From positions 248,001-312,000 of the forward strand of contig SMLU01000004.1 of NCBI GenBank assembly GCA_007859745.1: a stretch of DNA of 64,000 nt, written 5' to 3'. Below are positions 1 to 64,000 of the stretch, piece after piece (the first letter of the stretch is position 1; every line of letters begins with the position of its first letter). This DNA comes from Phycisphaerae bacterium RAS1 (GTDB taxonomy: Bacteria; Planctomycetota; Phycisphaerae; UBA1845; Fen-1342). The translations under genes and the position numbers were made by a program. The notes beneath the pieces are model-generated. The model had not been told where the DNA came from. It saw only the letters and a list, made by a program, of their open reading frames with translations, and made no database searches.

Positions 1-827
1 TAGAAGCCGGCGTCATTCGCGGCCAGGTCGCTCAGCGGCGTGGGCAACAGGGAGATCAATGCGGCATCCAGCACGTTCAGGTCGCCGTCAAAGCGCACCG
101 CCTTCGTATCATCCGTGCCGTTGACATAGGCATCGTTGAAGGAGAGCAGAAACACGCCGGCCGCATAGGCCAGCTTCAAGTTGGAGCGGCCGTAGTAGGT
201 CGCTTTCACAAGCGCCCGCGTGGGCGGATCGAGCATAGCGCCGGCCGCCGAGATGCGCACGGCCACGATATCGCCGCTGGTCGAGCTGCCCTGATTGACG
301 ACGACCCAGTTTGCTCCATCGGAAGCCATCGCCCAATAGCTGCCGCCGGACGGCGTCAGCCCGAAGAGCTTGATGGGCTTGGAATCCAACACTGCACCGC
401 TGGGCGCGACGCGCACGGCCTCCATCGACTTCTGGTAGTAGTACCCGGTGCCGCTGAGGTCGTAGCTCTCAAAGACGACCAGCCAGTGCGTGCCATTCCA
501 CGCGACTTTCGGATTTTCCTGCGCCGCCTTTCCGGCCGCGATGGCGATCGGCACGGCGTCGATCGCGTTTCCAGCGGCATCCAGCCGAAGGCCGTAGATG
601 TCGCGCGAAGTCTCCCCCTCATAGCCGCCGGTGACGATGGCGCGCGTGTCGGACCACACCGCGAGCATCAGGTCGCCGCCGCGTGCGATGGCCGGCGCGG
701 ATTGGTCGCCTGCCGCGGCGCTAATGGCGGCGTCGCCTGGGACCGTACTCGCAGCCGCCAAGTCTGCAAAAGTCGCGACCACAATGAGCACGAGCGTGCA
801 AGCCAATGCGCTATTCCAATTCAGCAT
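1..827 (-). CDS. Secreted repeat protein, N-terminal part (3' end beyond window)
   Basis: The frame is open from an ATG at 827 down to base 1 (275 codons) with no stop, so the gene is cut by the left edge. The N-terminus is a signal peptide: 'MLNWNSALACTLVLIVVATF' with a likely Ala-rich cleavage region near residues 22-26. The mature part has motifs such as 'VWSDTR', 'DIYGLRLDAAGN', 'NPKVAWNGTHWLVVF' and 'VAVRISAAGAMLD'. These recur at roughly 50-70 residue spacing, as in secreted beta-propeller-like repeat proteins of Planctomycetota and Myxococcota. No catalytic residues are recognised. A role outside the cell or in the envelope is inferred. No clear Shine-Dalgarno precedes the ATG. Confidence 0.75.
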   Translation of the reverse strand, partial: MLNWNSALACTLVLIVVATFADLAAASTVPGDAAISAAAGDQSAPAIARGGDLMLAVWSDTRAIVTGGYEGETSRDIYGLRLDAAGNAIDAVPIAIAAGKAAQENPKVAWNGTHWLVVFESYDLSGTGYYYQKSMEAVRVAPSGAVLDSKPIKLFGLTPSGGSYWAMASDGANWVVVNQGSSTSGDIVAVRISAAGAMLDPPTRALVKATYYGRSNLKLAYAAGVFLLSFNDAYVNGTDDTKAVRFDGDLNVLDAALISLLPTPLSDLAANDAGF

Positions 828-1140
828 GAGAAGGTCTCCCGAGCGAGGTTCTGTCGTGATGGAGACGCGCCGGTGCGCGGTCGAGGAGACTACGCCGAGG
901 CGCGGAGAGTAAGAGTGGCTGCCAAACGGACACAGGCAAGTCACGCGCCAGTGCTCGTGGCGACGCACCAGTTTCTGCGAATTCCCGTAAAGGGCGCGAG
1001 GGGCGCGAGTTAGGATTCGTCGTTCGGCGCCGATGGCGCTCCATCCGCCGGTTGCGGCTGGGGCGTTCATGGGTCAACCGACCCGACGCCTGTGCGAATT
1101 GCCCCAGCCGCTCGCGTCTCATCGCACTCACCGCGGCGCG
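828..1140. other. Intergenic region upstream of the partial secreted gene
   Basis: These 313 bases lie between the start of the left-edge secreted gene and the stop of the dockerin-tailed gene, both on the minus strand. The region must hold the promoter of the left-edge gene. I see no convincing open frame, repeat or clear terminator hairpin with a T-tract in it. Confidence 0.5.
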
Positions 1141-3639
1141 CTAGCCACCGGCCAGGAGCTGCACGAACGGGTTGATGTCCAGGATGTCCGCCGCGCCGTC
1201 GGCGTTGACATCGGCCAGCAGAGCGCTGCAGTTCGGGAACTGGGCCGCGTACGCCGCGGCGTCGATGATCGCCAGGACGAAGGCGTTGATATCCAGCACG
1301 TTCACGGCCCCGTCGCAGTTGCAGTCGCCGACGGCGAAAGGCGGCGGCGGGAGATTCAGGCTCCAGGCCTCAATGAAGTCGATTTCGTTCGTCGCGCCGC
1401 CGGCGTCGATCAACCAGAGCTGCTCGATCGTCTTGATGCCAAGCACATCGTGCAGGTTGTCGAGATCGAGGTAGACGAGATTGGCGACGACCGGGCTGCC
1501 GGGCAGGATTTCCAGGCCATCGATGTCGGCCCCTTGCAGGCCGCCGGTGAAACTGAGAAAGACGAACTCGCCTGCGACGACCGGGCTGCCCGGCTCGGTG
1601 TCGAGCACTTCGATGACGATGCCGACATCGTCCGTGGCGCCGCTTTCGAGCAGAGCGTCGAAACCGACGTTGGTGTCGAGCAGCGCGATCTCGAACGTGC
1701 GCGTCGTCGTGGCGTTGCTCAGGCCGCTGCGCGGGTCGCTGACTCTGCCGCTGGTGGCGGCAAAGTTGATCCGTTCGGCAGGGGTGAAGCTGCCGCCGTA
1801 AACCTGCGTGTCGGAGACGTTGACGCGCGTGCCGCGCAGGGCCGTGAAGGTGACGTTGAAGCTTTCTTCATAGGTCGTCGCGCCGGACAAGACCTCGGCG
1901 GAGCTGAGCACGGTCTGCACGAGGTCGGGTCGGCCGGCCGGTCCGGGCGGGTTGACGTAGGTGAGCGGGTCGGGAAAGTCGCGGACCATCGGCCGGACCA
2001 CGAGCGGGTTCGAGATATCCGTCGCCGCATTCAGCAGCGAGGCGCCATGGCCCCAGGTGTCAATCGCCTGGGCCGCGTGCGCGGGCAGCCAGGAGGCCAG
2101 GGACGTCGCGACAAACTCGTTGGCCGCCGCGTCCGCGACGATCGGCTGGACGGCGGCGAAGACCGTCGTCTGGAAGGGCTGCCCCGCCGCGTTCAGACCG
2201 GTCGTGGGGTTCAGCACGGTGGCGGTGATCTGGACGTTTTGAACCGGGTTGAGCACGGCCGGGTCGCCGCCGCCGGCGTTCGTCGCGGTGACCGTGACGG
2301 TCGCGGAGGCGCTCGAATTGTGCGCCGCGCTGGCGGTCGGCGAGATCGCGACGGTGGGCAGCGCGAACGACTGTCCCGCGACGGCGGATGCGGCGTCGCC
2401 GCCGGAGAACGTCGCCACGGCGGGATTGGTCGATGCGCCTGCGACGGTGGAGAAGTTGACGTCAAAATCGCCGCCGACGTTGGCGCAAAGCAGCGCGGGG
2501 CGGCCGATCGTGTCTTTGAGCACGCTGAAGTTCTGTTCGCTCGATGCGGCGACTCCCAACTCCGGCGCGCTCGTGGTCATCACGGACCGTCCGGGCGTCG
2601 GGTAGAACGGGCCGGCGCTGCGGACGTGGCGATAGGCGTTGAGCGCGTCGGAAACCGGATCGTCGTTTCCGGTATTTGCATCCTCGGTCGTCTTGCCCAT
2701 GTCGACGTACCTTCGTGCGTAGCCGGCGGCGATGCCGGGATTGAGGCCGGCGCTCTCGCGCTCGGGAAGCTGGCAGATCAGCCGACTGAAGGCGCCGCCA
2801 TCCGGCAACACCATTGCCAGGTCGAAGCTGTTGTTCTGTCCGTACGGCTGCTCGAGCACATCGAAATTGCCGAAGTCATTTGGCGCGAAGCCATCCATGA
2901 GGCAACCTGCCTGCAGCACGGTGCCCGCCGGGAGGTTCGGGTTGGCGCTGCCGCCGACCGGGATGTGCTGGTCGTCGTAAAGCTGTACATAGCCGGCGGC
3001 ATCACGATTCACGAGCAGGTAGGCGCTTGAGCCATTCTGAATGATGCCGCTCTGCGTCTCACTCGGCATGTCGATCAGCGACTCCGCGACGACCGGCGCG
3101 AAGTTGGTTGTGCCGCCGAACTGGTTGCCGTTGATCGGCACGAACGTGTAGCCGGGGGTGCTGGTCACGCCGCCGTTGATGAGGGCGACGCGCGTCGCAG
3201 CCGTTCCGGCCAGAGCGGTCGGCGGATTGCCGAGGTAATCGACCCAGCCGAGGACGACGACGCCGCCGGCGGGCCGGGCGACGGCGCCCGGCGTCAGCCC
3301 GTTGGAGGGGTCGAGGTCAAACGTCGGCAGGTCAAAGCGGTAATTCACCAGGCCGGGGCCGGTGCTGTCCTCGTCGCCTTCGACTTCATAAAACGCCAGC
3401 CGCAGAGCGTCCTTGTTCAACCCCGGGCGCAGATTGGCCGCGGGTGGAAGGTAGATTTCGATGTACTCCTGATGCAGATTGGCCGGGTCGCGGCCGACCG
3501 GGCCGTCGTTTACGCCGGGCGGGTCGGTGTACACCTCCGTGATGATCGGATGATCGGGGATCGCCGCCAGGACGGCAGGTACGAGAGCGGCCGAAGCACA
3601 AAACGCCGCGGCGCGCGCGGTCAGGCGCGAAAGGCTCAT
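1141..3639 (-). CDS. Secreted lamin-tail-like protein with C-terminal dockerin-like tail
   Basis: 832 aa. The ATG at 3639 was chosen because 'AGAGGAGAA' sits just upstream and a signal peptide follows at once ('MSLSRLTARAAAFCASAAL', cleavage near 'VLA-AIPDHP'); an in-frame start at 3930 would add 97 residues of low-complexity leader. The mature N-terminus ('IITEVYTDPPG' then 'QEYIEIYLPP') resembles a lamin-tail (LTD) beta-sandwich. The long middle is Ala/Thr/Val-rich and beta-type. The last ~60 residues hold two calcium-loop repeats ('GDCNCDGAVNVLDINAFV' and 'ADVNADGAADILDINPFV'), the planctomycete dockerin-like tail seen again on the subtilase at 18466. An extracellular or surface role is inferred; there is no enzymatic motif. 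Confidence 0.8.
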   Translation of the reverse strand: MSLSRLTARAAAFCASAALVPAVLAAIPDHPIITEVYTDPPGVNDGPVGRDPANLHQEYIEIYLPPAANLRPGLNKDALRLAFYEVEGDEDSTGPGLVNYRFDLPTFDLDPSNGLTPGAVARPAGGVVVLGWVDYLGNPPTALAGTAATRVALINGGVTSTPGYTFVPINGNQFGGTTNFAPVVAESLIDMPSETQSGIIQNGSSAYLLVNRDAAGYVQLYDDQHIPVGGSANPNLPAGTVLQAGCLMDGFAPNDFGNFDVLEQPYGQNNSFDLAMVLPDGGAFSRLICQLPERESAGLNPGIAAGYARRYVDMGKTTEDANTGNDDPVSDALNAYRHVRSAGPFYPTPGRSVMTTSAPELGVAASSEQNFSVLKDTIGRPALLCANVGGDFDVNFSTVAGASTNPAVATFSGGDAASAVAGQSFALPTVAISPTASAAHNSSASATVTVTATNAGGGDPAVLNPVQNVQITATVLNPTTGLNAAGQPFQTTVFAAVQPIVADAAANEFVATSLASWLPAHAAQAIDTWGHGASLLNAATDISNPLVVRPMVRDFPDPLTYVNPPGPAGRPDLVQTVLSSAEVLSGATTYEESFNVTFTALRGTRVNVSDTQVYGGSFTPAERINFAATSGRVSDPRSGLSNATTTRTFEIALLDTNVGFDALLESGATDDVGIVIEVLDTEPGSPVVAGEFVFLSFTGGLQGADIDGLEILPGSPVVANLVYLDLDNLHDVLGIKTIEQLWLIDAGGATNEIDFIEAWSLNLPPPPFAVGDCNCDGAVNVLDINAFVLAIIDAAAYAAQFPNCSALLADVNADGAADILDINPFVQLLAGG

Positions 3640-3970
3640 GAACGGTTCTCCTCTGAACAACGGGAAACAGGGGCCGCCAGAGCGCTGCGCGGGCGTCGTG
3701 GCAGCAAAAGACCAATGCACGTCGTGCGCCCTGCACAGGCCGGTCGCAAAGCGGCGCTCCCCTGAAGAGGCGGCGGCGACGGAGTTGATACAACCTTGGC
3801 GGCGTTGCGCTCCCGCTGAATTCGGCCGGCGGACCCGGGGATTAACGAAATCTGAACGGGGTTGTATCAGACGCGCCGCCGCCGGCTCTGTAGGCGGCAG
3901 CGGAGCCGCACCTTTGTGCGTTGGTTTCACGCGGCTCGCAGCCCGTCGTCCTTCCGCCCGAGGTCCACAC
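3640..3970. promoter_or_regulatory. Divergent promoter region with paired GGTTGTATCA motifs
   Basis: This 331-base gap separates the minus-strand dockerin-tailed gene from the plus-strand glycan operon. 'GGTTGTATCA' occurs on the plus strand at 3860-3869 and on the minus strand at 3786-3795, so one copy points towards each gene. Similar GGCGGCGGCG-rich DNA flanks both copies on their far sides, making a long imperfect inverted repeat. This suggests a shared operator or paired promoter elements; the factor is unknown. No gene is supported here. Confidence 0.45.
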
Positions 3971-5194
3971 GTGTTTGTAAGCTCGAACGACCTGCGACCC
4001 TCGCGAACCCCGAAGCGTGTGCTGGCCTACTGCCACGACAGCGTCGGCATCGGGCATCTGCGCCGCACGCTGGCGATCTGCGAGCGTGTCGGGCGCGTTT
4101 TTCCGGAGTGTTCCTTCCTGATCGCCACCGGCACGCCTTACGTGCCGATGTTCAATCTCAAGGCGAAAATCGACACGCTGAAGCTGCCGGCGCTTTCCAA
4201 AGAGGGCGACGGCTACTGCTCTAAATTCCTGGGCATGTCGCTGCAGCGCATGATTCAGTTTCGCCAGTCGCTGCTGCTCCAGGCCACCAAGGACCTGGCG
4301 CCGGACGTGCTGCTGGTGGATAAGGCGCCGCTGGGCGTCTGTCGCGAGCTGCTGCCGACGCTCAACTGGCTGCACGAGAACCGCCCCGACGTGCCGATCG
4401 TCTTCGGCATGCGCGACGTGGAGGACGATCCCGAGTCGACCATCGCGCAGTGGACGCACGACGGCGTGCAGAGCGCGCTCGACGCGTGCTTCCACGAAAT
4501 CTGGGTCTACGGCATGCAGGGCGTGTTCGACGTCGTTCGCGAATACCGGCTGCCCGGCGGAATCGCCGAAAAGACGCACTACGCCGGCTACGTCCGCCGC
4601 GATCCCTGCGACCACGCACCGCGGCCGCGCATCGCCGGCAAGCAGGTGCTGGTCACCGTCGGCGGCGGAACGGATGGCGAGCGGCTGCTTTCGACGTACC
4701 TGGAGCAGACTGCCGCCGCCGTGGCGCGGCTGGGCGCGACCTCGACCGTCGTCGGCGGGCCGGACCTGCCGCCGCCGGTTGCCGCGAAGCTGCGGGAAAA
4801 GGCCGCGCACATTCCCGCAACGCACTGGCTCGACTTTGAACCGTGCATGGGCTGCCGCATCAAGCAGAGCGATCTGATCGTCTCGATGGGCGGCTACAAC
4901 ACGATGTGCGAGGTCGCATCGGTTCGCAAGCCAATGCTGGTCATCCCGCGCGTCAAGCCGCGGCTGGAGCAGCTCATGCGCGCCCGGCTGTGGGAACGGC
5001 TCGGCGCAGCCCGCTGCCTGCCGCCGGACGAACTGACCCCGCAGGTGCTGACGCAGCGCGTTATGCAGATGCTGGCCGCAGAGGACGGACCGATGCGTCA
5101 CGAACTGGATATGGCCGCGCTCGAGTTCGTCGAGCAGCGGTTCTCGCAATTCTTCGCCGAGGAGCCGAGCCGTGCGACTGCTGTACGTGTGTAA
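3971..5194 (+). CDS. Predicted GT28-like glycosyltransferase (COG4671-like)
   Basis: 407 aa from the GTG at 3971; the frame is open back to 3638 but the upstream residues look non-coding, and a GTG at 4018 is another possible start. The N-terminal fold carries 'AYCHDSVGIGHLRRTLAI', the GHxRR signature of MurG/GT28-like enzymes. The C-terminal half has the nucleotide-sugar binding pattern 'SDLIVSMGGYNTMCE' followed by 'KPMLVIPRV'. This is the layout of the COG4671 family of predicted glycosyltransferases. A cytoplasmic or membrane-peripheral enzyme using a UDP/NDP-sugar is expected; the acceptor cannot be read from the sequence. It is the first gene of a tandem operon and overlaps the next by 23 nt. 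Confidence 0.8.
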   Translation: MFVSSNDLRPSRTPKRVLAYCHDSVGIGHLRRTLAICERVGRVFPECSFLIATGTPYVPMFNLKAKIDTLKLPALSKEGDGYCSKFLGMSLQRMIQFRQSLLLQATKDLAPDVLLVDKAPLGVCRELLPTLNWLHENRPDVPIVFGMRDVEDDPESTIAQWTHDGVQSALDACFHEIWVYGMQGVFDVVREYRLPGGIAEKTHYAGYVRRDPCDHAPRPRIAGKQVLVTVGGGTDGERLLSTYLEQTAAAVARLGATSTVVGGPDLPPPVAAKLREKAAHIPATHWLDFEPCMGCRIKQSDLIVSMGGYNTMCEVASVRKPMLVIPRVKPRLEQLMRARLWERLGAARCLPPDELTPQVLTQRVMQMLAAEDGPMRHELDMAALEFVEQRFSQFFAEEPSRATAVRV

Positions 5195-6434
5195 CGACTT
5201 CGGCATTCCGCCGGACGGGACCAAGGGGCCGTCGATCCACCTTCGGTCGATCACGGCGGCGCTGGCCGCCGCCGGTTGCGAGGTTCGGCTGCTGAGTCCC
5301 AAAGCCGGCCCCGGTCCGGGTCATCCGGTCGTTCGGCTGCTGCCGCCGGGCTGTCCGCCCGCGGATGAATCGGCGCGCCTGCTGCGCGACTACATGACGC
5401 CGCGCGGGCTCGGCGATGCGCTGGCGCGCGAAATTCGCCCGCTGCTGTACAACGCCTGGGCCCTGGACGAGGCGCGGCGGGCGCTGGCGGATCGCCCGGT
5501 GGATGTCGTGCTTGAGCGGCTCTCGCTCTTTTCGCACCTGGGGCTGGACCTGGCCGAGGCGCTGGACGTGCCGCTGGTCGTGGAAGTGAACGCGATCCTG
5601 ACGGACGAAGCGCGCCGCTACCGCGCGCTGCAACGAATCGAACTGGCCGAGACGATTGAGAGGCGCGTGCTTGAGCGGGCGGCGGCGCTGCTGGTCGTCA
5701 GCCGGCAATTGGCCGATCAGCTCGCGCAGCGCGGCGTGGAGCGCGACAAGATCGTAGTGATTCCGAACGGCGCGGACGTTGAGCACTTCGACGCCGCGCC
5801 GCCTCCGGATGCGTGTCGGGCGGCGCTCGGGCTGGCCGGGCGGTTCGTGGTCGGTTTCGTCGGCAGCCTGAAGGTGTGGCACGGCGCGGACGTGCTGGTC
5901 GAGGCGTTCGCGAAGCTGCATGCCGTCGATTCAGCGGCGCGGCTGCTGATCGTCGGCGCCGGCCCGCAGGAGCCGTCGCTGCGGACGCAGGCGGCCGAGC
6001 TGAGCCTGGGCGAATCCGCCGTCTTCACCGGAGCGGTTTCGCACGAGCAGGTGCCGGCGATGGTGCGGGCGATGGACGTGGCCGTCGCGCCGTACGTTTC
6101 GATCGAGGGATTCTGCTTCTCGCCGATCAAGCTGTTCGAGTACATGGCCGCCGGGGCGTGCGTCGTTGCGTCGCGGATCGGACAGATTGACGAGGTCGTT
6201 GAGCACGCGCGAAACGGGCTGCTGTGCAGTCCCGGGAATGCGACCCATCTCTTCGGTGCGCTGGACCTGTTGCGGACCTCCCCGAACCTGCGGCGACGGC
6301 TGGCGGAGTGCGGCCGCGAGACGGTGCGGACGAAATTCACCTGGGCGCACACCGCGCGGCGCGTGCTGGACGTGATCGGGCCGCTCGTCGCCGCGCGGGC
6401 GGCGGCGTCGTCCTTTCAGGCGGCGACGTCATGA
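5172..6434 (+). CDS. Glycosyltransferase family 4
   Basis: 420 aa, GT-B fold. The N-terminal domain starts with 'MRLLYVCNDFGIPPDGTKG' and a following 'GPSIHLRSITAALAAAG', the Gly-rich acceptor-side motif. The C-terminal domain begins near 'FVVGFVGSLKVWHGADVLV' and carries the GT4 donor-site E-x7-E-like segment 'EGFCFSPIKLFEYMAAG' at about residues 310-326. It should transfer a sugar from an NDP-sugar to a glycan or lipid at the cytoplasmic face of the membrane. It overlaps both neighbours (23 nt upstream, ATGA downstream), so translational coupling within the glycan operon is likely. Donor and acceptor are unknown. Confidence 0.88.
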   Translation: MRLLYVCNDFGIPPDGTKGPSIHLRSITAALAAAGCEVRLLSPKAGPGPGHPVVRLLPPGCPPADESARLLRDYMTPRGLGDALAREIRPLLYNAWALDEARRALADRPVDVVLERLSLFSHLGLDLAEALDVPLVVEVNAILTDEARRYRALQRIELAETIERRVLERAAALLVVSRQLADQLAQRGVERDKIVVIPNGADVEHFDAAPPPDACRAALGLAGRFVVGFVGSLKVWHGADVLVEAFAKLHAVDSAARLLIVGAGPQEPSLRTQAAELSLGESAVFTGAVSHEQVPAMVRAMDVAVAPYVSIEGFCFSPIKLFEYMAAGACVVASRIGQIDEVVEHARNGLLCSPGNATHLFGALDLLRTSPNLRRRLAECGRETVRTKFTWAHTARRVLDVIGPLVAARAAASSFQAATS

Positions 6435-7933
6435 GCGGCGAAACGCGCGGCCAACCAGCGGCCAGGGGCGGCCGCGTGGGCTACTTCCTGCGGATGTACC
6501 CGCGCTTCAGCCAGACGTTTATTGTGAACGAGATGCTCGAGCTGGAGCGGCAAGGGGTTGATCTTCGCATCCTGGCGCAGAAGAAGCCCGACGACGGCAT
6601 GTTTCACGAGTCGGTGACGCGCGTCCGCGCCAAGGCGGGATACCTGCCCGAAACGCTGACCGGCTGCCTGGCGAAGACGTGGACCTTCTTTCGCGAGCGC
6701 TTCGGCAAGGGCGCGCCGGCGTACGGCGCGGCATGGCGAGCGTGCGTGCTGCGGCGGCAAGCCGGGCTGGTGGACTTTCTTCAGGCGGCGCTGCTGGTCC
6801 GCTGGGCCCGCAAGCACAAGGTCGGCCACGTGCACGTGCATTTCGGCACCGGCGAAGCGACCGTCGCCATGCTGGCACGGCTGATGGGCGGGCCGAGCTA
6901 CAGCCTGACGCTGCATGCGTTCGACATCTTTCGCGACAACGTCGATCGGCGGCTGCTGGCGGCGAAGATCAACCACTCGCGGTTCACGGTCACCGTGTGT
7001 CATGAGAATCGGCGCTGGATGATTGAGAACCTCCCGGGCGTCGTCGCGGAGCGCATTCGCGTCAACTACAACGGGATTGACCTGGAACGGTTCGCGCCCG
7101 CCGGCGACGGGATCCGCCGCGCAAACTCGGCCGACTCGGAGGTCGGCCGCTACGTGGAGAACTCGGCCGACTCGGAGGTCGGCCGCTACGTGGAGAACTC
7201 GGCCGACTCGGAGGTCGGCCGCTACGTGGAGAACTCGGCCGACTCGGAGGTCGGCCGCTACGTGGAGAACTCGGCCGTGTTGGGGGCCGGCCCTGACGCC
7301 GCGAGCCCTTCGCTGCTGGGCGTCGGGCGATTGATTGAGAAGAAGGGGTTCATCGATCTGGTTCGCGCGGCGGGACTGCTGCGCGATCGCGGAACGCCCG
7401 TACAAGTTCGGATCATCGGCGACGGCCCGGAAGAGGCGGCGCTGAAATGCGAGATCGAGCGCCTCGGCCTCGAGCAGCACGTGAAGCTGCTCGGCCCGCT
7501 TCAGCAGGACGCCGTCCGGAGCCAGATGCAGCAGGCGACCTGCTTCGTGCTGCCCTGCATCCGGGCCGCCGACGGCAATGTGGACGCGCTGCCGACGGTT
7601 CTACTGGAAGCGATGGCCTGCGGCTGCCCGTCGATCAGCACCGCGATCGGGGGCGTGCCGGAGATCATCGAGGACGGCGTGAGCGGGCGCGTGGTCGAGC
7701 CGGGACGGCCGGTGCTGCTGGCCGACGCGATTCAGTCGGTCGTGCGCGATGCGGAAATCGCCGAGCGATACTCGCTCGCCGGGCGCCGCCGCGTCGAGCG
7801 GATGTTCGACGTGCGCAGGAACGTCGCGACGATGCGCGCGTGGCTGACGGGGTCGGCCGAGCCGGCCGAAGCGTCCGCCGTCGAAACCCAGGCGCCGTCC
7901 ACGGTGGCCGCCGACGCCGTGCGGGGGGCGTGA
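6431..7933 (+). CDS. Glycosyltransferase family 4 with an in-frame 12-residue repeat insertion
   Basis: 500 aa. The ATG overlaps the previous stop as ATGA. 'YFLRMYPRFSQTFIVNEM' is the N-terminal signature of WcaL/colanic-acid-type GT4 enzymes. The C-terminal donor domain has 'GVGRLIEKKGFIDLVRAA' and a 'PTVLLEAMACGCPSIST' segment. Between the two Rossmann domains, residues 232-279 are four exact copies of 'NSADSEVGRYVE', encoded by a 36-nt tandem repeat. The position just after 'INYNGIDLERF'-like sequence is an interdomain loop in GT-B enzymes, so the insert may be tolerated. It probably adds a sugar to the same glycan as its neighbours. Confidence 0.85.
   Translation: MSGETRGQPAARGGRVGYFLRMYPRFSQTFIVNEMLELERQGVDLRILAQKKPDDGMFHESVTRVRAKAGYLPETLTGCLAKTWTFFRERFGKGAPAYGAAWRACVLRRQAGLVDFLQAALLVRWARKHKVGHVHVHFGTGEATVAMLARLMGGPSYSLTLHAFDIFRDNVDRRLLAAKINHSRFTVTVCHENRRWMIENLPGVVAERIRVNYNGIDLERFAPAGDGIRRANSADSEVGRYVENSADSEVGRYVENSADSEVGRYVENSADSEVGRYVENSAVLGAGPDAASPSLLGVGRLIEKKGFIDLVRAAGLLRDRGTPVQVRIIGDGPEEAALKCEIERLGLEQHVKLLGPLQQDAVRSQMQQATCFVLPCIRAADGNVDALPTVLLEAMACGCPSISTAIGGVPEIIEDGVSGRVVEPGRPVLLADAIQSVVRDAEIAERYSLAGRRRVERMFDVRRNVATMRAWLTGSAEPAEASAVETQAPSTVAADAVRGA
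7124..7277 (+). repeat. 36-bp tandem repeat (4 copies plus 10 nt) inside a coding region
   Basis: Four exact 36-nt units run 7124-7159, 7160-7195, 7196-7231 and 7232-7267, followed by the first 10 nt of a fifth. Each unit contains 'CGGCCGAC' and its complement 'GTCGGCCG' around a 6-nt loop, so each can form an 8-bp hairpin. The period is a multiple of three and keeps the glycosyltransferase frame open. No spacers separate the units. Confidence 0.97.
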
Positions 7934-7935
7934 GC

Positions 7936-9786
7936 ATGCATTTCACGTTCAAGACCCGCCGCGGGCGTCTGGACCTCTTGGAAACGCGCCTGATCTGGTC
8001 GCGTTTCGGCAGTTACGCGATGAAGCACCGCGGCTCGCTGGCGCTGGCGGCGCTGGCCAGCCTGGGCGTGATCGCGACGCAACTCGCGGCGCCCTGGCCG
8101 ATCAAGGTGATTTTTGACAACATTCTGGCGCGTTCGCAGGCGCCGCGCGGCTGGCTGGCGGAGTGGGTCGGCCGGATCGCCGCCGAACCGATGGGTCTGC
8201 TGGCCTGGGTATGCGCGGCGATTCTCGTCATCGCCGTACTGGACGCGCTGATTTCCTACATCCGCGACATCATTCTGGCCCAGGTCGGTCAGGAGGTGGT
8301 CGGCAAAATTCGCCAGGCGCTCTTCCGGCACCTGCAGACGCTTTCCCCCGCGGAGCTGGAGAAACGACACACGGGCGAGCTGCTCACCTGCCTGAGCGGC
8401 GACATCATCATGCTGCGCCAGCTCCTGGTCGGCGGCATTGTCTCGGCCAATCAGAGCGTGTTGACCGTACTCTCGCTGACGGTCGCCATGCTCCTGCTGA
8501 ACTGGAAGCTGGCGCTGGTCGGCCTGCTGACGACGCCGCTGTCGATGCTGGCCAGTTACCGCATCTCGCGCAGCATCCGCCAGGCGACCGAGCAACAGCG
8601 CGAGAAAGAGGGCGCGACGTTGTCGCTGGCGCAGGACGTGCTCGGCGCGATGCCGATCATTCAGGCCTTTAACCGCCAGCGCACCGAACAGGAACGTTTC
8701 AGTCGCCAGAATCGCAGCTCGACCCGCGCCGCCCTGAAAACCACGCGGCTCGAGGCCCGGCTCTACCGCACCGTGACGCTGACATCCGCCGCCGGGCTGT
8801 GCCTGATCCTCTTCGTCGGCGTTCGCGACGTGCTGGCCGGCGTGATGACCGCCGGCGATCTGCTGGTGTTTGTTTCGTATCTGCGCAGCGTGAACCGGCC
8901 GGTGCGTGACATCGCCAAGCTCAGTAGCCAGGCCGCCAAGGCGACCGCCTGCGGCAAACGCATCGCCGCCCTGATGGAAATCGGGCCGTCGGTGAAGTCG
9001 CGACCGGACGCGGCTGCGCTCGAAGCCTGCCGCGGCCAGATCGCGCTGGAGGGCGTCAGCTTCGGCTACGACGGCCGGCGGCCGGCGCTGCGCGACGTGT
9101 CGCTGCACGTTGCGGCGGGCGAGCGCGTGGCCATTGTCGGTCCCAGCGGCGCGGGCAAGACCACGCTGCTGAAGCTGCTGCTTCGATTCTACGACCCGCA
9201 GGAGGGTGCGCTGCAGCTTGATGGTCTCGACCTTCGCGACCTCACGCTCGATTCACTGCGTCGCCACACGGCGTGGGTCAGCCAGGACACGGTGCTCTTC
9301 GGCCTGACGATCGGCGAGAACATCGCCCTCGGCTGCCCCGCCGCCACACCGGAGCAGATCGCCGCCGCCGCAGGGCGCGTTCAAATCGCCGATTTCATCG
9401 AGAGTCTCCCCGACGGCTACGACACGCTGCCGGGACAGAACGGCGTCGCGCTTTCCGGCGGCCAGCGTCAGCGGCTGGCGCTGGCCCGGGCGCTTTTGCG
9501 CTGCCCGGCCGTGCTGCTGTTGGACGAGCCGACCAGCGGTCTGGACGCCCGGACGCAGGCCGCCGTCGAGGACGCGTGGATGGCGGGCGGCGCCGCGACA
9601 ACGCTGGTCGTCTGTCATCGACTGCGGCGGATGGAGCGCTTCGATCGCATTGTGGTCATGGAAGACGGCCGGATCGTGGCCGTCGGACCGCACGACGAGC
9701 TGTTGCGGAACTGTCCGCAGTACGCTGCGCTTCAGTCGGCTGCGGCGGCGGAGCAGCCCCTCGCCGCGGAGGCGGCGGCATGTTGA
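7936..9786 (+). CDS. ABC exporter, fused membrane and ATPase domains
   Basis: 616 aa from the ATG at 7936; a GTG at 7930 overlapping the previous stop is an alternative. Residues ~30-315 form the six-helix type I exporter membrane domain. The nucleotide-binding domain has Walker A 'GPSGAGKTT' (~residue 402), Q-loop 'VSQDTVLFG', signature 'LSGGQRQR' (~505), Walker B 'AVLLLDEPTSG' and H-loop 'VVCHR'. This is a half-size exporter that should act as a homodimer in the inner membrane (MsbA/LapB-like shape). Embedded among glycosyltransferases, it most likely flips or exports the product of this operon; that substrate is inferred. It overlaps the next gene by 7 nt. Confidence 0.92.
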   Translation: MHFTFKTRRGRLDLLETRLIWSRFGSYAMKHRGSLALAALASLGVIATQLAAPWPIKVIFDNILARSQAPRGWLAEWVGRIAAEPMGLLAWVCAAILVIAVLDALISYIRDIILAQVGQEVVGKIRQALFRHLQTLSPAELEKRHTGELLTCLSGDIIMLRQLLVGGIVSANQSVLTVLSLTVAMLLLNWKLALVGLLTTPLSMLASYRISRSIRQATEQQREKEGATLSLAQDVLGAMPIIQAFNRQRTEQERFSRQNRSSTRAALKTTRLEARLYRTVTLTSAAGLCLILFVGVRDVLAGVMTAGDLLVFVSYLRSVNRPVRDIAKLSSQAAKATACGKRIAALMEIGPSVKSRPDAAALEACRGQIALEGVSFGYDGRRPALRDVSLHVAAGERVAIVGPSGAGKTTLLKLLLRFYDPQEGALQLDGLDLRDLTLDSLRRHTAWVSQDTVLFGLTIGENIALGCPAATPEQIAAAAGRVQIADFIESLPDGYDTLPGQNGVALSGGQRQRLALARALLRCPAVLLLDEPTSGLDARTQAAVEDAWMAGGAATTLVVCHRLRRMERFDRIVVMEDGRIVAVGPHDELLRNCPQYAALQSAAAAEQPLAAEAAAC

Positions 9787-11144
9787 TCGCGACGACGCCC
9801 CGAGCCATGGAAATGCTGCCCGACGACTGGGCGGAGAAGCTCTCGCCTGAGGCCGTGCTCGAAACCTGCCGCGACGCCCTGACGCGCGTCGATCCGGCGC
9901 AGCGCCGCGCGTGGCGCGCCTGCCGGCAGATCGAGGCGCTGCACGATCCCGGACGATCGGCGCGCCTGGCGTATTCGCTGCTGGAAGATCCTGCGTTGCC
10001 GGAGCATCGCGACTGGCCTGAAGGTCAGATCGTCTACGTCCACGCGCCGCTGCGGCGGCCGATGTCGCGCCGCGGACAGGTCGTGAACCTCCATGGGGTG
10101 GAAGTCGAGCTCTACGCGTTCCCGAATGACCGGCGGCTGCGCGGTCTGCGGCGCTTCACCGGCAAAAGCGACGCGCTGAATGCGTGGCGGCAGTGGCTGG
10201 CCGAGGCGGGCAGTGACTTCGAGCCGGACGAATCGTCGCTGCAACGCCAGCTCATGAGATATGTTCCGGAACAGAAGTGGATCGTCCGGCTGCGCGTCGA
10301 CGGCCGGCCGCGCGGCGGCGGCGAGACGAAGTCGAAGCGAATCGCCGTCCGCTGCACCGCGCCGGCGGCGTGCCGAACGCTCCTGCGGCGGCATCAGCAG
10401 CTTTCACGAGCCGCGCCGCATCCGGATGGCGTGTGCGCGCCGGCGGCGGTCGGCGCGAATCCGGCCGACGGCGTGCTGGCGATCGAGTGGGCCCGCGGCG
10501 ACACGCTTCTGGAAACGCTACGGGAGCGGCCCGCCGGCGACGTGCTGCGGAGCGTCGCGACGCTGCTGCGCCGGTTTCACGTCCTGAGCATCGATGATCT
10601 GATCGAGCATCGCACGCATCACGTTCAGGTTCGCGTTTCCTCCGCGGCGATCGACCTGGCGGCGGCCTGTCCGGACCGGCGGGCGCGATTTGAAGCGCTG
10701 CGGAGCGACGTGAATCACCGGCTCTCCGCGCTGCCACGGACCGACGCGGTGACGCTGCACAACGATTTCCATTGGAATCAGCTACGCATTAAGCGCGAGC
10801 GCTTCACGGTGCTGGACTTTGAGCGGCTGGCGCGGGGGGATGCGTGGATCGACGCGGCCAACTTCGCCACGCAGTTATGCATGCTGGGCCATCGGCCGCA
10901 GCTCAATGTCCGGGTTGACCAAGGGCGCGCCTGGGCGCTGGAGTTTCTGCATGCGTGGGAACGCGGCGGCGGCGCGGCGCCGGATCGCGAGCGGTTGCGA
11001 CTTTATAGCTGCCTTTCACTGCTGGAACTGGCCCGCGGCATGATGCGGCACGTCCGCCCAGGTTGGCGAGACCTGGCGGTGCGCTGCCTGGAAGCGGCGG
11101 AAGCCGAGCTCGGCGGACGCGGCCTGACGGGGGACGTGGCGTGA
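9780..11144 (+). CDS. APH-fold kinase-like protein (first of a pair)
   Basis: 454 aa, starting at an ATG inside the last codons of the ABC transporter gene. The C-terminal half has the aminoglycoside-phosphotransferase/choline-kinase signature: 'LHNDFHWNQLRI' around residue 326 matches the HxDxxxxN catalytic loop (Asp base, Asn metal ligand), and 'FTVLDFERL' supplies the metal-binding Asp. The N-terminal ~200 residues are less typical. The family phosphorylates small molecules or sugars with ATP. Here, inside a glycan operon, a role in phosphorylating a sugar, lipid or polymer is inferred. There is no reason to call it antibiotic resistance. Confidence 0.7.
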   Translation: MLIATTPRAMEMLPDDWAEKLSPEAVLETCRDALTRVDPAQRRAWRACRQIEALHDPGRSARLAYSLLEDPALPEHRDWPEGQIVYVHAPLRRPMSRRGQVVNLHGVEVELYAFPNDRRLRGLRRFTGKSDALNAWRQWLAEAGSDFEPDESSLQRQLMRYVPEQKWIVRLRVDGRPRGGGETKSKRIAVRCTAPAACRTLLRRHQQLSRAAPHPDGVCAPAAVGANPADGVLAIEWARGDTLLETLRERPAGDVLRSVATLLRRFHVLSIDDLIEHRTHHVQVRVSSAAIDLAAACPDRRARFEALRSDVNHRLSALPRTDAVTLHNDFHWNQLRIKRERFTVLDFERLARGDAWIDAANFATQLCMLGHRPQLNVRVDQGRAWALEFLHAWERGGGAAPDRERLRLYSCLSLLELARGMMRHVRPGWRDLAVRCLEAAEAELGGRGLTGDVA

Positions 11145-12562
11145 TTGCTGCCGACGTGCGGAAAGGCGTAGCTGCTCCCGGCCCGCTCATTTGCGAGTTG
11201 TTCGAGGAATCGCGGCTGGCGACGCGGCTGCGCGAATGGCTGGGCGACCGGCTCCCCAGCGGCGGCGACGTTCAGAATGTGCACATCGAGCGTTGCTGGC
11301 CAGCCCGCGACGGCGCCTTTCGTTTTCAGTGGTCGCTACCGCTCGGTTCAGGGCGCCGCGCGCGATTCTATGGGTCGCCTCGAAACGAAGCGAAGCACCG
11401 GCGTCTCGCCGGTGCGCACTCGGTGATGTCGCGGACGCACCGGCGGGACGCCGGTGCTCCCCCACCCGGTACCCTCGGATGCATCGATCGTGGATTGGCC
11501 GTTCGCGGGCGGCCTTACGATCTGCTGATTCACTCACCCGATTGCGACGCGAGACTGCCGCAGCTCGCGGCCTGCCTCGATCCCGCCGCAGCCGGGCCGC
11601 TGGTCCGGGCGGTGGTCTCGGGCCCGGATGGGCGCCGCGCGCCGCGCCTGGGCCGAATGCAGACCCGGTTGCTGGCCTTCAAACCCGGTCGCCGGGCGGC
11701 CATCCTCTATTCGTGGCGCACGGCGCGAGGCACGGTTCGCGTCATCGGCAAGACGCACTCGGGCGAGGCCGCCGCTGCGCTGACGGAGCGGCACGCGCGC
11801 GTCGGCGGCGAGCTGGAGCGGCTCAGCCGCGGCCGAATCCGCATTCCGCGAGTCATCGGCGAGATTTCTGCGCCGAAGCTGCTCCTCTTCGAGTACGTCG
11901 GCGGGCGCGAAATGGGCGATGTTCGCCTGCCCACCTCAGAGGAACTCGACCTGATCGCCGAAACGCTGGCGACGCTGCACCGGCTGGATCCGCACGGCCT
12001 GCCGGCGTTTGGCGCCGTGGACGAAGTCCGCGTCGTCCAGCGCTGGCGCGACGCGTTGAAGCTCGCACGGCCCGACATGCACGCCGCCGCGGCGCCGCTG
12101 GTCGGAGTCGTTGCCGAGCTGGCCCCCGCCGCCCCCGGCGTCGCCTGCACCGTCCATCGCGATTTCTACGGCAAGCAGCTCCTGTGTGACGCCGCGGGCG
12201 TCACGCTGCTCGACCTGGACACGCTCGCCGGCGGCCGGCCGGAGCAGGACCTGGGCAACATCCTGGCCCACCTGCACCTGAACGCCGTCCAGACCGACGC
12301 GCCGGCGCGAGACGCGGCGGCGGCGTTCGCCCGGCTGCGGACGGCTTATTCGCGCCGGCGGGGTCCGGTTGATGAGGCCGCCCTGAGATTTTTCGCCGTG
12401 GCGGCATTAACGCGGCTCGGGGCCGTTCACGCTCTGCGAACGCTCACCCGCCGCTGCAGCCCGGTGCTGTGGGACGTTGCCCGCAGGCTGGCCGAATCGC
12501 CCGCGCCGGGCGGCATGGCGCCGGCGCGCGTATCAAACGGCCGCCGCCGCGCCTCGGTATGA
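11141..12562 (+). CDS. APH-fold kinase-like protein (second of a pair) with repeat-derived insert
   Basis: 473 aa, starting at a GTG that overlaps the previous stop as GTGA. The catalytic loop 'VHRDFYGKQLL' (His at residue 339) and 'VTLLDLDTL' place it in the phosphotransferase (APH) superfamily. Residues ~86-106 are encoded by two GC-rich hairpin repeats read in frame, giving a basic segment unrelated to the fold. It is paralogous in architecture to the preceding gene, so the pair may act successively or as a heterodimer. Last gene of the glycan operon. The N-terminal third is poorly recognisable and the substrate is unknown. Confidence 0.68.
   Translation: MIAADVRKGVAAPGPLICELFEESRLATRLREWLGDRLPSGGDVQNVHIERCWPARDGAFRFQWSLPLGSGRRARFYGSPRNEAKHRRLAGAHSVMSRTHRRDAGAPPPGTLGCIDRGLAVRGRPYDLLIHSPDCDARLPQLAACLDPAAAGPLVRAVVSGPDGRRAPRLGRMQTRLLAFKPGRRAAILYSWRTARGTVRVIGKTHSGEAAAALTERHARVGGELERLSRGRIRIPRVIGEISAPKLLLFEYVGGREMGDVRLPTSEELDLIAETLATLHRLDPHGLPAFGAVDEVRVVQRWRDALKLARPDMHAAAAPLVGVVAELAPAAPGVACTVHRDFYGKQLLCDAAGVTLLDLDTLAGGRPEQDLGNILAHLHLNAVQTDAPARDAAAAFARLRTAYSRRRGPVDEAALRFFAVAALTRLGAVHALRTLTRRCSPVLWDVARRLAESPAPGGMAPARVSNGRRRASV
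11395..11457 (+). repeat. Two GCACCGGCG hairpin repeats inside a coding region
   Basis: 'GCACCGGCG' and 'CGCCGGTGC' form a 9-bp stem with a 3-nt loop at 11395-11415, and again at 11437-11457. The two hairpins are separated by 21 nt and are read in frame through the second APH-like gene. Similar hairpins occur as dispersed intergenic repeats in planctomycete genomes (from general knowledge, not checked here). Confidence 0.85.
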
Positions 12563-12604
12563 ATGGCTAAGAAACGACCTCGAATGTCCGACGCGACGGT
12601 CGTC

Positions 12605-12664
12605 GGGTGCCACTGGCGGCTCGTCCGCCAGTGCTGGACGGGCAGCAAGCTGCCCGTGGCACCC
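12605..12664 (+). repeat. Three-stem palindromic element (REP-like)
   Basis: An outer stem pairs 'GGGTGCCA' (12605-12612) with 'TGGCACCC' (12657-12664). Inside are two 9-bp hairpins: 'CACTGGCGG'/'CCGCCAGTG' (12611-12619 with 12625-12633) and 'ACGGGCAGC'/'GCTGCCCGT' (12638-12646 with 12649-12657). The whole can fold as a three-way junction on either strand. It fills the short gap between the glycan operon and the pseudopilin gene. Confidence 0.9.
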
Positions 12665-12691
12665 ATGATCGTCTCCAGCAGCCCCAGGAAT

Positions 12692-13381
12692 ATGACCATG
12701 CGCCACCGCGTCGAACGCCACGCTTTTACGCTGATCGAGCTGCTCGTGGTCGTCGCGATCATCTCATTGCTGATCGCGATTGCGGTGCCGTCGTTCACGC
12801 AGGCCCGCCGGCAGGTTCGCAGCACGCGCTGCCTGAACAACCTGCGCTGCGTCTTCGTCGCCAGCAACATGTACGCCGACCAGAACGGCTCGCTTCCGCC
12901 GCTCAACAACGACCCGAACGAGGGCGCCTGGCAGTACAACTACATCCTGTTCGACGGGCGCGACTTCAATCAGAATTTCGGACCGCTGTTCGTCGGCTCG
13001 AAAGTCATCGACCACGTGCAGCAGCTCTTTTGCCCGCTCCAGGAAAACCCGTTTCACCAGCTCGGCACGCCGCAGAACCCCTGGCCCACCGTCCCCAACA
13101 TGGATACGCGCGCCGGGTACGGGCGCCGGCCGCACCTGACGGGCAAGAGCTTCTCCAGCATGCGCAAGGTCGTGGCCTACGCCGCGGATCTGCTGCACCA
13201 GCCGGACGTCGTCCGCAGCGCCCACCGCACGTTCGTCAACGTGGTCTTCACGGACGGCCACGCGCAGCGCGGCCGCGAACCGAAGCTGCTGGACAACGCG
13301 CTGGCGTCACCGTTCAGCGCGCTGGACAACCCGGTCGTGCAGGAGCTGTGGGAGGCGCTCGATCGAGCGACCGGTCGATGA
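12692..13381 (+). CDS. Type II secretion pseudopilin-like protein
   Basis: 229 aa from the ATG at 12692; a second ATG at 12698 is equally possible with 'AGGA' upstream. A short basic leader ends at Ala, followed by 'FTLIELLVVVAIISLLIAIA', the class III prepilin signal cleaved before the Phe, with the hydrophobic helix that forms the pilin core. The C-terminal globular part ends with 'VNVVFTDGHAQRG', a feature of the planctomycete H-X9-DG-like pseudopilins, which are very numerous in this phylum. Exported via a prepilin peptidase; the function beyond that is unknown. It overlaps the next gene as ATGA. Confidence 0.87.
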   Translation: MTMRHRVERHAFTLIELLVVVAIISLLIAIAVPSFTQARRQVRSTRCLNNLRCVFVASNMYADQNGSLPPLNNDPNEGAWQYNYILFDGRDFNQNFGPLFVGSKVIDHVQQLFCPLQENPFHQLGTPQNPWPTVPNMDTRAGYGRRPHLTGKSFSSMRKVVAYAADLLHQPDVVRSAHRTFVNVVFTDGHAQRGREPKLLDNALASPFSALDNPVVQELWEALDRATGR

Positions 13382-14070
13382 CTTCATTCGCATTGAAAAA
13401 AAAGCGATCCGCTGCAACCCGGTGTTCTCGGGCTCCGCTGCTGGTCGGCGTCGCGGGCGTCGGACTTCTGCTGGGCGCAACCCTTCTCCTCCGCCCCGCC
13501 CCGGCCAAGCCGGCGCCCGCCCCGGCCGAGCAGCGCAAGTGGGTCGAGGTCGAGCGCGTGCTCGACGGCGACACCCTCAAGGTTGATCCCGGCGACAAGC
13601 TCGTCTACGCCGGCATCCGCGCCCCCGTGGAGGGCGAGCCCTTCTTCGAGCAGGCTCGCCGGCGCAACGCCGAACTGGTCGAAGGCAAGAAGCTGCGGCT
13701 CCGCTTTGACGGGGCCGAACGCGATAAGAAGCAGCGGTTGTGCGCGTACGCCTTTCTCGACGACCGGCTCGTCAACGCCGTGCTTGTTTCCGAGGGGCTG
13801 GCGTACGTGCGGAGGCCGCAGGGCGAGGAGAGGTACATCGATGTGCTGTTGAAGGCCCAGTCCGACGCGCGCCGCAGCCGTCGCGGCGTCTGGTCCGTCG
13901 CCCCGCCGCCTGCCGAACCTGAATACGCCGCGGACCCGAAGTATGGCAATTTTCATCGCCCGTCGTGCGGCGAGGTCGCAAAGATGAAGCCCGAACGGCT
14001 GCAACGTCCAGCGTCGCGCGATGACGCGTTGAGCCGGGGCTTTGCTCCTTGCCCGACCTGCCGGCCATAA
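13378..14070 (+). CDS. Membrane-anchored thermonuclease (SNase-like) with Ada-type Cys motif
   Basis: 230 aa. A basic leader and one transmembrane or signal helix ('LLVGVAGVGLLLGATLLL') precede a Pro/Ala linker. The staphylococcal-nuclease OB domain follows: 'VERVLDGDTLKV', then 'IRAPVEGEPFFEQA' (Arg and Glu at the usual catalytic places) and 'KKQRLCAYAFL' with the third catalytic Arg. The tail 'FHRPSCGEVAKM...CPTC' resembles the Ada-like metal-binding motif often found behind secreted thermonucleases. Calcium-dependent DNA/RNA hydrolysis outside the cytoplasm is expected. It starts inside the stop codon of the pseudopilin gene (ATGA), suggesting co-translation; a link to DNA uptake or nutrient scavenging is speculation. 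Confidence 0.85.
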   Translation: MTSFALKKKRSAATRCSRAPLLVGVAGVGLLLGATLLLRPAPAKPAPAPAEQRKWVEVERVLDGDTLKVDPGDKLVYAGIRAPVEGEPFFEQARRRNAELVEGKKLRLRFDGAERDKKQRLCAYAFLDDRLVNAVLVSEGLAYVRRPQGEERYIDVLLKAQSDARRSRRGVWSVAPPPAEPEYAADPKYGNFHRPSCGEVAKMKPERLQRPASRDDALSRGFAPCPTCRP

Positions 14071-14265
14071 CAGCAGTCTCCCCCGCCTTTTTGGCGCCGC
14101 CCGTTGACGCTCGTCACCCCGCCGCTTGGCGCGGCGGGTTCGGAAATACCAAACGGACGGCGGCGTCTGCCAGATAGTTCGGCCACGCCAGTTCCACGCG
14201 CCTCGACTTCTCCGACCGCACACCGCCGGTTAGGCTGAACACTCGGGTACCCAACGGGACGCCTT

Positions 14266-14811
14266 GTGTCAGCCACTGATCGAAGCCTCATTCAGGATTG
14301 TCTGCGCGGCGATGCCGCGGCGTGGGATCGGTTCGTTGCGCGCTACTCCCGGCTGGTGTACTCGATTCCGCGGAAACTGGGGCTGACCGAGGCGGACTGC
14401 GACGATGTTTTTCAGACGGTATTCGGGGTGGTCGTGCGACGGCTGGAGAGCCTGCGTGATGAGTCGCGCACGGCCGCGTGGTTGGTGCGGACGACCTACC
14501 GCGAATCCTGGCGCGTCGCCAAGCGCCGCCGTGGCGGGCCGGCTGAGCTGCCGGGCGAGTACGCGGACCCGCAGGAGCCGAACGAGGAGGAGGTGCTGCG
14601 TCTGGAGCGGCAGCACCTGATCCGGGCGGGGCTGGCGGAGTTGGAGCCACGCTGTCGCGAGCTGCTGGAGTTGCTGTTTTTCGAGGCCGAGACGCCGGAT
14701 TATGCCGAAATTTCGCGGCGAACCGGCATCGCGGTGGGGGGAATCGGGCCAACGCGGGCGCGATGCTTCAAGAAGCTGGAGACCATTCTGGGCCGGCATG
14801 GGTTCCGATAA
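14266..14811 (+). CDS. ECF-type RNA polymerase sigma factor
   Basis: 181 aa, GTG start with 'GGGAC' upstream. Region sigma-2 is at residues ~10-75 ('AWDRFVARYSRLVYSIPRKL' then 'DVFQTVFGVVVRRLESL'), and sigma-4 at ~120-175, where 'EISRRTGIAVGGIGPTRARC' is the -35 recognition helix-turn-helix. There is no sigma-3, as expected for group 4 factors. Size and pattern match the short planctomycete ECF factors. The gene opens a locus with a putative anti-sigma factor and a TPR-CHAT protein. A gap of 188 nt before the next gene leaves room for an autoregulated promoter. Confidence 0.92.
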   Translation: MSATDRSLIQDCLRGDAAAWDRFVARYSRLVYSIPRKLGLTEADCDDVFQTVFGVVVRRLESLRDESRTAAWLVRTTYRESWRVAKRRRGGPAELPGEYADPQEPNEEEVLRLERQHLIRAGLAELEPRCRELLELLFFEAETPDYAEISRRTGIAVGGIGPTRARCFKKLETILGRHGFR

Positions 14812-14999
14812 CCGCGACCGGTTGCGTACAAGCTATCCCAGAACTCTCCCCGAGCCGCAACCGTGAGGGAGCGGAGGCCTAAGAACCGCTGGCTTACGCG
14901 CGCGGCTCGGATCGAATCGGCCGTTACGGGATAGCTGCTGGTATTTTCCGGCCGCGGGCCGTCTCTGTTCGGGCAGAGACCTCTGGCAAAGAGTGGACC

Positions 15000-15611
15000 A
15001 TGACAGACTCCATGCTGATTGCCTACTTACTGGGTGAACTGACCGAAGCAGAAGCGGCTGAGGCCCGGCGGGCGATCGCCGCCGACCCCGAGCTGACCGC
15101 GACGGTGGCTCGCTGGGGCGCGATCCTGGATGCGGGCCGCAGTGATCGGTCGGTCGCGCCACCGCCGGCGACCATGGCCGCCGCGCGCGAGCTCTTTGCG
15201 CGACGTTCAGCCCGGGCCACGGCGTCGACCGCGGCCGGCTGGCTGGAACGGCTGCGGCGCGTCATCGCTGACTGCACGTTTGACAGTCGGGCGCAGCTTG
15301 CCACGGTCGGGCTGCGCGGGGCGGCCGATCAGTACCAACTGGCGTACGAAAGCGAGCTGGCCGATGTCGACCTTGAGGTGCAGCGCTGCGGCGAGCAGTC
15401 GGCGCGGCGCGTGATGGGCCAGGTCACGCTGCGAACGGGCGCGGCGCCGGCGGCGGTGCTTCTCACCGAGCATGGCGACCCGACGGTTGTGACTGAGACG
15501 ACGGCGGACGAGCATGGCGCGTTCAGCCTGGACATCGCCGCGGGCTGTTTCGACCTGCTGGTCGCGGTTGGCGATGAGTGCGTGGTCCTGCCTTCCATTG
15601 AAATCCAATGA
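15000..15611 (+). CDS. Putative anti-sigma / regulatory protein of the CHAT locus
   Basis: 203 aa. The N-terminal ~45 residues ('LIAYLLGELTEAEAAEARRA' and the following helix) look like the helical sigma-binding domain of anti-sigma factors, but without the usual HxxxCxxC zinc site. The C-terminal ~75 residues look like a carboxypeptidase-regulatory-type beta-sandwich ('TTADEHGAFSLDIAAGCFDL'). No transmembrane helix is visible, so a cytosolic protein is expected. It sits between the ECF sigma factor and the TPR-CHAT gene and overlaps the latter as ATGA. An anti-sigma factor, or a protease substrate holding the sigma factor, is the best inference; the family is not recognised with certainty. 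Confidence 0.6.
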   Translation: MTDSMLIAYLLGELTEAEAAEARRAIAADPELTATVARWGAILDAGRSDRSVAPPPATMAAARELFARRSARATASTAAGWLERLRRVIADCTFDSRAQLATVGLRGAADQYQLAYESELADVDLEVQRCGEQSARRVMGQVTLRTGAAPAAVLLTEHGDPTVVTETTADEHGAFSLDIAAGCFDLLVAVGDECVVLPSIEIQ

Positions 15612-18469
15612 ACCTGAATCCGGACGAATCCGCGGCCTTGCTGGCGGAGCTGACGGCGGCGCGGCCCGAGGAGCGCGCCGCGCGGCTGAGCGCGGTGCGC
15701 GACGCAGCGCCGCTCATCATCGGCCTGATTCAGGAAGTGGAGCGACTGGCGTTCACCGACGTGAGCAAGGCGCTGGCCGCGTCGGAACTCGTCTTGCGAC
15801 TGGCGGAAGTGCTGGGCGGCTCGGGTGAGTTTTGCCGCGCGCTGCGGGCGCGGGCGCAGACGCTGGCCTACGCCGGCCGGCCGGACGAAGCGCTTCAGGT
15901 TTTCCGCACGGCGGTGACGGCCGCCGAGCGCGCCGGACTGCCGCGCGACGCGGCTCAGGCCCGAATGTCATCGATGCACGCGCTGTGCCTGGCGGGCAGT
16001 TACGACGAGGCGATCTCCGCCGGCCGCGCGGCGTACGACGTTTTTGAGAAGGAAGGCGAACGCCTGCTGGCCGCGCGGGTCGATTCGAATCTGGGCGGCG
16101 TGTTTCTGGCGCGGGAGGATTGTGCGGCGGCACTGAGCCATTTCGAGCGCGCCCGCGCCGCACTGGCGACGGACCCGGTCGCGGCGGCGCAGATCGACAG
16201 CAATCGCGGTCGGGCGCTTCTGGGAATGGACCGCTTCGCGGATGCGGAGAAGGCGCTCGCGGAAGCGCTGCCGGTGTTTGAGCAGGCGCAAATGGCCTGG
16301 GCAGCGGCGATCGTCGAGGGAAACCTGGCGGACGTCGCGACCCGGCAGGGACGGTTGAGCCAGGCGCTGCTGCACTTTGAGCGCACCCGCCGCCATCTGG
16401 AGCAGGACGCCGCTCCGGGCGAATTGGCGCGCGTGATGGCGGAGCAGGCCGAGGCGCTCCTGTCGCTGGGGATGTTCGCTGATGCCGCCGCCCAGCTTGG
16501 TCAGGTTCTGCCGCAACTCATCAGCCAGCGATTGGCGCTGGAGGCGGCCAAGGCGCGGGCGGCGCTGGGGCGGGCGCTGCTGGAATTGGGCCGCGAAGCC
16601 GAAGCGGAGTCGACGCTAAGCGCGGCGGCGGGCGGTCTGGAAGCGCTCGGCCAGTCGATCGAGCGCGCCCGGGTGGACGCGGTGCGGGCGGAGCTGCTGC
16701 GCCGCGCCGGCCGGGCTCGTGAGGCCGAGGCGCTGCTCCGCGGCGCCTTGCACACGTTCGAAGGCCGGCCCGTGGATGCCGCGATGGCCCATTACCATTT
16801 GGCGCGCATCGCGCTCGAGGAAGGCTGGCTGGATGCGGCCCAGCGCGAAGTTGCGGCGGCGCTGGGTCACGCCGAGCCGCTCGATCTCGCCCCGCTGCTG
16901 GCGGACCTGTTTCACCTGCGCGGACTCATCGCGGGGCGAAGCGACCAGGCCGAAACGGCGCTGCGGGATTTGCGGCGTGCGGTCGAGCGCGTCGAGCGCA
17001 TTCGCGGCTCGCTGCAGGCGGAGCGTTTCCGCGCCGCGTTCCATGGCAATCGGCTCGCGGTCTACGAGGATCTGGTCGCCGCGCTGCTGCGCGCGCCGAC
17101 CGCCGGCAACGTCGCCGAGGCGTTCGCGGTCGCCGAGAAAGCCAAGAGCCGGCTGCTGTTGGACCGGATGCAGGGAATTCTCGATGACGTTGCGGTGGAT
17201 GACGCGGCCGACGGGCCGATTCTGTCCCAGTTGCATCAGCGCCGCGCGCAGGCCAGCGCGCTCTACAGCCGCCTGGCGGAAGGCGACGCGCGCTCCGAGG
17301 CGGTCGAGCGCCGGCGGCGGCGCGTGGTCGCGCTCGAAGACGAAATCGCGCGGCTCGAGAGTCGCGTCTCCACGACGCGCCGCGGAGCGATGCTGTTTGC
17401 ACCGCCGACCGACCTGTCGACCGTGCAGTCGCGTTTGCGGCCGGACACGGTTGTGCTGGAGTACTTCGCTCTCGGCGGACAAGTGCTGGCGTTTGTCGCG
17501 CGCGCGGACGAGGCCAGCGCGGTCACGTTGCCGACGGACATGGGCCAGGTGCACGAGCAGGTGGAGCGTTTGCACTTTCAACTTCGTCGCAGCCTGCGGC
17601 CCGGCGCCGACGGCGGTGGGCGCGGGCGGCGCCTGCTCGATGACGTGCAGCGCGAGCTGAAAGCGCTGTATCAATCGGTGCTCGCGCCGCTGATGCCGCT
17701 GCTGGAGGGCGCGACGAAGCTGATCGTCGTTCCGCACGGGCCGCTGCACGCCGTCCCATTCGCTGCGCTCTACGACGGCGCATACCTGGTCGATCGATTC
17801 GAGGTCACGTACGCGCCTTCGGCCAGCGTGTCCGTGGCGAGCGCGGTCGCAGACCGGCCGGACGCCGGTTTGCGAACCGACGCTTCGTCCAGCTCGGCGG
17901 CATTACGCAGCGTGGTGGTCGGCTTTGCCGACGCGGCCGCGCCGCTGATTGAAAACGAGGCCCGCCAGGTAGCGGCGTCGCTGGGAGGCGCCGAGTTGCT
18001 GGTCGGCGCCGACGCGACACTGGCGCGTGTCACGCGCCACATGCGCGACGCCGGGCTGATTCACCTGGGGGCCCACGGTCACGCCGCCGCCGATAACCCG
18101 ATGGCCGCCGGCGTTCGGCTCGCCGACGGCTGGCTGCGGCTGCGCGACGTTTATTCGCTGCGGCTGGCAGGCCCGCTGGTGACGCTCAGCGGCTGCGAGA
18201 CAGGAAAATCGGTCGTTGGCGCGGGGGACGAGCTGCTGGGTCTGATTCACGGCTTTCTGGCCGCCGGCGCAGCCGGGCTGATGGTCAGCCTGTGGTCGGT
18301 GGATGATTCCTCGACCGCCGAATTAATGTCGGATTTCTACGGACTGTGGCGGTATGATGGACATGGGGCGGCAGCTGCAACGGCTTTGCGACAGGCGCAG
18401 CGGCGGCTGAGGGCGACCCGGCCGCATCCCGCGCACTGGGCGCCTTTTGTTTACGTAGGTGGCTTATGA
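15608..18469 (+). CDS. TPR-CHAT protein, caspase-like protease
   Basis: 953 aa. Residues ~60-480 are a chain of tetratricopeptide-like helical hairpins (repeated A-x-A-L / Y-D-E-A-I patterns), a typical ligand-binding sensor. The C-terminal ~300 residues are a CHAT domain of the caspase-like fold: 'HLGAHGHAA' with the catalytic His (H823 or H825) and 'LVTLSGCETG' with catalytic C863, followed by 'AAGAAGLMVSLWSVDD'. Both catalytic residues are present, so it should be an active Cys protease in the cytoplasm, with the TPR part gating activity. Gene order (ECF sigma, small regulator, TPR-CHAT) suggests it cleaves the small regulator. It overlaps the subtilase gene as ATGA. Confidence 0.88.
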   Translation: MNLNPDESAALLAELTAARPEERAARLSAVRDAAPLIIGLIQEVERLAFTDVSKALAASELVLRLAEVLGGSGEFCRALRARAQTLAYAGRPDEALQVFRTAVTAAERAGLPRDAAQARMSSMHALCLAGSYDEAISAGRAAYDVFEKEGERLLAARVDSNLGGVFLAREDCAAALSHFERARAALATDPVAAAQIDSNRGRALLGMDRFADAEKALAEALPVFEQAQMAWAAAIVEGNLADVATRQGRLSQALLHFERTRRHLEQDAAPGELARVMAEQAEALLSLGMFADAAAQLGQVLPQLISQRLALEAAKARAALGRALLELGREAEAESTLSAAAGGLEALGQSIERARVDAVRAELLRRAGRAREAEALLRGALHTFEGRPVDAAMAHYHLARIALEEGWLDAAQREVAAALGHAEPLDLAPLLADLFHLRGLIAGRSDQAETALRDLRRAVERVERIRGSLQAERFRAAFHGNRLAVYEDLVAALLRAPTAGNVAEAFAVAEKAKSRLLLDRMQGILDDVAVDDAADGPILSQLHQRRAQASALYSRLAEGDARSEAVERRRRRVVALEDEIARLESRVSTTRRGAMLFAPPTDLSTVQSRLRPDTVVLEYFALGGQVLAFVARADEASAVTLPTDMGQVHEQVERLHFQLRRSLRPGADGGGRGRRLLDDVQRELKALYQSVLAPLMPLLEGATKLIVVPHGPLHAVPFAALYDGAYLVDRFEVTYAPSASVSVASAVADRPDAGLRTDASSSSAALRSVVVGFADAAAPLIENEARQVAASLGGAELLVGADATLARVTRHMRDAGLIHLGAHGHAAADNPMAAGVRLADGWLRLRDVYSLRLAGPLVTLSGCETGKSVVGAGDELLGLIHGFLAAGAAGLMVSLWSVDDSSTAELMSDFYGLWRYDGHGAAAATALRQAQRRLRATRPHPAHWAPFVYVGGL

Positions 18470-19881
18470 GTTCGCGCTTATCCGCGCTCGGCGCGCTTCC
18501 TGCGCTGTTCGCGCTGCTGCTCTCGCGACAGGTTCACGCGGCCGATATCGATCCGCTCATTCCGGATCAGGCCATCGTCCGCCTGATTCCCGGGGCCGAC
18601 ATCAACGCGGTCAACACGCGGCACGGCACGGCCACGCTGCGAGCGATCGCGAACCGGCCGATCTATCTGCTGGACATGCCGGACGGCGTTGATCCGGAGA
18701 TTTTTCGCGACCAGCTTCGCGACGATCCGGACGTGAATTACGTCGATTTCAACTACGCCAGCGAGGCGCCCGAAGCCCGCGGCCGGACTTTCTTCTTCAA
18801 TGTCATGCCCGTGCCCGACCAGTACCAGACGCAGGCCGTGTGGTCCGCCATCGGGCTGCCGCAGGCGCATCAACATTCCAACGGCGGCGGCGTGCTCCTG
18901 GCGATGGTGGACGGCGGCCTCGAAATCGCCCACCCGGCGCTGGCCGGTCACATCGCCCCCGGCGGACAGAACCTGATCGACGGCTCCGCCAACCTGGAGG
19001 ACGTTGGAGACGGACAGGACAACGACAGCGACGGCCTGGTCGACGAAGCTGTCGGCCACGGCACGCACATCGCCGGCATCCTCGCACACGTCGCGCCGCA
19101 GGCAGCGATCCTGCCGCTCGTCGTGCTCGACAGCGACGGTCTGACCGACAATTTCCTGCTGGCGGCGGGCGTCTTCGCCGCGCTGGATGCCGGCGCCGTC
19201 GTGGTCAACGTCAGCATCGGCACCACGTATGACTCGAAGGTGCTGGAAGACGCGCTGGATGAAGCCGAACTGGCCGGTGTCGTCGTTGTAGCCGCGGCCG
19301 GCAATCTGAATCGCTCCGCTCCGCCCGAGTATCCCGCCGTGCTGGCCGCGGCGCTGGGCGTCGTGAGCGTGGACGGCGCGGACGTAAAGAGCAGCTTCAG
19401 CAACTTCGGAGCGCTGATGGACCTGGCCGCGCCCGGCGAGGCCGTATACAGCACCATCCCCGGCGGTCAGTACGCCGCCTGGAGCGGGACCAGCATGGCT
19501 ACGCCCCTGGTTTCGGGGGCGGCGGCTCTGCTCCTGGCGCGGCACGCGGACTGGCCGGCTTCGATCCGCGCCGTGCGGGTGACTACCTATCTGCAAAACA
19601 CGGCGGTCGCGATCGACGCCGGCAATCCGGGCTTCGCGGGGCAGCTCGGCGCCGGCCGGCTCGATGTGGACGCGGCGGTGCGCGATATCCTGGGCGACCT
19701 GAATTGCGACGCGCGCGTGAACGTCCTCGATATCAACGCGTTCGTGCTGGCCATTGAGGACGCGGCCGCATACGCCGCGGCGCATCCTTTTTGCGACCGC
19801 GGCCTGGCGGACCTGAATGGCGACGGCATGGTAAACGTCCTTGACATCGGGCCGTTCGTTGATTCCCTTCTCGCGCCATGA
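18466..19881 (+). CDS. Secreted subtilisin-like (S8) protease with dockerin-like tail
   Basis: 471 aa. A signal peptide ('LPALFALLLSRQVHA') is followed by a short propeptide-like region and an S8 domain. The full triad is visible: D149 in 'LLAMVDGGLEIAHP', H198 in 'GHGTHIAGIL', S343 in 'GTSMATPLVSG', with oxyanion N280 in 'AAAGN'. An Asp-rich loop ('GDGQDNDSDGLVDE') may bind calcium. The C-terminal ~60 residues carry the same two-repeat dockerin-like tail as the protein at 1141-3639. It should be an extracellular or surface-bound protease. Its start overlaps the TPR-CHAT stop and its stop overlaps the OPT gene, tying it to both. Confidence 0.92.
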   Translation: MSSRLSALGALPALFALLLSRQVHAADIDPLIPDQAIVRLIPGADINAVNTRHGTATLRAIANRPIYLLDMPDGVDPEIFRDQLRDDPDVNYVDFNYASEAPEARGRTFFFNVMPVPDQYQTQAVWSAIGLPQAHQHSNGGGVLLAMVDGGLEIAHPALAGHIAPGGQNLIDGSANLEDVGDGQDNDSDGLVDEAVGHGTHIAGILAHVAPQAAILPLVVLDSDGLTDNFLLAAGVFAALDAGAVVVNVSIGTTYDSKVLEDALDEAELAGVVVVAAAGNLNRSAPPEYPAVLAAALGVVSVDGADVKSSFSNFGALMDLAAPGEAVYSTIPGGQYAAWSGTSMATPLVSGAAALLLARHADWPASIRAVRVTTYLQNTAVAIDAGNPGFAGQLGAGRLDVDAAVRDILGDLNCDARVNVLDINAFVLAIEDAAAYAAAHPFCDRGLADLNGDGMVNVLDIGPFVDSLLAP

Positions 19882-21743
19882 ACGGCGCACCCGGCAACGG
19901 CGGCAACGGTGATTCCGGACCCCAGCTCACGCTTCGCGCCATCCTGACCGGCGGCGCGCTGGGCGTGTTCATGTCGATTTCCAACCTCTACCTGTCGGTG
20001 AAGATCGGCTGGTCCTTCGGCGTCGCCATCACCGCGTGCGTGCTGTCGGTCGTGTTCTGGAACGCGCTGCGGGCGGCGTCCCTGGGCCGGCTGCCGGCCA
20101 TGTCCATCCTCGAAAACAACTGCATGCAGTCGACCGCCTCCGCCGCCGGCTATTCGACCGGCGGCATGCTGGGCATGGCGTTCGGCGCGCTGCTGCTCAC
20201 GACCGGCTCGCACGCACCGTGGTATTTCGTCATGCCGATCATCTTCCTGACCGCCGCGCTCGGCGTGTTTGCCGCGATTCCGATGAAGCGGCAGATGATC
20301 GACATCGAGCAGCTTCCCTTCCCCAGCGGCATCGCCGCCGCCCAGACGCTGCGGAGCCTCTACAGCCGCAGCCGGGATGCGCTGCAGCAGGCGTATGCGC
20401 TGTTGCTGTCGCTGGGCGGCGGCGCGGCGGTCGGCGTGCTGCGGATTCAGGAGGGGCTGCTTCCCTGGCTGGATCGCGTGATCGCGTCGATACGTCTGCC
20501 GGAGCTGATCGCCATTCCGGCGCGTTTTTCGCCGATTCCGGATCATCCGCTGGCGGGCTTCGGATTCCAGCCCAGCGCCCTGCTGGTCGGAGCCGGGATG
20601 CTGATGGGGCTGCGCGTGTGCCTGTCGATGATCGGCGGGGCCGTCCTGCTCTATTGCGTCGTGACGCCGATTCTGTACCAGATTGACGCATCTCACGTCG
20701 GGGATCCGGGCTACGTTCCGTCGCGGATCATGAGTCCGGACGGGACTATTCTGCCGCCGCGCTGGGCGCTCTGGACCGGGACGGCGGCGATGGTCTTCGC
20801 CAGCCTGACGTCGCTGGCTCTGGCGTGGCCCGCGGTGGCGCGCTCCTTCCGATTCAGCGCCGCGGCCCGCACGGGCGGCGCAGCGGCCGCGCGCGACGTG
20901 CCGTTCGCGTGGTTCGTGGCGGGGATGATCCCAATCAGCATCGGGATGGTCGCGCTGCTGCACCTGGCGTTCAACGTCTCGATTCTGCTGGGCGTCGTCA
21001 GCGTCGCGATGACGTTCGTGGTCGCGTTGGTATGCTGTCGCGTCACGGGCGAGACCGATACGACGCCGATGGGCCCGGCCGGCAAGTTGACCCAGTTGCT
21101 CTTCGCCGTTTTGGCCCAGGGCAACACGACGGTGAACCTGATGTCCGCCGGTGTGACGGCCGGCGCCGGCGCGAGCGCCGCCGATCTGCTGACCGATCTG
21201 AAGTGCGGGCACGTGCTGGGCGCCTGTCCGCGCCGGCAATTCCTGGCGCAGCTTGCCGGCGTCGTGTTCGGCACGCTCGCGGTCGTGCCGGCGTGGTACA
21301 TGATGTTTCCCGATGCGCAGCGGCTGGAGCAACTCAATCCGCCGGCGACGATGATGTGGGTGGCGGTGGCCCAGGCTCTGACAGCGGGGCTGGATTCCAT
21401 TCCGCCCTCAGCGCGCAGCGCGGCGGTGATCGGCGCACTCGTCGGCGTCGCACTTCCCTTGCTGGAGGCCCGCTTCCCGCGCGCGGCGCGCTTCGTGCCG
21501 TCGGCCACCGGGCTGGGATTCTCCTGGGTGATGACATTTGACAGTCCGCTGGCCTTCGCGGCCGGCGCGGCGCTGGCCGCCCTCTGGGCTCGTCTCTCGC
21601 GCCGCTCCGCCGACCGCTTCGCCGTGCCGGTCGCCTCCGGGTTGGTCGCCGGCGAGTCCCTGGCGGTGGCGCTGATGGCGATCCTGGCGGCTTTTCCAAG
21701 CGCGATTTCGCAGTTACTGGCTGCCCTCGGCGTCGGCGCGTAA
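19878..21743 (+). CDS. OPT-family oligopeptide transporter
   Basis: 621 aa with about 14-16 hydrophobic helices. 'GVFMSISNLYLSVKIGWSFG' and 'ILENNCMQSTASAAGYSTGG' match the OPT/YSL family N-terminal signature, and 'MPIIFLTAALGVFAAIPMKR' continues it. These carriers import short peptides or metal chelates with protons across the inner membrane. The gene overlaps the secreted protease as ATGA, so uptake of the peptides released by that protease is a natural inference. It is the last gene of the sigma-CHAT-subtilase operon and converges on the next gene. Confidence 0.9.
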   Translation: MNGAPGNGGNGDSGPQLTLRAILTGGALGVFMSISNLYLSVKIGWSFGVAITACVLSVVFWNALRAASLGRLPAMSILENNCMQSTASAAGYSTGGMLGMAFGALLLTTGSHAPWYFVMPIIFLTAALGVFAAIPMKRQMIDIEQLPFPSGIAAAQTLRSLYSRSRDALQQAYALLLSLGGGAAVGVLRIQEGLLPWLDRVIASIRLPELIAIPARFSPIPDHPLAGFGFQPSALLVGAGMLMGLRVCLSMIGGAVLLYCVVTPILYQIDASHVGDPGYVPSRIMSPDGTILPPRWALWTGTAAMVFASLTSLALAWPAVARSFRFSAAARTGGAAAARDVPFAWFVAGMIPISIGMVALLHLAFNVSILLGVVSVAMTFVVALVCCRVTGETDTTPMGPAGKLTQLLFAVLAQGNTTVNLMSAGVTAGAGASAADLLTDLKCGHVLGACPRRQFLAQLAGVVFGTLAVVPAWYMMFPDAQRLEQLNPPATMMWVAVAQALTAGLDSIPPSARSAAVIGALVGVALPLLEARFPRAARFVPSATGLGFSWVMTFDSPLAFAAGAALAALWARLSRRSADRFAVPVASGLVAGESLAVALMAILAAFPSAISQLLAALGVGA

Positions 21744-21810
21744 CACGACCGTGGCGTCGCCCCTTCCGTGGCCGACGACGTATGACAACTCGGCACATCT
21801 TGGGGAACAC

Positions 21811-21832
21811 CGTCGGCTAACGATGGCCGACG
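21811..21832. terminator. Hairpin between converging genes
   Basis: 'CGTCGGC' at 21811-21817 and 'GCCGACG' at 21826-21832 form a 7-bp stem with an 8-nt loop in the 103-nt gap between the converging OPT gene and the HD-GYP/HDOD gene. There is no T-tract on either side, so intrinsic termination is only a possibility. Confidence 0.35.
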
Positions 21833-21846
21833 CACCTGACGACTTC

Positions 21847-22794
21847 TCAACGGACTGCAACAGGCGCCGCCGGGGACCGCGCACCGCGATGATCCGACAC
21901 GCCACCTGCGGCTCGCTTTTCCAGAACAAACTGAATCCCCGAGGCGCCCAGGCGAGCGCTGGCGCCTTCCAGCGTGGACACTCGCTCAGTCGGCGAGAAC
22001 AGGGCGCAGTTGACGTGCTGAAGAACGTCGTCGGCCAGACCCGGGACCCGGGCGATGAGGGTCGCAAGCTCAGCCGGGGGCGTATTGCCGTCGGTGAGCG
22101 CGGCGCGCAGACGATCAATCGACGCGGGCTCCGTGTCGCCGTGCGCGAACTCGGCCGGCTCGGGATCGTTGAGCGCGTCATTCGGCGGACTGCGCATCTT
22201 GTCGCATAGCGCGCAGATGCGCGCAAACGCGCGGATGGCGTCGTCCGCAAGGGCCAGAAGCGCTTGCCCGGGAACGGGGTGCACCTGCGTACCAATGAGT
22301 TCGCGAAACGCGGCGTCCACCAGCACGCGCCGCTCCGCGATCTTGCCTTGTGCCGCGTTCCAGAGGCACTCGTAGACCGCCGGCGCATGGATGATCGCGG
22401 CTTCCAGCGGACCTTCGGTCGTCAGGCCGAGCGGCCCGCCGCCGTCCGGGCGCTCGCGCGAGCACCAGATCGCCTCGTGAATCCGCGGCCGGTGCGGGTA
22501 GAGCTTGGCGAGCAGGCGGCCGGCCAGCTCCAGGCGCATGCTGCCCGCCAGAAACTCGCCCGGCTCCATGCTGTCGTCCGGACGATCGCGAATCCAGCCG
22601 ACCAGAGGCAGGGCGCGCACCGCGAGTTCCAGGTCATCCAGCGTGGGTTTGGCCAGCCGCAGCTCCGCGGCAATGGCGAGCGCGAGGCCGCCCAAGGCTT
22701 GTCCCTTCAGGTGCTGGTGCGGCGCGAGCGCTTCCCCAATTGAGCACACAATCGCCAGTATCTCGGAGTCGCGTTGCTCGTCCACGTCTGGCAT
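21847..22794 (-). CDS. Degenerate HD-GYP / HDOD signalling protein
   Basis: 315 aa. The N-terminal ~170 residues follow the HD-GYP plan but lack its metal ligands: the usual HD pair is replaced ('RALPLVGWI') and the GYP segment reads 'RERPDGGGPLGL' after 'RIHEAIW'. Residues ~235-290 match part of an HDOD domain ('LIARVPGLADDVLQHVNCAL' then 'TLEGASARLGASGIQ'). It is therefore probably a non-catalytic scaffold or c-di-GMP-related sensor. It lies at the end of a minus-strand run of receiver-domain genes, so a link to that phosphorelay is likely. No Asn-Ser 'NSA' motif typical of classical HDOD is present (it reads 'NCA'). Confidence 0.6.
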   Translation of the reverse strand: MPDVDEQRDSEILAIVCSIGEALAPHQHLKGQALGGLALAIAAELRLAKPTLDDLELAVRALPLVGWIRDRPDDSMEPGEFLAGSMRLELAGRLLAKLYPHRPRIHEAIWCSRERPDGGGPLGLTTEGPLEAAIIHAPAVYECLWNAAQGKIAERRVLVDAAFRELIGTQVHPVPGQALLALADDAIRAFARICALCDKMRSPPNDALNDPEPAEFAHGDTEPASIDRLRAALTDGNTPPAELATLIARVPGLADDVLQHVNCALFSPTERVSTLEGASARLGASGIQFVLEKRAAGGVSDHRGARSPAAPVAVR

Positions 22795-22830
22795 GGCATC
22801 GTCCCGGGGCGTTTCAGCAACAAACGTCGT

Positions 22831-23748
22831 TCAAGCTCCGGCTCCCTGACGGTCTCGGCTCGGAAGGAGCTCTGGGATCGCTTCCGGTCTACATACCGGC
22901 ATTCCACCCGCATCCGGTTTTGAATCTCTGATCTCGGCACGCAGCGCGCCGGCGATCGCCGAGAAATCGGGCGGCTTGATGAAGACCGCGCTCGCACCGA
23001 GGCCGAGCAGCTCGCGCTCCAGCGAGAAGTCGCGCCGCCCGCCCACGGTCTTGCCGGTCAGGACGAAGAGCGGCGTCTGATGGGTCAACGGGTGCGCCTT
23101 CAAGCGCGAGATGATGTAGTCGCCATATCCGTCCGGCATGGTGTAGTCGGTGATGATGGCGTCAGGTCGCTCCTTCAGCGCCATCCAGAACCCCTGCATT
23201 CCCGTCTGGGCGCGGATCACGCGGATGTCCTGCGCGCCGAGCCGGGTTTGGAAAGCTCGGCCGATATCGGGATCGTCGTCGATGACCAGAACACAGGGGC
23301 CGGCGCCGACGGGTCGTTCGACCGGCGCACGGTTCGTCGGCGCGGCGAGCGGGGGCCCGCCGGCCGCGGCGTCGGGTTGGATTTGCAGCAGCTCGCAGAT
23401 GAGTGGTTTCAGGCGTTCCCAGGTATCGAGGCCTTTCCACACATAGTGCGCGCCGAGCCGCTCGCAGCGGTCAATAGTCTCGTCGTCCGTCCGGCCGGTA
23501 AGGATGATGACGGGGAGCGGGGCGAAACGCTGGTCACGGGCCAGCTCCTCGCACATCGAAAGTCCGCCGGCGCCGGGCATGGTGACATCGAGAATGACCA
23601 GGTCGGGGGTCTCCTGGAGCAGAACCTGATAAGCGTGAAGTCCGTCCGGGGAGATGCGCGTGTCGGCGCCCAGATGCCGGCAGCGCAAGGCGAGCGCCGC
23701 CGTCAAGCTGTGGTCATCGTCCGCGATGAGAATCAGTTTGCGTGACAT
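22831..23748 (-). CDS. Double receiver-domain response regulator (REC-REC)
   Basis: 305 aa with two CheY-like domains. REC1 (~1-120) has 'LIADDDHS', phospho-acceptor Asp in 'LVILDVTMPG', and a shifted Lys in 'YVWKGLD'. REC2 (~150-270) has 'VLVIDDDPD', Asp in 'IITDYTMPDGYGDY', the Thr in 'LTGKT' and the Lys in 'FIKPPD'. There is no output domain, so it should act by phosphotransfer or protein contact. 'GGGAGCCGA' before the ATG is an acceptable ribosome site. It belongs to a minus-strand series of receiver genes running from 32303 down to 21847. Confidence 0.88.
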   Translation of the reverse strand: MSRKLILIADDDHSLTAALALRCRHLGADTRISPDGLHAYQVLLQETPDLVILDVTMPGAGGLSMCEELARDQRFAPLPVIILTGRTDDETIDRCERLGAHYVWKGLDTWERLKPLICELLQIQPDAAAGGPPLAAPTNRAPVERPVGAGPCVLVIDDDPDIGRAFQTRLGAQDIRVIRAQTGMQGFWMALKERPDAIITDYTMPDGYGDYIISRLKAHPLTHQTPLFVLTGKTVGGRRDFSLERELLGLGASAVFIKPPDFSAIAGALRAEIRDSKPDAGGMPVCRPEAIPELLPSRDRQGAGA

Positions 23749-23815
23749 TCGGCTCCCTTTCGATCGCAGCGTGGCGCCGCGCGCCAGAGTCGGATGCGAA
23801 GAGCTGTCGGCGCGC

Positions 23816-24256
23816 TCAATGAGCCGGTTGACGCCGTTTCAGCTCGGACACCTGGCGTATTTCCGCGAGTTCGTCATGTGCGAAGATCCGGTCGAGAATC
23901 CCGAGCAGCACGTCGAAGTCATACGGCTTGGCCAGGAAGAATCGCCCTCCGGAATCGCGGTAGCGCTCCTCGAATTCGCTGTCGGCCCGTCCGGTGATGA
24001 AGATGATCGGGATCTCGGACGTGTCCGGCTCGCGGCTGAGGACCGAGGCGACGTCCAGTCCGTCGACGTCGTCCCACAGGCCCACGTCCAGCGTGATGGC
24101 GTCGATTCCGCCGGCGCGGGCGAAGCGAAAGGCGTCGGTTCCGCTGGTGGCGGTTTGCACCTGGAATCCGACTTCGCGGAGCCGCTTGGCCAGCGCAAGA
24201 ACGACGCCCAGATCGTCGTCAACAACCAGCACTTTCTTTTGGTCCCGACGGGTCAT
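23816..24256 (-). CDS. Single-domain response regulator (REC)
   Basis: 146 aa from the ATG at 24256, chosen because 'CAGGAGAC' precedes it; an ATG at 24310 would add 18 residues. CheY-like: acidic pair in 'VLVVDDDLG', phospho-acceptor in 'AITLDVGLWDD', Thr in 'FITGRAD', Lys in 'LAKPYDF'. There is no output domain. The start lies 2 nt past the stop of the upstream receiver gene (24259), so the two are co-translated. Confidence 0.88.
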   Translation of the reverse strand: MTRRDQKKVLVVDDDLGVVLALAKRLREVGFQVQTATSGTDAFRFARAGGIDAITLDVGLWDDVDGLDVASVLSREPDTSEIPIIFITGRADSEFEERYRDSGGRFFLAKPYDFDVLLGILDRIFAHDELAEIRQVSELKRRQPAH

Positions 24257-24258
24257 GG

Positions 24259-24690
24259 TCAGTCTCCTGAACGGGTTTCGCAGAGTCGCGCGGCGGCCGC
24301 GGTGCTGCATTCGCCCTCAGACGGCAGTACCGCCCGTATCGCGTCGATCAGCCGCGGCGCGTCGAAGGGCTTCTCAAGGAAGTAGCGCGCCCCGAGATTC
24401 AGCGCCTCGACTCTGCCTTTTTCAACCACGCTGGCGGAGAGCACGACGACCGGAATGTCGATCGTCTCCGGGTGCTCGCGCAACTTCCGCAGGACGGTCA
24501 ACCCGTCCACCACCGGCATGCGCATGTCCAATACGATCGCATCCGGCGCCGCTTCGAGCGCGGCGCTCAGCCCCTCCTCGCCGTCATACGTTACCGTGAC
24601 GTCAAAGCCCTCGGCCCGCAGCCGAATGGCTACGCCGCGGGCGATGTCGCGGTCGTCGTCCACGAGCAGGATTCGCTTTTTCTCAGGCAA
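24259..24690 (-). CDS. Single-domain response regulator (REC), TTG start
   Basis: 143 aa. I place the start at a TTG (24690) because 'AGGAGAG' lies six bases upstream and the receiver fold starts at once ('KKRILLVDDDRD'); an ATG at 24765 would add 25 residues that do not look like part of the fold. Phospho-acceptor in 'AIVLDMRMPVVDG', Ser/Thr position in 'VLSASV', Lys in 'FLEKPFD'. It overlaps the end of the upstream receiver gene by 8 nt. No output domain. Confidence 0.85.
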   Translation of the reverse strand: MPEKKRILLVDDDRDIARGVAIRLRAEGFDVTVTYDGEEGLSAALEAAPDAIVLDMRMPVVDGLTVLRKLREHPETIDIPVVVLSASVVEKGRVEALNLGARYFLEKPFDAPRLIDAIRAVLPSEGECSTAAAARLCETRSGD

Positions 24691-25087
24691 GAGTTCTCTC
24701 CTGCATCCGGCCCCGACCGATCCGTAGACATTGCTGGACCTGGCGCAGCAGCTCTGCAAAATCAAACGGCTTCGTCACGAACGCGCTCGCCCCGAGGCTG
24801 AGAGCCTCACATTGATCTTCCGTACTCGCCCCGCCGGTGAGATAGATCACCGGCGGCGGCGAGGCCAGGCGCTCATTCAACAACCGATGGAACTCGAATC
24901 CGCGCTCATCGATCAGGTGAAGGTCCGTGATGATCAGATCCGGACATTCCGCCTGCGCCACCCGCAGCGCTTCGTTCGCGGCGCGCGCCAGAACCACTGC
25001 ACAGCCGGCGGATTCGAGCCGCAATTGCAGAACGTGGGTCAACTGGGCGTCGTCGTCGACAATCAGGATCAGAGGCCGTGGCGTCAC
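24683..25087 (-). CDS. Single-domain response regulator (REC)
   Basis: 134 aa from a GTG at 25087. 'LILIVDDDAQ', phospho-acceptor in 'LIITDLHLIDERG', Thr in 'YLTGG' and Lys in 'FVTKPFDF' define a complete CheY-like receiver. It follows the large hybrid kinase gene by 12 nt and overlaps the next receiver, so it is part of the same transcript. No output domain. Confidence 0.87.
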   Translation of the reverse strand: MTPRPLILIVDDDAQLTHVLQLRLESAGCAVVLARAANEALRVAQAECPDLIITDLHLIDERGFEFHRLLNERLASPPPVIYLTGGASTEDQCEALSLGASAFVTKPFDFAELLRQVQQCLRIGRGRMQERTLA

Positions 25088-25099
25088 CGAAGTCTCCCA

Positions 25100-27661
25100 C
25101 TAGATGCCCGCGCCGGCGTCGCCGCGCCGTTCGCACTCGAAGCGCTTGATCAACTCGCGGCTCTGTTGAAATCCACGCCAGGTCCCCTTGATCTCGATGC
25201 GCAGCAATGGCAGCGGCCCGGAGGGACGATTGCGATTCGTATCCGCGCGCGCCCGCTCGATCCGCGCGATCATGCACCCGAGCTCCGACTCTCCGGCGGC
25301 CGCAACGATGAGCCACGAGTCGGGCGCGGTGCGGAACAGCAGGTCGCTGCGGCGCAACTGGTGTTGCAGGAAGCCATCCAGCGCGTCGAGCACGCGCGCA
25401 TCGACTGCCGCGCCGGCCTGCGCCGACAGCAACGACGCCGCCGGCGTGCTGAGGCGCCGCAGACAGATCGGCAGGACGGTGGCCGGATCGGCGACCGGAA
25501 CCGTGAAGGCGAACGTGCTGCCCTCGCCCAGCCGGCTCTCGACCGTGATATCGCCGAAATTCAGGTGGACAAGCTCCTTGGCGATGCTCAGGCCCAGCCC
25601 GAAACCCTTGGTGCTGCTGCGCAGATTGCCTTCCAACTGCTTGAACCGCTCGAAGATCGCCTCCACATTCTCGGGGGCGATGCCGCGGCCGTTGTCGGTG
25701 ACGCGGACGCGCACAAACGGGCCGTCGTCCGGGCGCGCCGCCTCGATCGACACGTTTCCGCCTTCCTCGCAGAACTTGATCGCGTTCACGGTCAGATTGA
25801 TAAGGACCCGCGCGATCTTCTCCGGATCGCAGTACACGTCCGGCAGGGTCGGCGCCTCGCCGATGGTCAGGTTCACCTTGGCCGCCGCGGCCTTTCGTTC
25901 GAGCGTCGTGCGCACGTTCTGAATGACGTCCTGCATCTGGCAATTGCGCCGCGCGACGCCGAGAACGCCGGCCTCGAGCTTGCTGATGTCGAGCATGTCG
26001 TCCACCATCGTGCTCAGGTCGTCAACCCGATTGAGGACGATATCGAGATACTCGCCCTGCTCGGTGCTTACGCTTCCGGCCAGCCCGTCGCGCAAGATCG
26101 AACTGAACTCCTTGATGACGGTGAGCGGCGTGCGGAATTCGTGCGACACGTTGTCCACGAACTGGTGCGCCGTCTTGTACAGCTCGGTCAACCGGCGATT
26201 CTTCCCCTCCAAGGACCGCTTCGCCGACTGAAGCTCGGCCACCAGTTGCCGGTTGCGGGCTTCGGTGCTGCGCCGCGAATACTGGCTGGCGGCGTTGCGA
26301 ATGGCGCGGCGGAGCACGTCCGGACCGACGTCGCCCTTGGCAATGTAGTCGTCGGCGCCCGCCCGCATGAGGTCCGCCACAATGTACTCGTCCGCGTTGC
26401 CGGTGACCGCGATGACCGGGCCGAGGACCCCGGCCGCCCGCAGCTCGCCGAGCGTATCCACGCCGCTCGTTTCGCCCAGGCGGTAGTCGAGAAACACCAG
26501 CGCTTCCTGACGGCTTTTGAGCGCCGTCAGCGCGGTTTTTGCATTGTCGCAGTGAATGTAGTCGAATGAGAGATTGCGGAGCTCCTCGAGTTGACGCCTG
26601 AGCAGCTCGGCGTCCCCCGCGTCATCGTCAACCACGACGACCGTGATCCGCTCGTGCGGACCCTGCGCCCGCGCGGTCGCTTTCGTGGCGCGTTCGCCCC
26701 AGACCAGGTTGCGGCCGAGCGCCTTGGCGACGTACAGCGACTCGTCGGCGCGCGTCACGACATCCTCCCACTGGTCCGCCGGAGAACTCGCGACGCCGAT
26801 GCTCACCGTCACCGGCGAAGCGTCCGGGCTGTCCGAGCGTGCAATGCCAAGATCCCAGACGGCCTTGCGAATGCGTTCGCCCATGGCCAGCGCCCCGTCG
26901 CTGTCCGTCTCCGGAAGAAGAACGACGAACTCTTCGCCGCCGTGGCGGCCGACCGCGTCCATTGAGCGGCACACTTCGAGGAAACACTTCGCCAGCCGGT
27001 TCAGGCACTCGTCGCCCGCGGCGTGTCCTCGAATGTCGTTCAGCGACTTGAAATAGTCCACGTCGATGAGAAGAACGCTGTAGGTACGGCTGTAGCGCGA
27101 CGAGCGCTCGTGCTCCTGCGTGATGATCTCGGTCCAGGCGGCGCGGCTCAAGAGCCCGGTCAAGGCGTCCAGGCGGTTGGCGAGCGACAGCTCAACATTC
27201 TCATCCGCGAGGCGCTCGACGATCACTTCTGAGCGCTTGGAGTGCTCGCGCACCAACTGCCGTTCATTCGCGTTCTTGATGGCGCGCAGCAGCGCTTCGG
27301 GATGGAGGTCGCTCTTGGCAAGGTAGTCGTCCGCCCCGGCGCGGGTCATGCTCGCGGCTGTATAGACGTCGGCGTTTCCCGTCAGCACGACCACGGGGCG
27401 CGTCTCGCCCGACGAGCGGAGCTGCTCGAGCAGGTCGAGCCCGTTCGACGCCCCGAGATGGTAATCCAGAAACGCGATGTCGACGTCCGTGTGGGAAAGC
27501 TCGGCCTTGGCGCCGCGCGTGTCCCGCGCATGCCGGAACTGAAACTGGAATCCGGGGATTTGGGCGAGCCGGCGGCGCAGGAGTTCGGCATCGCCCGGAT
27601 CGTCTTCGATCGCCAGAATCGTCATGGCCTTTGGCGTGGACGGTACTTCGGCTTGCATCAC
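25100..27661 (-). CDS. Hybrid REC-GGDEF-REC-histidine kinase with degenerate second GGDEF
   Basis: 853 aa. REC1 is at ~14-130 (D66 in 'AFLDYHLG'). A GGDEF domain at ~165-322 has an intact active site 'GGEEF' (241-245) and an RxxD inhibitory site ('RSMD', 232-235), so it should make c-di-GMP. REC2 is at ~339-455 (D392 in 'VFLDYRLG'). HisKA has H507 in 'VSHEFRTPL', and the ATPase domain shows the N-box 'INLTVNAIKF', G1 'DNGRGI' and G2 'GFGLGLSIA'. The last ~120 residues look like a second, dead GGDEF: 'RRSDLLFR' matches RxxDxxxR, but the GGDEF position reads 'APDSW'. It would couple phosphorelay to c-di-GMP in one cytosolic chain; no membrane helix is seen. Confidence 0.88.
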   Translation of the reverse strand: MMQAEVPSTPKAMTILAIEDDPGDAELLRRRLAQIPGFQFQFRHARDTRGAKAELSHTDVDIAFLDYHLGASNGLDLLEQLRSSGETRPVVVLTGNADVYTAASMTRAGADDYLAKSDLHPEALLRAIKNANERQLVREHSKRSEVIVERLADENVELSLANRLDALTGLLSRAAWTEIITQEHERSSRYSRTYSVLLIDVDYFKSLNDIRGHAAGDECLNRLAKCFLEVCRSMDAVGRHGGEEFVVLLPETDSDGALAMGERIRKAVWDLGIARSDSPDASPVTVSIGVASSPADQWEDVVTRADESLYVAKALGRNLVWGERATKATARAQGPHERITVVVVDDDAGDAELLRRQLEELRNLSFDYIHCDNAKTALTALKSRQEALVFLDYRLGETSGVDTLGELRAAGVLGPVIAVTGNADEYIVADLMRAGADDYIAKGDVGPDVLRRAIRNAASQYSRRSTEARNRQLVAELQSAKRSLEGKNRRLTELYKTAHQFVDNVSHEFRTPLTVIKEFSSILRDGLAGSVSTEQGEYLDIVLNRVDDLSTMVDDMLDISKLEAGVLGVARRNCQMQDVIQNVRTTLERKAAAAKVNLTIGEAPTLPDVYCDPEKIARVLINLTVNAIKFCEEGGNVSIEAARPDDGPFVRVRVTDNGRGIAPENVEAIFERFKQLEGNLRSSTKGFGLGLSIAKELVHLNFGDITVESRLGEGSTFAFTVPVADPATVLPICLRRLSTPAASLLSAQAGAAVDARVLDALDGFLQHQLRRSDLLFRTAPDSWLIVAAAGESELGCMIARIERARADTNRNRPSGPLPLLRIEIKGTWRGFQQSRELIKRFECERRGDAGAGI

Positions 27662-27667
27662 TTCACC

Positions 27668-28120
27668 TTAATGGGGCGGCAGCAGCACCAGTTCGAGCCA
27701 GTAGGTTCCCATGCCGCGGACTGTCTTCATGAAGTTTTCAATTTCGATCGGCTTGGTAACAAAGGAATTACACCCCAGGTCGTAACTGCGGAGGATATCC
27801 TCTTCCTGCTGAGACGTTGTCAGGATGACCACCGGGATGCGACACAAGTCGTCGCAGGCGCGCATCTCTTCAAGGACGCGCTTGCCGTCAATGCGGGGCA
27901 TGTTCAAGTCAAGCAGGACCAGGTCCGGCCGCGGGGCGGTCCGCGCGTCCGCGTACGCGCCGCGCCGGTGCAGGTAGTCCAGGGCCGATTCGCCGTTCGT
28001 CACGATTCGTAATTCCGTCTCGAACGCGCTCTCTTCGAGCGTGCGGCGGGTCAACTCCTGGTCGCCGGGGTCATCGTCCGCGAGCAGAATGACGGCCGGT
28101 TGTCGATTGCGTCTGGACAT
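27668..28120 (-). CDS. Rcp1-type response regulator (REC)
   Basis: 150 aa from the ATG at 28120 ('GGAGACCGCGGA' upstream). 'ILLADDDPGDQELTRRTLEE', phospho-acceptor in 'LVLLDLNMPRIDG', 'LTTSQQEEDI' and 'FVTKPIE' identify the Rcp1 family, which usually takes phosphate from phytochrome-type kinases. The kinase at 28051-29316 has the matching 'SHDLQEPL' H-box and overlaps this gene by 70 nt in another frame, so the two are very likely partners. No output domain. Confidence 0.88.
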   Translation of the reverse strand: MSRRNRQPAVILLADDDPGDQELTRRTLEESAFETELRIVTNGESALDYLHRRGAYADARTAPRPDLVLLDLNMPRIDGKRVLEEMRACDDLCRIPVVILTTSQQEEDILRSYDLGCNSFVTKPIEIENFMKTVRGMGTYWLELVLLPPH

Positions 28121-29316
28121 TCCGCGGTCTCCATGTTTCCGAGCGTGAACCTGAAGTGCGACCCTTTCCCCGGCTGCGACTCCACCCAGATCGTCCCGCC
28201 GTGGCGTTCGACGGCCTTGCGGCAAATGGCCAGGCCGATTCCCGTGCCTTCGTATTCGTCCCGACCGTGCAGCCGCTTGAACGCCGCAAAGATCTGCGAC
28301 GAGTACTGGTCCTTGATTCCAATGCCATTATCGAGCACGCCGAGCACGCGCTGTCCATCCCGCTGCTCAACCGTGAGACGCACGCTCGGGCGCCGATCGG
28401 CGGACCTGAACTTGAGCGCATTGCCGATCAGGTTCTGGTAAAGCTGCGTCAACATGGTCATGTCGCCGACCACTTCCGGCAGGTCATCGCGCGAGAGGTC
28501 CGGGTTCGTCTCCTCCACGCGGGCCTTCAGCGCCTCGAGCGCCTGGTCCGCGCACGCGTGGAGCGACACCGTCTGGCGTTTCATCGCCGTCTTTCCCGTC
28601 CGGGAGAGCTCCAGCAAATCCTGCACAAGCGCCTGCATGCGGCGCGCCGCTTCGCAGATGAAGTCGAGGTCCTTCAGGGCCTGCGGCGACAGCGCCGCGC
28701 CCACGTCCCGCGCCAGCAGCCTGCTGAACGACGTCAGCTTTCGAAGCGGCTCCTGAAGATCGTGACTCGCGATGTACGTGAACTCGTCCAGCTCGAGATT
28801 CCTGCGGCGCAATTCCTCGTTCGCGAACTCCAGTTCCTGCGTCCGCTGCCGGACGCGCTGCTCCAGCGCATCGTGCGCCCGGCGAAGCGCCGCCTGGGCC
28901 GCGAGCGCCGCGCCCCGCTGGTGGTGAATCTCGATCCCGGTCCGAATCGCCGACGCCAGCCGCGCCGCCGTCAGTTCTGACTTGGGGACGTAATCGGTGG
29001 CGCCGGATTTCATCGCCTCGACCGCAACGAGCTCGTCGCCGCGTCCGGTGAGAACCACAATGGGGACGCCGCCGTCAAGCCGATCCGCCTCCCGTTGTCG
29101 CAGGCTGCGGAGCAGCTCCAGTCCCAGCTCCCCCGACAAGCGATGGTCCAGAATGACGCAATCGACGGCGTTCTCCGCCAGACGGCGCAGGGCCTCTTCC
29201 GAGCCTTCCGCCTCGAGCAGCGCGGCGTCGAAGGGGGCGTCGCGCAGCACCTGGCGGATGGCCAGGCGGTCGGCCTTGTCGTCGTCTACCACGAGAATGG
29301 TCAGGCGATCGCGCAT
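28051..29316 (-). CDS. REC-histidine kinase (phytochrome-type H-box)
   Basis: 421 aa. An N-terminal receiver (~1-120, D57 in 'CVILDHRLSGE') is followed by a coiled-coil stretch (~140-175), HisKA with H185 in 'YIASHDLQEPLRKL', and a HATPase domain ('YQNLIGNALKF', 'DNGIGI', 'GTGIGLAI'). No sensory or membrane domain is present, so input presumably comes by phosphorylation of the receiver, making this a relay kinase. Its 3' end overlaps the Rcp1-like regulator by 70 nt, and its start lies inside the next upstream receiver gene. Confidence 0.88.
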   Translation of the reverse strand: MRDRLTILVVDDDKADRLAIRQVLRDAPFDAALLEAEGSEEALRRLAENAVDCVILDHRLSGELGLELLRSLRQREADRLDGGVPIVVLTGRGDELVAVEAMKSGATDYVPKSELTAARLASAIRTGIEIHHQRGAALAAQAALRRAHDALEQRVRQRTQELEFANEELRRRNLELDEFTYIASHDLQEPLRKLTSFSRLLARDVGAALSPQALKDLDFICEAARRMQALVQDLLELSRTGKTAMKRQTVSLHACADQALEALKARVEETNPDLSRDDLPEVVGDMTMLTQLYQNLIGNALKFRSADRRPSVRLTVEQRDGQRVLGVLDNGIGIKDQYSSQIFAAFKRLHGRDEYEGTGIGLAICRKAVERHGGTIWVESQPGKGSHFRFTLGNMETAECPDAIDNRPSFCSRTMTPATRS

Positions 29317-29780
29317 GCCACCGGGTCCTCAATGGGCATTTCGACAATTCGCCAGTAGTGATCGAGCAGGCTGATGACTTCCACGAACTCTCTTGAGACG
29401 TTCGACTTCAAGATGTATCCGGCGACATGGTGGTCGTAGGCGCCCAGTTTGTCGCGTTCGTCCCTCGATGTCGTGAGGACAAACACGATCGCCTGCTTGT
29501 GCTCAGGGTCGCGACGCAGCTCCGCCAGGAACTCCAGTCCGTTCATCCGCGGCATCTTCAAATCCAGCAGGATGACGTACGGCCGCGTCACCTTCGGCCC
29601 TCCATTGGTTCCGCGGAGCTGCTCCAGGGCCTGAATGCCGTCGCGAGCGGCGAAGATCGGGTTGGCGATCTTCTGCCGCTTGAACGAGCGCTCTATCGCC
29701 ATCTGGTCCACTTCATCGTCATCGACGACCAGTACACTCACGGCACGATTCACGGAGTTCTCCGGACAAGGGTTCAGCAT
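29301..29780 (-). CDS. Rcp1-type response regulator (REC)
   Basis: 159 aa. 'VLVVDDDEVDQMAIERSF', phospho-acceptor in 'VILLDLKMPRMNGLEF', 'LTTSRDERD' and 'YILKSN' give the Rcp1-like receiver pattern. It begins 3 nt after the stop of the membrane kinase at 29784 and overlaps the REC-kinase gene, so it is positioned to carry phosphate between the two kinases. No output domain. Confidence 0.87.
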   Translation of the reverse strand: MLNPCPENSVNRAVSVLVVDDDEVDQMAIERSFKRQKIANPIFAARDGIQALEQLRGTNGGPKVTRPYVILLDLKMPRMNGLEFLAELRRDPEHKQAIVFVLTTSRDERDKLGAYDHHVAGYILKSNVSREFVEVISLLDHYWRIVEMPIEDPVACAIA

Positions 29781-29783
29781 TGA

Positions 29784-32303
29784 CTAAGTCACGCCCACCA
29801 ACGACTCGACCGGCGCTGCCGCCGCTTCCGCCCGCAGATGATGTGCAGGTGGAGATGCCTCGACGATTTCCGCAGGCCATGTGAATCGAAACGTCGATCC
29901 GCGCCGGCCGTCGGACTCCAGCGCCACGGTCCCGCCGAACCGCTCGACGGTGCGCTTGACGACCGCCAGTCCCATTCCGCTGCCCTCGACCGTGTCCCGC
30001 GGTTTGAGCGTTTCAAACAGTCCGAACACCCGCTGGTGAAACTCGGGTGCGATGCCGGGGCCGTCGTCGGATACCGTGAACTCAAAGAATGCGCCGACGC
30101 GGCGCGCCGACACCTCGATTCGCCCGACGGCGCCGTCGTGGTGCTTGATGGCGTTCCCGATCAGGTTCCGCAGCACCTGCTGCAACGGCGCACTGGCCGT
30201 CTCCAGCTTCGGCAGAGGCGACGTCTTGACGATCTCGATCCCTGGCGTCGCCGCACCCAGTTCGATGATCTCGTCCACCAGCTCGTCGACATCGACCGTG
30301 TGGACCTTGCCCAGCACGCGGCCGGCGCGCGAGTATTGCAGCAGGTCATCAATCAGCCGGTCGAGGCGCATGACGCGGTTGAGCAGCAGGCTCATGCGTT
30401 GCCCGTTCTCGTCCCCGAGATGCGGGGCGAGATCTTCCGCCATCCACTCCGCCAGGTTCTTGATGGCGCGCAGCGGGGCGCGCAGGTCATGCGACGCGAC
30501 GTACGCAAACTCCTCAAGGTCCTTGTTTGACCGCGCCAATTCGGCGGCGGTGTCCTGGACCGCGTGAAGCAGTTCTGCCCGGCTGTTCTCGAGCGCTTTG
30601 CGGACCGAGATGTCCTGAACCACGCCCACGAATGCGCGATCGGACTGGGCGCGCTCGCCGCCGGCGAGGACTTCCCTGACGCGCAGCGCCAGTGGGAAGC
30701 GCGTTCCATCGCGGCGGGCTCCCTCAAGCTCGCGCTCCTGATTGAGCATTCGCGGATCGCGAGTCTCGTAGTACAGGTGCAGGTAGCCGTCATGCTGCCG
30801 ATGGGGCGGCGGCATCAGCATGGATACGTTCCGCCCGACGACTTCCGCGCTGCGGTATCCAAACATCCGCTCCGCCGCCGCGTTGAACGATGTCACAATC
30901 CCGCGCGCGTTGATGGCCACGATGCCGTCCGCGGTCGAGTTCAGGATCGTACGCAGTTCGGCTTCCTTGTCGGCCAGGGCGGCCTGCGCCTCCTTGATCG
31001 ACGTAATGTCCTGGATGGATCCGGCCATGCGGTACACGCTTCCCGACAAATCGCGAACGGCCTTGCCGCGCGCTCGAAACCACCGGTAGGGACCGGACTT
31101 CGTGCGCAGCCGATAGATCACGTCGTAGGCGCGCCCCCCGTCGACGTGCTCGCGAAGTGCGGCAAGCGTCGGTTCTCGGTCATCCGGGTGCAGGCTCTCG
31201 GTCCAGGTTTCCAGTCGATTGGAGTACTCCTGCTCGGAATATCCAATCAGCTCCTTGAACCGCGGCGCATACCACACGTCGTCGGTCCGAAGATTCCAGT
31301 CCCACAGACCGTCCGACGACCCGCCGACCGCGAGCGCAAACCGCTCCTCGCTTCGGCACAGGTCGGCGACGGCCTGCCGTCTGAGTTCGTCGAGATGGTC
31401 GATGACGCGGGCCGTCACGGCCACTGCGCCGGCCAGCACACCAACCATGGACACCACAAACAGCAGCGTCCCGAATTCCACGTCGTAGAACCCCAGCCAT
31501 TGGCCCTTGAGCCGAAGCCAGCCGAGGACGGAAGGGACCACGATCACCGCCGGAAGCAGACGGCGCAGAAGCACGCCGGCGATTCCGGGGTCGAGGAATG
31601 GAGCGATGAAGCCGCAGTCCGGGCGAGCCAGGAGGGCGCCCGCAGCCAGGAGCATGACCGACAGCGTGGCCGTCGGCGACATCAGCACGGCGTCGGCCAG
31701 GCCGCTGAGCGACGGCACGTCGTACGCGTAGCTGAGCAGCGAAAGCAGCCCCAGCATGGCCAGGAGAATGGCCAGAATCTGCGCCGGCCGCACGCCGCGA
31801 TGCGACTGAAAGTCGATGAACATGAGAACCAGCGCGCTCAGCGCGACGCTGAGCGCGGCGTTGGGCGACGTCCGCGCGTGACCGTCGGGATTGGTCGCCA
31901 AGTCGTCGGCACACAGAAGTCCACCCCATTCCGACTCAAACCCGGCCAGGCAACTGGCGAGGCGCGCGATTCCGATGACGAAGCCCAAAATCGCGAGAAC
32001 ATCCGCCGCCCTTCGACGCGCGCGGCCGATGTCCGGCTTGTATTTCAGCGCCAGGCTGATCGCGAGCAGGCTCAGGCAGACGCCGGTGAGTGGATTCAGG
32101 GGAGGCGCATTGGGAAGCGGTCTCTTAAGCGTGTTCCAATCCACCAGCCAGCCGGCCAAAGCCAGGCCGCATAGCAAGACGACCGTGCATGCAAAGCCCA
32201 GTGCACAGATGCGGCACCGCGCGGCCGCCGCGCCGCGGTCAGCGTCTACGGACCACACTCCAGTGTTATTCTCCGCCGCAGATTGCACCTGTTCGGCCCT
32301 CAC
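29784..32303 (-). CDS. Membrane PAS-PAS sensor histidine kinase with FixL-like PAS
   Basis: 839 aa. About eight hydrophobic helices (~35-300) form an integral-membrane sensor of unrecognised type. PAS1 at ~315-438 ('GLWDWNLRTDDVWYAPRFKE') is a PAS3 type with PAC. PAS2 at ~445-570 closely follows FixL: 'SFNAAAERMFGY', then 'HDGYLHLYYETRD' with H504 at the place of the FixL haem ligand, but Leu at the position of the distal Arg. HisKA has H605 in 'YVASHDLRAPLRAI', and HATPase 'RNLIGNAIKHH', 'DDGPGI', 'GSGMGLAV'. It heads the minus-strand receiver operon. Redox, oxygen or ligand sensing is inferred only. Confidence 0.86.
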   Translation of the reverse strand: MRAEQVQSAAENNTGVWSVDADRGAAAARCRICALGFACTVVLLCGLALAGWLVDWNTLKRPLPNAPPLNPLTGVCLSLLAISLALKYKPDIGRARRRAADVLAILGFVIGIARLASCLAGFESEWGGLLCADDLATNPDGHARTSPNAALSVALSALVLMFIDFQSHRGVRPAQILAILLAMLGLLSLLSYAYDVPSLSGLADAVLMSPTATLSVMLLAAGALLARPDCGFIAPFLDPGIAGVLLRRLLPAVIVVPSVLGWLRLKGQWLGFYDVEFGTLLFVVSMVGVLAGAVAVTARVIDHLDELRRQAVADLCRSEERFALAVGGSSDGLWDWNLRTDDVWYAPRFKELIGYSEQEYSNRLETWTESLHPDDREPTLAALREHVDGGRAYDVIYRLRTKSGPYRWFRARGKAVRDLSGSVYRMAGSIQDITSIKEAQAALADKEAELRTILNSTADGIVAINARGIVTSFNAAAERMFGYRSAEVVGRNVSMLMPPPHRQHDGYLHLYYETRDPRMLNQERELEGARRDGTRFPLALRVREVLAGGERAQSDRAFVGVVQDISVRKALENSRAELLHAVQDTAAELARSNKDLEEFAYVASHDLRAPLRAIKNLAEWMAEDLAPHLGDENGQRMSLLLNRVMRLDRLIDDLLQYSRAGRVLGKVHTVDVDELVDEIIELGAATPGIEIVKTSPLPKLETASAPLQQVLRNLIGNAIKHHDGAVGRIEVSARRVGAFFEFTVSDDGPGIAPEFHQRVFGLFETLKPRDTVEGSGMGLAVVKRTVERFGGTVALESDGRRGSTFRFTWPAEIVEASPPAHHLRAEAAAAPVESLVGVT

Positions 32304-32755
32304 ATATCACGAAGCCATTTCGTAGCCGCCGTTTCGATGCGCGCCGCGCGTGTCTGCAAGCGGTTTCAGTGTTCCGCTTCGTCACGGTCGCGGATCGGAA
32401 AGCGCTTTCGGGAGGGCTTCACACGCGCACGAGTCGCGGCGGAGCGAAGCACACACCCAAACTACCCGGCCCCCGGCTCGGAGCGCAGGTGCACTGCACC
32501 CCGAAGCCGGACGCCCAGGTTGGAGCACGAACGGCGCACCGGAGCCAGTCACGAACTCGCGGCCTCGCCGGCGGCCGTGCACTTCATCGGCGCGAGTTGC
32601 CGGGGCGTGAATGGGCACTAGTGCGTATGCGGCGGTATTTCACGTAGGCCGATACGCTGCGTATCAGGCGAATACCTTGTTGCGTAGATGGACGACGGTG
32701 GTATCATTCGCCAGCTCAGGTTAGCGCCTGTCAATAGAGTCGAACGGAGTCGACG
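32304..32755. other. Divergent regulatory region between two sensor kinase genes
   Basis: 452 bases between the start of the minus-strand membrane kinase and the plus-strand FixL-like kinase. It holds two palindromes: 'GGTGCA-C-TGCACC' at 32488-32500 and 'GATACGC-T-GCGTATC' at 32651-32665, the second about 90 nt before the plus-strand start. A 'GGAG' at 32745-32748 serves that start. Open frames here have no recognisable protein features and are not called. Confidence 0.5.
32651..32665. promoter_or_regulatory. Perfect palindrome upstream of the FixL/FixJ-like pair
   Basis: 'GATACGC' and 'GCGTATC' flank a single T, giving two 7-bp half-sites. Position (about -90 from the GTG start) and symmetry suit an operator for a dimeric regulator, possibly the FixJ-like protein encoded downstream. 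There is no experimental or comparative support. Confidence 0.4.
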
Positions 32756-33892
32756 GTGTCAGTCAGCGCGGAACTCTCGGAACAACTTCTGCGCTTGACG
32801 CTCGACGCGTTGCCCGTGTACTTGCTCCTTCTCGATGCCGCGGGTGGGATTATCTTTGCCAACGCCGCGTGGACGCGCTTCACGCGCGCCGTCGGGCTGT
32901 GCACGCCACACGCGGGCGTTGGAGAAGACTATTTCGCGCTTTGTGAGACCCTTCCCGGCTGCGACGCGCGAGCGTTCAGAACGGCGGCGGCCAGCATTCG
33001 CGACGTCCTGCACGGGCGGCGCGAATCCTGCTCATCAGAATTCTCATGCGAGACCGGGGAAGGCCGGAGCTGGTATGAATTGCACGCCCGGCGTGTCGAG
33101 ACGAAGGGGCGCCCGCTCCTGGTCGTTACCCATCTCGACATCACCGCACGCAAACAAGCCAAGGAGAATGCGATCCGGCAGCACGCGGAGCTGGCGCACA
33201 TTGCGCGGGTGGCGACGGCCGGCGAGATCATGGCCGGCGTCGCGCACGAATTGAATCAGCCGCTCACGGCAATCAGCAACTATGCGCAGGGTTGCGTCAC
33301 GAGGCTGCGAGACGGCGTCGCCGCCGGCGAACTGACCGGCGCACTCAGCCAGATCATGCGGCTGGCGCAGAAATCAGGCGACATCATCCGCCGCACCCGC
33401 AACATGGCGCGCAAATCGCCTCCTCGACGGTCCACCCTCAATGTCAATGACCTCGTTCACGAAGTTCTGCAAATCCTGCACCATGAGCTGGTCGCTCATG
33501 GCGTGACCGTTCATATCCAATTGGCGGAAGACCTGCCCTCGGTGTTTGGCGACGCGGTCCAGGTTCACCAGGTGCTGACCAATCTGGTGCTCAACGCGAT
33601 CGCAGCCGTCAAGCAGATGGACCACGCTCAGCGCGAGTTGCACGTGACGTCGCACGCCCGGCGCCGCTCGGTCGAGGTATCCGTGATTGATTCGGGGCCG
33701 GGGTTCGCCGAAACGCCCGACAAACTCTTCGAGCCGTTTCATACTACCAAGCCGGACGGCCTCGGAATGGGGCTCACGATCAGCCGGTCCATCGTCGAAG
33801 CCCACGGCGGGACGATGCGCGCCGAGCGCGCCGCGGACCGCACCGCGTTCCGGTTCTGGCTTCCGATCCAGGGCGGTGCGGCCGGTGTCTAG
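32756..33892 (+). CDS. Cytosolic PAS sensor histidine kinase (FixL/DctB-like kinase core)
   Basis: 378 aa, GTG start with 'GGAGTCGACG' upstream. A PAS domain at ~12-135 ('LPVYLLLLDAAGGIIFANAA') ends with a PAC-like 'VVTHLDITARKQ'. The kinase core has H164 in 'GVAHELNQPLTAISNYAQG', the H-box of the FixL/DctB/HPK4 group, and HATPase motifs 'VLTNLVLNAIAA', 'DSGPGF', 'GLGMGLTI'. No membrane helix and no haem-binding HDGY motif, so the signal is unknown. The next gene, 38 nt downstream, is a FixJ-like regulator, its expected phosphate acceptor. Confidence 0.9.
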   Translation: MSVSAELSEQLLRLTLDALPVYLLLLDAAGGIIFANAAWTRFTRAVGLCTPHAGVGEDYFALCETLPGCDARAFRTAAASIRDVLHGRRESCSSEFSCETGEGRSWYELHARRVETKGRPLLVVTHLDITARKQAKENAIRQHAELAHIARVATAGEIMAGVAHELNQPLTAISNYAQGCVTRLRDGVAAGELTGALSQIMRLAQKSGDIIRRTRNMARKSPPRRSTLNVNDLVHEVLQILHHELVAHGVTVHIQLAEDLPSVFGDAVQVHQVLTNLVLNAIAAVKQMDHAQRELHVTSHARRRSVEVSVIDSGPGFAETPDKLFEPFHTTKPDGLGMGLTISRSIVEAHGGTMRAERAADRTAFRFWLPIQGGAAGV

Positions 33893-33930
33893 GAACTTCA
33901 GCGCGCGTTGATGCGCGCCGGGGAGACCAC

Positions 33931-34581
33931 ATGTCCTCCCAGCAACACAACTACAGCGTCTTCGTTGTGGACGACGACGCGGAGATGCGCAGTTCGCTGG
34001 TCTGGATGTTTGCAGGTTTGGGGATCACCGCCGTCGCCTTTTCATCGGCGGAGGAGTTTCTGGCGTCCTACGACTCGGGCGCCCGCGGCTGCGCGCTGGT
34101 GGACGTCCGAATGCCGGGGATGAGCGGGCTCGAGCTTCAGCAGCAGCTCGCCGAGCGCGGCTGCCGGCTGCCGGTCATCGTCATGTCCGGCCATGCAGAC
34201 GTGCCCTCCGCCGTCGAAGCGATGGAGGCCGGAGCGGTCTCATATGTCGAGAAACCATTCAGGCAGGACGACATCCTCCGGGTCATCGACCGCGCGCTGC
34301 ACCGCGCAGACCAGATCGCCCGGCACGACGCCGATCAGTCGGTCCTGCAACGGCTCTCGCCGCGCGAGTACGAAGTCATGCAGTTGGCCGTGCATGGCGA
34401 ACCGTCCAAGGCGATTGCGCACCGCCTGGGAATCAGCAAACGCACCGTCGACAAGCACCGCGGGCGGATTCTGGCGAAGACCGGAGCCGAGACCTGGGCG
34501 GGGCTCATCGCGCTATGCCTGCGCGTGGACATGGATGGTTGGAGCAGCCCATCGGACGCCGGCGCACACCACGTTCCGTAG
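33931..34581 (+). CDS. FixJ-like response regulator (REC-LuxR HTH)
   Basis: 216 aa, ATG with 'GGGGAGACCAC' upstream. REC: 'VFVVDDDAEMRSSL', D58 in 'ALVDVRMPGMSG', 'VMSGHADVPSAVEAM' and K108 in 'YVEKPFRQDD', the FixJ/NarL-type signature. The C-terminal LuxR/GerE helix-turn-helix is at ~140-200 ('LSPREYEVMQLAVHGEPSKA', 'LGISKRTVDKHR'). It is the only regulator in this signalling region with a DNA-binding output. The upstream PAS kinase is its likely partner; targets are unknown. Confidence 0.93.
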   Translation: MSSQQHNYSVFVVDDDAEMRSSLVWMFAGLGITAVAFSSAEEFLASYDSGARGCALVDVRMPGMSGLELQQQLAERGCRLPVIVMSGHADVPSAVEAMEAGAVSYVEKPFRQDDILRVIDRALHRADQIARHDADQSVLQRLSPREYEVMQLAVHGEPSKAIAHRLGISKRTVDKHRGRILAKTGAETWAGLIALCLRVDMDGWSSPSDAGAHHVP

Positions 34582-34821
34582 TCTGCGGCCGCGATTGCGC
34601 GGCTACCCCTTCGAAGCAACGGCGCCCATTATTCGACTCAACGAATCCCACGGGGTACGTACAGATACGAATAGAATCGCCGCGCCGTAATTCACAGAGT
34701 GTCAAGAACAAAGCACCGCCACGGCGCTCGCGCCGGTGCAGCGGGCTGGCGCGGTCCATCGAGTGATGCGACCGGCGCATTCAGAAACGTGTCAACGGTG
34801 CTGAAACCGGGAGCGGCGGAC

Positions 34822-35238
34822 ATGCCCCAGCAGGCGACCGTCTTGATCGCGGATGATGACACGGACGTCCGGCGCTCGATTCGGACGCGGCTGACGGCGC
34901 GCGGATATCGAGTGGTCGAGGCCGACAGCGGCATTGCGACCGTCTCGCAGTGCCTGGCGGAGCGCGTCGATGCGTGTATTCTCGATCATTGCATGCCCTG
35001 CGGCACCGGCCGCGCCGTCGCGCGCATGCTGCGGCAGGAGAGTGACACGCCGGTGATCTTCATTTCCGGGCGCAGCCGGGACGAGTTCCGTGACTTCGTC
35101 ATGGAATTGCCGGACATGTATTTCCTCGGCAAGCCGCTGGACATGGATCGCCTCCTGCAACTGCTCGGCGCTCTCGTGCCGCCGCCGGGTTCCTGTGATT
35201 CTGCCCGCAACCCCCGGCAAAGCTACGCCGACGCTTGA
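34822..35238 (+). CDS. Single-domain response regulator (REC)
   Basis: 138 aa. The ATG at 34822 has 'GGGAGCGGCGGA' upstream; an ATG at 34699 would add 41 residues with no receiver character. 'VLIADDDTDVRRSI', phospho-acceptor in 'ACILDHCMPCGTG', Ser in 'FISGRS' and Lys in 'FLGKPLD' define the receiver. No output domain. It lies 240 nt after the FixJ-like gene, so its own promoter is possible, and it converges on priA. Confidence 0.85.
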   Translation: MPQQATVLIADDDTDVRRSIRTRLTARGYRVVEADSGIATVSQCLAERVDACILDHCMPCGTGRAVARMLRQESDTPVIFISGRSRDEFRDFVMELPDMYFLGKPLDMDRLLQLLGALVPPPGSCDSARNPRQSYADA

Positions 35239-35301
35239 GAATCAACCCGGCGTTCTTCTCCAACGGGGTCGCCGTTATTCGGGACTCCTATCAGAACGCA
35301 G

Positions 35302-35343
35302 CACGGAAGTGCTGGGCCTTCCCGCCCGCCACTTCCGTGGCGG
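35302..35343. repeat. Intergenic inverted repeat between converging genes
   Basis: 'CACGGAAGTG' (35302-35311) pairs with 'CACTTCCGTG' (35330-35339). In addition 'CCGCCAC'/'GTGGCGG' (35326-35343) makes an alternative 7-bp hairpin around 'TTCC'. The two structures exclude each other. The element sits in the 143-nt gap between a converging receiver gene and priA and may act as a terminator on either strand, although no T-tract follows. Confidence 0.75.
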
Positions 35344-35381
35344 GTTCCGACAAGCGCGCGCCCTTGACTCCCTTATCCCCC

Positions 35382-37622
35382 TCAAAGCAACTCTATCGGA
35401 TCCACATCCACGGTAAACCGCTTCACATTCGGCCACAGTTGCTTTTCATCGCGCGCCCGCTCAATGAGCTTCTGAAGCACGCCGTCGCGCGGCCCGCGCA
35501 GCACCACGTCGTACCGCAGCATCTCCCGCAGCCGCGGGATCACGCACGCCGTCGCATCATCCACGTGAATCTCCGGATGGATCGCCGGCGCCAGCTTCCG
35601 CAGCCGCTCCGCTGCCGCCGCCATCTCGTCCCGCGCTCGCCCCGGCCGCTCGTCCGCCCCGATCAGCCGGATCATTCGCGAAAACGGCGGCAATCCGTAG
35701 CGCTGTCGCGCCGCCCGCTCGGCCGCCGCAAACGACGTGTAGTCCATCCGCACGGCGAACGTCAGCACGTCCGACACCTCGCCCACCGGCTGAATCAGCG
35801 CCAGCGATTCGCCCTCGCGCCGCCCCGCGCGCCCCGCCACCTGCATCAGCAGTTGAAACACGCGCTCGGCCGCCCGGAAATCCGGCAGCGACAGGGCCGC
35901 GTCCGCGTCGATCACGCCGACCAGCCGCACCAGCGGAAAATCCAGCCCCTTCGCGACCATCTGTGTGCCCAGCAGAATGTCCGCCTCGTGCGCCTCGAAG
36001 CTCCGCAGCGCCGCCTGGTAATCGTGCCGCCGCCGCATCGTGTCGCGATCCAGCCGCAGCAGCCGCGCCTGCGGCAGCAGCACGCGCAGCGTCTCCTCGA
36101 GCTTCTGAATCGCCTGCCCGGCCCGCTCCAGCCGCCCGCCGCAGGACTTGTCGGGGCAGCGGCCCGGCGCCTCGCCGCGCTGGCCGCAGCGGTGGCAGCG
36201 CATCTCCTTCGGCTGGTGGAAGACCATCGCCGCGTTGCAGCGCGGACAGCGGCACAGCGCGCCGCACGCCGTGCAGCGCAGCCACGGGGCGTATCCGCGG
36301 CGGTTGTGCAGCAGAATCGCCTGCCCGCCGCCGCCGATCGTGCGCGCCAATTCGTCGCGCAGCTCGGCCGAAAGCAGGCCGTCGTGCTCCTCCCCGCTTG
36401 CGGGCGCGACGATGCGAACCCGCGGCAGGCTCGCCCCCGGCACGCGCTCGTTCAGATTCAGCAGCGTGAAGTGCGGCGACGTGTGCGCGTTGTGCCAGGA
36501 TTCGAGCGACGGCGTCGCCGAGCCGAGCACGACCGGAATCCGCTCAATCTGGCCGCGCTTGATCGCGACGTCGCGGGCGTGATAGAAGGGCGACGCCAGG
36601 CTCTTGAAGCTAGACTCCTGCTCCTCGTCCACCACGATCAGCCCCAGCCGACGGCACGGCGCCAGCGCCGCCGTGCGCGTGCCGATCACCACGTCGACCG
36701 TTCCGGCGGCGATGCGGCGCAGCGCCTCGCGGCGCGTTTTCGGCGTGAGCTGGCTGTGCAGCACCGCCACGCGCGCAAATCGCCGCACCAGCCGATCGAC
36801 GATTTGCGTCACCAGCGCGATCTCCGGCACCAGCAGAATTGCCTGCCGCCCGGCGGCGATCACGCGGCGAATCGCACGGACGTAGACCTCCGTCTTGCCG
36901 CTGCCCGGCACGCCGAAAAGCAGCAGCACGCGAAATGGGTCCACGCTTGCCAATGCGCCGGCAATCTGGGCCAGCGCCGCCTCCTGTGCCGCCGTGAGCG
37001 TATATTCATCTTCCGGTGTAGCCCGGCCGCCCTCGGCCGGATTGACAGCGCCGGGCAGCGCGTCCGCGGATGATTCGGCCGGGAGCGGCCGGGCGACATC
37101 GTCGCGATCAGACCTCGTGAGCAACCCGCGCTTCAGCAGCCGCGCGAGCGTGCCGCGCCCGACTTCCGCCCGCCGCAGCGCGTCGCGCAATGCCGCGCCC
37201 GCGGGGCCGACCGCGTCGAGCAGCCGCCGCTGCCCCGCCGACAATCGCGGCACCTCGCCGCCGCTCCGCTCCAGCCACTCGATTCGTCGCAGGCGCCCGC
37301 GGCGCATCGCCGCCGGCACCATCAGCGCGAATACCAGCCACGGCGGGCACAGGTAGTATCCGCTAAGCCACAGCCCCAGCTCGACCAACGATTCGTCCAG
37401 CGCGATCTCTGGTTCAAACCACGTGGCAACTTGTGGCCGAGTCTGGCGCCATGGCTCCTGGGACACGCGCAGGCACAGCCCGTCGATCAACCGCCCGCGC
37501 GTCCGCGCCGGCACACGCACCAGCGAGCCGGGCCGCACGCAATCGACCGCCTCAGCCGGCAGGCCGAACGTCACCGGCCGATACGTCCGCAGCCGAACGG
37601 CGACTTCGGCCACCGGCTGCAT
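35382..37622 (-). CDS. priA: Primosomal protein N' (replication-restart helicase PriA)
   Basis: 746 aa from the ATG at 37622, where the usual PriA N-terminus begins ('MQPVAEVAVRL'); the frame is open to 37778, adding 52 residues. The N-terminal 3'-DNA-binding domain precedes a winged-helix region, then an SF2 helicase: Walker A 'FGVPGSGKTEVY', Walker B 'LIVVDEEQESSFK', motif III 'VLGSATPS', and 'GTQMVAKGLDFPL'. The paired zinc sites are intact: 'CTACGALCRCPRC' and 'CHRCG...CPDKSC'. It restarts stalled replication forks by loading DnaB. The Walker B box reads DEEQ instead of the common DEEH, seen in some lineages. Length is normal for PriA. Confidence 0.95.
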   Translation of the reverse strand: MQPVAEVAVRLRTYRPVTFGLPAEAVDCVRPGSLVRVPARTRGRLIDGLCLRVSQEPWRQTRPQVATWFEPEIALDESLVELGLWLSGYYLCPPWLVFALMVPAAMRRGRLRRIEWLERSGGEVPRLSAGQRRLLDAVGPAGAALRDALRRAEVGRGTLARLLKRGLLTRSDRDDVARPLPAESSADALPGAVNPAEGGRATPEDEYTLTAAQEAALAQIAGALASVDPFRVLLLFGVPGSGKTEVYVRAIRRVIAAGRQAILLVPEIALVTQIVDRLVRRFARVAVLHSQLTPKTRREALRRIAAGTVDVVIGTRTAALAPCRRLGLIVVDEEQESSFKSLASPFYHARDVAIKRGQIERIPVVLGSATPSLESWHNAHTSPHFTLLNLNERVPGASLPRVRIVAPASGEEHDGLLSAELRDELARTIGGGGQAILLHNRRGYAPWLRCTACGALCRCPRCNAAMVFHQPKEMRCHRCGQRGEAPGRCPDKSCGGRLERAGQAIQKLEETLRVLLPQARLLRLDRDTMRRRHDYQAALRSFEAHEADILLGTQMVAKGLDFPLVRLVGVIDADAALSLPDFRAAERVFQLLMQVAGRAGRREGESLALIQPVGEVSDVLTFAVRMDYTSFAAAERAARQRYGLPPFSRMIRLIGADERPGRARDEMAAAAERLRKLAPAIHPEIHVDDATACVIPRLREMLRYDVVLRGPRDGVLQKLIERARDEKQLWPNVKRFTVDVDPIELL

Positions 37623-37849
37623 GCGCGTCTGCCCGGCGGCGGGAATCAGCCAGAGTTGTTCGTTGGGGGTCGGGATGGGCGCATTCCTCACGTGCAACGC
37701 GATTGCGGCTGGATTATCCGCCGCCTCGCAGCCCGAGGCCAGCGCGCTTTGTATCGGGCCCGCGCGTTTGGATTCCATATGTATATTGCTGGCCCACGCC
37801 GCAACGGACGATGCTGTTGCCGGGGGAACGTCATGGAATCGGCCGCGCC

Positions 37850-38929
37850 ATGGCGGCCCGTGGATCGAGTGCGCAGATGCAGAATTCCGGCTCCCGCACC
37901 ATTGTCGTCATCGACGACGACGAACCCACGCGGCTGCTTGTCACGCGCACGCTGGAACGCGGCGGATTTCGCGTGGTCGCTTGCGCCGACGGCGTCGCCG
38001 GCATGGCCGCGATCCGCGACATGAACTGCGGCATCGTCATGAGCGACTGGTGCATGCCCGGCATGGACGGCCTGGAAGTCGTGCGCAACGTGCGCGAGCT
38101 GCAGGAGCTGGAAGCCCTCGGCGCGATTCACTTCGTGCTGCTCACGGCCAACGGTGACAAGAGCATGATTGTTCGCGGGCTCGAAGCCGGGGCCGACGAC
38201 TACCTCGTCAAGCCCTTCCACCGCGAGGAGATGCTGGCCCGCGTCCGCGCCGGCGAGCGAATCCTGGAGCTTCAGGAGGAAGCCCTGCGGCGGCAGATCG
38301 AGCTGGCTAAGAAAGGTCTGGAGCTGCAACAGCTCGCCCAGCGCATGCGCCTGCTGGCCGACACGGACGCGCTCACCGGGCTGGCCAACCGCCGCTGTTT
38401 CTTCGAACGCTTCAGCAGCTTCTGGGCCATGAGCCAGCGCTTCGACCATCCGCTCGGCTGCATCATGCTGGACATCGATCACTTTAAGAGCGTGAATGAC
38501 ACGCACGGCCACGAAGTGGGCGACGCCGTGCTGACGCGCGTCGCCCGGGCCGTGAAGGCGACCGTACGTCGCTACGATGTCTGCGGCCGCGTCGGCGGCG
38601 AGGAATTCGCGGTAGCCTGCCCCGAAACCGACCTGATCGGGACGGCCGTCCTGGCCGAGCGGCTGCGCGAGGCGGTCGCTGAAATCGTCATCGCCGAGGG
38701 CGATGCGCGTATCACGCCGACGGTCAGCGCCGGCGCAGCCCAGCGGAGCCCGGACCAGCAAACGCCCGATGCGCTGCTGGCCGAGGCCGACCGCTTGCTG
38801 TACGTCGCCAAGCAAGCCGGCCGCAACCGCGTGGCGGTTGCTGGGGAAGCGGCCCCGCCGTCAGTGGGCGCGGCCGTTGTGTGCGGGCCATCGTCGCGTC
38901 CGCCGCCGTCAACGGGTCCCCAACCGTGA
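37850..38929 (+). CDS. PleD-like diguanylate cyclase response regulator (REC-GGDEF)
   Basis: 359 aa from an ATG at 37850; the ATG at 37877, directly before 'MQNSGSRTIVVIDDDEPTR', is an alternative. The receiver has its phospho-acceptor in 'GIVMSDWCMPGMDG' and Lys in 'YLVKPFHREE'. A helical linker (~125-165) leads to a GGDEF domain: 'DTDALTGLANRR', 'LDIDHFKSVND', active site 'GRVGGEEF', with an RxxD product-inhibition site ('RRYD') upstream. It should make c-di-GMP when phosphorylated, in the cytoplasm. It lies beyond priA, divergent from it, and is the second active-looking cyclase of the region. Confidence 0.9.
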   Translation: MAARGSSAQMQNSGSRTIVVIDDDEPTRLLVTRTLERGGFRVVACADGVAGMAAIRDMNCGIVMSDWCMPGMDGLEVVRNVRELQELEALGAIHFVLLTANGDKSMIVRGLEAGADDYLVKPFHREEMLARVRAGERILELQEEALRRQIELAKKGLELQQLAQRMRLLADTDALTGLANRRCFFERFSSFWAMSQRFDHPLGCIMLDIDHFKSVNDTHGHEVGDAVLTRVARAVKATVRRYDVCGRVGGEEFAVACPETDLIGTAVLAERLREAVAEIVIAEGDARITPTVSAGAAQRSPDQQTPDALLAEADRLLYVAKQAGRNRVAVAGEAAPPSVGAAVVCGPSSRPPPSTGPQP

Positions 38930-39011
38930 TCGTCGCCGCGGCGGTGGTTGACTTCGACGGTGCGTTTGGTAGGCTGTTACTTATCTCGGCGTCCGGTCGC
39001 CGAGGCGCTAT

Positions 39012-39083
39012 TCCCCGATAGCTCAATGGTAGAGCACCCGGCTGTTAACCGGGTTGTTGTAGGTTCGAGTCCTACTCGGGGAG
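39012..39083 (+). tRNA. tRNA-Asn (GTT)
   Basis: The acceptor strands TCCCCGA (39012-39018) and TCGGGGA (39076-39082) pair fully, with G as discriminator. The D-arm 'GCTCAATGGTAGAGC', anticodon loop 'CTGTTAA' with anticodon GTT, and T-arm 'GTAGGTTCGAGTCCTAC' are all regular. No CCA is encoded. Its 3' end is the left boundary of the integrated element: the recombinase gene on the other strand ends inside it. Confidence 0.97.
39071..39083. other. Putative attachment site (attL) at the tRNA-Asn 3' end
   Basis: The last 12 or so bases of tRNA-Asn ('CCTACTCGGGGAG') are also the last codons and the TAG stop of the minus-strand recombinase gene (39072-39074). Elements that use tRNA genes commonly carry a copy of the 3' end. 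I found no second copy in this window, so the other boundary (attR) would lie to the right of 64000. The exact crossover point cannot be read. Confidence 0.5.
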
Positions 39084-40571
39084 CTTATTGTTCCAGTCCT
39101 CGAACCGGCGCGCGTTCGGCAACGCGTACCAAACCTCGACGGTTCGGCGGTCGTGGATGAGCACCTTCTTCACCAGCCGGTGGAGGAGGTGCTTTTTTTG
39201 TGGAACAGGGGCGGCCGCCAGGGCCTGCTCGAAGTTGTTGACGAGGGCCGCGAGCATCTCCCGGTCGATCGCGGGCAGTTCCAGCCGCTCCCGCCGGGCC
39301 TCCAGATCGCGTCTCTCGGTCTCCAAGTGCTCAACCCGCCCGTGGAGGTCCGCGACCTTCTGGTTGCAGAGTTCGGCCCTGAGCGTCCCGGCCTCGAAGG
39401 CTTCGAAGTACCGCTCGATCGACGCCCGGACTTTGGCGGCTTCCGCCTCGACCCGCGCGATCTCCTTCTCGACGTCGGGCTTCTCGGCGCCGAGGCGGCG
39501 GTTCGCCTCGTCCCAAACGCGGGCCATGAAGTCCTCGTCGCGGAACATCGCCTTGATGTCCTGGACGATCGCCGCCTCCAGAAGCTCGGCCCGGACGTAA
39601 TCCTGCTTGCACGCGTGGTCGTTAACACGCTTCGAGCAGACGTAGTACGGGATGTACCGCCCGTTCTTCTGGCCGCCGCCGCCGAACATGTGCGAGTTGC
39701 ACAGGGCGCACTTGATGACGCCCGAGAGCAGCCGCTCGTCGCCGTTGTGCCACTGGCGGCCCTTCAGATCTTCGTGCCGATCGTCGAGGACCTCCCGCGC
39801 CTTCTCGAACAGCACGTCCGAGACGACCGGGTCGTGCTGACCCTGGTAGAGCACGTCGCGCCAGCGAATCTTGCCGACGTAGACCGGGTTCTTGAGCATG
39901 TAGAGGACGACGCGCCGGCCCCACTTCCGGCCGTTGCGGTTTCGCAGTCCGGCGTCGTTGAGTTTCGTGCAGATCGTGGACGCACCTTCCCGGCCCAGCG
40001 CGTACATCGTGAACATCTTGCGCACGATCAGCGCCTCCTCCTCGTGGATTACGAGGCGCTTGTCGTCGTCGAGCCGGTAGCCGTACGGAACGTGCCCGCC
40101 GACGTAGCTGCCGGTCTTGGCCTTTCGTTCCAGGCCAACCCGCGTCCGCTCGACGATCGTCGCGTGCTCGAACTCGGCGAAGACGCCGAGCATCTGGAGC
40201 ATCATCTTGCCGGCGGCGTTCGACGTGTCGAATGGCTCGGTGATGCTCTTCAGCGTGACGCCGCTCTTCGTGAGATCGTCCACCATCTGGGCGAGCTCGC
40301 GGACCTTGCGGGAGAGGCGATCCACGCGAAAGACCAGCAGCACGTCGAACGCGCGGGAGTCGGCGTCGAAGAGCATCTCCTCGAGTCCGGGCCGGTTCAT
40401 GTGGGTGCCGGATTCTGTATCGCGGTAGAGCTTGTGCAGCGTCCAGTCGTCGTCGTATTGGGCCTTGCAGAATGCCTCGAGGCGATCCTTCTGGGCGTCC
40501 AACGAGTACTTCTGGTGGTCCTCGTCGGTGCTGATCCGGGTGTAAAAAGCGACCCGCGGCACGATTCGCAT
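39072..40571 (-). CDS. Large serine recombinase (integrase)
   Basis: 499 aa from the ATG at 40571 ('MRIVPRVAFYTRIS'); an ATG at 40583 would add four residues. The resolvase domain (~1-150) has catalytic S14 in 'YTRISTDED', 'VFRVDRLSR' and 'EFEHATIVERTRVGL'. The recombinase domain (~165-270) is followed by a zinc ribbon (C288, C291, C312, C321), a long coiled coil (~355-440) and a basic C-terminus. This is the classic phiC31/TP901-type integrase layout, which inserts the element at an att site. The last four codons lie in tRNA-Asn on the other strand, as expected for a gene next to its own attL. Confidence 0.95.
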   Translation of the reverse strand: MRIVPRVAFYTRISTDEDHQKYSLDAQKDRLEAFCKAQYDDDWTLHKLYRDTESGTHMNRPGLEEMLFDADSRAFDVLLVFRVDRLSRKVRELAQMVDDLTKSGVTLKSITEPFDTSNAAGKMMLQMLGVFAEFEHATIVERTRVGLERKAKTGSYVGGHVPYGYRLDDDKRLVIHEEEALIVRKMFTMYALGREGASTICTKLNDAGLRNRNGRKWGRRVVLYMLKNPVYVGKIRWRDVLYQGQHDPVVSDVLFEKAREVLDDRHEDLKGRQWHNGDERLLSGVIKCALCNSHMFGGGGQKNGRYIPYYVCSKRVNDHACKQDYVRAELLEAAIVQDIKAMFRDEDFMARVWDEANRRLGAEKPDVEKEIARVEAEAAKVRASIERYFEAFEAGTLRAELCNQKVADLHGRVEHLETERRDLEARRERLELPAIDREMLAALVNNFEQALAAAPVPQKKHLLHRLVKKVLIHDRRTVEVWYALPNARRFEDWNNKLPE

Positions 40572-40730
40572 GGCTCCTATCATCTTGCCGCCGCATGATT
40601 TACGCGCGTCGGCACGAGCCACACCCTTGCTCGTTTCACGGCGGCAATCAAGTCCAGTTATCGCGGTTTTCACGAATGAGAAAGGCCCGTCGGCACGCAT
40701 CGGCGGGGACGAGAAACCGGGCTGTCGCAT

Positions 40731-40744
40731 CTAACGTGCGTTAG
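40731..40744. promoter_or_regulatory. Palindromic operator candidate before the LexA-like repressor
   Basis: 'CTAACG-TG-CGTTAG' is a perfect 6+6 inverted repeat 38 nt before the LexA-like start codon, in the divergent gap with the integrase gene. Position and symmetry suit autoregulation by the repressor and control of the integrase. It does not match the classic Gram-positive or Gram-negative SOS boxes. A weak -10-like 'TAGATACT' overlaps its right edge. Confidence 0.5.
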
Positions 40745-40782
40745 ATACTATGCCCCGGTTTCGGCGAACCCGAGGAGCATCG

Positions 40783-41415
40783 ATGCCTGGACGCAGCCAG
40801 AACCGGCTGACGGCGCACCAACGCGCGATCCTGTACTGGATCAAGCAATTCATTCGCGCCCACGGCATGCCGCCCACGGTGCGCGAAGTCGGTGCCGCGT
40901 TCGGCATCAAGAGCTCCAGCGCTTTCGCCGTGCTTCAGGCGCTCGAACGGAAAGGCGCCTTGAAGCGCGGCGAGCTCGGGGCTCGGTCGCTGATCGTCAA
41001 ACCAACGCGGCAACGGGGCCGTGGCGAACACGTGAACGTTCCAATCGTCGGTCGCATCGCCGCCGGACGGCCCATCGAGGCCATCGAGGATGAGCACGGT
41101 GCGTTGGCCGTGCGGTCAGAACTTCTCCGCCGGCGTCCCGGGTACGCGCTACAGGTTCTCGGCGACAGCATGATCGAAGCGGGGATTCTCAACGGCGACT
41201 ACGTCGTGGTCCGCAAGCAGGAGACCGCAGAGGACGGCGACATCGTGGTGGCGCTGATCGAATCCGAGGCGACGCTGAAGCGGTTCTACCGTGAACCGGG
41301 CGCCGTACGGCTCGAGCCGGCGAACCCCGCCATGCCGTCGATTCGGGTAAGTGCTGGAGAGTTTCGGATTCAGGGAACGGTTGTAGCCGTCCAGCGGCTG
41401 CTTGGGCGTCAGTAG
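40783..41415 (+). CDS. LexA-like autocleaving repressor
   Basis: 210 aa from the ATG at 40783, which has 'GAGGAGC' upstream; an in-frame ATG at 40750 lacks one. The N-terminal winged helix ('MPPTVREVGAAFGIKSSSAF', the LexA DNA-binding pattern) is joined to an S24 peptidase domain: cleavage site Ala-Gly near residue 94 ('RIAAGRP'), nucleophile in 'GDSMIEAGI' (~129) and the general-base Lys in 'EATLKRF' (~166). It should repress until RecA filaments trigger self-cleavage, making it the likely lysogeny/SOS switch of this element. It is transcribed divergently from the integrase across a palindrome. Confidence 0.9.
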   Translation: MPGRSQNRLTAHQRAILYWIKQFIRAHGMPPTVREVGAAFGIKSSSAFAVLQALERKGALKRGELGARSLIVKPTRQRGRGEHVNVPIVGRIAAGRPIEAIEDEHGALAVRSELLRRRPGYALQVLGDSMIEAGILNGDYVVVRKQETAEDGDIVVALIESEATLKRFYREPGAVRLEPANPAMPSIRVSAGEFRIQGTVVAVQRLLGRQ

Positions 41416-41445
41416 CCGCACGCACGAACGAAGCGAGAGCAGGAC

Positions 41446-44184
41446 ATGAGAATCACGGCACTGGAGGCCTTCGGCATCGATCCGCGCATCCTCGTCCTGT
41501 GGCAGCAGGCGGGATTTACAGAACTCCTTCCGATCCAGCAGCAGGCCGTGCAAAGGGCCAAGGTTCTGGACGGCGAAAACGCGGTCATCTTCTCACCGAC
41601 GTCATCGGGCAAGACGTTCGTTGGCGAGATGGCCGCAGTCAGAACTGCGCGAAAGAGCCGACGCGTGCTCTACCTCGTGCCGCAGAAGTCGCTCGCCGAG
41701 GAGAAGTTCCGCGAATTCCGATCGCGATATGGTTCGCTGGGCGTGCGCGTGGTCATCTCGACGCGGGACCGCAGGGACAACGACCTGGACATCCGCCGCG
41801 GCCGGTTTCACATCGCCGTGATTGTCTTCGAGAAGATGCACGCGCTGATGGTGAATAGCCCGACAATCCTGCGCAACGTGGGCCTGGTCGTGATCGACGA
41901 GCTGCAAATGCTCGGGGACGAGACGCGCGGCCCGGCGCTTGAGATTCTTCTGACGAAGGTGCTGCTCGCCGCGCACAAGCCTCAGATCATCTGTCTCTCC
42001 GCGGTACTCGGGAACGCGAAAGACCTGGCGAACTGGCTGGGCGCGACGCTCTGCGAAGATCACAGACGACCCGTCGAGCTGCGGCGCGGGGTGCTTTACC
42101 AGGGCCTCTTCAGCTACATGGAGCACAACGAGAAAAGGCAGAGTTCCGAGCCGTTGGCCGGATCGAATGGCGAGGCGAATCGGCTCGCCATTCTCGTTGA
42201 GCAGGTCAGATCGCTGGCGACGCGCGGTGAGCAGAGCCTGGTCTTCTGCCGGAGCAAGAAGGAATGCATGGAGACCGCACGTCCAATCGCGGCGGCGCTT
42301 GACCTTGGCCACGCGGATGGCGCGCTTACGGAATTGCGGGATCTTGAGGACTCGGATGGAAAAGACTATCTGGCGAAGCTGCTTCAACGGCGCGTGGCGT
42401 TCCACAACGCCGATCTGGATTGGCACCAGCGCGAGGTCATCGAGCGCGCGTTCCGCCGCGGCGAGATCCTCGTGGTTTGTTCCACGACGACTCTCGCGAT
42501 GGGGTTGAATCTGCCGGCGCGCAACGTCTTCATCGACACGGAACGATGGGAACGGGATCGGGCTGGGCGCTGGACAACCGTTCCTATCAGCCAGGCCGAA
42601 TACGAGAACATCAGCGGTCGTGCCGGCCGCCTGGGGCTAGAGAAGAACTTTGGCCGTGCGATTGTCATCGCGGAGAGCGAGTTCGATCAGGACAGGCTGT
42701 TCGAGACCTACGTGCGGGGTGAGCTGGGTGACCTCGAGCCCGCGCTTGCGACGGTCCCGCTGTCGCAGCACGTACTGAACCTGGTCGCGTCGCGCATGTG
42801 CCATTCGGAAGCGGAGATTCGCGAAATTCTGCTGGCTTCATATACGGGCTCAGTACATTGGCGCGGCGACGGCCGAGAAGCGGGATTTGCGGAGAAGCTG
42901 CATGAGGCGATTCATCACTGCGTCGATGGCGGGTTGATCGTTCGCGGTAAGAAGGGGCTGGAGGCGACCGAGATCGGCAAGCTGGCCGCCGCCAGAGGTG
43001 TCGCGGTGGATACCGCTATTGAGATGCACGCATTCCTGCGGGATGGCGCTGAACGGGCGAGCGAAATCGGCACATTCGAGGTGGTCTGGCACCTGACGGG
43101 CACGGCCGATGGCCAACGCATCCACTTCAACCTCTCGAAGAGTGAATGGCAGTCCGGAGAGTACGCAGCCATCCTGACCACGGAGCTGGGTTCTGTCGCT
43201 CCCGCGGTCCGCCGGCGGCTCCGCGCTGAAATCGGGAATCTGGAAATTAGCTACGAGAGCACGCAGCGGGCCAAAAAGGCGCTCCTGCTGTGCGACTGGG
43301 TGCGCGGTCTGCCCACGAGGCAGATCGAGGCGCGCTTTCACTGCTTCGCTGGGAGTATCTCCGGACTCGGGAGCGAGTTCGCGTGGCTGGCCGAAACGTC
43401 AACCGGAATGGCCAAGGTCATCGGCTGGCCGAACGAGTCAGTGGCGCGGTTGGAGTCCCTGTCAGGACAGCTCGTCCACGGCGTTGAATCGGCGGGCTTG
43501 CCGCTCACGGCCATCCGCCTTCGCGGGTTCAGCCGCGGTCGAATCATGGCGCTCGTTGCGAAGGGCTGGCACGCGATGGAGAAGCTGATCGCCGCCCCGC
43601 TCGAGGAGTTGCGCAAACTGGTGACAAAGCCGGTCGCGGAGGCCCTCCGCGATCAAGTCGCTCGACTGCTGGAGCGAAAAGCGGCGCAGGCGGACGATGC
43701 GTCTCAGGCGGCTGGCGGCGCGCCGGCTGGTTCCGATGAGTCGGGCGAGCCGCCAGACTGGGAACCAACTTATTCGCCCGCTGATGACCTCGGCGCACGG
43801 TACGAGAGTGATGCGACGGTCCATCTGGACGGGCAAGCGAACAAGAAGCGCCATCTCGTCCTGATCAATAACCAGGACGTCTATGTCACGCAGCAGTCGT
43901 TCGAGACCGCCCTGAAGCTGGCCATCAAAGCCAAGTCGTCAGATCTGGGGTGGGTGCCGGTGCAGCAGATTTGCGCGGATGATAATCACCATCAGGTCAT
44001 TCGGCGGCTCAGGCAGGATCTGGAGCCGGCCGGTCTGGATGTGAACAAACTCGTCGAGAACAACAGCAGCAAGTCCTATAGGTTCTCGGTTCCTCCCGAT
44101 CTTATCAGCTGGAACGACTCGCGCATCCGCGCTCACGCGCCACAACTCGCAAATCTGCTAGACGCCGCGGCCGAATCCGCGTAG
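41446..44184 (+). CDS. Ski2/Hel308-like superfamily 2 helicase
   Basis: 912 aa. Walker A is 'SPTSSGKT' (50-57), Walker B 'VVIDELQML' (DELQ at 151-154), motif III 'LSAVLGN', motif V 'STTTLAMGLNLPARNV' and motif VI 'ENISGRAGRLG', the Ski2-family form. A winged-helix and ratchet-like region follow. The Asp/Pro-rich stretch (~735-790) leads to a C-terminal ~100-residue domain that looks like a winged helix ('NQDVYVTQQSFETALKLA'). ATP-driven unwinding of DNA or RNA is expected. It stands alone behind the repressor, apart from the phage replication module, so it could be accessory or defence cargo; that is inference. Confidence 0.85.
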   Translation: MRITALEAFGIDPRILVLWQQAGFTELLPIQQQAVQRAKVLDGENAVIFSPTSSGKTFVGEMAAVRTARKSRRVLYLVPQKSLAEEKFREFRSRYGSLGVRVVISTRDRRDNDLDIRRGRFHIAVIVFEKMHALMVNSPTILRNVGLVVIDELQMLGDETRGPALEILLTKVLLAAHKPQIICLSAVLGNAKDLANWLGATLCEDHRRPVELRRGVLYQGLFSYMEHNEKRQSSEPLAGSNGEANRLAILVEQVRSLATRGEQSLVFCRSKKECMETARPIAAALDLGHADGALTELRDLEDSDGKDYLAKLLQRRVAFHNADLDWHQREVIERAFRRGEILVVCSTTTLAMGLNLPARNVFIDTERWERDRAGRWTTVPISQAEYENISGRAGRLGLEKNFGRAIVIAESEFDQDRLFETYVRGELGDLEPALATVPLSQHVLNLVASRMCHSEAEIREILLASYTGSVHWRGDGREAGFAEKLHEAIHHCVDGGLIVRGKKGLEATEIGKLAAARGVAVDTAIEMHAFLRDGAERASEIGTFEVVWHLTGTADGQRIHFNLSKSEWQSGEYAAILTTELGSVAPAVRRRLRAEIGNLEISYESTQRAKKALLLCDWVRGLPTRQIEARFHCFAGSISGLGSEFAWLAETSTGMAKVIGWPNESVARLESLSGQLVHGVESAGLPLTAIRLRGFSRGRIMALVAKGWHAMEKLIAAPLEELRKLVTKPVAEALRDQVARLLERKAAQADDASQAAGGAPAGSDESGEPPDWEPTYSPADDLGARYESDATVHLDGQANKKRHLVLINNQDVYVTQQSFETALKLAIKAKSSDLGWVPVQQICADDNHHQVIRRLRQDLEPAGLDVNKLVENNSSKSYRFSVPPDLISWNDSRIRAHAPQLANLLDAAAESA

Positions 44185-44417
44185 CCGCGTATCTTTCGAC
44201 ATCTTAAGGGCTTACGGCCTGACATCGGTCTGGCGCCGCCCTGACGCAGGCCTGACGACTGCCGCCGGAAGGGCCGTGCGTCCGGCCAGCGCGACCGTCC
44301 CCCCGGACCCTGCAGTAAGTCACGAGTCAGTCAGCACTTCGTCATTTCGATCCTCCGCCATGCATGGCATCTTGGCGCGTGGCGATGCGCATTCGCGCGC
44401 CCCACTAGGACGGTGAA

Positions 44418-44654
44418 ATGCACGGAAGCACACATGTGAAACGTGACCGCGAATGGCGCTGCTCGCGCTGCGGAAAACTCCTCGGCATGCTCGAAGGGCA
44501 GCGGCTGCACATCAGCTTCGCCCGGGGTCACGAGTACTTCGTGGGCTTTCCGGTGACAACGCTCTGTCGGGCCTGCGGCGCGCTTAACGAGTTGGGCGAG
44601 CCGAGGCGCGCCGCGCTCGCTAAGGAGACCAGATTCCCAACGTCACCGCAATGA
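44418..44654 (+). CDS. Small zinc-finger protein, Com-like
   Basis: 78 aa, ATG with 'AGGACGGTGAA' upstream. Two Cys pairs, 'CSRCGKLLGMLEG' and 'CRACGALNE', frame a short beta-rich segment ('LHISFARGHEYFV'). This is the pattern of the phage Mu Com family of translational activators. A nucleic-acid-binding zinc protein is expected; whether it binds mRNA is not known. The 233-nt gap before it contains several 'CCTGAC' repeats but no clear operator. Confidence 0.65.
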   Translation: MHGSTHVKRDREWRCSRCGKLLGMLEGQRLHISFARGHEYFVGFPVTTLCRACGALNELGEPRRAALAKETRFPTSPQ

Positions 44655-44738
44655 ATCGAGATTCGTAACCGAGAGGCGCTCGACGCCCTGATTCGGCCTT
44701 CGTGAGGCGTCTGACGCCCGGCCGCAAGGCGGGGCGCC

Positions 44739-45497
44739 ATGTCGAGCGTCGATCGCGACGCGGACCGTAGACGACTTGAACGTGAGATTCTCGAAGAAGG
44801 CTATCAGCGACTGCTCGCACGGCTCAGCAAGCGACAGGTGTTTTTGGACGGATTCGCAAGCTGGGGAGCCGTCATCGACTTCATGCGTCGCGCCAGTTCC
44901 CGCGATCCGGCCAAGGAAGGAGTACTGCTCCCAATCGTCCAGGCCCACGCCGCGGACCGCGATCCGCGCTGGAGAACCATCTTGCTGGTGATCTTCTGGC
45001 CGGCGCTCGAGTCGATCTGTCGCCGGAAACGGCACTGGGACAGCGATCCGGACACGCTGTGGGCGAACGTGGTGTGGGCGTTCCTGCAGACGGTCTGCCG
45101 GCTCGATCCGGCGCGGCGGCCCGATCGACTCGTGCAAAAGATCGTGAACGACGTCTTTCACCGCCTGCATGACGAGTACCGGAGTCGGTGGGACCGTGCC
45201 AAGCGGGAGGTCGTCACCGACCCGGTCGAGTTGGCCGACCACGACGTCGAGGACGAGCACCATGCGGGGGTCGAGGCACTTTGGGTCGAGCAAGAGGCGC
45301 GCATTGCAGTCCTAAAGGCGCACCACATGGCCGGGCGGATCAGCGATGCCGACTTCCTACTGCTGGTGGGGACACAGGTCTATGGTCGGCCACTCTCTGA
45401 GTGCGCGCATGAATCGGGCCTGAGCTACGAGGCCGCGAAGAAGCGCCAGCAACGGGCCATCCGCGCCATCGGCGGCCTCCCGCCCAACGAATCCTGA
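44739..45497 (+). CDS. Sigma-70-like protein encoded on the element
   Basis: 252 aa. The middle ('TLWANVVWAFLQTVCRLDPA' then 'LVQKIVNDVFHRLHDEYRSR') resembles sigma region 2, and the C-terminus ('DFLLLVGTQVYGRPLSECAH' then 'LSYEAAKKRQQRAIRAI') resembles a sigma-4 helix-turn-helix. A phage-encoded sigma factor or sigma-like regulator of late genes is the best inference. The similarity is weak and I recognise no named family; it could equally be another HTH regulator. It is separated by 84 nt from the Com-like gene. Confidence 0.55.
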   Translation: MSSVDRDADRRRLEREILEEGYQRLLARLSKRQVFLDGFASWGAVIDFMRRASSRDPAKEGVLLPIVQAHAADRDPRWRTILLVIFWPALESICRRKRHWDSDPDTLWANVVWAFLQTVCRLDPARRPDRLVQKIVNDVFHRLHDEYRSRWDRAKREVVTDPVELADHDVEDEHHAGVEALWVEQEARIAVLKAHHMAGRISDADFLLLVGTQVYGRPLSECAHESGLSYEAAKKRQQRAIRAIGGLPPNES

Positions 45498-45563
45498 AAT
45501 CTCGTCGGTCCGTGTCCCCGTCCGGCGGCCGCGTCCCCCCTTTGCCCCATAGAGGTGAAGCCA

Positions 45564-45857
45564 ATGACCGGCAGTGCGGTGGACACGGACGTGATCGGCA
45601 AGGCGGAGGCCCGCCGGCTGCTCGCTGATGTTTTCGAAGAGGCAGCCCTCGTGCTCGGCGGCCTGCTCGCGGTTCATCGCGTCGATGACGAGTTCGTCTG
45701 GCGCTTCGTCAAGAGCCTGGACGTGATCCGCTGCAAGGCGGCTCGGCGTATCGACGAGTGCGACGCTGGTCCGGGCGCCGAAGCGAGGCGTCCAGAACCC
45801 CGTTTGCGCCCGCATCCGGCCATCGAGGACTTCCTTCTCAAGCTTCGGAGGTCCTGA
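45564..45857 (+). CDS. Small protein of unknown function
   Basis: 97 aa. Start at the ATG at 45564 because 'AGAGGTGA' lies seven bases upstream; a GTG at 45555 overlaps that site. Mostly helical and acidic ('AEARRLLADVFEEAALVLGG'), with a Pro/Arg-rich tail. No motif recognised. It is followed after 3 nt by another small gene, so the group 45564-46477 probably forms an early operon feeding into the nuclease gene. Confidence 0.6.
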   Translation: MTGSAVDTDVIGKAEARRLLADVFEEAALVLGGLLAVHRVDDEFVWRFVKSLDVIRCKAARRIDECDAGPGAEARRPEPRLRPHPAIEDFLLKLRRS

Positions 45858-45860
45858 CCC

Positions 45861-46085
45861 GTGCCGAGTACTCCCGCCATCGAACTGAAGCGCCACTACC
45901 GCGAGCTTTCTGCGGAGCACGCGACCGAGGTCGTCGGGACGGTCGCGGACCTCATCGTGAATTTCATCAAATCGCGCTCTGAACAAAGCGAACAGTACGG
46001 GCGACACGCGCCGGCTGCGACTCCACGACTAACGCGCCTTGGCCACGGTCACGGAAACGGCGAATTGAACGGGACGGGATCGTGA
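45861..46085 (+). CDS. Small protein of unknown function
   Basis: 74 aa from a GTG at 45861. An amphipathic helical N-terminus ('LSAEHATEVVGTVADLIVNF') is followed by a His/Gly-rich tail. No family recognised. It overlaps the next gene by 4 nt (GTGA), which supports it being translated. Confidence 0.5.
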   Translation: MPSTPAIELKRHYRELSAEHATEVVGTVADLIVNFIKSRSEQSEQYGRHAPAATPRLTRLGHGHGNGELNGTGS

Positions 46086-46477
46086 TGGCTGGGACTCGTG
46101 AAACCCGTCGTGAACTGGGCGCGCGGCCGAACGGCTCCGCGCCGCTCGACTCGATCGGCCAGGGCGATTTCCGCCGTGACTACTTTCCCGAGGACTTCGG
46201 TATGCACGGTGTGAGCGAGAAGCCGTCGCCGAGGTTGACGGATGTGAAGTTGCTCGAAGCCGAGGTCATCGGCGCCGCACTGCGCTATGTGGCGGTTGCG
46301 GACTGGTTTGAGGCGCGGCCGGTCGCGCGATGTCGGCAGGACGGCGAACAGGAGGCGATGAACGCATTCAACCGCGTTGAGGAGAAGCTGCGTCATGCCG
46401 TCCGGCCTCTGCTCCGGAAGCTCGGCCACACGCAACAGGTGCTCGAAGGCGCTCTGCGGGGGAACAGGGTGCCATGA
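46082..46477 (+). CDS. Small protein of unknown function
   Basis: 131 aa from a GTG at 46082; an ATG follows directly as codon 2. The middle is helical ('LLEAEVIGAALRYVAVADWF') and the rest charged. No family recognised. It overlaps the previous gene and the nuclease gene by 4 nt each, so it is co-translated with the recombination module. Confidence 0.55.
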   Translation: MMAGTRETRRELGARPNGSAPLDSIGQGDFRRDYFPEDFGMHGVSEKPSPRLTDVKLLEAEVIGAALRYVAVADWFEARPVARCRQDGEQEAMNAFNRVEEKLRHAVRPLLRKLGHTQQVLEGALRGNRVP

Positions 46478-47538
46478 CGATTCAATTGCCCATTTCGAGC
46501 GATGTGGCGCCCGCCGATACGACCGCGGCGATGTCGCGCTCACGCGAACTGCTAACGTCAACGCGCCTGGCAACGCTGCGACGTTGTGCCAAGCAGCACT
46601 ACCTCCGTTACGAGCTTGGGCTTTCGCGCGTGCGCACCAGCGACGCCCTGCGCCTCGGCGGCGCCTTCCACCGCGGACTGGAGCGTCACAACCGCGGCGC
46701 CGATCCGGCGGATGCGATCATTGATGCGGTCGCCGGGCACGAGTCCGTACCCGAATGGGCGGACAGCTTCGAGTGGGAGGTCGAACGGGAGACCGTCGAG
46801 CAACTTCTGGCGGGCCATTTCTGGCGCTACGAGAAGGACGACCTCGAGATCATCGCGGTCGAGCGCACCTTCGAACTGCCGCTCGTCAACCCGCAGACCG
46901 GTCGCCCGAGCCGCGCGTTCGTCATTGCCGGCAAGATCGACGCGATCGTACGGCTGGCCGACGGGCGGCTCGCGATCCTGGAATACAAGACAGCCGGCGA
47001 AGACATCGGCCCCGACAGCGACTACTGGCTTCGCCTGCGCTGCGATCCGCAGATCTCGCAATATGTGCTCGCGGCCCGGGCGCTCGGCTTCGATGTCGCG
47101 ACTGTCCTGTACGATGTGACGCGCAAGCCAACGATTTCACCGCTCAGAGCAACCCCTCCCGACAAACGCAAGTACACGAAGGACGGTCGCCTCTACGCCA
47201 CGCAGCGCGAGAACGATGAAACGCCCGAAGCGTTCGGCCAGCGCCTGCTGGTCGATGTCGGCGACCGTCCCGACTACTACTTCCAGCGCCGCGAGGTTCC
47301 GCGTCTCGAGGACGAGCTGGCCGAGTTTCAGGCTGAGGTCTGGCAGCAAGCAAAGCAGCTTCTCGACGCCCGCCGCCACGGGCGCTGGTTCCGCAACGTC
47401 CACCGCTTCACCTGCGGCACGTGCGAGTTCGCCAGCCTCTGTCTCAACGGCGTGCGCGTGACGCCCGGAACGGTGCCGTCCGGCTTCCAGATTCTCACCG
47501 ACATTCACCCCGAACTTTCAGCAGGAGATGACGCATGA
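46474..47538 (+). CDS. PD-(D/E)XK nuclease with Fe-S cluster motif (Cas4/AddB-like)
   Basis: 354 aa. The nuclease core has 'AGKIDAIVRL' (metal Asp, ~154) and 'LAILEYKTA' (ExK, ~169-171), the RecB-like PD-(D/E)XK site. A lone Cys at 38 ('LRRCAKQHY') and C314, C317 and C323 ('CGTCEFASLC') make the one-plus-three iron-sulfur ligand set of Cas4/AddB-type exonucleases. Role: DNA end resection for phage recombination. It overlaps the Sak4-like ATPase as ATGA. No Cas1 or CRISPR array is nearby, so a CRISPR role is unlikely. Confidence 0.87.
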   Translation: MTIQLPISSDVAPADTTAAMSRSRELLTSTRLATLRRCAKQHYLRYELGLSRVRTSDALRLGGAFHRGLERHNRGADPADAIIDAVAGHESVPEWADSFEWEVERETVEQLLAGHFWRYEKDDLEIIAVERTFELPLVNPQTGRPSRAFVIAGKIDAIVRLADGRLAILEYKTAGEDIGPDSDYWLRLRCDPQISQYVLAARALGFDVATVLYDVTRKPTISPLRATPPDKRKYTKDGRLYATQRENDETPEAFGQRLLVDVGDRPDYYFQRREVPRLEDELAEFQAEVWQQAKQLLDARRHGRWFRNVHRFTCGTCEFASLCLNGVRVTPGTVPSGFQILTDIHPELSAGDDA

Positions 47539-48401
47539 GCACTGCCCCATCGAGACCTGTGCCGGTCGCGCGCAACCGCCCGCCCGCGGGCGATCCGCCG
47601 CGCGGTAACGGCCAACCGATGCCGGAATCGCGAGTGTCGTTCGGCGCGATCAGCGAAGGCACGGGACATCGAATCGTGTTGTACGGACCCGGCGGCATCG
47701 GCAAGACCACGCTGGCAGCCACGGCGACGGGACCGGTCGCCGTCTTCGACCTTGAAGATTCGCTGCCGCGCCTGCGCGCGTCGTTCGCCGAGAGCGGCCT
47801 GAACCTCGACGTGCGGCCTGTTGCCGGCGTGCATACCTGGCAGGACGTCCGCGACGCGCTGCACGCAGGCGGCTGGGATGGCATCAAGACGATCGTCCTC
47901 GACTCGGCGACGCGCGCGGAGGAGCTCGCGGTCGCGCATACGATCGCGACCGTCCCGCACGAGAAGAAAGAGATCGTCATCCGCCGGATCGAAGATTACG
48001 GGTTCGGCAAGGGTTACCAGCACGTCTACGACACGTTCTTGACGCTGCTGGGCGACCTCGATCAGCACACGCGCGCCGGCCGGCACGTGATCCTGATCTG
48101 TCACGACTGCACGAACACCGTTCCCAATCCCAGTGGCGACGACTGGCTGCGCTACGAGCCACGTCTCCAGTGCCCGTCGAGCGGCAAGGCGGCAATCCGG
48201 CTGCGCGTGCGCGAATGGGCCGATCACGTTCTGTTCCTGGGGTACGACATCGACGTTCGCGACGGCAAGGGCACGGGGTCCGGCACGCGCACGGTCTATC
48301 CGTGCGAGCTGCCGCACTGCATGGCCAAGAGCCGCACGATCGCCGATCCGCTGCCGGTGACCAAGTTCGACACAACGCTGTGGGCACAACTGCTCAAGTA
48401 G
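47535..48401 (+). CDS. Phage RecA-like ATPase (Sak4-type)
   Basis: 288 aa, 'AGGAGATGACGC' before the ATG. Walker A 'LYGPGGIGKTT' is at ~50-60, Walker B at 'IKTIVLDSATRAEEL', and 'RHVILICHD' follows, as in the Sak4 group of single-strand annealing ATPases. The size fits. These proteins anneal or pair DNA during phage recombination with an ssDNA-binding partner; the following gene fills that place. The preceding gene is the matching exonuclease. Confidence 0.8.
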   Translation: MSTAPSRPVPVARNRPPAGDPPRGNGQPMPESRVSFGAISEGTGHRIVLYGPGGIGKTTLAATATGPVAVFDLEDSLPRLRASFAESGLNLDVRPVAGVHTWQDVRDALHAGGWDGIKTIVLDSATRAEELAVAHTIATVPHEKKEIVIRRIEDYGFGKGYQHVYDTFLTLLGDLDQHTRAGRHVILICHDCTNTVPNPSGDDWLRYEPRLQCPSSGKAAIRLRVREWADHVLFLGYDIDVRDGKGTGSGTRTVYPCELPHCMAKSRTIADPLPVTKFDTTLWAQLLK

Positions 48402-48413
48402 GAGACCAACCGC

Positions 48414-49178
48414 ATGCTTCCGAACCGCGAAGGGCGCTTCAAGGCCACGATCCTCGAGCACGGCGTGGCTGAGACCGGCCAGAACAAGCTCGCGACGTTC
48501 GTCGTCCGTTTTCAGCTCATTCAAGAGTTGATCAACGGCGAGTGGAACCCGGTCGAGGAGGAGCTCGACATCACGGGCTATTTCTACCTGGAGAAGAAGG
48601 ACGGCACGATCAACGCCGTCACGATCGACAACCTGACGGGCGCGTTCGGCTGGGATGGGCGCGATCCGTTCTGGCTCCAGGACGCTGACTTCGGCCAGCT
48701 CGTCGTGCAGGTCAAACTCGCGTTCGAGCAATACAACAACCGCACGCGCATCAAGGTGCAGTACGTCGATGCTGAGGACGCGTCGCCAGCGGGCGTGCCG
48801 CAGGCGGATGACGCAGCGCGCCGTTCCATCGCCACGCGCCTCGGGGCCAAGTTCCGGGCCAACGCCGGCGGGACGCCGGCGCCCGCACCGAAGCCGCCCG
48901 CCGGGACGCGGCCGTCCGCGCCAAAGGCCAAGCCCTCGGCCGCCCAGGCGCCGAAGCCCAGCACGCCGGCAGCGCCTGCGCCGCAAGGCCTCACGATGCA
49001 ACAGGCCTGGGACGCGTTCGCCAAGGCGTGCCCGGCGAACTGCACGCCAGAAAACGTCGAAAGCGAGTGGTTCCGCCTTCTGGGCGAGATGTTCCCCGGC
49101 AAGCAGCCGGAACAGCTCACGCCGCCGGAGTGGGCCACTTTCGTTTCTGAGGCGCCGCCGAAAGTTGTCCCCTTCTGA
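48414..49178 (+). CDS. Putative phage ssDNA-binding protein (DUF669-like context)
   Basis: 254 aa, 'AGGAGACCAACCGC' before the ATG. The N-terminal ~130 residues are beta-rich ('FKATILEHGVAETGQNKLAT', 'LDITGYFYLEKKDG'), compatible with an OB-like or DUF669-like fold. A long Pro/Ala/Lys linker (~155-195) leads to a short C-terminal helical domain. Its place right after a Sak4-like ATPase is the usual place for the phage ssDNA-binding partner. No direct ssDNA-binding motif can be read, so the function rests on context. Confidence 0.55.
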   Translation: MLPNREGRFKATILEHGVAETGQNKLATFVVRFQLIQELINGEWNPVEEELDITGYFYLEKKDGTINAVTIDNLTGAFGWDGRDPFWLQDADFGQLVVQVKLAFEQYNNRTRIKVQYVDAEDASPAGVPQADDAARRSIATRLGAKFRANAGGTPAPAPKPPAGTRPSAPKAKPSAAQAPKPSTPAAPAPQGLTMQQAWDAFAKACPANCTPENVESEWFRLLGEMFPGKQPEQLTPPEWATFVSEAPPKVVPF

Positions 49179-49204
49179 TCGGCTGGGGAGGCCCTTGGGT
49201 TCCG

Positions 49205-50773
49205 ATGCGACACGAACTGCGCGACTACCAGCGACGCGCCGTCGAGGATGTGACCGCCGCGCTCGACCGGCGGCCGATCCTCGTTGCACCCACCGGCAGC
49301 GGCAAGACGGTGATGGCGACAGCGCTGGTCGAGCAGCTCGGCGTGCCGACGCTGTGGCTTGCGCACCGCAAGGAGCTCATCGACCAGGCCGCCAAGCGCC
49401 TCGAGGCCCACGGTCTCGTGTGCGGCATCATCATGGCCGGCTACGCGCCGATGCCGCTCGCGCAGGTGCAGGTCGCATCGGTACAGACGCTGATCCGCCG
49501 CGACAAGCCGCCGGCGGACCTGATCGTCATCGACGAATGCCATCACGCGACCGCCGGCAGCTATCAGTCCGTCCTCGATGCGTATCCGGAGGCACACGTC
49601 GTCGGCCTAACCGCCACGCCCTTCCGCCTCGATGGCCACGGCCTGAACGACCTCTTCGGCGAGCTGGTGGTCGCGGCCTATCCCGACGAGTTGTGCGCCA
49701 CGGGCATACTGCACCGGCCAAGGGTCTGGGCGTCGAAGTCGCCCGACCTGCGCGGTGTGAAGGTGATCGCCGGCGACTACAGCATCGGCGCGCTGACCGC
49801 GCGTACGAACACGCCGGAACTCAACGCCGACGTCGTTGCGACCTGGCTGAAACGCGCCGCCGGCCGACGCACGGTCGCGTTCGCCGTGGACGTCGCGCAC
49901 TCGATAGCGATCACCGCTGACTTCCGACAGGCCGGCGTCGCGGCCGAGCACATCGACGGCTCGACGCCGCGCGATGAACGCGACGCGATCCTGTCGCGCC
50001 TCGCATCCGGCCAAACGCTGATCGTCAGCAATTGCATGGTCCTGACCGAGGGCTGGGACTTGCCCGCGCTGGAGTGTGCAATTATCGCCCGGCCGACGGC
50101 GTCGCTGAACCTACACCTCCAGATGATCGGCCGGGTCATGCGCGCCGCCGACGGCAAGGACGGGGCCGTCGTTCTCGACCACGCCGGCAACCACCACATC
50201 CACGGCCTGGTGACGCGGCGCCTGAACTACTCGCTGCATGGCGAGAAGGTCGGCCACAGCGAACCGCTGGGGCTGCGGCGCTGCGCCGAGTGCGGCCTGC
50301 TCTTCGAGCTGCACATCGAGTGTTGCCCGGAGTGCGGCTGGACGCCCGCGTCCGAGAAACCTCGCCGGGACTGGCCCGACGTACACGGCGCCGGCGAGCT
50401 GGCCGAATTCGACGACTCCAGCTTCGAGTACCGCCAGCAGATCTGGAACTTGATCGAGGCCGAACGCGAGGCGATGGGGTATCGGGACGGGTGGAGCTTC
50501 TTCCGGTTCAAGGAGCGCTTCGGCGAGCCGCCCGTTGTGGTGAAGATCGACGGTGTCGTCGAGCTGATCGACCCCGCCCGTGCGACGCTCGAGCAGAAGC
50601 GCGCCGTCTATGAGCGGCTGCTCTCGGTGGCGCGGCAGCGCCGTTTCGCCGATGGCTGGGCCGCGCATCGCTACCGCGAGACGTTCGGCTGCTGGCCTCG
50701 CGGGTTCGTCACCGAGGTTCGTGGCGAAGCGTTGCGCGAACGCTTTCTCGCCCGACAGGAGGCAGCTAGCTGA
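49205..50773 (+). CDS. Superfamily 2 helicase (RadD/DEAD-like) with zinc motif
   Basis: 522 aa. 'LRDYQRRAVEDV' (Q-motif region), Walker A 'APTGSGKT' (~29-36), 'VIDECHHA' (DECH, ~108), 'GLTATPFRLD', and motif VI 'LQMIGRVMRAADGK' define a complete SF2 ATPase. A four-Cys zinc site follows ('CAECG...CCPECG', ~360-378), and the C-terminus is helical. It likely unwinds or remodels phage DNA during replication or recombination. The stop codon overlaps the next gene's unusual CTG start. Confidence 0.88.
   Translation: MRHELRDYQRRAVEDVTAALDRRPILVAPTGSGKTVMATALVEQLGVPTLWLAHRKELIDQAAKRLEAHGLVCGIIMAGYAPMPLAQVQVASVQTLIRRDKPPADLIVIDECHHATAGSYQSVLDAYPEAHVVGLTATPFRLDGHGLNDLFGELVVAAYPDELCATGILHRPRVWASKSPDLRGVKVIAGDYSIGALTARTNTPELNADVVATWLKRAAGRRTVAFAVDVAHSIAITADFRQAGVAAEHIDGSTPRDERDAILSRLASGQTLIVSNCMVLTEGWDLPALECAIIARPTASLNLHLQMIGRVMRAADGKDGAVVLDHAGNHHIHGLVTRRLNYSLHGEKVGHSEPLGLRRCAECGLLFELHIECCPECGWTPASEKPRRDWPDVHGAGELAEFDDSSFEYRQQIWNLIEAEREAMGYRDGWSFFRFKERFGEPPVVVKIDGVVELIDPARATLEQKRAVYERLLSVARQRRFADGWAAHRYRETFGCWPRGFVTEVRGEALRERFLARQEAAS
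50757..50762 (+). promoter_or_regulatory. Perfect Shine-Dalgarno that decides a CTG start
   Basis: 'AGGAGG' lies exactly seven bases before the CTG at 50770. A TAG stop in the same frame directly precedes that CTG, and no ATG, GTG or TTG follows until residue 20, inside the conserved nuclease fold. Confidence 0.75.
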
Positions 50774-51111
50774 CTGAGAAGCAGATCCAGATCGCGATCC
50801 TGCGCGAGTTCGGCACGCGGCGCGACATGCGCCTGTGGCGGGCGAACGTCGGCGTTGCGCGCCTCGGCGGTCCGCGGCGCGCCGGCGGGCGCGTCGTGCG
50901 GTTCGGCCTGCCCGGCCAGGCGGACCTAACCGGCATCCTGCCGAGCGGCGTGCGCTTGGAGATCGAGGTCAAGGGACCGGCCGGCCGGCAGACCGAGGAG
51001 CAGCGCGCCTTCCAGGGGATGATCGAACGCTCCGGCGGTGTGTACGTGCTCGCGCGGTCGGTACAGGACGTATGGGCGGCAATCGGGAGTTACCTGCGTG
51101 ATCAGGGATGA
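50770..51111 (+). CDS. VRR-NUC nuclease, apparent CTG start codon
   Basis: 113 aa if translation starts at CTG 50770. The sequence from there ('TEKQIQIAILREFG') is the normal VRR-NUC N-terminus with its catalytic Glu, and the core continues with 'GLPGQADLTGIL' (metal Asp) and 'RLEIEVKGPAGRQTEEQ' (ExK). An ATG at 50827 exists but would remove the first helix. The start overlaps the helicase stop as CTGA, mirroring the ATGA overlaps nearby. VRR-NUC proteins are structure-specific nucleases; in phages they are thought to act on branched DNA. The gene overlaps the primase by 14 nt. Confidence 0.82.
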   Translation: MTEKQIQIAILREFGTRRDMRLWRANVGVARLGGPRRAGGRVVRFGLPGQADLTGILPSGVRLEIEVKGPAGRQTEEQRAFQGMIERSGGVYVLARSVQDVWAAIGSYLRDQG

Positions 51112-53455
51112 TCCGCTGCAGAACGTGCTCAGTCGCCTGACCGGCGTCCGCAGGTGCGGCGACAGCCACGAAGCGCGTTGCCCTGCGCATGACGACCAAC
51201 ACGCCAGCCTCAGCGTCGCGCTCGGCGACGACGGACGCGTGTTGCTGCACTGCCACGCCGGCTGCGCGCCCGTCGCCGTGTGCAAGGCGATGGGCCTGCG
51301 CCTGGGTGATCTGTTTCCGCCCAGCAACAGCGGCGACGGGCACGCGCGCATCGAAGCAACCTACGACTACCGCGACGCCGCGGGCGAGCTGGTCTTCCAG
51401 GTAGTGCGCTACGAGGGGAAGCAGTTCAAACAGCGCCGGCCGAACGACAACGGTGGATGGAACTGGAAGCTCGGCCGCACGCCGCGTGTCCTGTACCGGT
51501 TGCCGGAACTACTTGCGGCGAGTCCAGATGAATGGGTCTTCGTCGTCGAAGGCGAGAAGGACTCCGACCGGCTCGCCTCTGCCGGCTTGATTGCGACGTG
51601 CAACCCCGGCGGCGCCGGCAAGTGGAAAAAACTGTCGGACGACTCAGCGCTGCACGGTCGGCGCGTCGCAATCATCGCCGACAACGATGCCGCCGGTCGT
51701 GAGCACGCCGCGGACGTCGTCATGCGACTGCAGAACCGCGCCGCGGAGATTCGTAGTCTCGAGCTGCCGGGCCCGGGCAAGGACGCCAGCGATTGGTTCG
51801 ACGCCGGCGGGACGGTCGATGAGCTGCTCCGCCTGGTCGAGGCGGCGCGGGACGCGCCGACGCCGCCGGTTGCGCCTACTCGCGCCGCTGGCGGGCCGGC
51901 ACGCCCGAACGTCTTCATCGACACCGAGGAGCATCGCGTCGTTCTCGAGACAATCGCGGCGCTCAGGGCCGACCCGGACCTGTATCAGCGTGGCGGCATC
52001 CTCGTGCGCGTCATCCGCGACCGCCAACCCAGCGACGGCATCTTGCGCTGTGACGGCTCGGCCACGATTCAGGCCATGCCGGCTCCGAATCTGCGCGAAC
52101 GTATGACGCGCGTCGCCACGTTCACCAAGCTCAATCGCAAGGGCGAGGAAGTCGCCGCACATCCGGCCGCGTGGCTGGTGAGCGCGGTCGAGGCCCGCGC
52201 CGAGTGGGACGGCGTCCGTCACCTGATGGGCGCCTCCGATGCGCCGATCCTCCGTCCTGATGGGTCGGTCTGGCAGGCCCCCGGATACGACGAACGCACG
52301 GGCGTGCTGTTCGAGCCGGTGCCCGGCGCTTCGTTCCCGCCGATCGACAGCGAGGTCAATATCGACGATGCCGACGCTGCCCTCACCACGCTGCTGGAGG
52401 TCGTCTGCGATTTCCCGTTCGAGTCCGAAGAACACAAGTCGGCGTGGCTGGCGGCGCTGCTGACGCCGCTGGCGCGGTTCGCATTCACAGGTCCGTCGCC
52501 GCTGTTCCTGATCGACGCCAACATTCGGGGGGCCGGGAAGGGCCTGCTGGCCCAAGCCATCGGGCGGATCGTTCTCGGTCGCGAGATGCCGGTCAGCAGC
52601 TACTCCCACGACGCCGACGAAATGCGGAAGAAGATCACGTCTATCGCCATCGCCGGCGACCGCATGATCCTGCTCGACAACCTCGAGGGCAGTTTCGGCA
52701 ATGACGCACTGGACCGGGCGCTGACGAGTACGCGCTGGAAGGACCGCATCCTCGGCAAGAGCGAGGAGATCGAGCTGCCGCTGATCCCGGCCTGGTATGC
52801 GACCGGGAACAACGTCCAAGTCGCCGCTGACACAATGCGGCGGATCATCCACGTCCGGCTGGACTGCCTGAACGAACGACCGGAAGAGCGTTCCGGATTC
52901 AAGCACGACAACCTGCTCGCCTGGGTCGAAGCGCGTCGCGGAGCGCTGCTTTCCGCGGCGCTGACGATCCTGTCGGCGTATCTGCGGTCGGGGCGGCGCA
53001 CGCACAACCTCAAGCCGTTCGGAAGCTTCGAAGGCTGGTCGAACGTCGTTCGAGAGGCCGTCGTTTGGGTCGGCCTGCCCGATCCATGCCTGACCCGCAC
53101 CAAGCTGGCCGAGTCGGCTGACAGCACCGCCGACGCGCTGGGGCAACTCGTCTCGGCATGGAAGCAGTACGACTGGTCGGGCAACGGCGTCGTCGTCTCC
53201 GAAATGCTCAACTCTCTCTATCCGCCGCAGCGCGAGCATGCGCAGCGCGATGAAGCGAGCGTCGCCATGCGGGCGGCGATCGAAAACGTCGTTGGATGTC
53301 CACCCGGGAAACCGCCGACGAGCCGCCAGGTCGGCAACAAGCTACGGCATTTCCGGCGACGGGTCGTCGGGGGCGTCTACCTGGACTTCAACCCAAACGA
53401 ATACCACCGCAACGGCGTGGTCTGGAGGCTCAAGAATGTCGAAGCGGATGCCTGA
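51098..53455 (+). CDS. Phage primase-helicase (zinc/TOPRIM plus ATPase)
   Basis: 785 aa from a GTG at 51098 overlapping the VRR-NUC gene. The N-terminal CHC2-like zinc motif 'CPAHDD...LHCHAGC' (~27-60) is followed by a TOPRIM domain: 'FVVEGEKDSDRL' (~148, catalytic Glu) and 'VAIIADNDAAGREHA' (~193, DxD-like). The C-terminal half is a P-loop ATPase with 'DANIRGAGKGLL' (~474) and 'MILLDNLEG', resembling phage or plasmid replicative ATPases. It should prime and drive replication of the element. A large inverted repeat begins 2 nt after its stop codon. Confidence 0.85.
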   Translation: MIRDDPLQNVLSRLTGVRRCGDSHEARCPAHDDQHASLSVALGDDGRVLLHCHAGCAPVAVCKAMGLRLGDLFPPSNSGDGHARIEATYDYRDAAGELVFQVVRYEGKQFKQRRPNDNGGWNWKLGRTPRVLYRLPELLAASPDEWVFVVEGEKDSDRLASAGLIATCNPGGAGKWKKLSDDSALHGRRVAIIADNDAAGREHAADVVMRLQNRAAEIRSLELPGPGKDASDWFDAGGTVDELLRLVEAARDAPTPPVAPTRAAGGPARPNVFIDTEEHRVVLETIAALRADPDLYQRGGILVRVIRDRQPSDGILRCDGSATIQAMPAPNLRERMTRVATFTKLNRKGEEVAAHPAAWLVSAVEARAEWDGVRHLMGASDAPILRPDGSVWQAPGYDERTGVLFEPVPGASFPPIDSEVNIDDADAALTTLLEVVCDFPFESEEHKSAWLAALLTPLARFAFTGPSPLFLIDANIRGAGKGLLAQAIGRIVLGREMPVSSYSHDADEMRKKITSIAIAGDRMILLDNLEGSFGNDALDRALTSTRWKDRILGKSEEIELPLIPAWYATGNNVQVAADTMRRIIHVRLDCLNERPEERSGFKHDNLLAWVEARRGALLSAALTILSAYLRSGRRTHNLKPFGSFEGWSNVVREAVVWVGLPDPCLTRTKLAESADSTADALGQLVSAWKQYDWSGNGVVVSEMLNSLYPPQREHAQRDEASVAMRAAIENVVGCPPGKPPTSRQVGNKLRHFRRRVVGGVYLDFNPNEYHRNGVVWRLKNVEADA

Positions 53456-53947
53456 GTTGCGACTCTGCGACTCTGCGACTCTTTTTCACCCCCCTTCGCG
53501 CGCGAACTTCAAGGGTCGAAAGAATACAGAAATCATTCTGTATAGGGGCCGAAACAGAGTCGCAGAGTCGCAGAGTCGCAAGACCGACTCGCGCCGGCAG
53601 GTCCGAGGGCCGCGCTCAGGTCCGAGTGCGCGAACTGGCGCAGGCGGCCGACTCGGAGCTTTTCGCCAGCGGTTCCTCCCCGGCCGAAATCGCCCGGAGG
53701 GCACGCGGGAACAGACGCCATTAGCGACAGAGTTTGTTCTGGCGGTCCGGGCTGCCGCCCCGTGCCGCGACGTGGCGCGATTGGGGCGAGCGTGGGCGAT
53801 TCGGGCGGCCGGGTCGTACCCGCGTACCACCTGGCGGCCCATTGGCGAGGGCCGGCGTTCGTGGCGAACCCGGGCGACCAGGCTGGCGCGGGACTGAATG
53901 TGGGCGGGCGCGCGGACGCGCCGCCGTTATGACACGGAGGTTGATCG
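53456..53947. other. 492-nt non-coding region after the primase
   Basis: It opens with a 125-nt nested inverted repeat (53457-53581). The remainder (53582-53947) has open frames on both strands but none with a ribosome site and a recognisable protein. A 'GGAGGTTGATCG' at 53937-53947 serves the methyltransferase start. An origin, a regulatory structure or a site of deleted genes are all possible. Confidence 0.5.
53457..53581. repeat. Nested inverted repeat with 8-bp iterons
   Basis: The arms 53457-53482 and 53556-53581 are perfect 26-nt complements; each is made of three tandem 'GCGACTCT' units (or the complement) plus two bases. The 73-nt loop between them contains a second perfect stem, 'ATACAGAA'/'TTCTGTAT' (53524-53531 with 53536-53543), around 'ATCA'. 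Both arms and the inner stem are exact. Confidence 0.97.
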
Positions 53948-55336
53948 ATGCAGATTGAGTTGCGGCCGTTGGCCGAGGTCAGACCGTACGAGAAGAACCC
54001 GCGCGACAACGATGCGGCCGTAGCGGCCGTCGCCGAATCGATCCGACGCTTCGGGTTCCGGCAGCCGATCGTCGTGGACGAAGCCAGCGTGATCGTCTGC
54101 GGGCACACACGCTGGAAGGCGGCGCAGAAGCTCGGACTCGACAAGGTGCCCGTGCATGTCGCCCGCGACCTGACGCCCGAACAGGTGCGTGCCTACCGCA
54201 TCGCCGACAACAAGACCAACGAGCTGGCCGAGTGGAATATGGACCTGCTGCCGATCGAGATCGCCGAGCTGCGCGACGCCGGCATCGATTGGTCGCTGCT
54301 GGGTTTCGACACAGACGACCTCGCAAAGCTGTTTGATGCGGCCGACGGCGTGAAGCAGGGCCTGACCGATCCCGACGACATCCCGGCGCCGCCGGACGAG
54401 GCGATCACGCGGCCGGGCGACCTGTGGATTCTGAGGAGCGAAGGCGGCGTCGAGCATCGGCTGCTGTGCGGCGACAGCAGTTCGCCGACTGACGTTGACC
54501 GGCTGCTCGACGGCGCTCCTATTCACCTGGTCAACACCGATCCGCCCTACAACGTGAAGGTCGAGCCGCGCAGCAACAACGCGATTGCAGCCGGCCTGTC
54601 GTCGTTCCCGGCGACCGCGTCGGCGCGCGAAGGCGGTGGGCTGACGCACCACCAAGGCTTCGACGTCGCACGTCAGGGGCCGAAGAAGGCGACGACGGCG
54701 AAGCTGCGCGCCAAGGACCGGCCGCTGGCGAACGACTTCGTCTCCGACGCGGCCTTCGACGCGATGCTGGACGCCTGGTTTGGCAACATGGCCCGCGTGC
54801 TGCTGCCCGGCCGCGGGTTCTACATTTGGGGCGGCTACGCCAATCTCGGCAACTACCCGCCCTTCCTGAAGAAGCACGGCCTCTACTTCTCGCAGGGAAT
54901 CGTCTGGGACAAGCAGCACCCGGTGCTGACGCGGAAGGATTTCATGGGGGCCTTCGAGATTTGCTTCTACGGCTGGCGCGAGGGCGCCGGGCATGTCTAC
55001 CTCGGGCCGACGAACGCGACCGACCTCTGGCATGTCAAAAAGGTCAACCCGCAGAGCATGGTGCACTTGACGGAGAAGCCCGTCGAACTGGCGACGCGGG
55101 CGATGCAGTACTCGAGCCGACCCGGCGAGAACGTGCTGGACCTCTTCGGCGGCAGCGGCTCGACGCTGATCGCGGCCGACCAGACTGGTCGCCGGGCGTT
55201 CCTGATGGAGCTCGACCCACCGTATTGCGACGTCATCGTCGAGCGGTTCGAAAAGTTCTCGGGGAGGAAGGCGGAGAGAATCTCAGCCAGTGAGAACGCC
55301 GCGACGGCTGCCGCGGCGTCTGCGGGAGGGGTGTGA
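53948..55336 (+). CDS. ParB-like domain fused to DNA methyltransferase
   Basis: 462 aa, 'GGAGGTTGATCG' before the ATG. The N-terminal ParB/Srx-like domain (~1-120) has 'RFGFRQPIVVDE' and 'VCGHTRWKAAQKLG' (GHTR in place of GERR). The methyltransferase has 'VNTDPPYNVKV' (DPPY catalytic motif, ~197) and 'VLDLFGGSGSTLIAA' (SAM site) near the C-terminus, i.e. the beta-class order for N6-adenine or N4-cytosine methylation. Such fusions are common on phages and may protect DNA from host restriction or mark it for packaging. No partner nuclease is adjacent. It converges on the HARE-HTH gene. Confidence 0.9.
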   Translation: MQIELRPLAEVRPYEKNPRDNDAAVAAVAESIRRFGFRQPIVVDEASVIVCGHTRWKAAQKLGLDKVPVHVARDLTPEQVRAYRIADNKTNELAEWNMDLLPIEIAELRDAGIDWSLLGFDTDDLAKLFDAADGVKQGLTDPDDIPAPPDEAITRPGDLWILRSEGGVEHRLLCGDSSSPTDVDRLLDGAPIHLVNTDPPYNVKVEPRSNNAIAAGLSSFPATASAREGGGLTHHQGFDVARQGPKKATTAKLRAKDRPLANDFVSDAAFDAMLDAWFGNMARVLLPGRGFYIWGGYANLGNYPPFLKKHGLYFSQGIVWDKQHPVLTRKDFMGAFEICFYGWREGAGHVYLGPTNATDLWHVKKVNPQSMVHLTEKPVELATRAMQYSSRPGENVLDLFGGSGSTLIAADQTGRRAFLMELDPPYCDVIVERFEKFSGRKAERISASENAATAAAASAGGV

Positions 55337-55341
55337 GGATG

Positions 55342-56280
55342 CTACGCGTCGGCGTACTCGAACTGCCCGCGGTCGACCTTCTTGAAGCGCGCCTCGCCGC
55401 CCTTGGCGTTCACTTCGCGCAGGATGGCGGCGTAGAGCGTGGCGCTGGGCGTCTTGCCGTTGGGGCTGGTCCAGAGGTTCTGCTCGGCCATCGTCGCGAT
55501 CAGTTCGACGCAGTTCATTGGCTTGCCGGCGGCCTTGAGCACCTGCGCCGCGGCGTCGAGGGCGCTGAGGCGCTTGGGCTTGGCGTCGGCCGCGGGCTGG
55601 CGCTGGGCTTTCGGCGTCGGCGCGGCCTTCGCCTTCGCGGCCGCCGGCTTCTTGATGCTCTTGGTGCCGGACTTCCTCGCGTTCTTGCTGCTCTTGGACA
55701 TGGGACTCTCCTTCGTGTTGGTAGCTACATTCGTATGCTCGTCGTTCGCGCCGGCGGAACCGTCCGCCGGCGTCTCGTTGGTCTCGCAGGCCCGCAGCCA
55801 GCAGGCGCTGCACAGCGGTTTGCCCAAATGGTTGACGGCCGTTTCGCCGCGGCAGCGGGGCGTGCTGCAGCGGTCGGGGTCGCGGTACTTGGCGGAGCCG
55901 TCGCGGTTGCCGTGATCGGGGATGTTTTCCCACGAGCGCGCGTTTGCTTCGCATTGGACCGAATCGAGCGCGTTGGCCAGTGGCACGGTCGTCAATCCGC
56001 GCCGGATGTCCTGCGCCATGCGCTCGCCGTCGATGCGGTCCAGCGGCGGCGGGTACGTGCCGGTTTCGGCCATCGTCTCGGCCCTGTCGGCCGCGGTGTG
56101 CCGGAATGGAGCGCGCTCTCGGAACTGCTCGGGGCGGCGGACGTGCTCCTGCTTGCCGGTTTCGATGTCCGTGACGATCCAACCGCCGGTCTTCGGTTGA
56201 TCGTCGACGCGGACATTCGCCACGCCGCGGTCGAGCCGGCAGATGTACTCTTCGCCAACGTTGATTTCCTCGCGTCGCAT
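55342..56280 (-). CDS. HARE-HTH domain protein with KOW-like and zinc segments
   Basis: 312 aa. The N-terminal ~60 residues ('VGEEYICRLDRGVANVRVDD') resemble the small barrel-like protein encoded next door. A Cys cluster ('CSTPRCRGE...LCSACW', ~138-162) may bind zinc. After a Lys/Ala-rich linker, the last ~75 residues ('LSALDAAAQVLKAAGKPMNC' through 'LYAAILREVNAKGG') match the HARE-HTH winged helix, a DNA-binding fold linked to restriction and modification. A strong internal ribosome site ('AAGGAG') and ATG at 55701 could also produce a 119-aa HARE-HTH protein alone; both forms may exist. It converges on the methyltransferase with a 5-nt gap. Confidence 0.72.
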   Translation of the reverse strand: MRREEINVGEEYICRLDRGVANVRVDDQPKTGGWIVTDIETGKQEHVRRPEQFRERAPFRHTAADRAETMAETGTYPPPLDRIDGERMAQDIRRGLTTVPLANALDSVQCEANARSWENIPDHGNRDGSAKYRDPDRCSTPRCRGETAVNHLGKPLCSACWLRACETNETPADGSAGANDEHTNVATNTKESPMSKSSKNARKSGTKSIKKPAAAKAKAAPTPKAQRQPAADAKPKRLSALDAAAQVLKAAGKPMNCVELIATMAEQNLWTSPNGKTPSATLYAAILREVNAKGGEARFKKVDRGQFEYADA

Positions 56281-56283
56281 GGG

Positions 56284-56511
56284 CTACTCCGTATGCAGCG
56301 AGGTGACGATCTGGTTGATCGTCGCGTCCCGCCGCGGCCTAACGGCGCAGCGCAGCCGCTGGGCGCTGCGGATGTGAATCCGTCGGGCCGTGGCGAGGTT
56401 GGTCGCCTCCCACCCGCCGTAGACGCTCTCGCGGTCGATCCGCACGCGGCAACGGTTGCCGCTGACCTTGGCGACGTAGATGCCGCCGATCGTGACGTCT
56501 CTCTTCTTCAT
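56284..56511 (-). CDS. Small KOW-like domain protein
   Basis: 75 aa. '[20 protein letters not shown]' and '[20 protein letters not shown]' form a small beta-barrel-like unit, similar to the N-terminus of the HARE-HTH protein 3 nt downstream ('VGEEYICRLDRGVANVRVDD'). Nucleic-acid or protein binding is possible. Function unknown. Confidence 0.6.
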
Positions 56512-56640
56512 CGCGTTCTCCTTCTTGCCTCGTCAGGCCCGGGTCTCAAGCGCCCAGGCGACGCGGGTCGCGTCGGTTGCGTCGTGGAGGCTGTTTCAGC
56601 GTCCGTCATGCAGCGAGCCGCGACCCGCGTTTCGGCGGCG

Positions 56641-56988
56641 TCACTTGTCGCAGATGCAGTCGTTGCGGCAGCAGGCCGTGCAGGTGCCGAGCGACTCGTC
56701 ATCCGTATCCTCGTCCTCGTCGTCGTCATCGGCGGTCGTCGCGTAGCCGCTCTGGACGATGGTGATCTGGAACTCGCTGCCATCCGCGAGCCGCAGCACC
56801 AGGCCTGCGTTGTGCGTCAGGTAGCCGCCGTCGGCGAAGCCCGTGACGGCGCATTCCGCGAGCGCGCCGTCGCCATCGATGTCGTCCTTCCAGGCTTCGG
56901 ACTCGTCGCGCTCGTCGTCGGGCGCGGCGCGGTTGCTGAGTTCGTCGAGCAGATTCTCAAGAATCGCTTGAACGTCGTGGCCGGTCAT
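56641..56988 (-). CDS. Small acidic protein with Cys-rich tail
   Basis: 115 aa. The C-terminal third is a run of Asp/Glu ('DDDDEDEDTDDE') followed by four Cys ('CTACCRNDCICDK') that could bind metal. The strong negative charge recalls DNA-mimic proteins, but that is only an analogy. Part of the minus-strand cluster of tiny genes. 'AGGAGCAACGACC' precedes the ATG. Confidence 0.55.
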   Translation of the reverse strand: MTGHDVQAILENLLDELSNRAAPDDERDESEAWKDDIDGDGALAECAVTGFADGGYLTHNAGLVLRLADGSEFQITIVQSGYATTADDDDEDEDTDDESLGTCTACCRNDCICDK

Positions 56989-57003
56989 GGTCGTTGCTCC
57001 TTC

Positions 57004-57231
57004 CTAATTCACCGGGACGGTCATGATGATGTTGCGACCGTCCGGCAGGTCGTGGTCGAACAGGTAGGCGAACTCGACGCCCGCGGCGGCCAGGCGCTCG
57101 GCCTCAGCCCGTGGCATTGCGTAGTACTTGCCGCCGAGCGACAGCGCCCGGTCGTCGCGAGGGTCGGCGTAGGTGTGCTGGATGGCCTCGCCGGCGCTGT
57201 CGAACTCGGTGGCGGTGAACTCGATCGTCAT
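57004..57231 (-). CDS. Small protein of unknown function
   Basis: 75 aa. A compact alpha/beta sequence ('MTIEFTATEFDSAGEAIQHT' and 'AERLAAAGVEFAYLFDH'). No family recognised. Its stop lies 15 nt before the start of the acidic protein gene, in the same minus-strand run. Confidence 0.55.
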   Translation of the reverse strand: MTIEFTATEFDSAGEAIQHTYADPRDDRALSLGGKYYAMPRAEAERLAAAGVEFAYLFDHDLPDGRNIIMTVPVN

Positions 57232-57270
57232 GGCGGTCTCTCCTCTTTGGGGTTCGCGCGGCGCGTTGGT

Positions 57271-57465
57271 TCAGAACTCGAATCCGAGCTTCAGGCAGCG
57301 TTCCATGTCTGTCACGGCCATTTCCCTGGCCCGCAGAATGCGCGACGCCCACGCGGCGATGCCGAGGCTCTGGCAACTTGCGCATTCGCGCAGGAACTTC
57401 CTCAGGTCGTTGTCGAGCCTCATCGTCGTTCGCGTCGTTTTCGCGTTGTGGTTGGTCGTCGTCAT
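57271..57465 (-). CDS. Small RHH-like protein with NAKT leader
   Basis: 64 aa. It opens with the leader 'MTTTNHNAKTTRT', shared with two neighbours, then 'TMRLDNDLRKFLRECASC' and a second helix ('IAAWASRILRARE') that resemble a ribbon-helix-helix DNA-binding unit. 'TAGGAGCCAACGAC' precedes the ATG. It could be a transcription factor of the accessory cluster; this is inference. Confidence 0.6.
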   Translation of the reverse strand: MTTTNHNAKTTRTTMRLDNDLRKFLRECASCQSLGIAAWASRILRAREMAVTDMERCLKLGFEF

Positions 57466-57486
57466 GTCGTTGGCTCCTACCCCAGC

Positions 57487-57699
57487 TCAGCGTGGGGCGT
57501 ACTCGTAACCCATCTGTTCCAGTCGGGCGGCGTCGGCGGGCGTGACCACCCACCACTCGTTCCGGTCTTCGTCGGCGTGGCCAAGCATCACCCGCGTCGG
57601 CTTGCCGGGCTGGTCGCAGAACGACCATGCCGACTCCGGCGCGTTGAACACGAACCCGTAGATCTGTCGGCCGTCTTTCGTCGTCGCCAAGCGCGTCAT
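57487..57699 (-). CDS. Small protein of unknown function
   Basis: 70 aa. 'GFVFNAPESAWSFCDQPGKP' and 'VVTPADAARLEQMGYEYA' resemble the pattern of the 75-aa protein at 57004 ('AERLAAAGVEFAYL'), hinting at a shared small fold. 'CAAGGAGAACCGCG' precedes the ATG. Function unknown. Confidence 0.55.
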   Translation of the reverse strand: MTRLATTKDGRQIYGFVFNAPESAWSFCDQPGKPTRVMLGHADEDRNEWWVVTPADAARLEQMGYEYAPR

Positions 57700-57726
57700 C
57701 GCGGTTCTCCTTGCGTCGTCGTTTGT

Positions 57727-57933
57727 TCAGGCCTGCTCGGGCACGAAAAGGTCGCAGGCGTCCCAGGTCTCGAGGCCGTCGGCCGTGCGAACCAGGTAGG
57801 TCCAGGCGTGAATGCCGTTGCGGCGGAAGGTCCCCACCTGCTCGATGTGGCCGGGTTCGCCGTCGCTGGTGTTCACCACCAGCGTGCCGGGCGTCAGGAT
57901 CGTCGTCTTCGCGTTGTTCTTGGCCGTCGTCAT
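57727..57933 (-). CDS. Small protein with NAKT leader
   Basis: 68 aa. After the shared leader 'MTTAKNNAKTTIL', the rest ('GTLVVNTSDGEPGHIEQVGT' and 'AWTYLVRTADGLETWDACDL') looks like a small SH3/KOW-like beta barrel. Function unknown; part of the minus-strand run. Confidence 0.6.
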   Translation of the reverse strand: MTTAKNNAKTTILTPGTLVVNTSDGEPGHIEQVGTFRRNGIHAWTYLVRTADGLETWDACDLFVPEQA

Positions 57934-57945
57934 GGTCGTCGCTCC

Positions 57946-58170
57946 TTACCAGGCGTTCAGGTGGAGGATCGTCGAGGGCTTGTAGCCACACTTGCGGGCC
58001 TCGCGTTCGATCGCGCCGCGAACCGCGGGCGTCGCGCTGCGGCTGTTGTAGATGCGCGCCAGCCGGCCCCAGCTCAGCGTTTCAATCCGTCGGCCGCGGC
58101 GGCCATCCGCATTCAACCAGGTCATCAGGTTCGTTCGCGTCGTCTTCGCGTTGTTCTTGGTAGTCGTCAT
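57946..58170 (-). CDS. Small protein with NAKT leader
   Basis: 74 aa from the ATG at 58170, chosen because 'AAGGAGCGACGGCG' is directly upstream; an ATG at 58239 would add 23 residues. After the leader 'MTTTKNNAKTTRT' comes a basic, partly helical protein ('MTWLNADGRRGRRIETLSWG') that may contact DNA. It is the first gene of the minus-strand accessory run, divergent from the packaging genes. Function unknown. Confidence 0.6.
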   Translation of the reverse strand: MTTTKNNAKTTRTNLMTWLNADGRRGRRIETLSWGRLARIYNSRSATPAVRGAIEREARKCGYKPSTILHLNAW

Positions 58171-58337
58171 CGCCGTCGCTCCTTGGTACGCGTTTCGTTC
58201 GTACAGCACGACAGTGCCATGAGTCGACGAGAACATCAACTCGAATTCCGAGAATCGCTAGATATTCTCACTTGGGACCTGGGAGACGGGTCACCACCCG
58301 TGGGGAGTGGGTCACCACTCGGGTCGGGGAGGGCGGC

Positions 58338-58541
58338 GTGAGCGAGCCGAAGGTCGATCCCCGCGCGCTGACGGTCGCTGAGGCCGCCCGGCTGCTGACG
58401 GCCGCCGGCGGACAGCGCATCGAGGTCGAGCAGCTCGACGCCGACATTGCGGCCGGCGCGCCGAGCAACGGGGACGGAACGCTGAACCTGGCCCACTACG
58501 CCGCCTGGCTCGTGCGGGAGATGTCCAGCCGTGAAGATTGA
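58338..58541 (+). CDS. Small packaging-associated protein, paralogous to the terminase N-terminus
   Basis: 67 aa from a GTG at 58338 ('GGGGAGGGCGGC' upstream). 'VDPRALTVAEAARLLTAAGG' and 'GTLNLAHYAAWLVREM' align with the first ~65 residues of the next gene ('IDPRKLKPGELVRLLNSTPL' and 'RTVDLLRYVAWLVLER'). It overlaps the terminase by 11 nt. Its position is that of a terminase small subunit, and a small DNA-binding packaging factor is inferred. Confidence 0.65.
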   Translation: MSEPKVDPRALTVAEAARLLTAAGGQRIEVEQLDADIAAGAPSNGDGTLNLAHYAAWLVREMSSRED

Positions 58542-60816
58542 CCCGCGCAAACTGAAGCCCGGCGAGCTCGTGCGGCTGCTGAACTCCACGCCGCTCGGCG
58601 AGGTGCTCAGCGAGCGGCAGTTGCACCGCCATCGCTCGCGCGCGGGCTTTCGTATCGGCGACGGGCGGACGGTGGACCTGCTGCGCTACGTCGCGTGGCT
58701 GGTGCTCGAGCGGCATCGCCCGCGTCCTGAACCCACGGGGCTGACCGGTTACGAGGCGATGAAGGAGCGGGCGGCGCGGCGCAACCGCGAATTGGCGCTG
58801 CTCGGCCGCGACATCGGCCAGCCGCCCGCGGTCGCGAACCCGGATCGGCGAGCGCGGGCCCAGCGCGACTTCCGCTTCTTCTGTGAGGGCTACTTTCCGC
58901 AGACGTTTCACTTGCCGTGGTCGCCGGACCATCTGAAGGTCGTGGCCAAGATCGAGCAGGCGGTGCTGGAGGGCGGGCTGTTCGCGATGGCCATGCCGCG
59001 CGGCTCGGGCAAGACCTCGCTGTGCGAGACGGCCTGCCTCTGGGCGCTTGCCTACGGACATCGTGAGTACGTGGCGCTGATCGGCAGCGACGAAGAACAC
59101 GCTGCCAACATGCTCGATTCGATCAAGGTGGAGCTGGAGACCAACGACGCGCTGCTGGATGATTTTCCGGAGGTGGTCTACCCCATTCGCGCGCTGGAGG
59201 GGATTCACCAGCGCGCCGCCGGCCAGTTGTGTCAGGGCAAGCAGACCTACATCGGCTGGACGGCCAAGGAGATCGTGCTGCCCACAATGCCCGGCAGCCG
59301 CGCCAGCGGCTCGATCATGAGCGTGGCCGGAATCACCGGCCGCATCCGTGGCATGAAGCACAAACGCGTGGACGGCACATCGGTACGGCCGTCGCTCGTG
59401 CTGATCGACGATCCGCAGACGGATGAATCAGCGCGCTCACCATCGCAGTGCATAACGCGCGAGCGAATTCTCTCGGGCGCGATCCTGGGCCTGGCCGGGC
59501 CCGGGCGAAAGATCGCCGGTCTGATGACGCTGACGGTCGTTCGCCCTGACGACTTGGCCGATCGCATCCTCGACCGCGAGAAACACCCGCAGTGGCAGGG
59601 GCAGCGCACGAAGATGGTCTACTCGTTTCCGACGAGCGAGGCGCTCTGGGCCGGCTATGCCGACCTGTGGCGCGCTGGGATGCGCGCCGAGCGCGGCATC
59701 GCCGAGGCCACCGAGTTCTACCGCGCTCGTCGCGAGGCGATGGACGCCGGGGCTGTCGTCGCCTGGCCGCAGCGTCATCATCCGGATGAACTCTCCGCCG
59801 TACAGCATGCCATGAACCTGCGGCTCGACCGCGGCGACGCGGCTTTCTGGGCCGAGTATCAGAACGAGCCGCTGCCCGAGGTGGTGTACGACGGCGACTT
59901 GCTGACGCCCGATGACGTGTGTCGCAAGCTGAACAACCGCAAGCGCTACGAGATTCCGCAGGCCTGCACGACGCTGACGGCGTTCATCGACGTGCAGGAC
60001 AAGGCCCTTTATTACGTAGTGGTGGCCTGGGCCGCGGGTTTTGACGGTTATGTCGTTGATTACGGCACAGAACCGGGCCAGAAGGAAGCCTATTTCACCC
60101 TGCGTGATGTGCGGCGGACGCTGGCGCGGGCCGCGCCCGGCGCCGGCCCGGAGGGGGCGATCTACGCCGGACTCGAACGGCTGACGGCGGCCCTGATCGG
60201 CCGCGACTGGTCGGGCGACGGCGGCGCGGCGCTGACGATTGACAGATTGCTGATCGACGCCAATTGGGGCGAGACCACCGACCTGGTAAAACGCTTCTGC
60301 CGGCAGTGCGCGCATCCGGGCGTGGTGATGCCCTCGCACGGGCGCTTCGTCGGGGCGTCATCAGTCCCGTTCCACGAATACACGCTGCGGCCAGGCGAGA
60401 AAGCGGGCGAAAACTGGCGAATTCCGCCGCCGAAGGTGCGCGGAATCGCGCGGCACGTCGCCTTTGACGCGAACTACTGGAAAACGATGGTCCACCGGCG
60501 GCTGCGGACGGCGCTGGGCGATCGCGGCTGCCTGTCGCTGTGGGGAACGCAGCCCGAGCGGCACCGCATGTTCGCCGAGCACGTGACGGCCGAGACGCCG
60601 GTGCGCGTCAGCGGCCGCGGCCGGACGGTCGAGGAATGGAAGCAGCGACCGGGCGCCGACAATCACCTGTTCGACTGCCTGGTCGGCTGCGCGGTCGCGG
60701 CGTCGATGGAGGGCATCGCGCTGCGCGAGATCGGTGACGAGCGGCCGCAGAAGCAGCCGCGAAGCTGGGCGGCGCTGCAGCAGGCCGCCCGGCGGCGCAG
60801 GGAGGCGCCGGCATGA
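58531..60816 (+). CDS. Phage terminase large subunit (GpA-like)
   Basis: 761 aa from a GTG. Residues 1-65 repeat the fold of the small upstream protein. The ATPase has Walker A 'MPRGSGKT' (~156) and Walker B 'SLVLIDDPQTDES' (~290). The RNase H-like nuclease is in the C-terminal half: 'LTAFIDVQDKALYYVVVAW' (first Asp), 'DRLLIDANWGE' and 'NHLFDCLVG' supply the acidic residues. It cuts and pumps DNA into proheads. The length and the order before portal and protease fit the lambda GpA-type module. It overlaps the zinc-ribbon gene as ATGA. Confidence 0.92.
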   Translation: MKIDPRKLKPGELVRLLNSTPLGEVLSERQLHRHRSRAGFRIGDGRTVDLLRYVAWLVLERHRPRPEPTGLTGYEAMKERAARRNRELALLGRDIGQPPAVANPDRRARAQRDFRFFCEGYFPQTFHLPWSPDHLKVVAKIEQAVLEGGLFAMAMPRGSGKTSLCETACLWALAYGHREYVALIGSDEEHAANMLDSIKVELETNDALLDDFPEVVYPIRALEGIHQRAAGQLCQGKQTYIGWTAKEIVLPTMPGSRASGSIMSVAGITGRIRGMKHKRVDGTSVRPSLVLIDDPQTDESARSPSQCITRERILSGAILGLAGPGRKIAGLMTLTVVRPDDLADRILDREKHPQWQGQRTKMVYSFPTSEALWAGYADLWRAGMRAERGIAEATEFYRARREAMDAGAVVAWPQRHHPDELSAVQHAMNLRLDRGDAAFWAEYQNEPLPEVVYDGDLLTPDDVCRKLNNRKRYEIPQACTTLTAFIDVQDKALYYVVVAWAAGFDGYVVDYGTEPGQKEAYFTLRDVRRTLARAAPGAGPEGAIYAGLERLTAALIGRDWSGDGGAALTIDRLLIDANWGETTDLVKRFCRQCAHPGVVMPSHGRFVGASSVPFHEYTLRPGEKAGENWRIPPPKVRGIARHVAFDANYWKTMVHRRLRTALGDRGCLSLWGTQPERHRMFAEHVTAETPVRVSGRGRTVEEWKQRPGADNHLFDCLVGCAVAASMEGIALREIGDERPQKQPRSWAALQQAARRRREAPA

Positions 60817-61004
60817 GCAAAAAGAACGCCAAAACCCCGCCGAGCTGGGGCCGACCCAACTACGGGCTGGAGTGTCGCGAATGCGGTTGCAAGGAGTTCT
60901 TCACGCTGGAAACGCGGCCGATCTGGAACGGCCGCATCCGCCGCCGGCGCGAATGCCGGCACTGCGGCAAGCGCGTGACGACGCTGGAAGTGAGGGTGAG
61001 CTGA
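60813..61004 (+). CDS. Small zinc-ribbon protein
   Basis: 63 aa. 'CRECGCKEFF' and 'CRHCGKRV' are two Cys pairs of a zinc ribbon (NrdR/Ogr-like pattern). The N-terminus 'MSKKNAKTPPSW' again carries the KNAKT motif of the minus-strand small proteins. It starts within the terminase stop codon. It may be a transcription activator of late genes or a packaging accessory; not known. Confidence 0.65.
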   Translation: MSKKNAKTPPSWGRPNYGLECRECGCKEFFTLETRPIWNGRIRRRRECRHCGKRVTTLEVRVS

Positions 61005-61400
61005 CACGCGCGGACAGGTCGTCGTCGAGGGCCGTGCGTGTCGCGCGGGTTGCGGCGTCCGGCCGGCAGCAACGAACTGTCGGGAGCACGCCCGGCGCTG
61101 GCGGCGTGCGCCCGGATTTCTCGGCAGTCAGCGCTGATTTTCGGCGCGTTTTACCGCAGACCGCTACCGGTAGCGTCGTTCTTGCCGCGGGGCTTCAATT
61201 TCCTTGCATTTCCGAATTCCTGAGCTAGATTCTGGATGACAACCTGGCCGGGCAACCGGACGCGAGTGCGGCTCGGCTGATCCCCGATCCGATCTCACAA
61301 ACGCCGCCGCACGGGGCCGTGCCCCCGCGCGGCGTTCTTGTTTGGACTCGCGACTGCCGTTTCTCGCGACAGGTTCGCCGGCCCAGCGGACCGGCGTGAT
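61005..61400. other. 396-nt region before tRNA-Met
   Basis: No gene is supported. A terminator-like nested hairpin lies at 61300-61343 (see separate entry). The rest may hold the promoter of the head genes, but no clear -35/-10 pair stands out. Confidence 0.5.
61300..61343 (+). terminator. Nested hairpin with T-rich tail
   Basis: 'AACGCCGC' (61300-61307) pairs with 'GCGGCGTT' (61329-61336), followed by 'CTTGTTT'. Inside, 'GCACGG-GG-CCGTGC' (61309-61322) is a second perfect hairpin. An intrinsic terminator after the terminase operon, or an anti-termination structure before the head genes, is plausible. Confidence 0.55.
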
Positions 61401-61471
61401 GCGGGATAGCTCAGCAGCCAGAGCGCGCGGCTCATAACCGTGAGGCCGCCGGTGCAAGTCCGGCTCCCGCT
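61401..61471 (+). tRNA. tRNA-Met (CAT), encoded on the element
   Basis: Acceptor GCGGGAT/CTCCCGC pairs except for the last position (T-C); D-arm 'GCTCAGCAGCCAGAGC'; anticodon stem CGCGG/CCGTG with loop 'CTCATAA' (anticodon CAT); T-arm stem GCCGG/CCGGC with an atypical 'TGCAAGT' loop. There is no CCA. The fold is good but slightly degenerate. CAT could mean elongator Met, initiator, or Ile if the C is modified to lysidine. It lies directly before the head genes. Confidence 0.8.
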
Positions 61472-61485
61472 AATCGAGGTGCTCC

Positions 61486-61686
61486 GTGGCTGACGAGATC
61501 AAGGACGCGATCGTCGAGAACGCGCAAGGCCCCAAGCGGGTCGAGTCTGACGGCATCACCGTCGAGCAGCACGCGCTGCGCGACCAGGTCGCGGCCGACC
61601 AGCACGTCAGCGCCCAGACGGGCGCCGCCCAGGCGCATCGCGGGTTGCGTTTCACCAAGCTCAACTCGCCGGGGGCTGACTCGTGA
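61486..61686 (+). CDS. Small phage head protein (gpW-position)
   Basis: 66 aa from a GTG ('GAGGTGCTCC' upstream). 'IVENAQGPKRVESDGITVEQ', then a DQ..AD helix and 'GLRFTKLNSPGA', match a small conserved protein found between terminase and portal in lambdoid modules. Head completion or head-tail joining is inferred from position. It overlaps the portal gene as GTGA. Confidence 0.75.
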   Translation: MADEIKDAIVENAQGPKRVESDGITVEQHALRDQVAADQHVSAQTGAAQAHRGLRFTKLNSPGADS

Positions 61687-63347
61687 TCCAGTGGCTGCGC
61701 ACCATTTTGGCCGGCAGGCGGTTGGCGCACGAGAGCGATGCCGGACGCGTGCGCGCCAGGTATGACGCGGCCCGCACGACCGGTGAGAACGCGCGGCACT
61801 GGGCCAACGCCGACGGCCTGTCCGCCAGCGCGGCCGCTAACCCTGAAGTTCTGGCGACGATTCGCAACCGGGCGCGGCACGAGGTCGCCAACAATGCCTA
61901 CGTCGACGGCACGCTGCAGACGATCTGTGCCGACGTGGTGGGGCGCACGCCGGTGTTGCAGATGCGGACCGGCGATGACGCGGTCGACGCATTGGTCGAG
62001 CAGCAGGTCGGCGCGCTCTTGGGCGAAATCAACATCGGCGAAAAACTGCGGCTGATGCTCGAGGCCCAGATCGCCGCGGGCGAGTGCTTCGCGCAGATCT
62101 CGCGGAACCCGAGGCTGCGCAGCGCGGTCAAGCTGGACCTGGCGATCATCGAGGCCGATCAGATCGCGACGCCCGACCGGCGCGGCCTGGATGACAGCCG
62201 CCAGCAGGTGGACGGTATCCGCTTCGATCGCTGGGGCAACCCGGTCGAGTACCACGTTCTGAAGCAGCATCCGGGGGACCTGGGCCTGGGGCTGATCGGC
62301 TTGCACGAGTATGACCGGGTCGATGCCCAGTGGATGGTCCATCTCTTTCGTCCGCGGCGCCCGGGTCAGCGGCGCGGCGTATCGCGCCTGGCCAGTTCAC
62401 TGCAACTCTCGGCCCAGAGGCGTTCGATGCGCGCCTCGGTCGTCTCGGCCGCCCGCAAGGTGGCTGGCATGGGGGCGATCACGATCGAGACGCAGCTGAG
62501 CGCCGAGGAAGCCGAGCCGCCGCCGGAGTTTGAGACCCTGGACATCGAGGACGGCATGATGACCGTCCTGCCGGCCGGCGCGACCGCCCGGCAACTGGCG
62601 CCGACGCAGCCGGGTACGACCTTCGGCGACTTCGACGACCGGCTGATTCGCGAGCAGGCCCGTTCGGTCAACGCACCCTTCGCGATTGCGGCCGGCGACA
62701 GCTCCAAGTCCAACTACGCCTCGGGCCGACTGGATTTTCAGGCCTACGACCGCTGCAACGAGATCGACCGGGCCGACCTCGAGCGCAAGGTGCTCGATCG
62801 CCTGCTGCTCAAGTGGATCGAGTGGGCGGTACAGATCGAGGGCTACCTGCCCTACCGCGCCAAGCGTCTGCTGAGCGTGGTTCCCATGCCCGGTCACGCC
62901 TGGCTGTGGCGCGAGCGCGAGCATGTCGACCCGGTCAAGGGCGCTGAAGCGCGGCGCATTCGGCTGGCGACGCGGCAGTCGACGCTCTCCGACGAGTTGG
63001 CGGCCGAGGGCAAGGATCTCGAGGCGCACGTCGCCCAACTGCGGCGCGAGTCCAATCTGCTGGCGGAAGCGGGGCTGGCCAACCAGGCGCCGCTGGCCGG
63101 GCCGCAGATCGTCGCCGCGCTCGAAGTGCTCAATCGCTTGCAGACCCAGTCGCTGGCCAAGGCCGCCGCGATCGAACTGCTGGTGATGCTCGGGCTTCCG
63201 CGCGATCGGGCCGAAAAAATGGCGGCGGCGCGTGTGCCCGCGCCGCGCAGCGACGCGCCTGACGATGAATCCGACGACCGCGCTGCGCCGCCTGGGCTAG
63301 CTCGGCCGCACCGCAACGGCAACCGGTTAACGGAGGCGTGGCGATGA
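61683..63347 (+). CDS. Phage portal protein (lambda family)
   Basis: 554 aa from a GTG. 'RYDAARTTGENARHWANADG' at the N-terminus, 'VDGTLQTICADVVGRTP', the crown/clip region 'WMVHLFRPRRPGQRRGVSRL', and 'SSKSNYASGRLDFQAYDRCN' are characteristic of lambda gpB-type portals. It forms the dodecameric ring through which DNA is packaged. It overlaps the protease gene as ATGA. Confidence 0.9.
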   Translation: MIQWLRTILAGRRLAHESDAGRVRARYDAARTTGENARHWANADGLSASAAANPEVLATIRNRARHEVANNAYVDGTLQTICADVVGRTPVLQMRTGDDAVDALVEQQVGALLGEINIGEKLRLMLEAQIAAGECFAQISRNPRLRSAVKLDLAIIEADQIATPDRRGLDDSRQQVDGIRFDRWGNPVEYHVLKQHPGDLGLGLIGLHEYDRVDAQWMVHLFRPRRPGQRRGVSRLASSLQLSAQRRSMRASVVSAARKVAGMGAITIETQLSAEEAEPPPEFETLDIEDGMMTVLPAGATARQLAPTQPGTTFGDFDDRLIREQARSVNAPFAIAAGDSSKSNYASGRLDFQAYDRCNEIDRADLERKVLDRLLLKWIEWAVQIEGYLPYRAKRLLSVVPMPGHAWLWREREHVDPVKGAEARRIRLATRQSTLSDELAAEGKDLEAHVAQLRRESNLLAEAGLANQAPLAGPQIVAALEVLNRLQTQSLAKAAAIELLVMLGLPRDRAEKMAAARVPAPRSDAPDDESDDRAAPPGLARPHRNGNRLTEAWR

Positions 63348-64000
63348 GGTTCGAGCAGCGAGCGTCGCGTCGCGCGTCGGAATGCCGGCGCTTCGGTGCC
63401 GCGCCGGCCTCGACCGGCCGATTCACCGCCGACGTGACCGCGACGATTACGGCTGCTGCGGCCGACGGCAAACAGCCGCGCTTTTCGGCCACGGTTTACA
63501 ACGGCGGCGTGATCCGGCCGCACTGGACCTACGGCGACAAGTGCGTCATCGACATTGCCGGGGCGGTCTTCGCCGAGCCGATCGCGGCGCTGCTCGATCA
63601 CGATCCGGAAAAGATCGTCGGGCAATCGCAAGCGGTCACCAGCGACGGCCAATCGATCCAGGTCGATGGCATCGTGACCGGGGACTGGAAGGACAAGGAG
63701 GATCCGGCCGGCAAGGTGGCGCTGCACGCCGGCAACGGGTTTGTCTGGAAGGCCTCCGTGGGCGGCGCCTATGAGCGGGTCGAGTTCATCGAGGCGGGCG
63801 GCACGATCGAGCTGAACGGCCGAACCATCGCGGGGCCGATGCATGTCATCCGCGCCTGCGTCATCAACGAGTTTTCGTTTCTGTCATGCGCGGCCGACGG
63901 CACGACCTCGGCCCGCGTTGCGGCCGCGGCCGCGAAGGAGATGCGCGTGGATTTCCACGACTGGCTGAAGGCCAAGGGTTTTGATCCGACCCATCTGAAC
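63344..64000 (+). CDS. Prohead protease, possibly fused to a capsid/scaffold domain (partial)
   Basis: 219 codons are visible and the frame is open at the right edge. 'AALLDHDPEKIVGQS' and 'FVWKASVGGAYERVEF' look like the His- and Ser-containing segments of HK97-type (U35) prohead proteases. After an Ala-rich linker the sequence goes on with 'VDFHDWLKAKGFDPTHLN', not expected in a protease alone, so a fused scaffold or major capsid part may follow beyond the window. It starts in the portal stop codon. Confidence 0.75.
   Translation, partial: MRFEQRASRRASECRRFGAAPASTGRFTADVTATITAAAADGKQPRFSATVYNGGVIRPHWTYGDKCVIDIAGAVFAEPIAALLDHDPEKIVGQSQAVTSDGQSIQVDGIVTGDWKDKEDPAGKVALHAGNGFVWKASVGGAYERVEFIEAGGTIELNGRTIAGPMHVIRACVINEFSFLSCAADGTTSARVAAAAAKEMRVDFHDWLKAKGFDPTHLN

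Follow-up and report, generated by a model that had tools for sequence, protein, structure and literature searches.

Does this locus encode a sigma factor that is set free by proteolysis, and could such a switch operate without CRISPR components? A preliminary description of the window (the whole stretch of 64,000 nucleotides analyzed here) had joined an ECF sigma factor, a putative anti-sigma factor, a TPR-CHAT protease, a subtilase, and an OPT transporter into one unit. An ORF check of the window found all five genes intact, with the same limits (Table 1), and the proposed chaining of the last four by ATGA was verified at three overlaps (15608, 18466, and 19878). The sigma and 203-aa genes are separated by 188 bp, within which lies a dispersed palindromic repeat. 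It has dozens of copies in the same genome, at 81 to 97% identity, and is probably an insertion rather than a working part. The sigma factor itself, conserved in 11 relatives, matches TIGR02937 (sigma70-ECF; E = 1.1e-18) over aa 19 to 173, as a two-domain ECF sigma, and carries the motif GIGPTRARC in region 4. No promoter motif common to the regions upstream of sigma was found, so autoregulation by sigma is unsupported.

Table 1. Features of the locus, in window coordinates
Feature	Coordinates	Strand	Evidence
ECF sigma factor, 181 aa, GTG start	14266..14811	+	TIGR02937; TAA stop at 14809-14811
Imperfect palindrome, dispersed genomic repeat	14831..14936	none	Arms 14831-14844/14923-14936 and 14850-14874/14886-14910
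Soluble anti-sigma factor candidate, 203 aa	15000..15611	+	Anti-sigma domain matches in family; homolog AlphaFold model
Codon of Arg106 in the 203-aa gene, proposed P1 residue	15315..15317	+	Codon checked; 77/77
TPR-CHAT protein, 953 aa, CHAT at aa 681-951	15608..18469	+	PF12770, E = 2.5e-53; TPRs
TPR-CHAT dyad codons, His823 and Cys863	18074-18076 and 18194-18196	+	59/59
S8 subtilase, 471 aa, probably exported	18466..19881	+	PF00082, E = 3.6e-40
OPT-family transporter	19878..21743	+	PF03169, E = 4e-72

The gene set recurs widely. We compared loci of sister sigma factors, taking the best 80 of 355 relatives by sigma similarity; because these were chosen as the most sigma-similar, the statistics are biased toward near copies, and 3 of the 80 duplicate relatives of the first relative set. 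A 203-aa-type gene is followed by a CHAT gene at 53 of the 64 loci with at least 3 kb available downstream, and 2 further loci of the 64 encode CHAT together with a 203-aa protein that the profile missed but that is visible in the frames, with G-x-R. The titles of the loci name Planctomycetota, Chloroflexota, Acidobacteriota, Actinobacteriota, Burkholderiales, and others. S8 follows CHAT at 44 of the 53 pair-bearing loci and precedes sigma at 2; it was not found at 7, of which 4 had at least 6 kb after sigma. Likewise, all 13 relative loci with a TPR-CHAT homolog over most of its length have a 203-aa homolog before it and S8 after it. Twelve of these are intact, G019 is broken into fragments, and sigma or sigma fragments lie near 12 of the 13, in one case approximately 2.7 kb upstream. 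At G022, the 203-aa/CHAT/S8 trio occurs without a sigma in the fetched flanks, and therefore the 203-aa protein stays with CHAT. The order of sigma, 203-aa protein, and TPR-CHAT, which the preliminary description had proposed to look for in other genomes, is thus conserved outside this one, and the co-occurrence of the set exceeds chance. The distance matrices of the four proteins are also correlated (Pearson, 0.74 to 0.83; Spearman, 0.46 to 0.62; 45 loci), with 0 of 499 permutations reaching the observed value in each of four pairs tested. Joint inheritance of the set is expected to give such correlations, and shared ancestry alone can yield them.

The OPT gene overlaps the subtilase gene here but is outside the conserved module: within the fetched flanks, it lies beside the module at 1 of the 13 relative loci (L038, divergent) and at 0 of the 80 sister-sigma loci. 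The proposal of a single unit thus stands for the first four genes, from sigma to S8, and fails for OPT, and since OPT is not in the conserved unit, peptide uptake as an output of the system is unsupported.

Its sequence family marks the 203-aa protein as a very probable soluble anti-sigma factor. With limits transferred from a homolog model, it comprises an anti-sigma domain (approximately aa 3 to 75) and a CarboxypepD_reg-like beta domain (approximately aa 92 to 203). The NCBIfam anti-sigma model NF052375 matches 21 of 60 family members (E up to 0.001; best, 4.2e-9), a family-level call that rests on E-value, as matches of this kind cannot come near the model's cut-off of 100 bits. Family members also match zf-HC2 (10/60; E up to 0.01; best, 1.4e-6), CarboxypepD_reg (18/60; E up to 0.01), RsrA (6/60), and ChrR (2/60), and an H-x3-C-x2-C motif is found in 12 of 66. 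The NF052375 and zf-HC2 matches bear out the putative anti-sigma label given earlier. The window's own protein yields a weak anti-sigma match (E = 1.6e-5, far below the cut-off), and the family profile weakly matches chains of RslA (named from the title of 3hug), RskA, and RseA in the PDB (E = 0.065 to 0.98). Elsewhere in the same genome, two of the three further profile matches examined come from genes that immediately follow another ECF sigma gene. In the 203-aa protein of the window, the 19-residue stretch of highest hydrophobicity (aa 179 to 197) has a borderline score of 1.82 and falls in the C-terminal strands of the homolog model.

Sister loci without CHAT bear on the same point. Five sister sigmas with Chloroflexi titles have no detected adjacent CHAT, and the next gene in each encodes a protein of 408 to 542 aa. 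These proteins match the 203-aa family over the first 86 positions at most, continue with a hydrophobic stretch and then different C-terminal regions (by Pfam, DUF5667 in L051 and FecR in L098), and all five lack the FDS..GxR motif. As read from sequence, these loci are a natural swap, in which a putative membrane anti-sigma-type protein shares the N-terminal domain of the 203-aa family. CHAT genes are present elsewhere in all nine searched genomes of loci with such membrane-type proteins.

We infer that the 203-aa protein binds sigma. Two AlphaFold models were available, both of homologs (L053 and L087) and not of the window proteins. The fused L053 model is fairly confident (pLDDT, 87; pTM, 0.73). 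Its sigma part superposes with a lower rmsd on several sigmas in complex with an anti-sigma than on sigmas bound to RNAP.

Arg106 is the sole invariant residue (77/77) in the alignment of the 203-aa family, in which mean pairwise identity is 25%. It lies in the motif G-[VLFIM]-R-[GSA] (G-L-R|G in the window), with Gly two positions before it in 70 of the 77 sequences, V/L/F/I/M between in 69, and G/S/A next in 65. The corresponding loop is flanked by confident strands in both models and has a pLDDT of 55 in L053 (block 321 to 330) and below 50 in L087 (101 to 109), modeled as an anti-sigma/CHAT fusion. In the latter, the loop remains disordered and is not ordered beside CHAT, so docking of the loop in the CHAT site is unsupported. 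Family copies in L060 and L119 retain the Arg with no CHAT detected alongside; other CHAT genes occur in those genomes. We tentatively propose Arg106 as the cut site of the anti-sigma, a call that we rate just short of even; the invariant Arg could be a binding residue instead.

The two proteases keep their active-site residues. His823 and Cys863 are conserved in 59 of 59 TPR-CHAT homologs, as are E784 and D840, and Csx29 and separase lead the structural neighbors of the TPR-CHAT model. We hold with good confidence that CHAT is an active protease, and we lean toward the anti-sigma as its substrate. The preliminary description had listed H823/H825 and C863 as intact CHAT residues; all three are where it placed them, but H825, found in 4 of 59 homologs, does not stand as catalytic. 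Its S8 triad was located correctly and is widely conserved (D149, 54/55; H198, 55/55; S343, 54/55). The S8 N terminus looks signal peptide-like by eye, and the subtilase is probably exported; its C terminus has a weak Dockerin_1 match (E = 0.014).

As the answer to our question, we somewhat favor an ECF sigma switch that is cytoplasmic, gated by a protease, and free of CRISPR parts. What was computed directly is the gene set with its order and conservation, the similarity to anti-sigma domains, the invariance of the dyad, and an invariant Arg in a flexible loop; we infer cleavage, cut site, TPR activation, and sigma targets. The N-terminal anti-sigma domain of the 203-aa protein would hold sigma inactive, and its C-terminal beta domain would present an exposed loop around Arg106. 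On sensing a cytoplasmic signal or partner, the TPR superhelix would activate the His823/Cys863 CHAT. Like Csx29 acting on Csx30, CHAT would then cleave the anti-sigma within the loop, with Arg106 the most likely residue before the cut. Loss or weakening of the leftover anti-sigma piece, an outcome also proposed for Csx30 and CalpT, may follow, and the freed sigma would transcribe its own operon, including the probably exported subtilase, and perhaps further genes.

Other arrangements could connect the same genes. The 203-aa protein may be an anti-sigma that TPR-CHAT binds, by partner exchange, or whose beta domain senses a ligand, with CHAT cleaving something else. We consider this possible but unlikely: the anti-sigma domain evidence does not depend on cleavage, CHAT did not order the Arg loop in the model, and the sandwich/carboxypeptidase-regulatory type to which the beta domain belongs is frequent in binding modules, but the CHAT dyad is invariant, and the one invariant anti-sigma residue belongs to a flexible loop whose motif resembles a protease site, not to a confidently modeled core strand. 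It is also improbable that this is a conserved neighborhood of four products acting in sequence without contact, with TPR-CHAT processing, for example, the subtilase or other proteins under an ordinary sigma/anti-sigma pair. The frequency of S8 after CHAT and the apparent export of the subtilase would suit such an arrangement, whereas the 203-aa/CHAT pair persists at the 7 loci where S8 was not found, and in the sigma-less G022 trio the 203-aa protein remains with CHAT.

A further reading comes from ECF54, a group reportedly described by Casas-Pastor et al. in 2021. The review PMC8999054 gives ECF54 a model member from Geodermatophilus amargosae and places the group among sigmas without an anti-sigma; its genes neighbor those for CHAT, subtilase, and "carboxypeptidase" proteins, and a role for proteolysis is proposed. 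The gene context is thus already published as that of ECF54, and the same gene set is seen here, including at Rubrobacter loci, a match by gene context only. The published version, proposed from gene context, would have no anti-sigma and proteases acting directly on sigma. We find it very improbable, given that anti-sigma models match members of the 203-aa family, that the CHAT-less sister loci encode anti-sigma-type membrane proteins sharing its N-terminal domain, and that the published "carboxypeptidase" is plausibly a CarboxypepD_reg-like regulatory domain and not an enzyme.

What is new here is the likely anti-sigma and the candidate cut site. If the protease-gated switch is correct, ECF54, so far classed without an anti-sigma, would gain an inhibitor and a named candidate cut site, and sigma release via a caspase-family protease would be a general bacterial signaling mode rather than a CRISPR oddity. 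The transcription arm of Craspase would also gain a possible counterpart outside CRISPR. It is a rather doubtful, speculative extension that CRISPR captured a switch of this kind to give the type III-E Craspase/Csx30/CASP-sigma module, in which the TPR sensor came to be coupled to an RNA-guided effector.

The difference from ECF54 as reviewed lies in our reading of the "carboxypeptidase"-type protein: we take it for a soluble anti-sigma that bears a candidate cut site. With the type III-E Craspase/CASP system (Csx29, Csx30, and CASP-sigma), the locus shares a TPR-CHAT protease and, as we read it, an inhibitor whose N-terminal domain engages an ECF sigma; according to PMC10028731, Csx30 binds sigma through its N-terminal domain, and the cut falls within a small flexible loop of the C-terminal one, and a flexible-loop cut is what we propose here. 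The CHAT profile matches Csx29 chains (E down to 6.7e-15), but the protein lies outside the Csx29 family NF041237, scoring 36.5 bits against a cut-off of 300, over the CHAT region only. The earlier term "Csx30-like" survives as a functional analogy. No Csx30 chain was listed among the matches up to E = 10 when PDB sequences were searched with a profile of 14 203-aa family members, though a distant kinship may exist. Two further differences are that the Asp840 invariant in this family has Asn as its counterpart in the 8d9f chain and that a subtilase is in the operon here. As previously claimed, no gRAMP/Cas7-11 accompanies the locus, a PF03787 (RAMPs) search having found no RAMP-type gene in its genome (99% complete) and matches in 4 of 14 control genomes. 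Separately, a cas1 gene is present elsewhere in the genome. In the type III CRISPR system CalpL/CalpT/CalpS, as given in PMC11417357, a protease cuts a soluble anti-sigma holding an ECF sigma, as we propose here, but it is a Lon protease with a SAVED sensor of cA4 rather than TPR-CHAT. Finally, the CHAT profile matches DdvA (PDB 8rot and 8rw5, transmembrane anti-sigma factor DdvA; E = 4.7e-9), with a fold match too, and PMC4374960 has DdvS active once DdvA is inactivated. Both systems link a CHAT domain to an ECF sigma/anti-sigma pair; by PDB names and titles, DdvA unites CHAT and a transmembrane anti-sigma in one chain, whereas here CHAT and a probably soluble anti-sigma are encoded by separate genes.

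The five genes that the preliminary description had read as one unit are all present in the window, together with the gene overlaps and the CHAT and S8 residues it described. To count CHAT residues, we aligned the window, 9 relatives, and 49 loci whose CHAT match exceeds 2500 bases, omitting L044 (broken) and L036, L043, and L046 (duplicated by other records). Among the proposed CHAT residues, H823 and C863 are conserved in 59/59 rows, but H825 in only 4/59. For S8, rows L050, L053, L065, and L070 and the relatives outside the profile set were omitted. Other alignment rows were hand-chosen, mainly for completeness: A4 holds 15/20 same-frame fused, 28/46 separate sigma, and 27/46 separate anti-sigma rows; A5 holds 10/10 fused, 46/56 separate anti-sigma, and 39/39 separate CHAT rows; and A6 holds the window and 59/66 loci. 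PADLOC returned a generic subtilase profile and a weak IetS match.

Coordinates of the module genes and of other features observed
Feature	Location	Strand	Remark
ECF sigma factor gene	window 14266-14811		
Imperfect palindrome, about 110 bp	window 14812-14999; L130-L137; L142:281-1005		dispersed
203-aa protein gene	window 15000-15611		
TPR-CHAT gene	window 15608-18469		
S8 subtilase gene	window 18466-19881		
OPT transporter gene	window 19878-21743		
Response-regulator-like ORF run	window 22831-25087; 21847-22794	-	beside HDOD protein
Palindrome in 165-bp unit	C1:1645780-1646504		tandem 4.4 times, 97%
Large TPR-CHAT protein	L048:6319-10428		own genome C1, about 941-963 kb
Large TPR-CHAT protein	L049:1-2688		same region; truncated by the fetched end
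Large TPR-CHAT protein	L049:5645-9832		same region
cas1 match	G000:C1:1699282-1700133		617-aa open frame
Two divergent sister sigma genes	L121:2781-9543		one with full anti-sigma/CHAT/S8 set

Between the sigma gene and the other four genes lie 188 bp, and this gap contains a palindromic repeat found genome-wide, with at least 53 match rows. At least 44 of the matches, the window's own included, have E below 1e-19 (40 of 279 candidates scored). The repeat is possibly a REPIN- or MITE-like element; an Rfam search of the gap gave two chance-level matches and nothing else. In the minus-strand run, Response_reg was matched by Pfam in a 305-aa ORF, and the remaining ORFs were judged by eye.

Among 60 relatives and the organism's own genome, homologues of the TPR-CHAT protein over most of its length were found at 13 loci outside the latter, spread across nine genomes from the same family, with 33 to 48% identity; 12 of these are intact and one (G019) is fragmented. 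A homologue of the 203-aa protein precedes the CHAT gene, and a subtilase follows it, in 13/13 loci. The sigma gene, or fragments of it, lies nearby in 12/13, in one case about 2.7 kb upstream. In genome G022 the 203-aa/CHAT/S8 trio stays together with no sigma within the fetched flanks. The genome of L050 has its only CHAT match at matching contig coordinates (G069) and carries a sister sigma on a contig where no CHAT or 203-aa match adjoins it, so G022 and L050 probably represent one genome in which the sigma gene has been placed apart. The OPT transporter, which had been taken as part of the unit, is rejected as a member: within the fetched flanks it occurs in 1/13 relatives (L038, in opposite orientation) and 0/80 sister-sigma loci, of which only 52 reach more than 1.9 kb past the last module gene. 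A close-range census of the phylum, with a narrow 14-member profile and, for most genomes, 10 candidates scored, found the family in at least 4/294 genomes at E 1e-10, the own one included, a figure that gives no basis for prevalence. A search of a plasmid collection returned no 203-aa homologue and one partial CHAT match.

The gene order extends well beyond the family. A sigma-profile scan of named genomes gave at least 593 matching stretches, 355 of them encoding a relative, and we took the best 80 of the 355 as loci. Their titles name Planctomycetota, Chloroflexi, Acidobacteria, Rubrobacter and other Actinobacteria, Burkholderiales, Chthonomonas/Fimbriimonadaceae, and Eisenbacteria. Carriers that can be cultured include Rubrobacter taiwanensis (L078) and Rubrivivax rivuli (L108). 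Among the 64 of these 80 with at least 3 kb after the sigma gene, a 203-aa-type gene and then CHAT follow in 53, which bears out the conservation of the sigma/203-aa/TPR-CHAT order outside the own genome. Two further loci have CHAT and a 203-aa protein that was missed by the profile and is visible in the reading frames. In four, a long protein of membrane type is present and CHAT is absent; L060 keeps the 203-aa type but lacks CHAT; and four lack both, one of them giving a weak match to the S8 profile. Of the 53 pair-bearing loci, 44 have the S8 gene after CHAT and 2 have it before sigma; no S8 gene was found in the remaining 7, 4 of which extend at least 6 kb after sigma. The regions upstream of 73 sigma genes held no promoter dyads above the GC-rich background.

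What, then, is the 203-aa protein? Alone, the window protein gives weak matches to anti-sigma models. Across 60 family members, an NCBIfam anti-sigma model is matched by 21, RsrA by 6, and ChrR by 2 (E up to 0.001), and zf-HC2 by 10 (E up to 0.01); the zinc-binding type H-x3-C-x2-C is present in 12/66 members. When the own genome was searched with the profile, the proteins in 2/3 further matches examined lie directly after other ECF sigma genes. Based on these sequence comparisons, we interpret the protein as a soluble anti-sigma factor. The 50 matches listed in the VIA second look include no anti-sigma chain, and the protein may still have that fold. CarboxypepD_reg is matched in 18/60 members, in the window protein on its C-terminal part, and the "carboxypeptidase" published for the ECF54 context is plausibly such a regulatory-like domain.

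Five sister sigmas without a detected adjoining CHAT are followed by longer proteins that align over the first 86 family positions at most. These have a strongly hydrophobic stretch, then a different C-terminal region (by Pfam, DUF5667 in L051 and FecR in L098; by eye in the others), and lack the FDS..GxR motif. We read this as one N-terminal domain with two kinds of input half, either membrane-bound or soluble and paired with CHAT. At L119 and L060, family copies with the invariant Arg have no CHAT detected adjoining, and several CHAT genes lie elsewhere in these genomes; one protease may serve several anti-sigmas.

Arg106 is the sole invariant residue among 77 aligned family members, whose pairwise identity averages 25%. 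It has Gly two positions before in 70/77, V/L/F/I/M between in 69/77, and G/S/A next in 65/77. This alignment leaves out the membrane-type L051, L057, L080, L098, and L115 and the duplicate records L053, L065, and L070. Some rows carry extra N-terminal residues, and a re-trimmed 60-row alignment again had the Arg column as its only invariant one. An AlphaFold model of the L053 sigma and anti-sigma (mean pLDDT 87, pTM 0.73) gives the latter four helices at its N terminus and a beta domain, with the Arg (residue 326) in a loop between strands (block pLDDT 55). In a model of the L087 anti-sigma and TPR-CHAT (mean pLDDT 91.7, pTM 0.86), the Arg loop is below 50. As modeled, the invariance of an Arg in a disordered loop is better explained by recognition by another molecule than by a role in the structure. 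Clan CD proteases frequently favor Arg or Lys at P1. Separase, which with Csx29 is a leading structural neighbor of the L087 TPR-CHAT model, cuts after Arg. The Arg loop of the L087 model is not ordered beside CHAT, which counts against the cut-site reading. We infer that Arg106 is a candidate cut site and that TPR-CHAT may cleave the anti-sigma factor there.

The sigma part of the L053 model differs from anti-sigma-bound sigmas (1or7_A, 4nqw_A, 8z6g_D, and 6in7_B) by 11 to 13 Angstrom rmsd over about 145 residues, versus 25 to 27 Angstrom over about 140 residues for RNAP-bound sigmas (6jbq and 9m9d). This hints at a compact, inhibited arrangement, but weakly, given that the modeled chain is a fusion and that an rmsd of 11 Angstrom is not a close match.

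Taken together, the core idea of the preliminary description, a protease-gated sigma factor, is plausible and better supported than its reader could know; its OPT part fails. The gene association itself is already published for ECF54, with which the window system agrees by gene context. In the open-licence literature, covered mostly as titles and abstract starts, we recognized no anti-sigma or cut site for ECF54 and found no precedent for the anti-sigma identity, the invariant-Arg cut-site candidate, or the membrane/CHAT swap. The terms CHAT, sigma factor, anti-sigma, and CATRA are all absent from PMC7159879; PMC12669027 lacks any sigma-factor term and has CHAT once.

The own genome also encodes three large TPR-CHAT proteins close together, each with a CHAT match of about 480 residues and weak PDZ matches inside. 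Their likeness to the window protein lies only in the CHAT region and, weakly, in the TPR region.

Membership in type III-E CRISPR failed: the own genome has no RAMP match, in line with the earlier report that gRAMP/Cas7-11 is absent, and the Csx29 score is far under the cut-off. The genome has cas genes despite this, as the cas1 match indicates. In type III-E CRISPR, the TPR-CHAT protease Csx29 cuts Csx30, whose N-terminal domain binds an ECF sigma; the cut falls in a small, flexible loop within the C-terminal domain, and the fragments are proposed to be degraded (PMC10028731). CalpL likewise cuts the anti-sigma CalpT, which holds CalpS (PMC11417357). DdvA, by PDB names and titles, is a transmembrane anti-sigma that itself carries a CHAT region. 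With these systems, the window system has in common the logic of a protease paired with a sigma-holding anti-sigma, sigma binding and cleavage here being putative steps.
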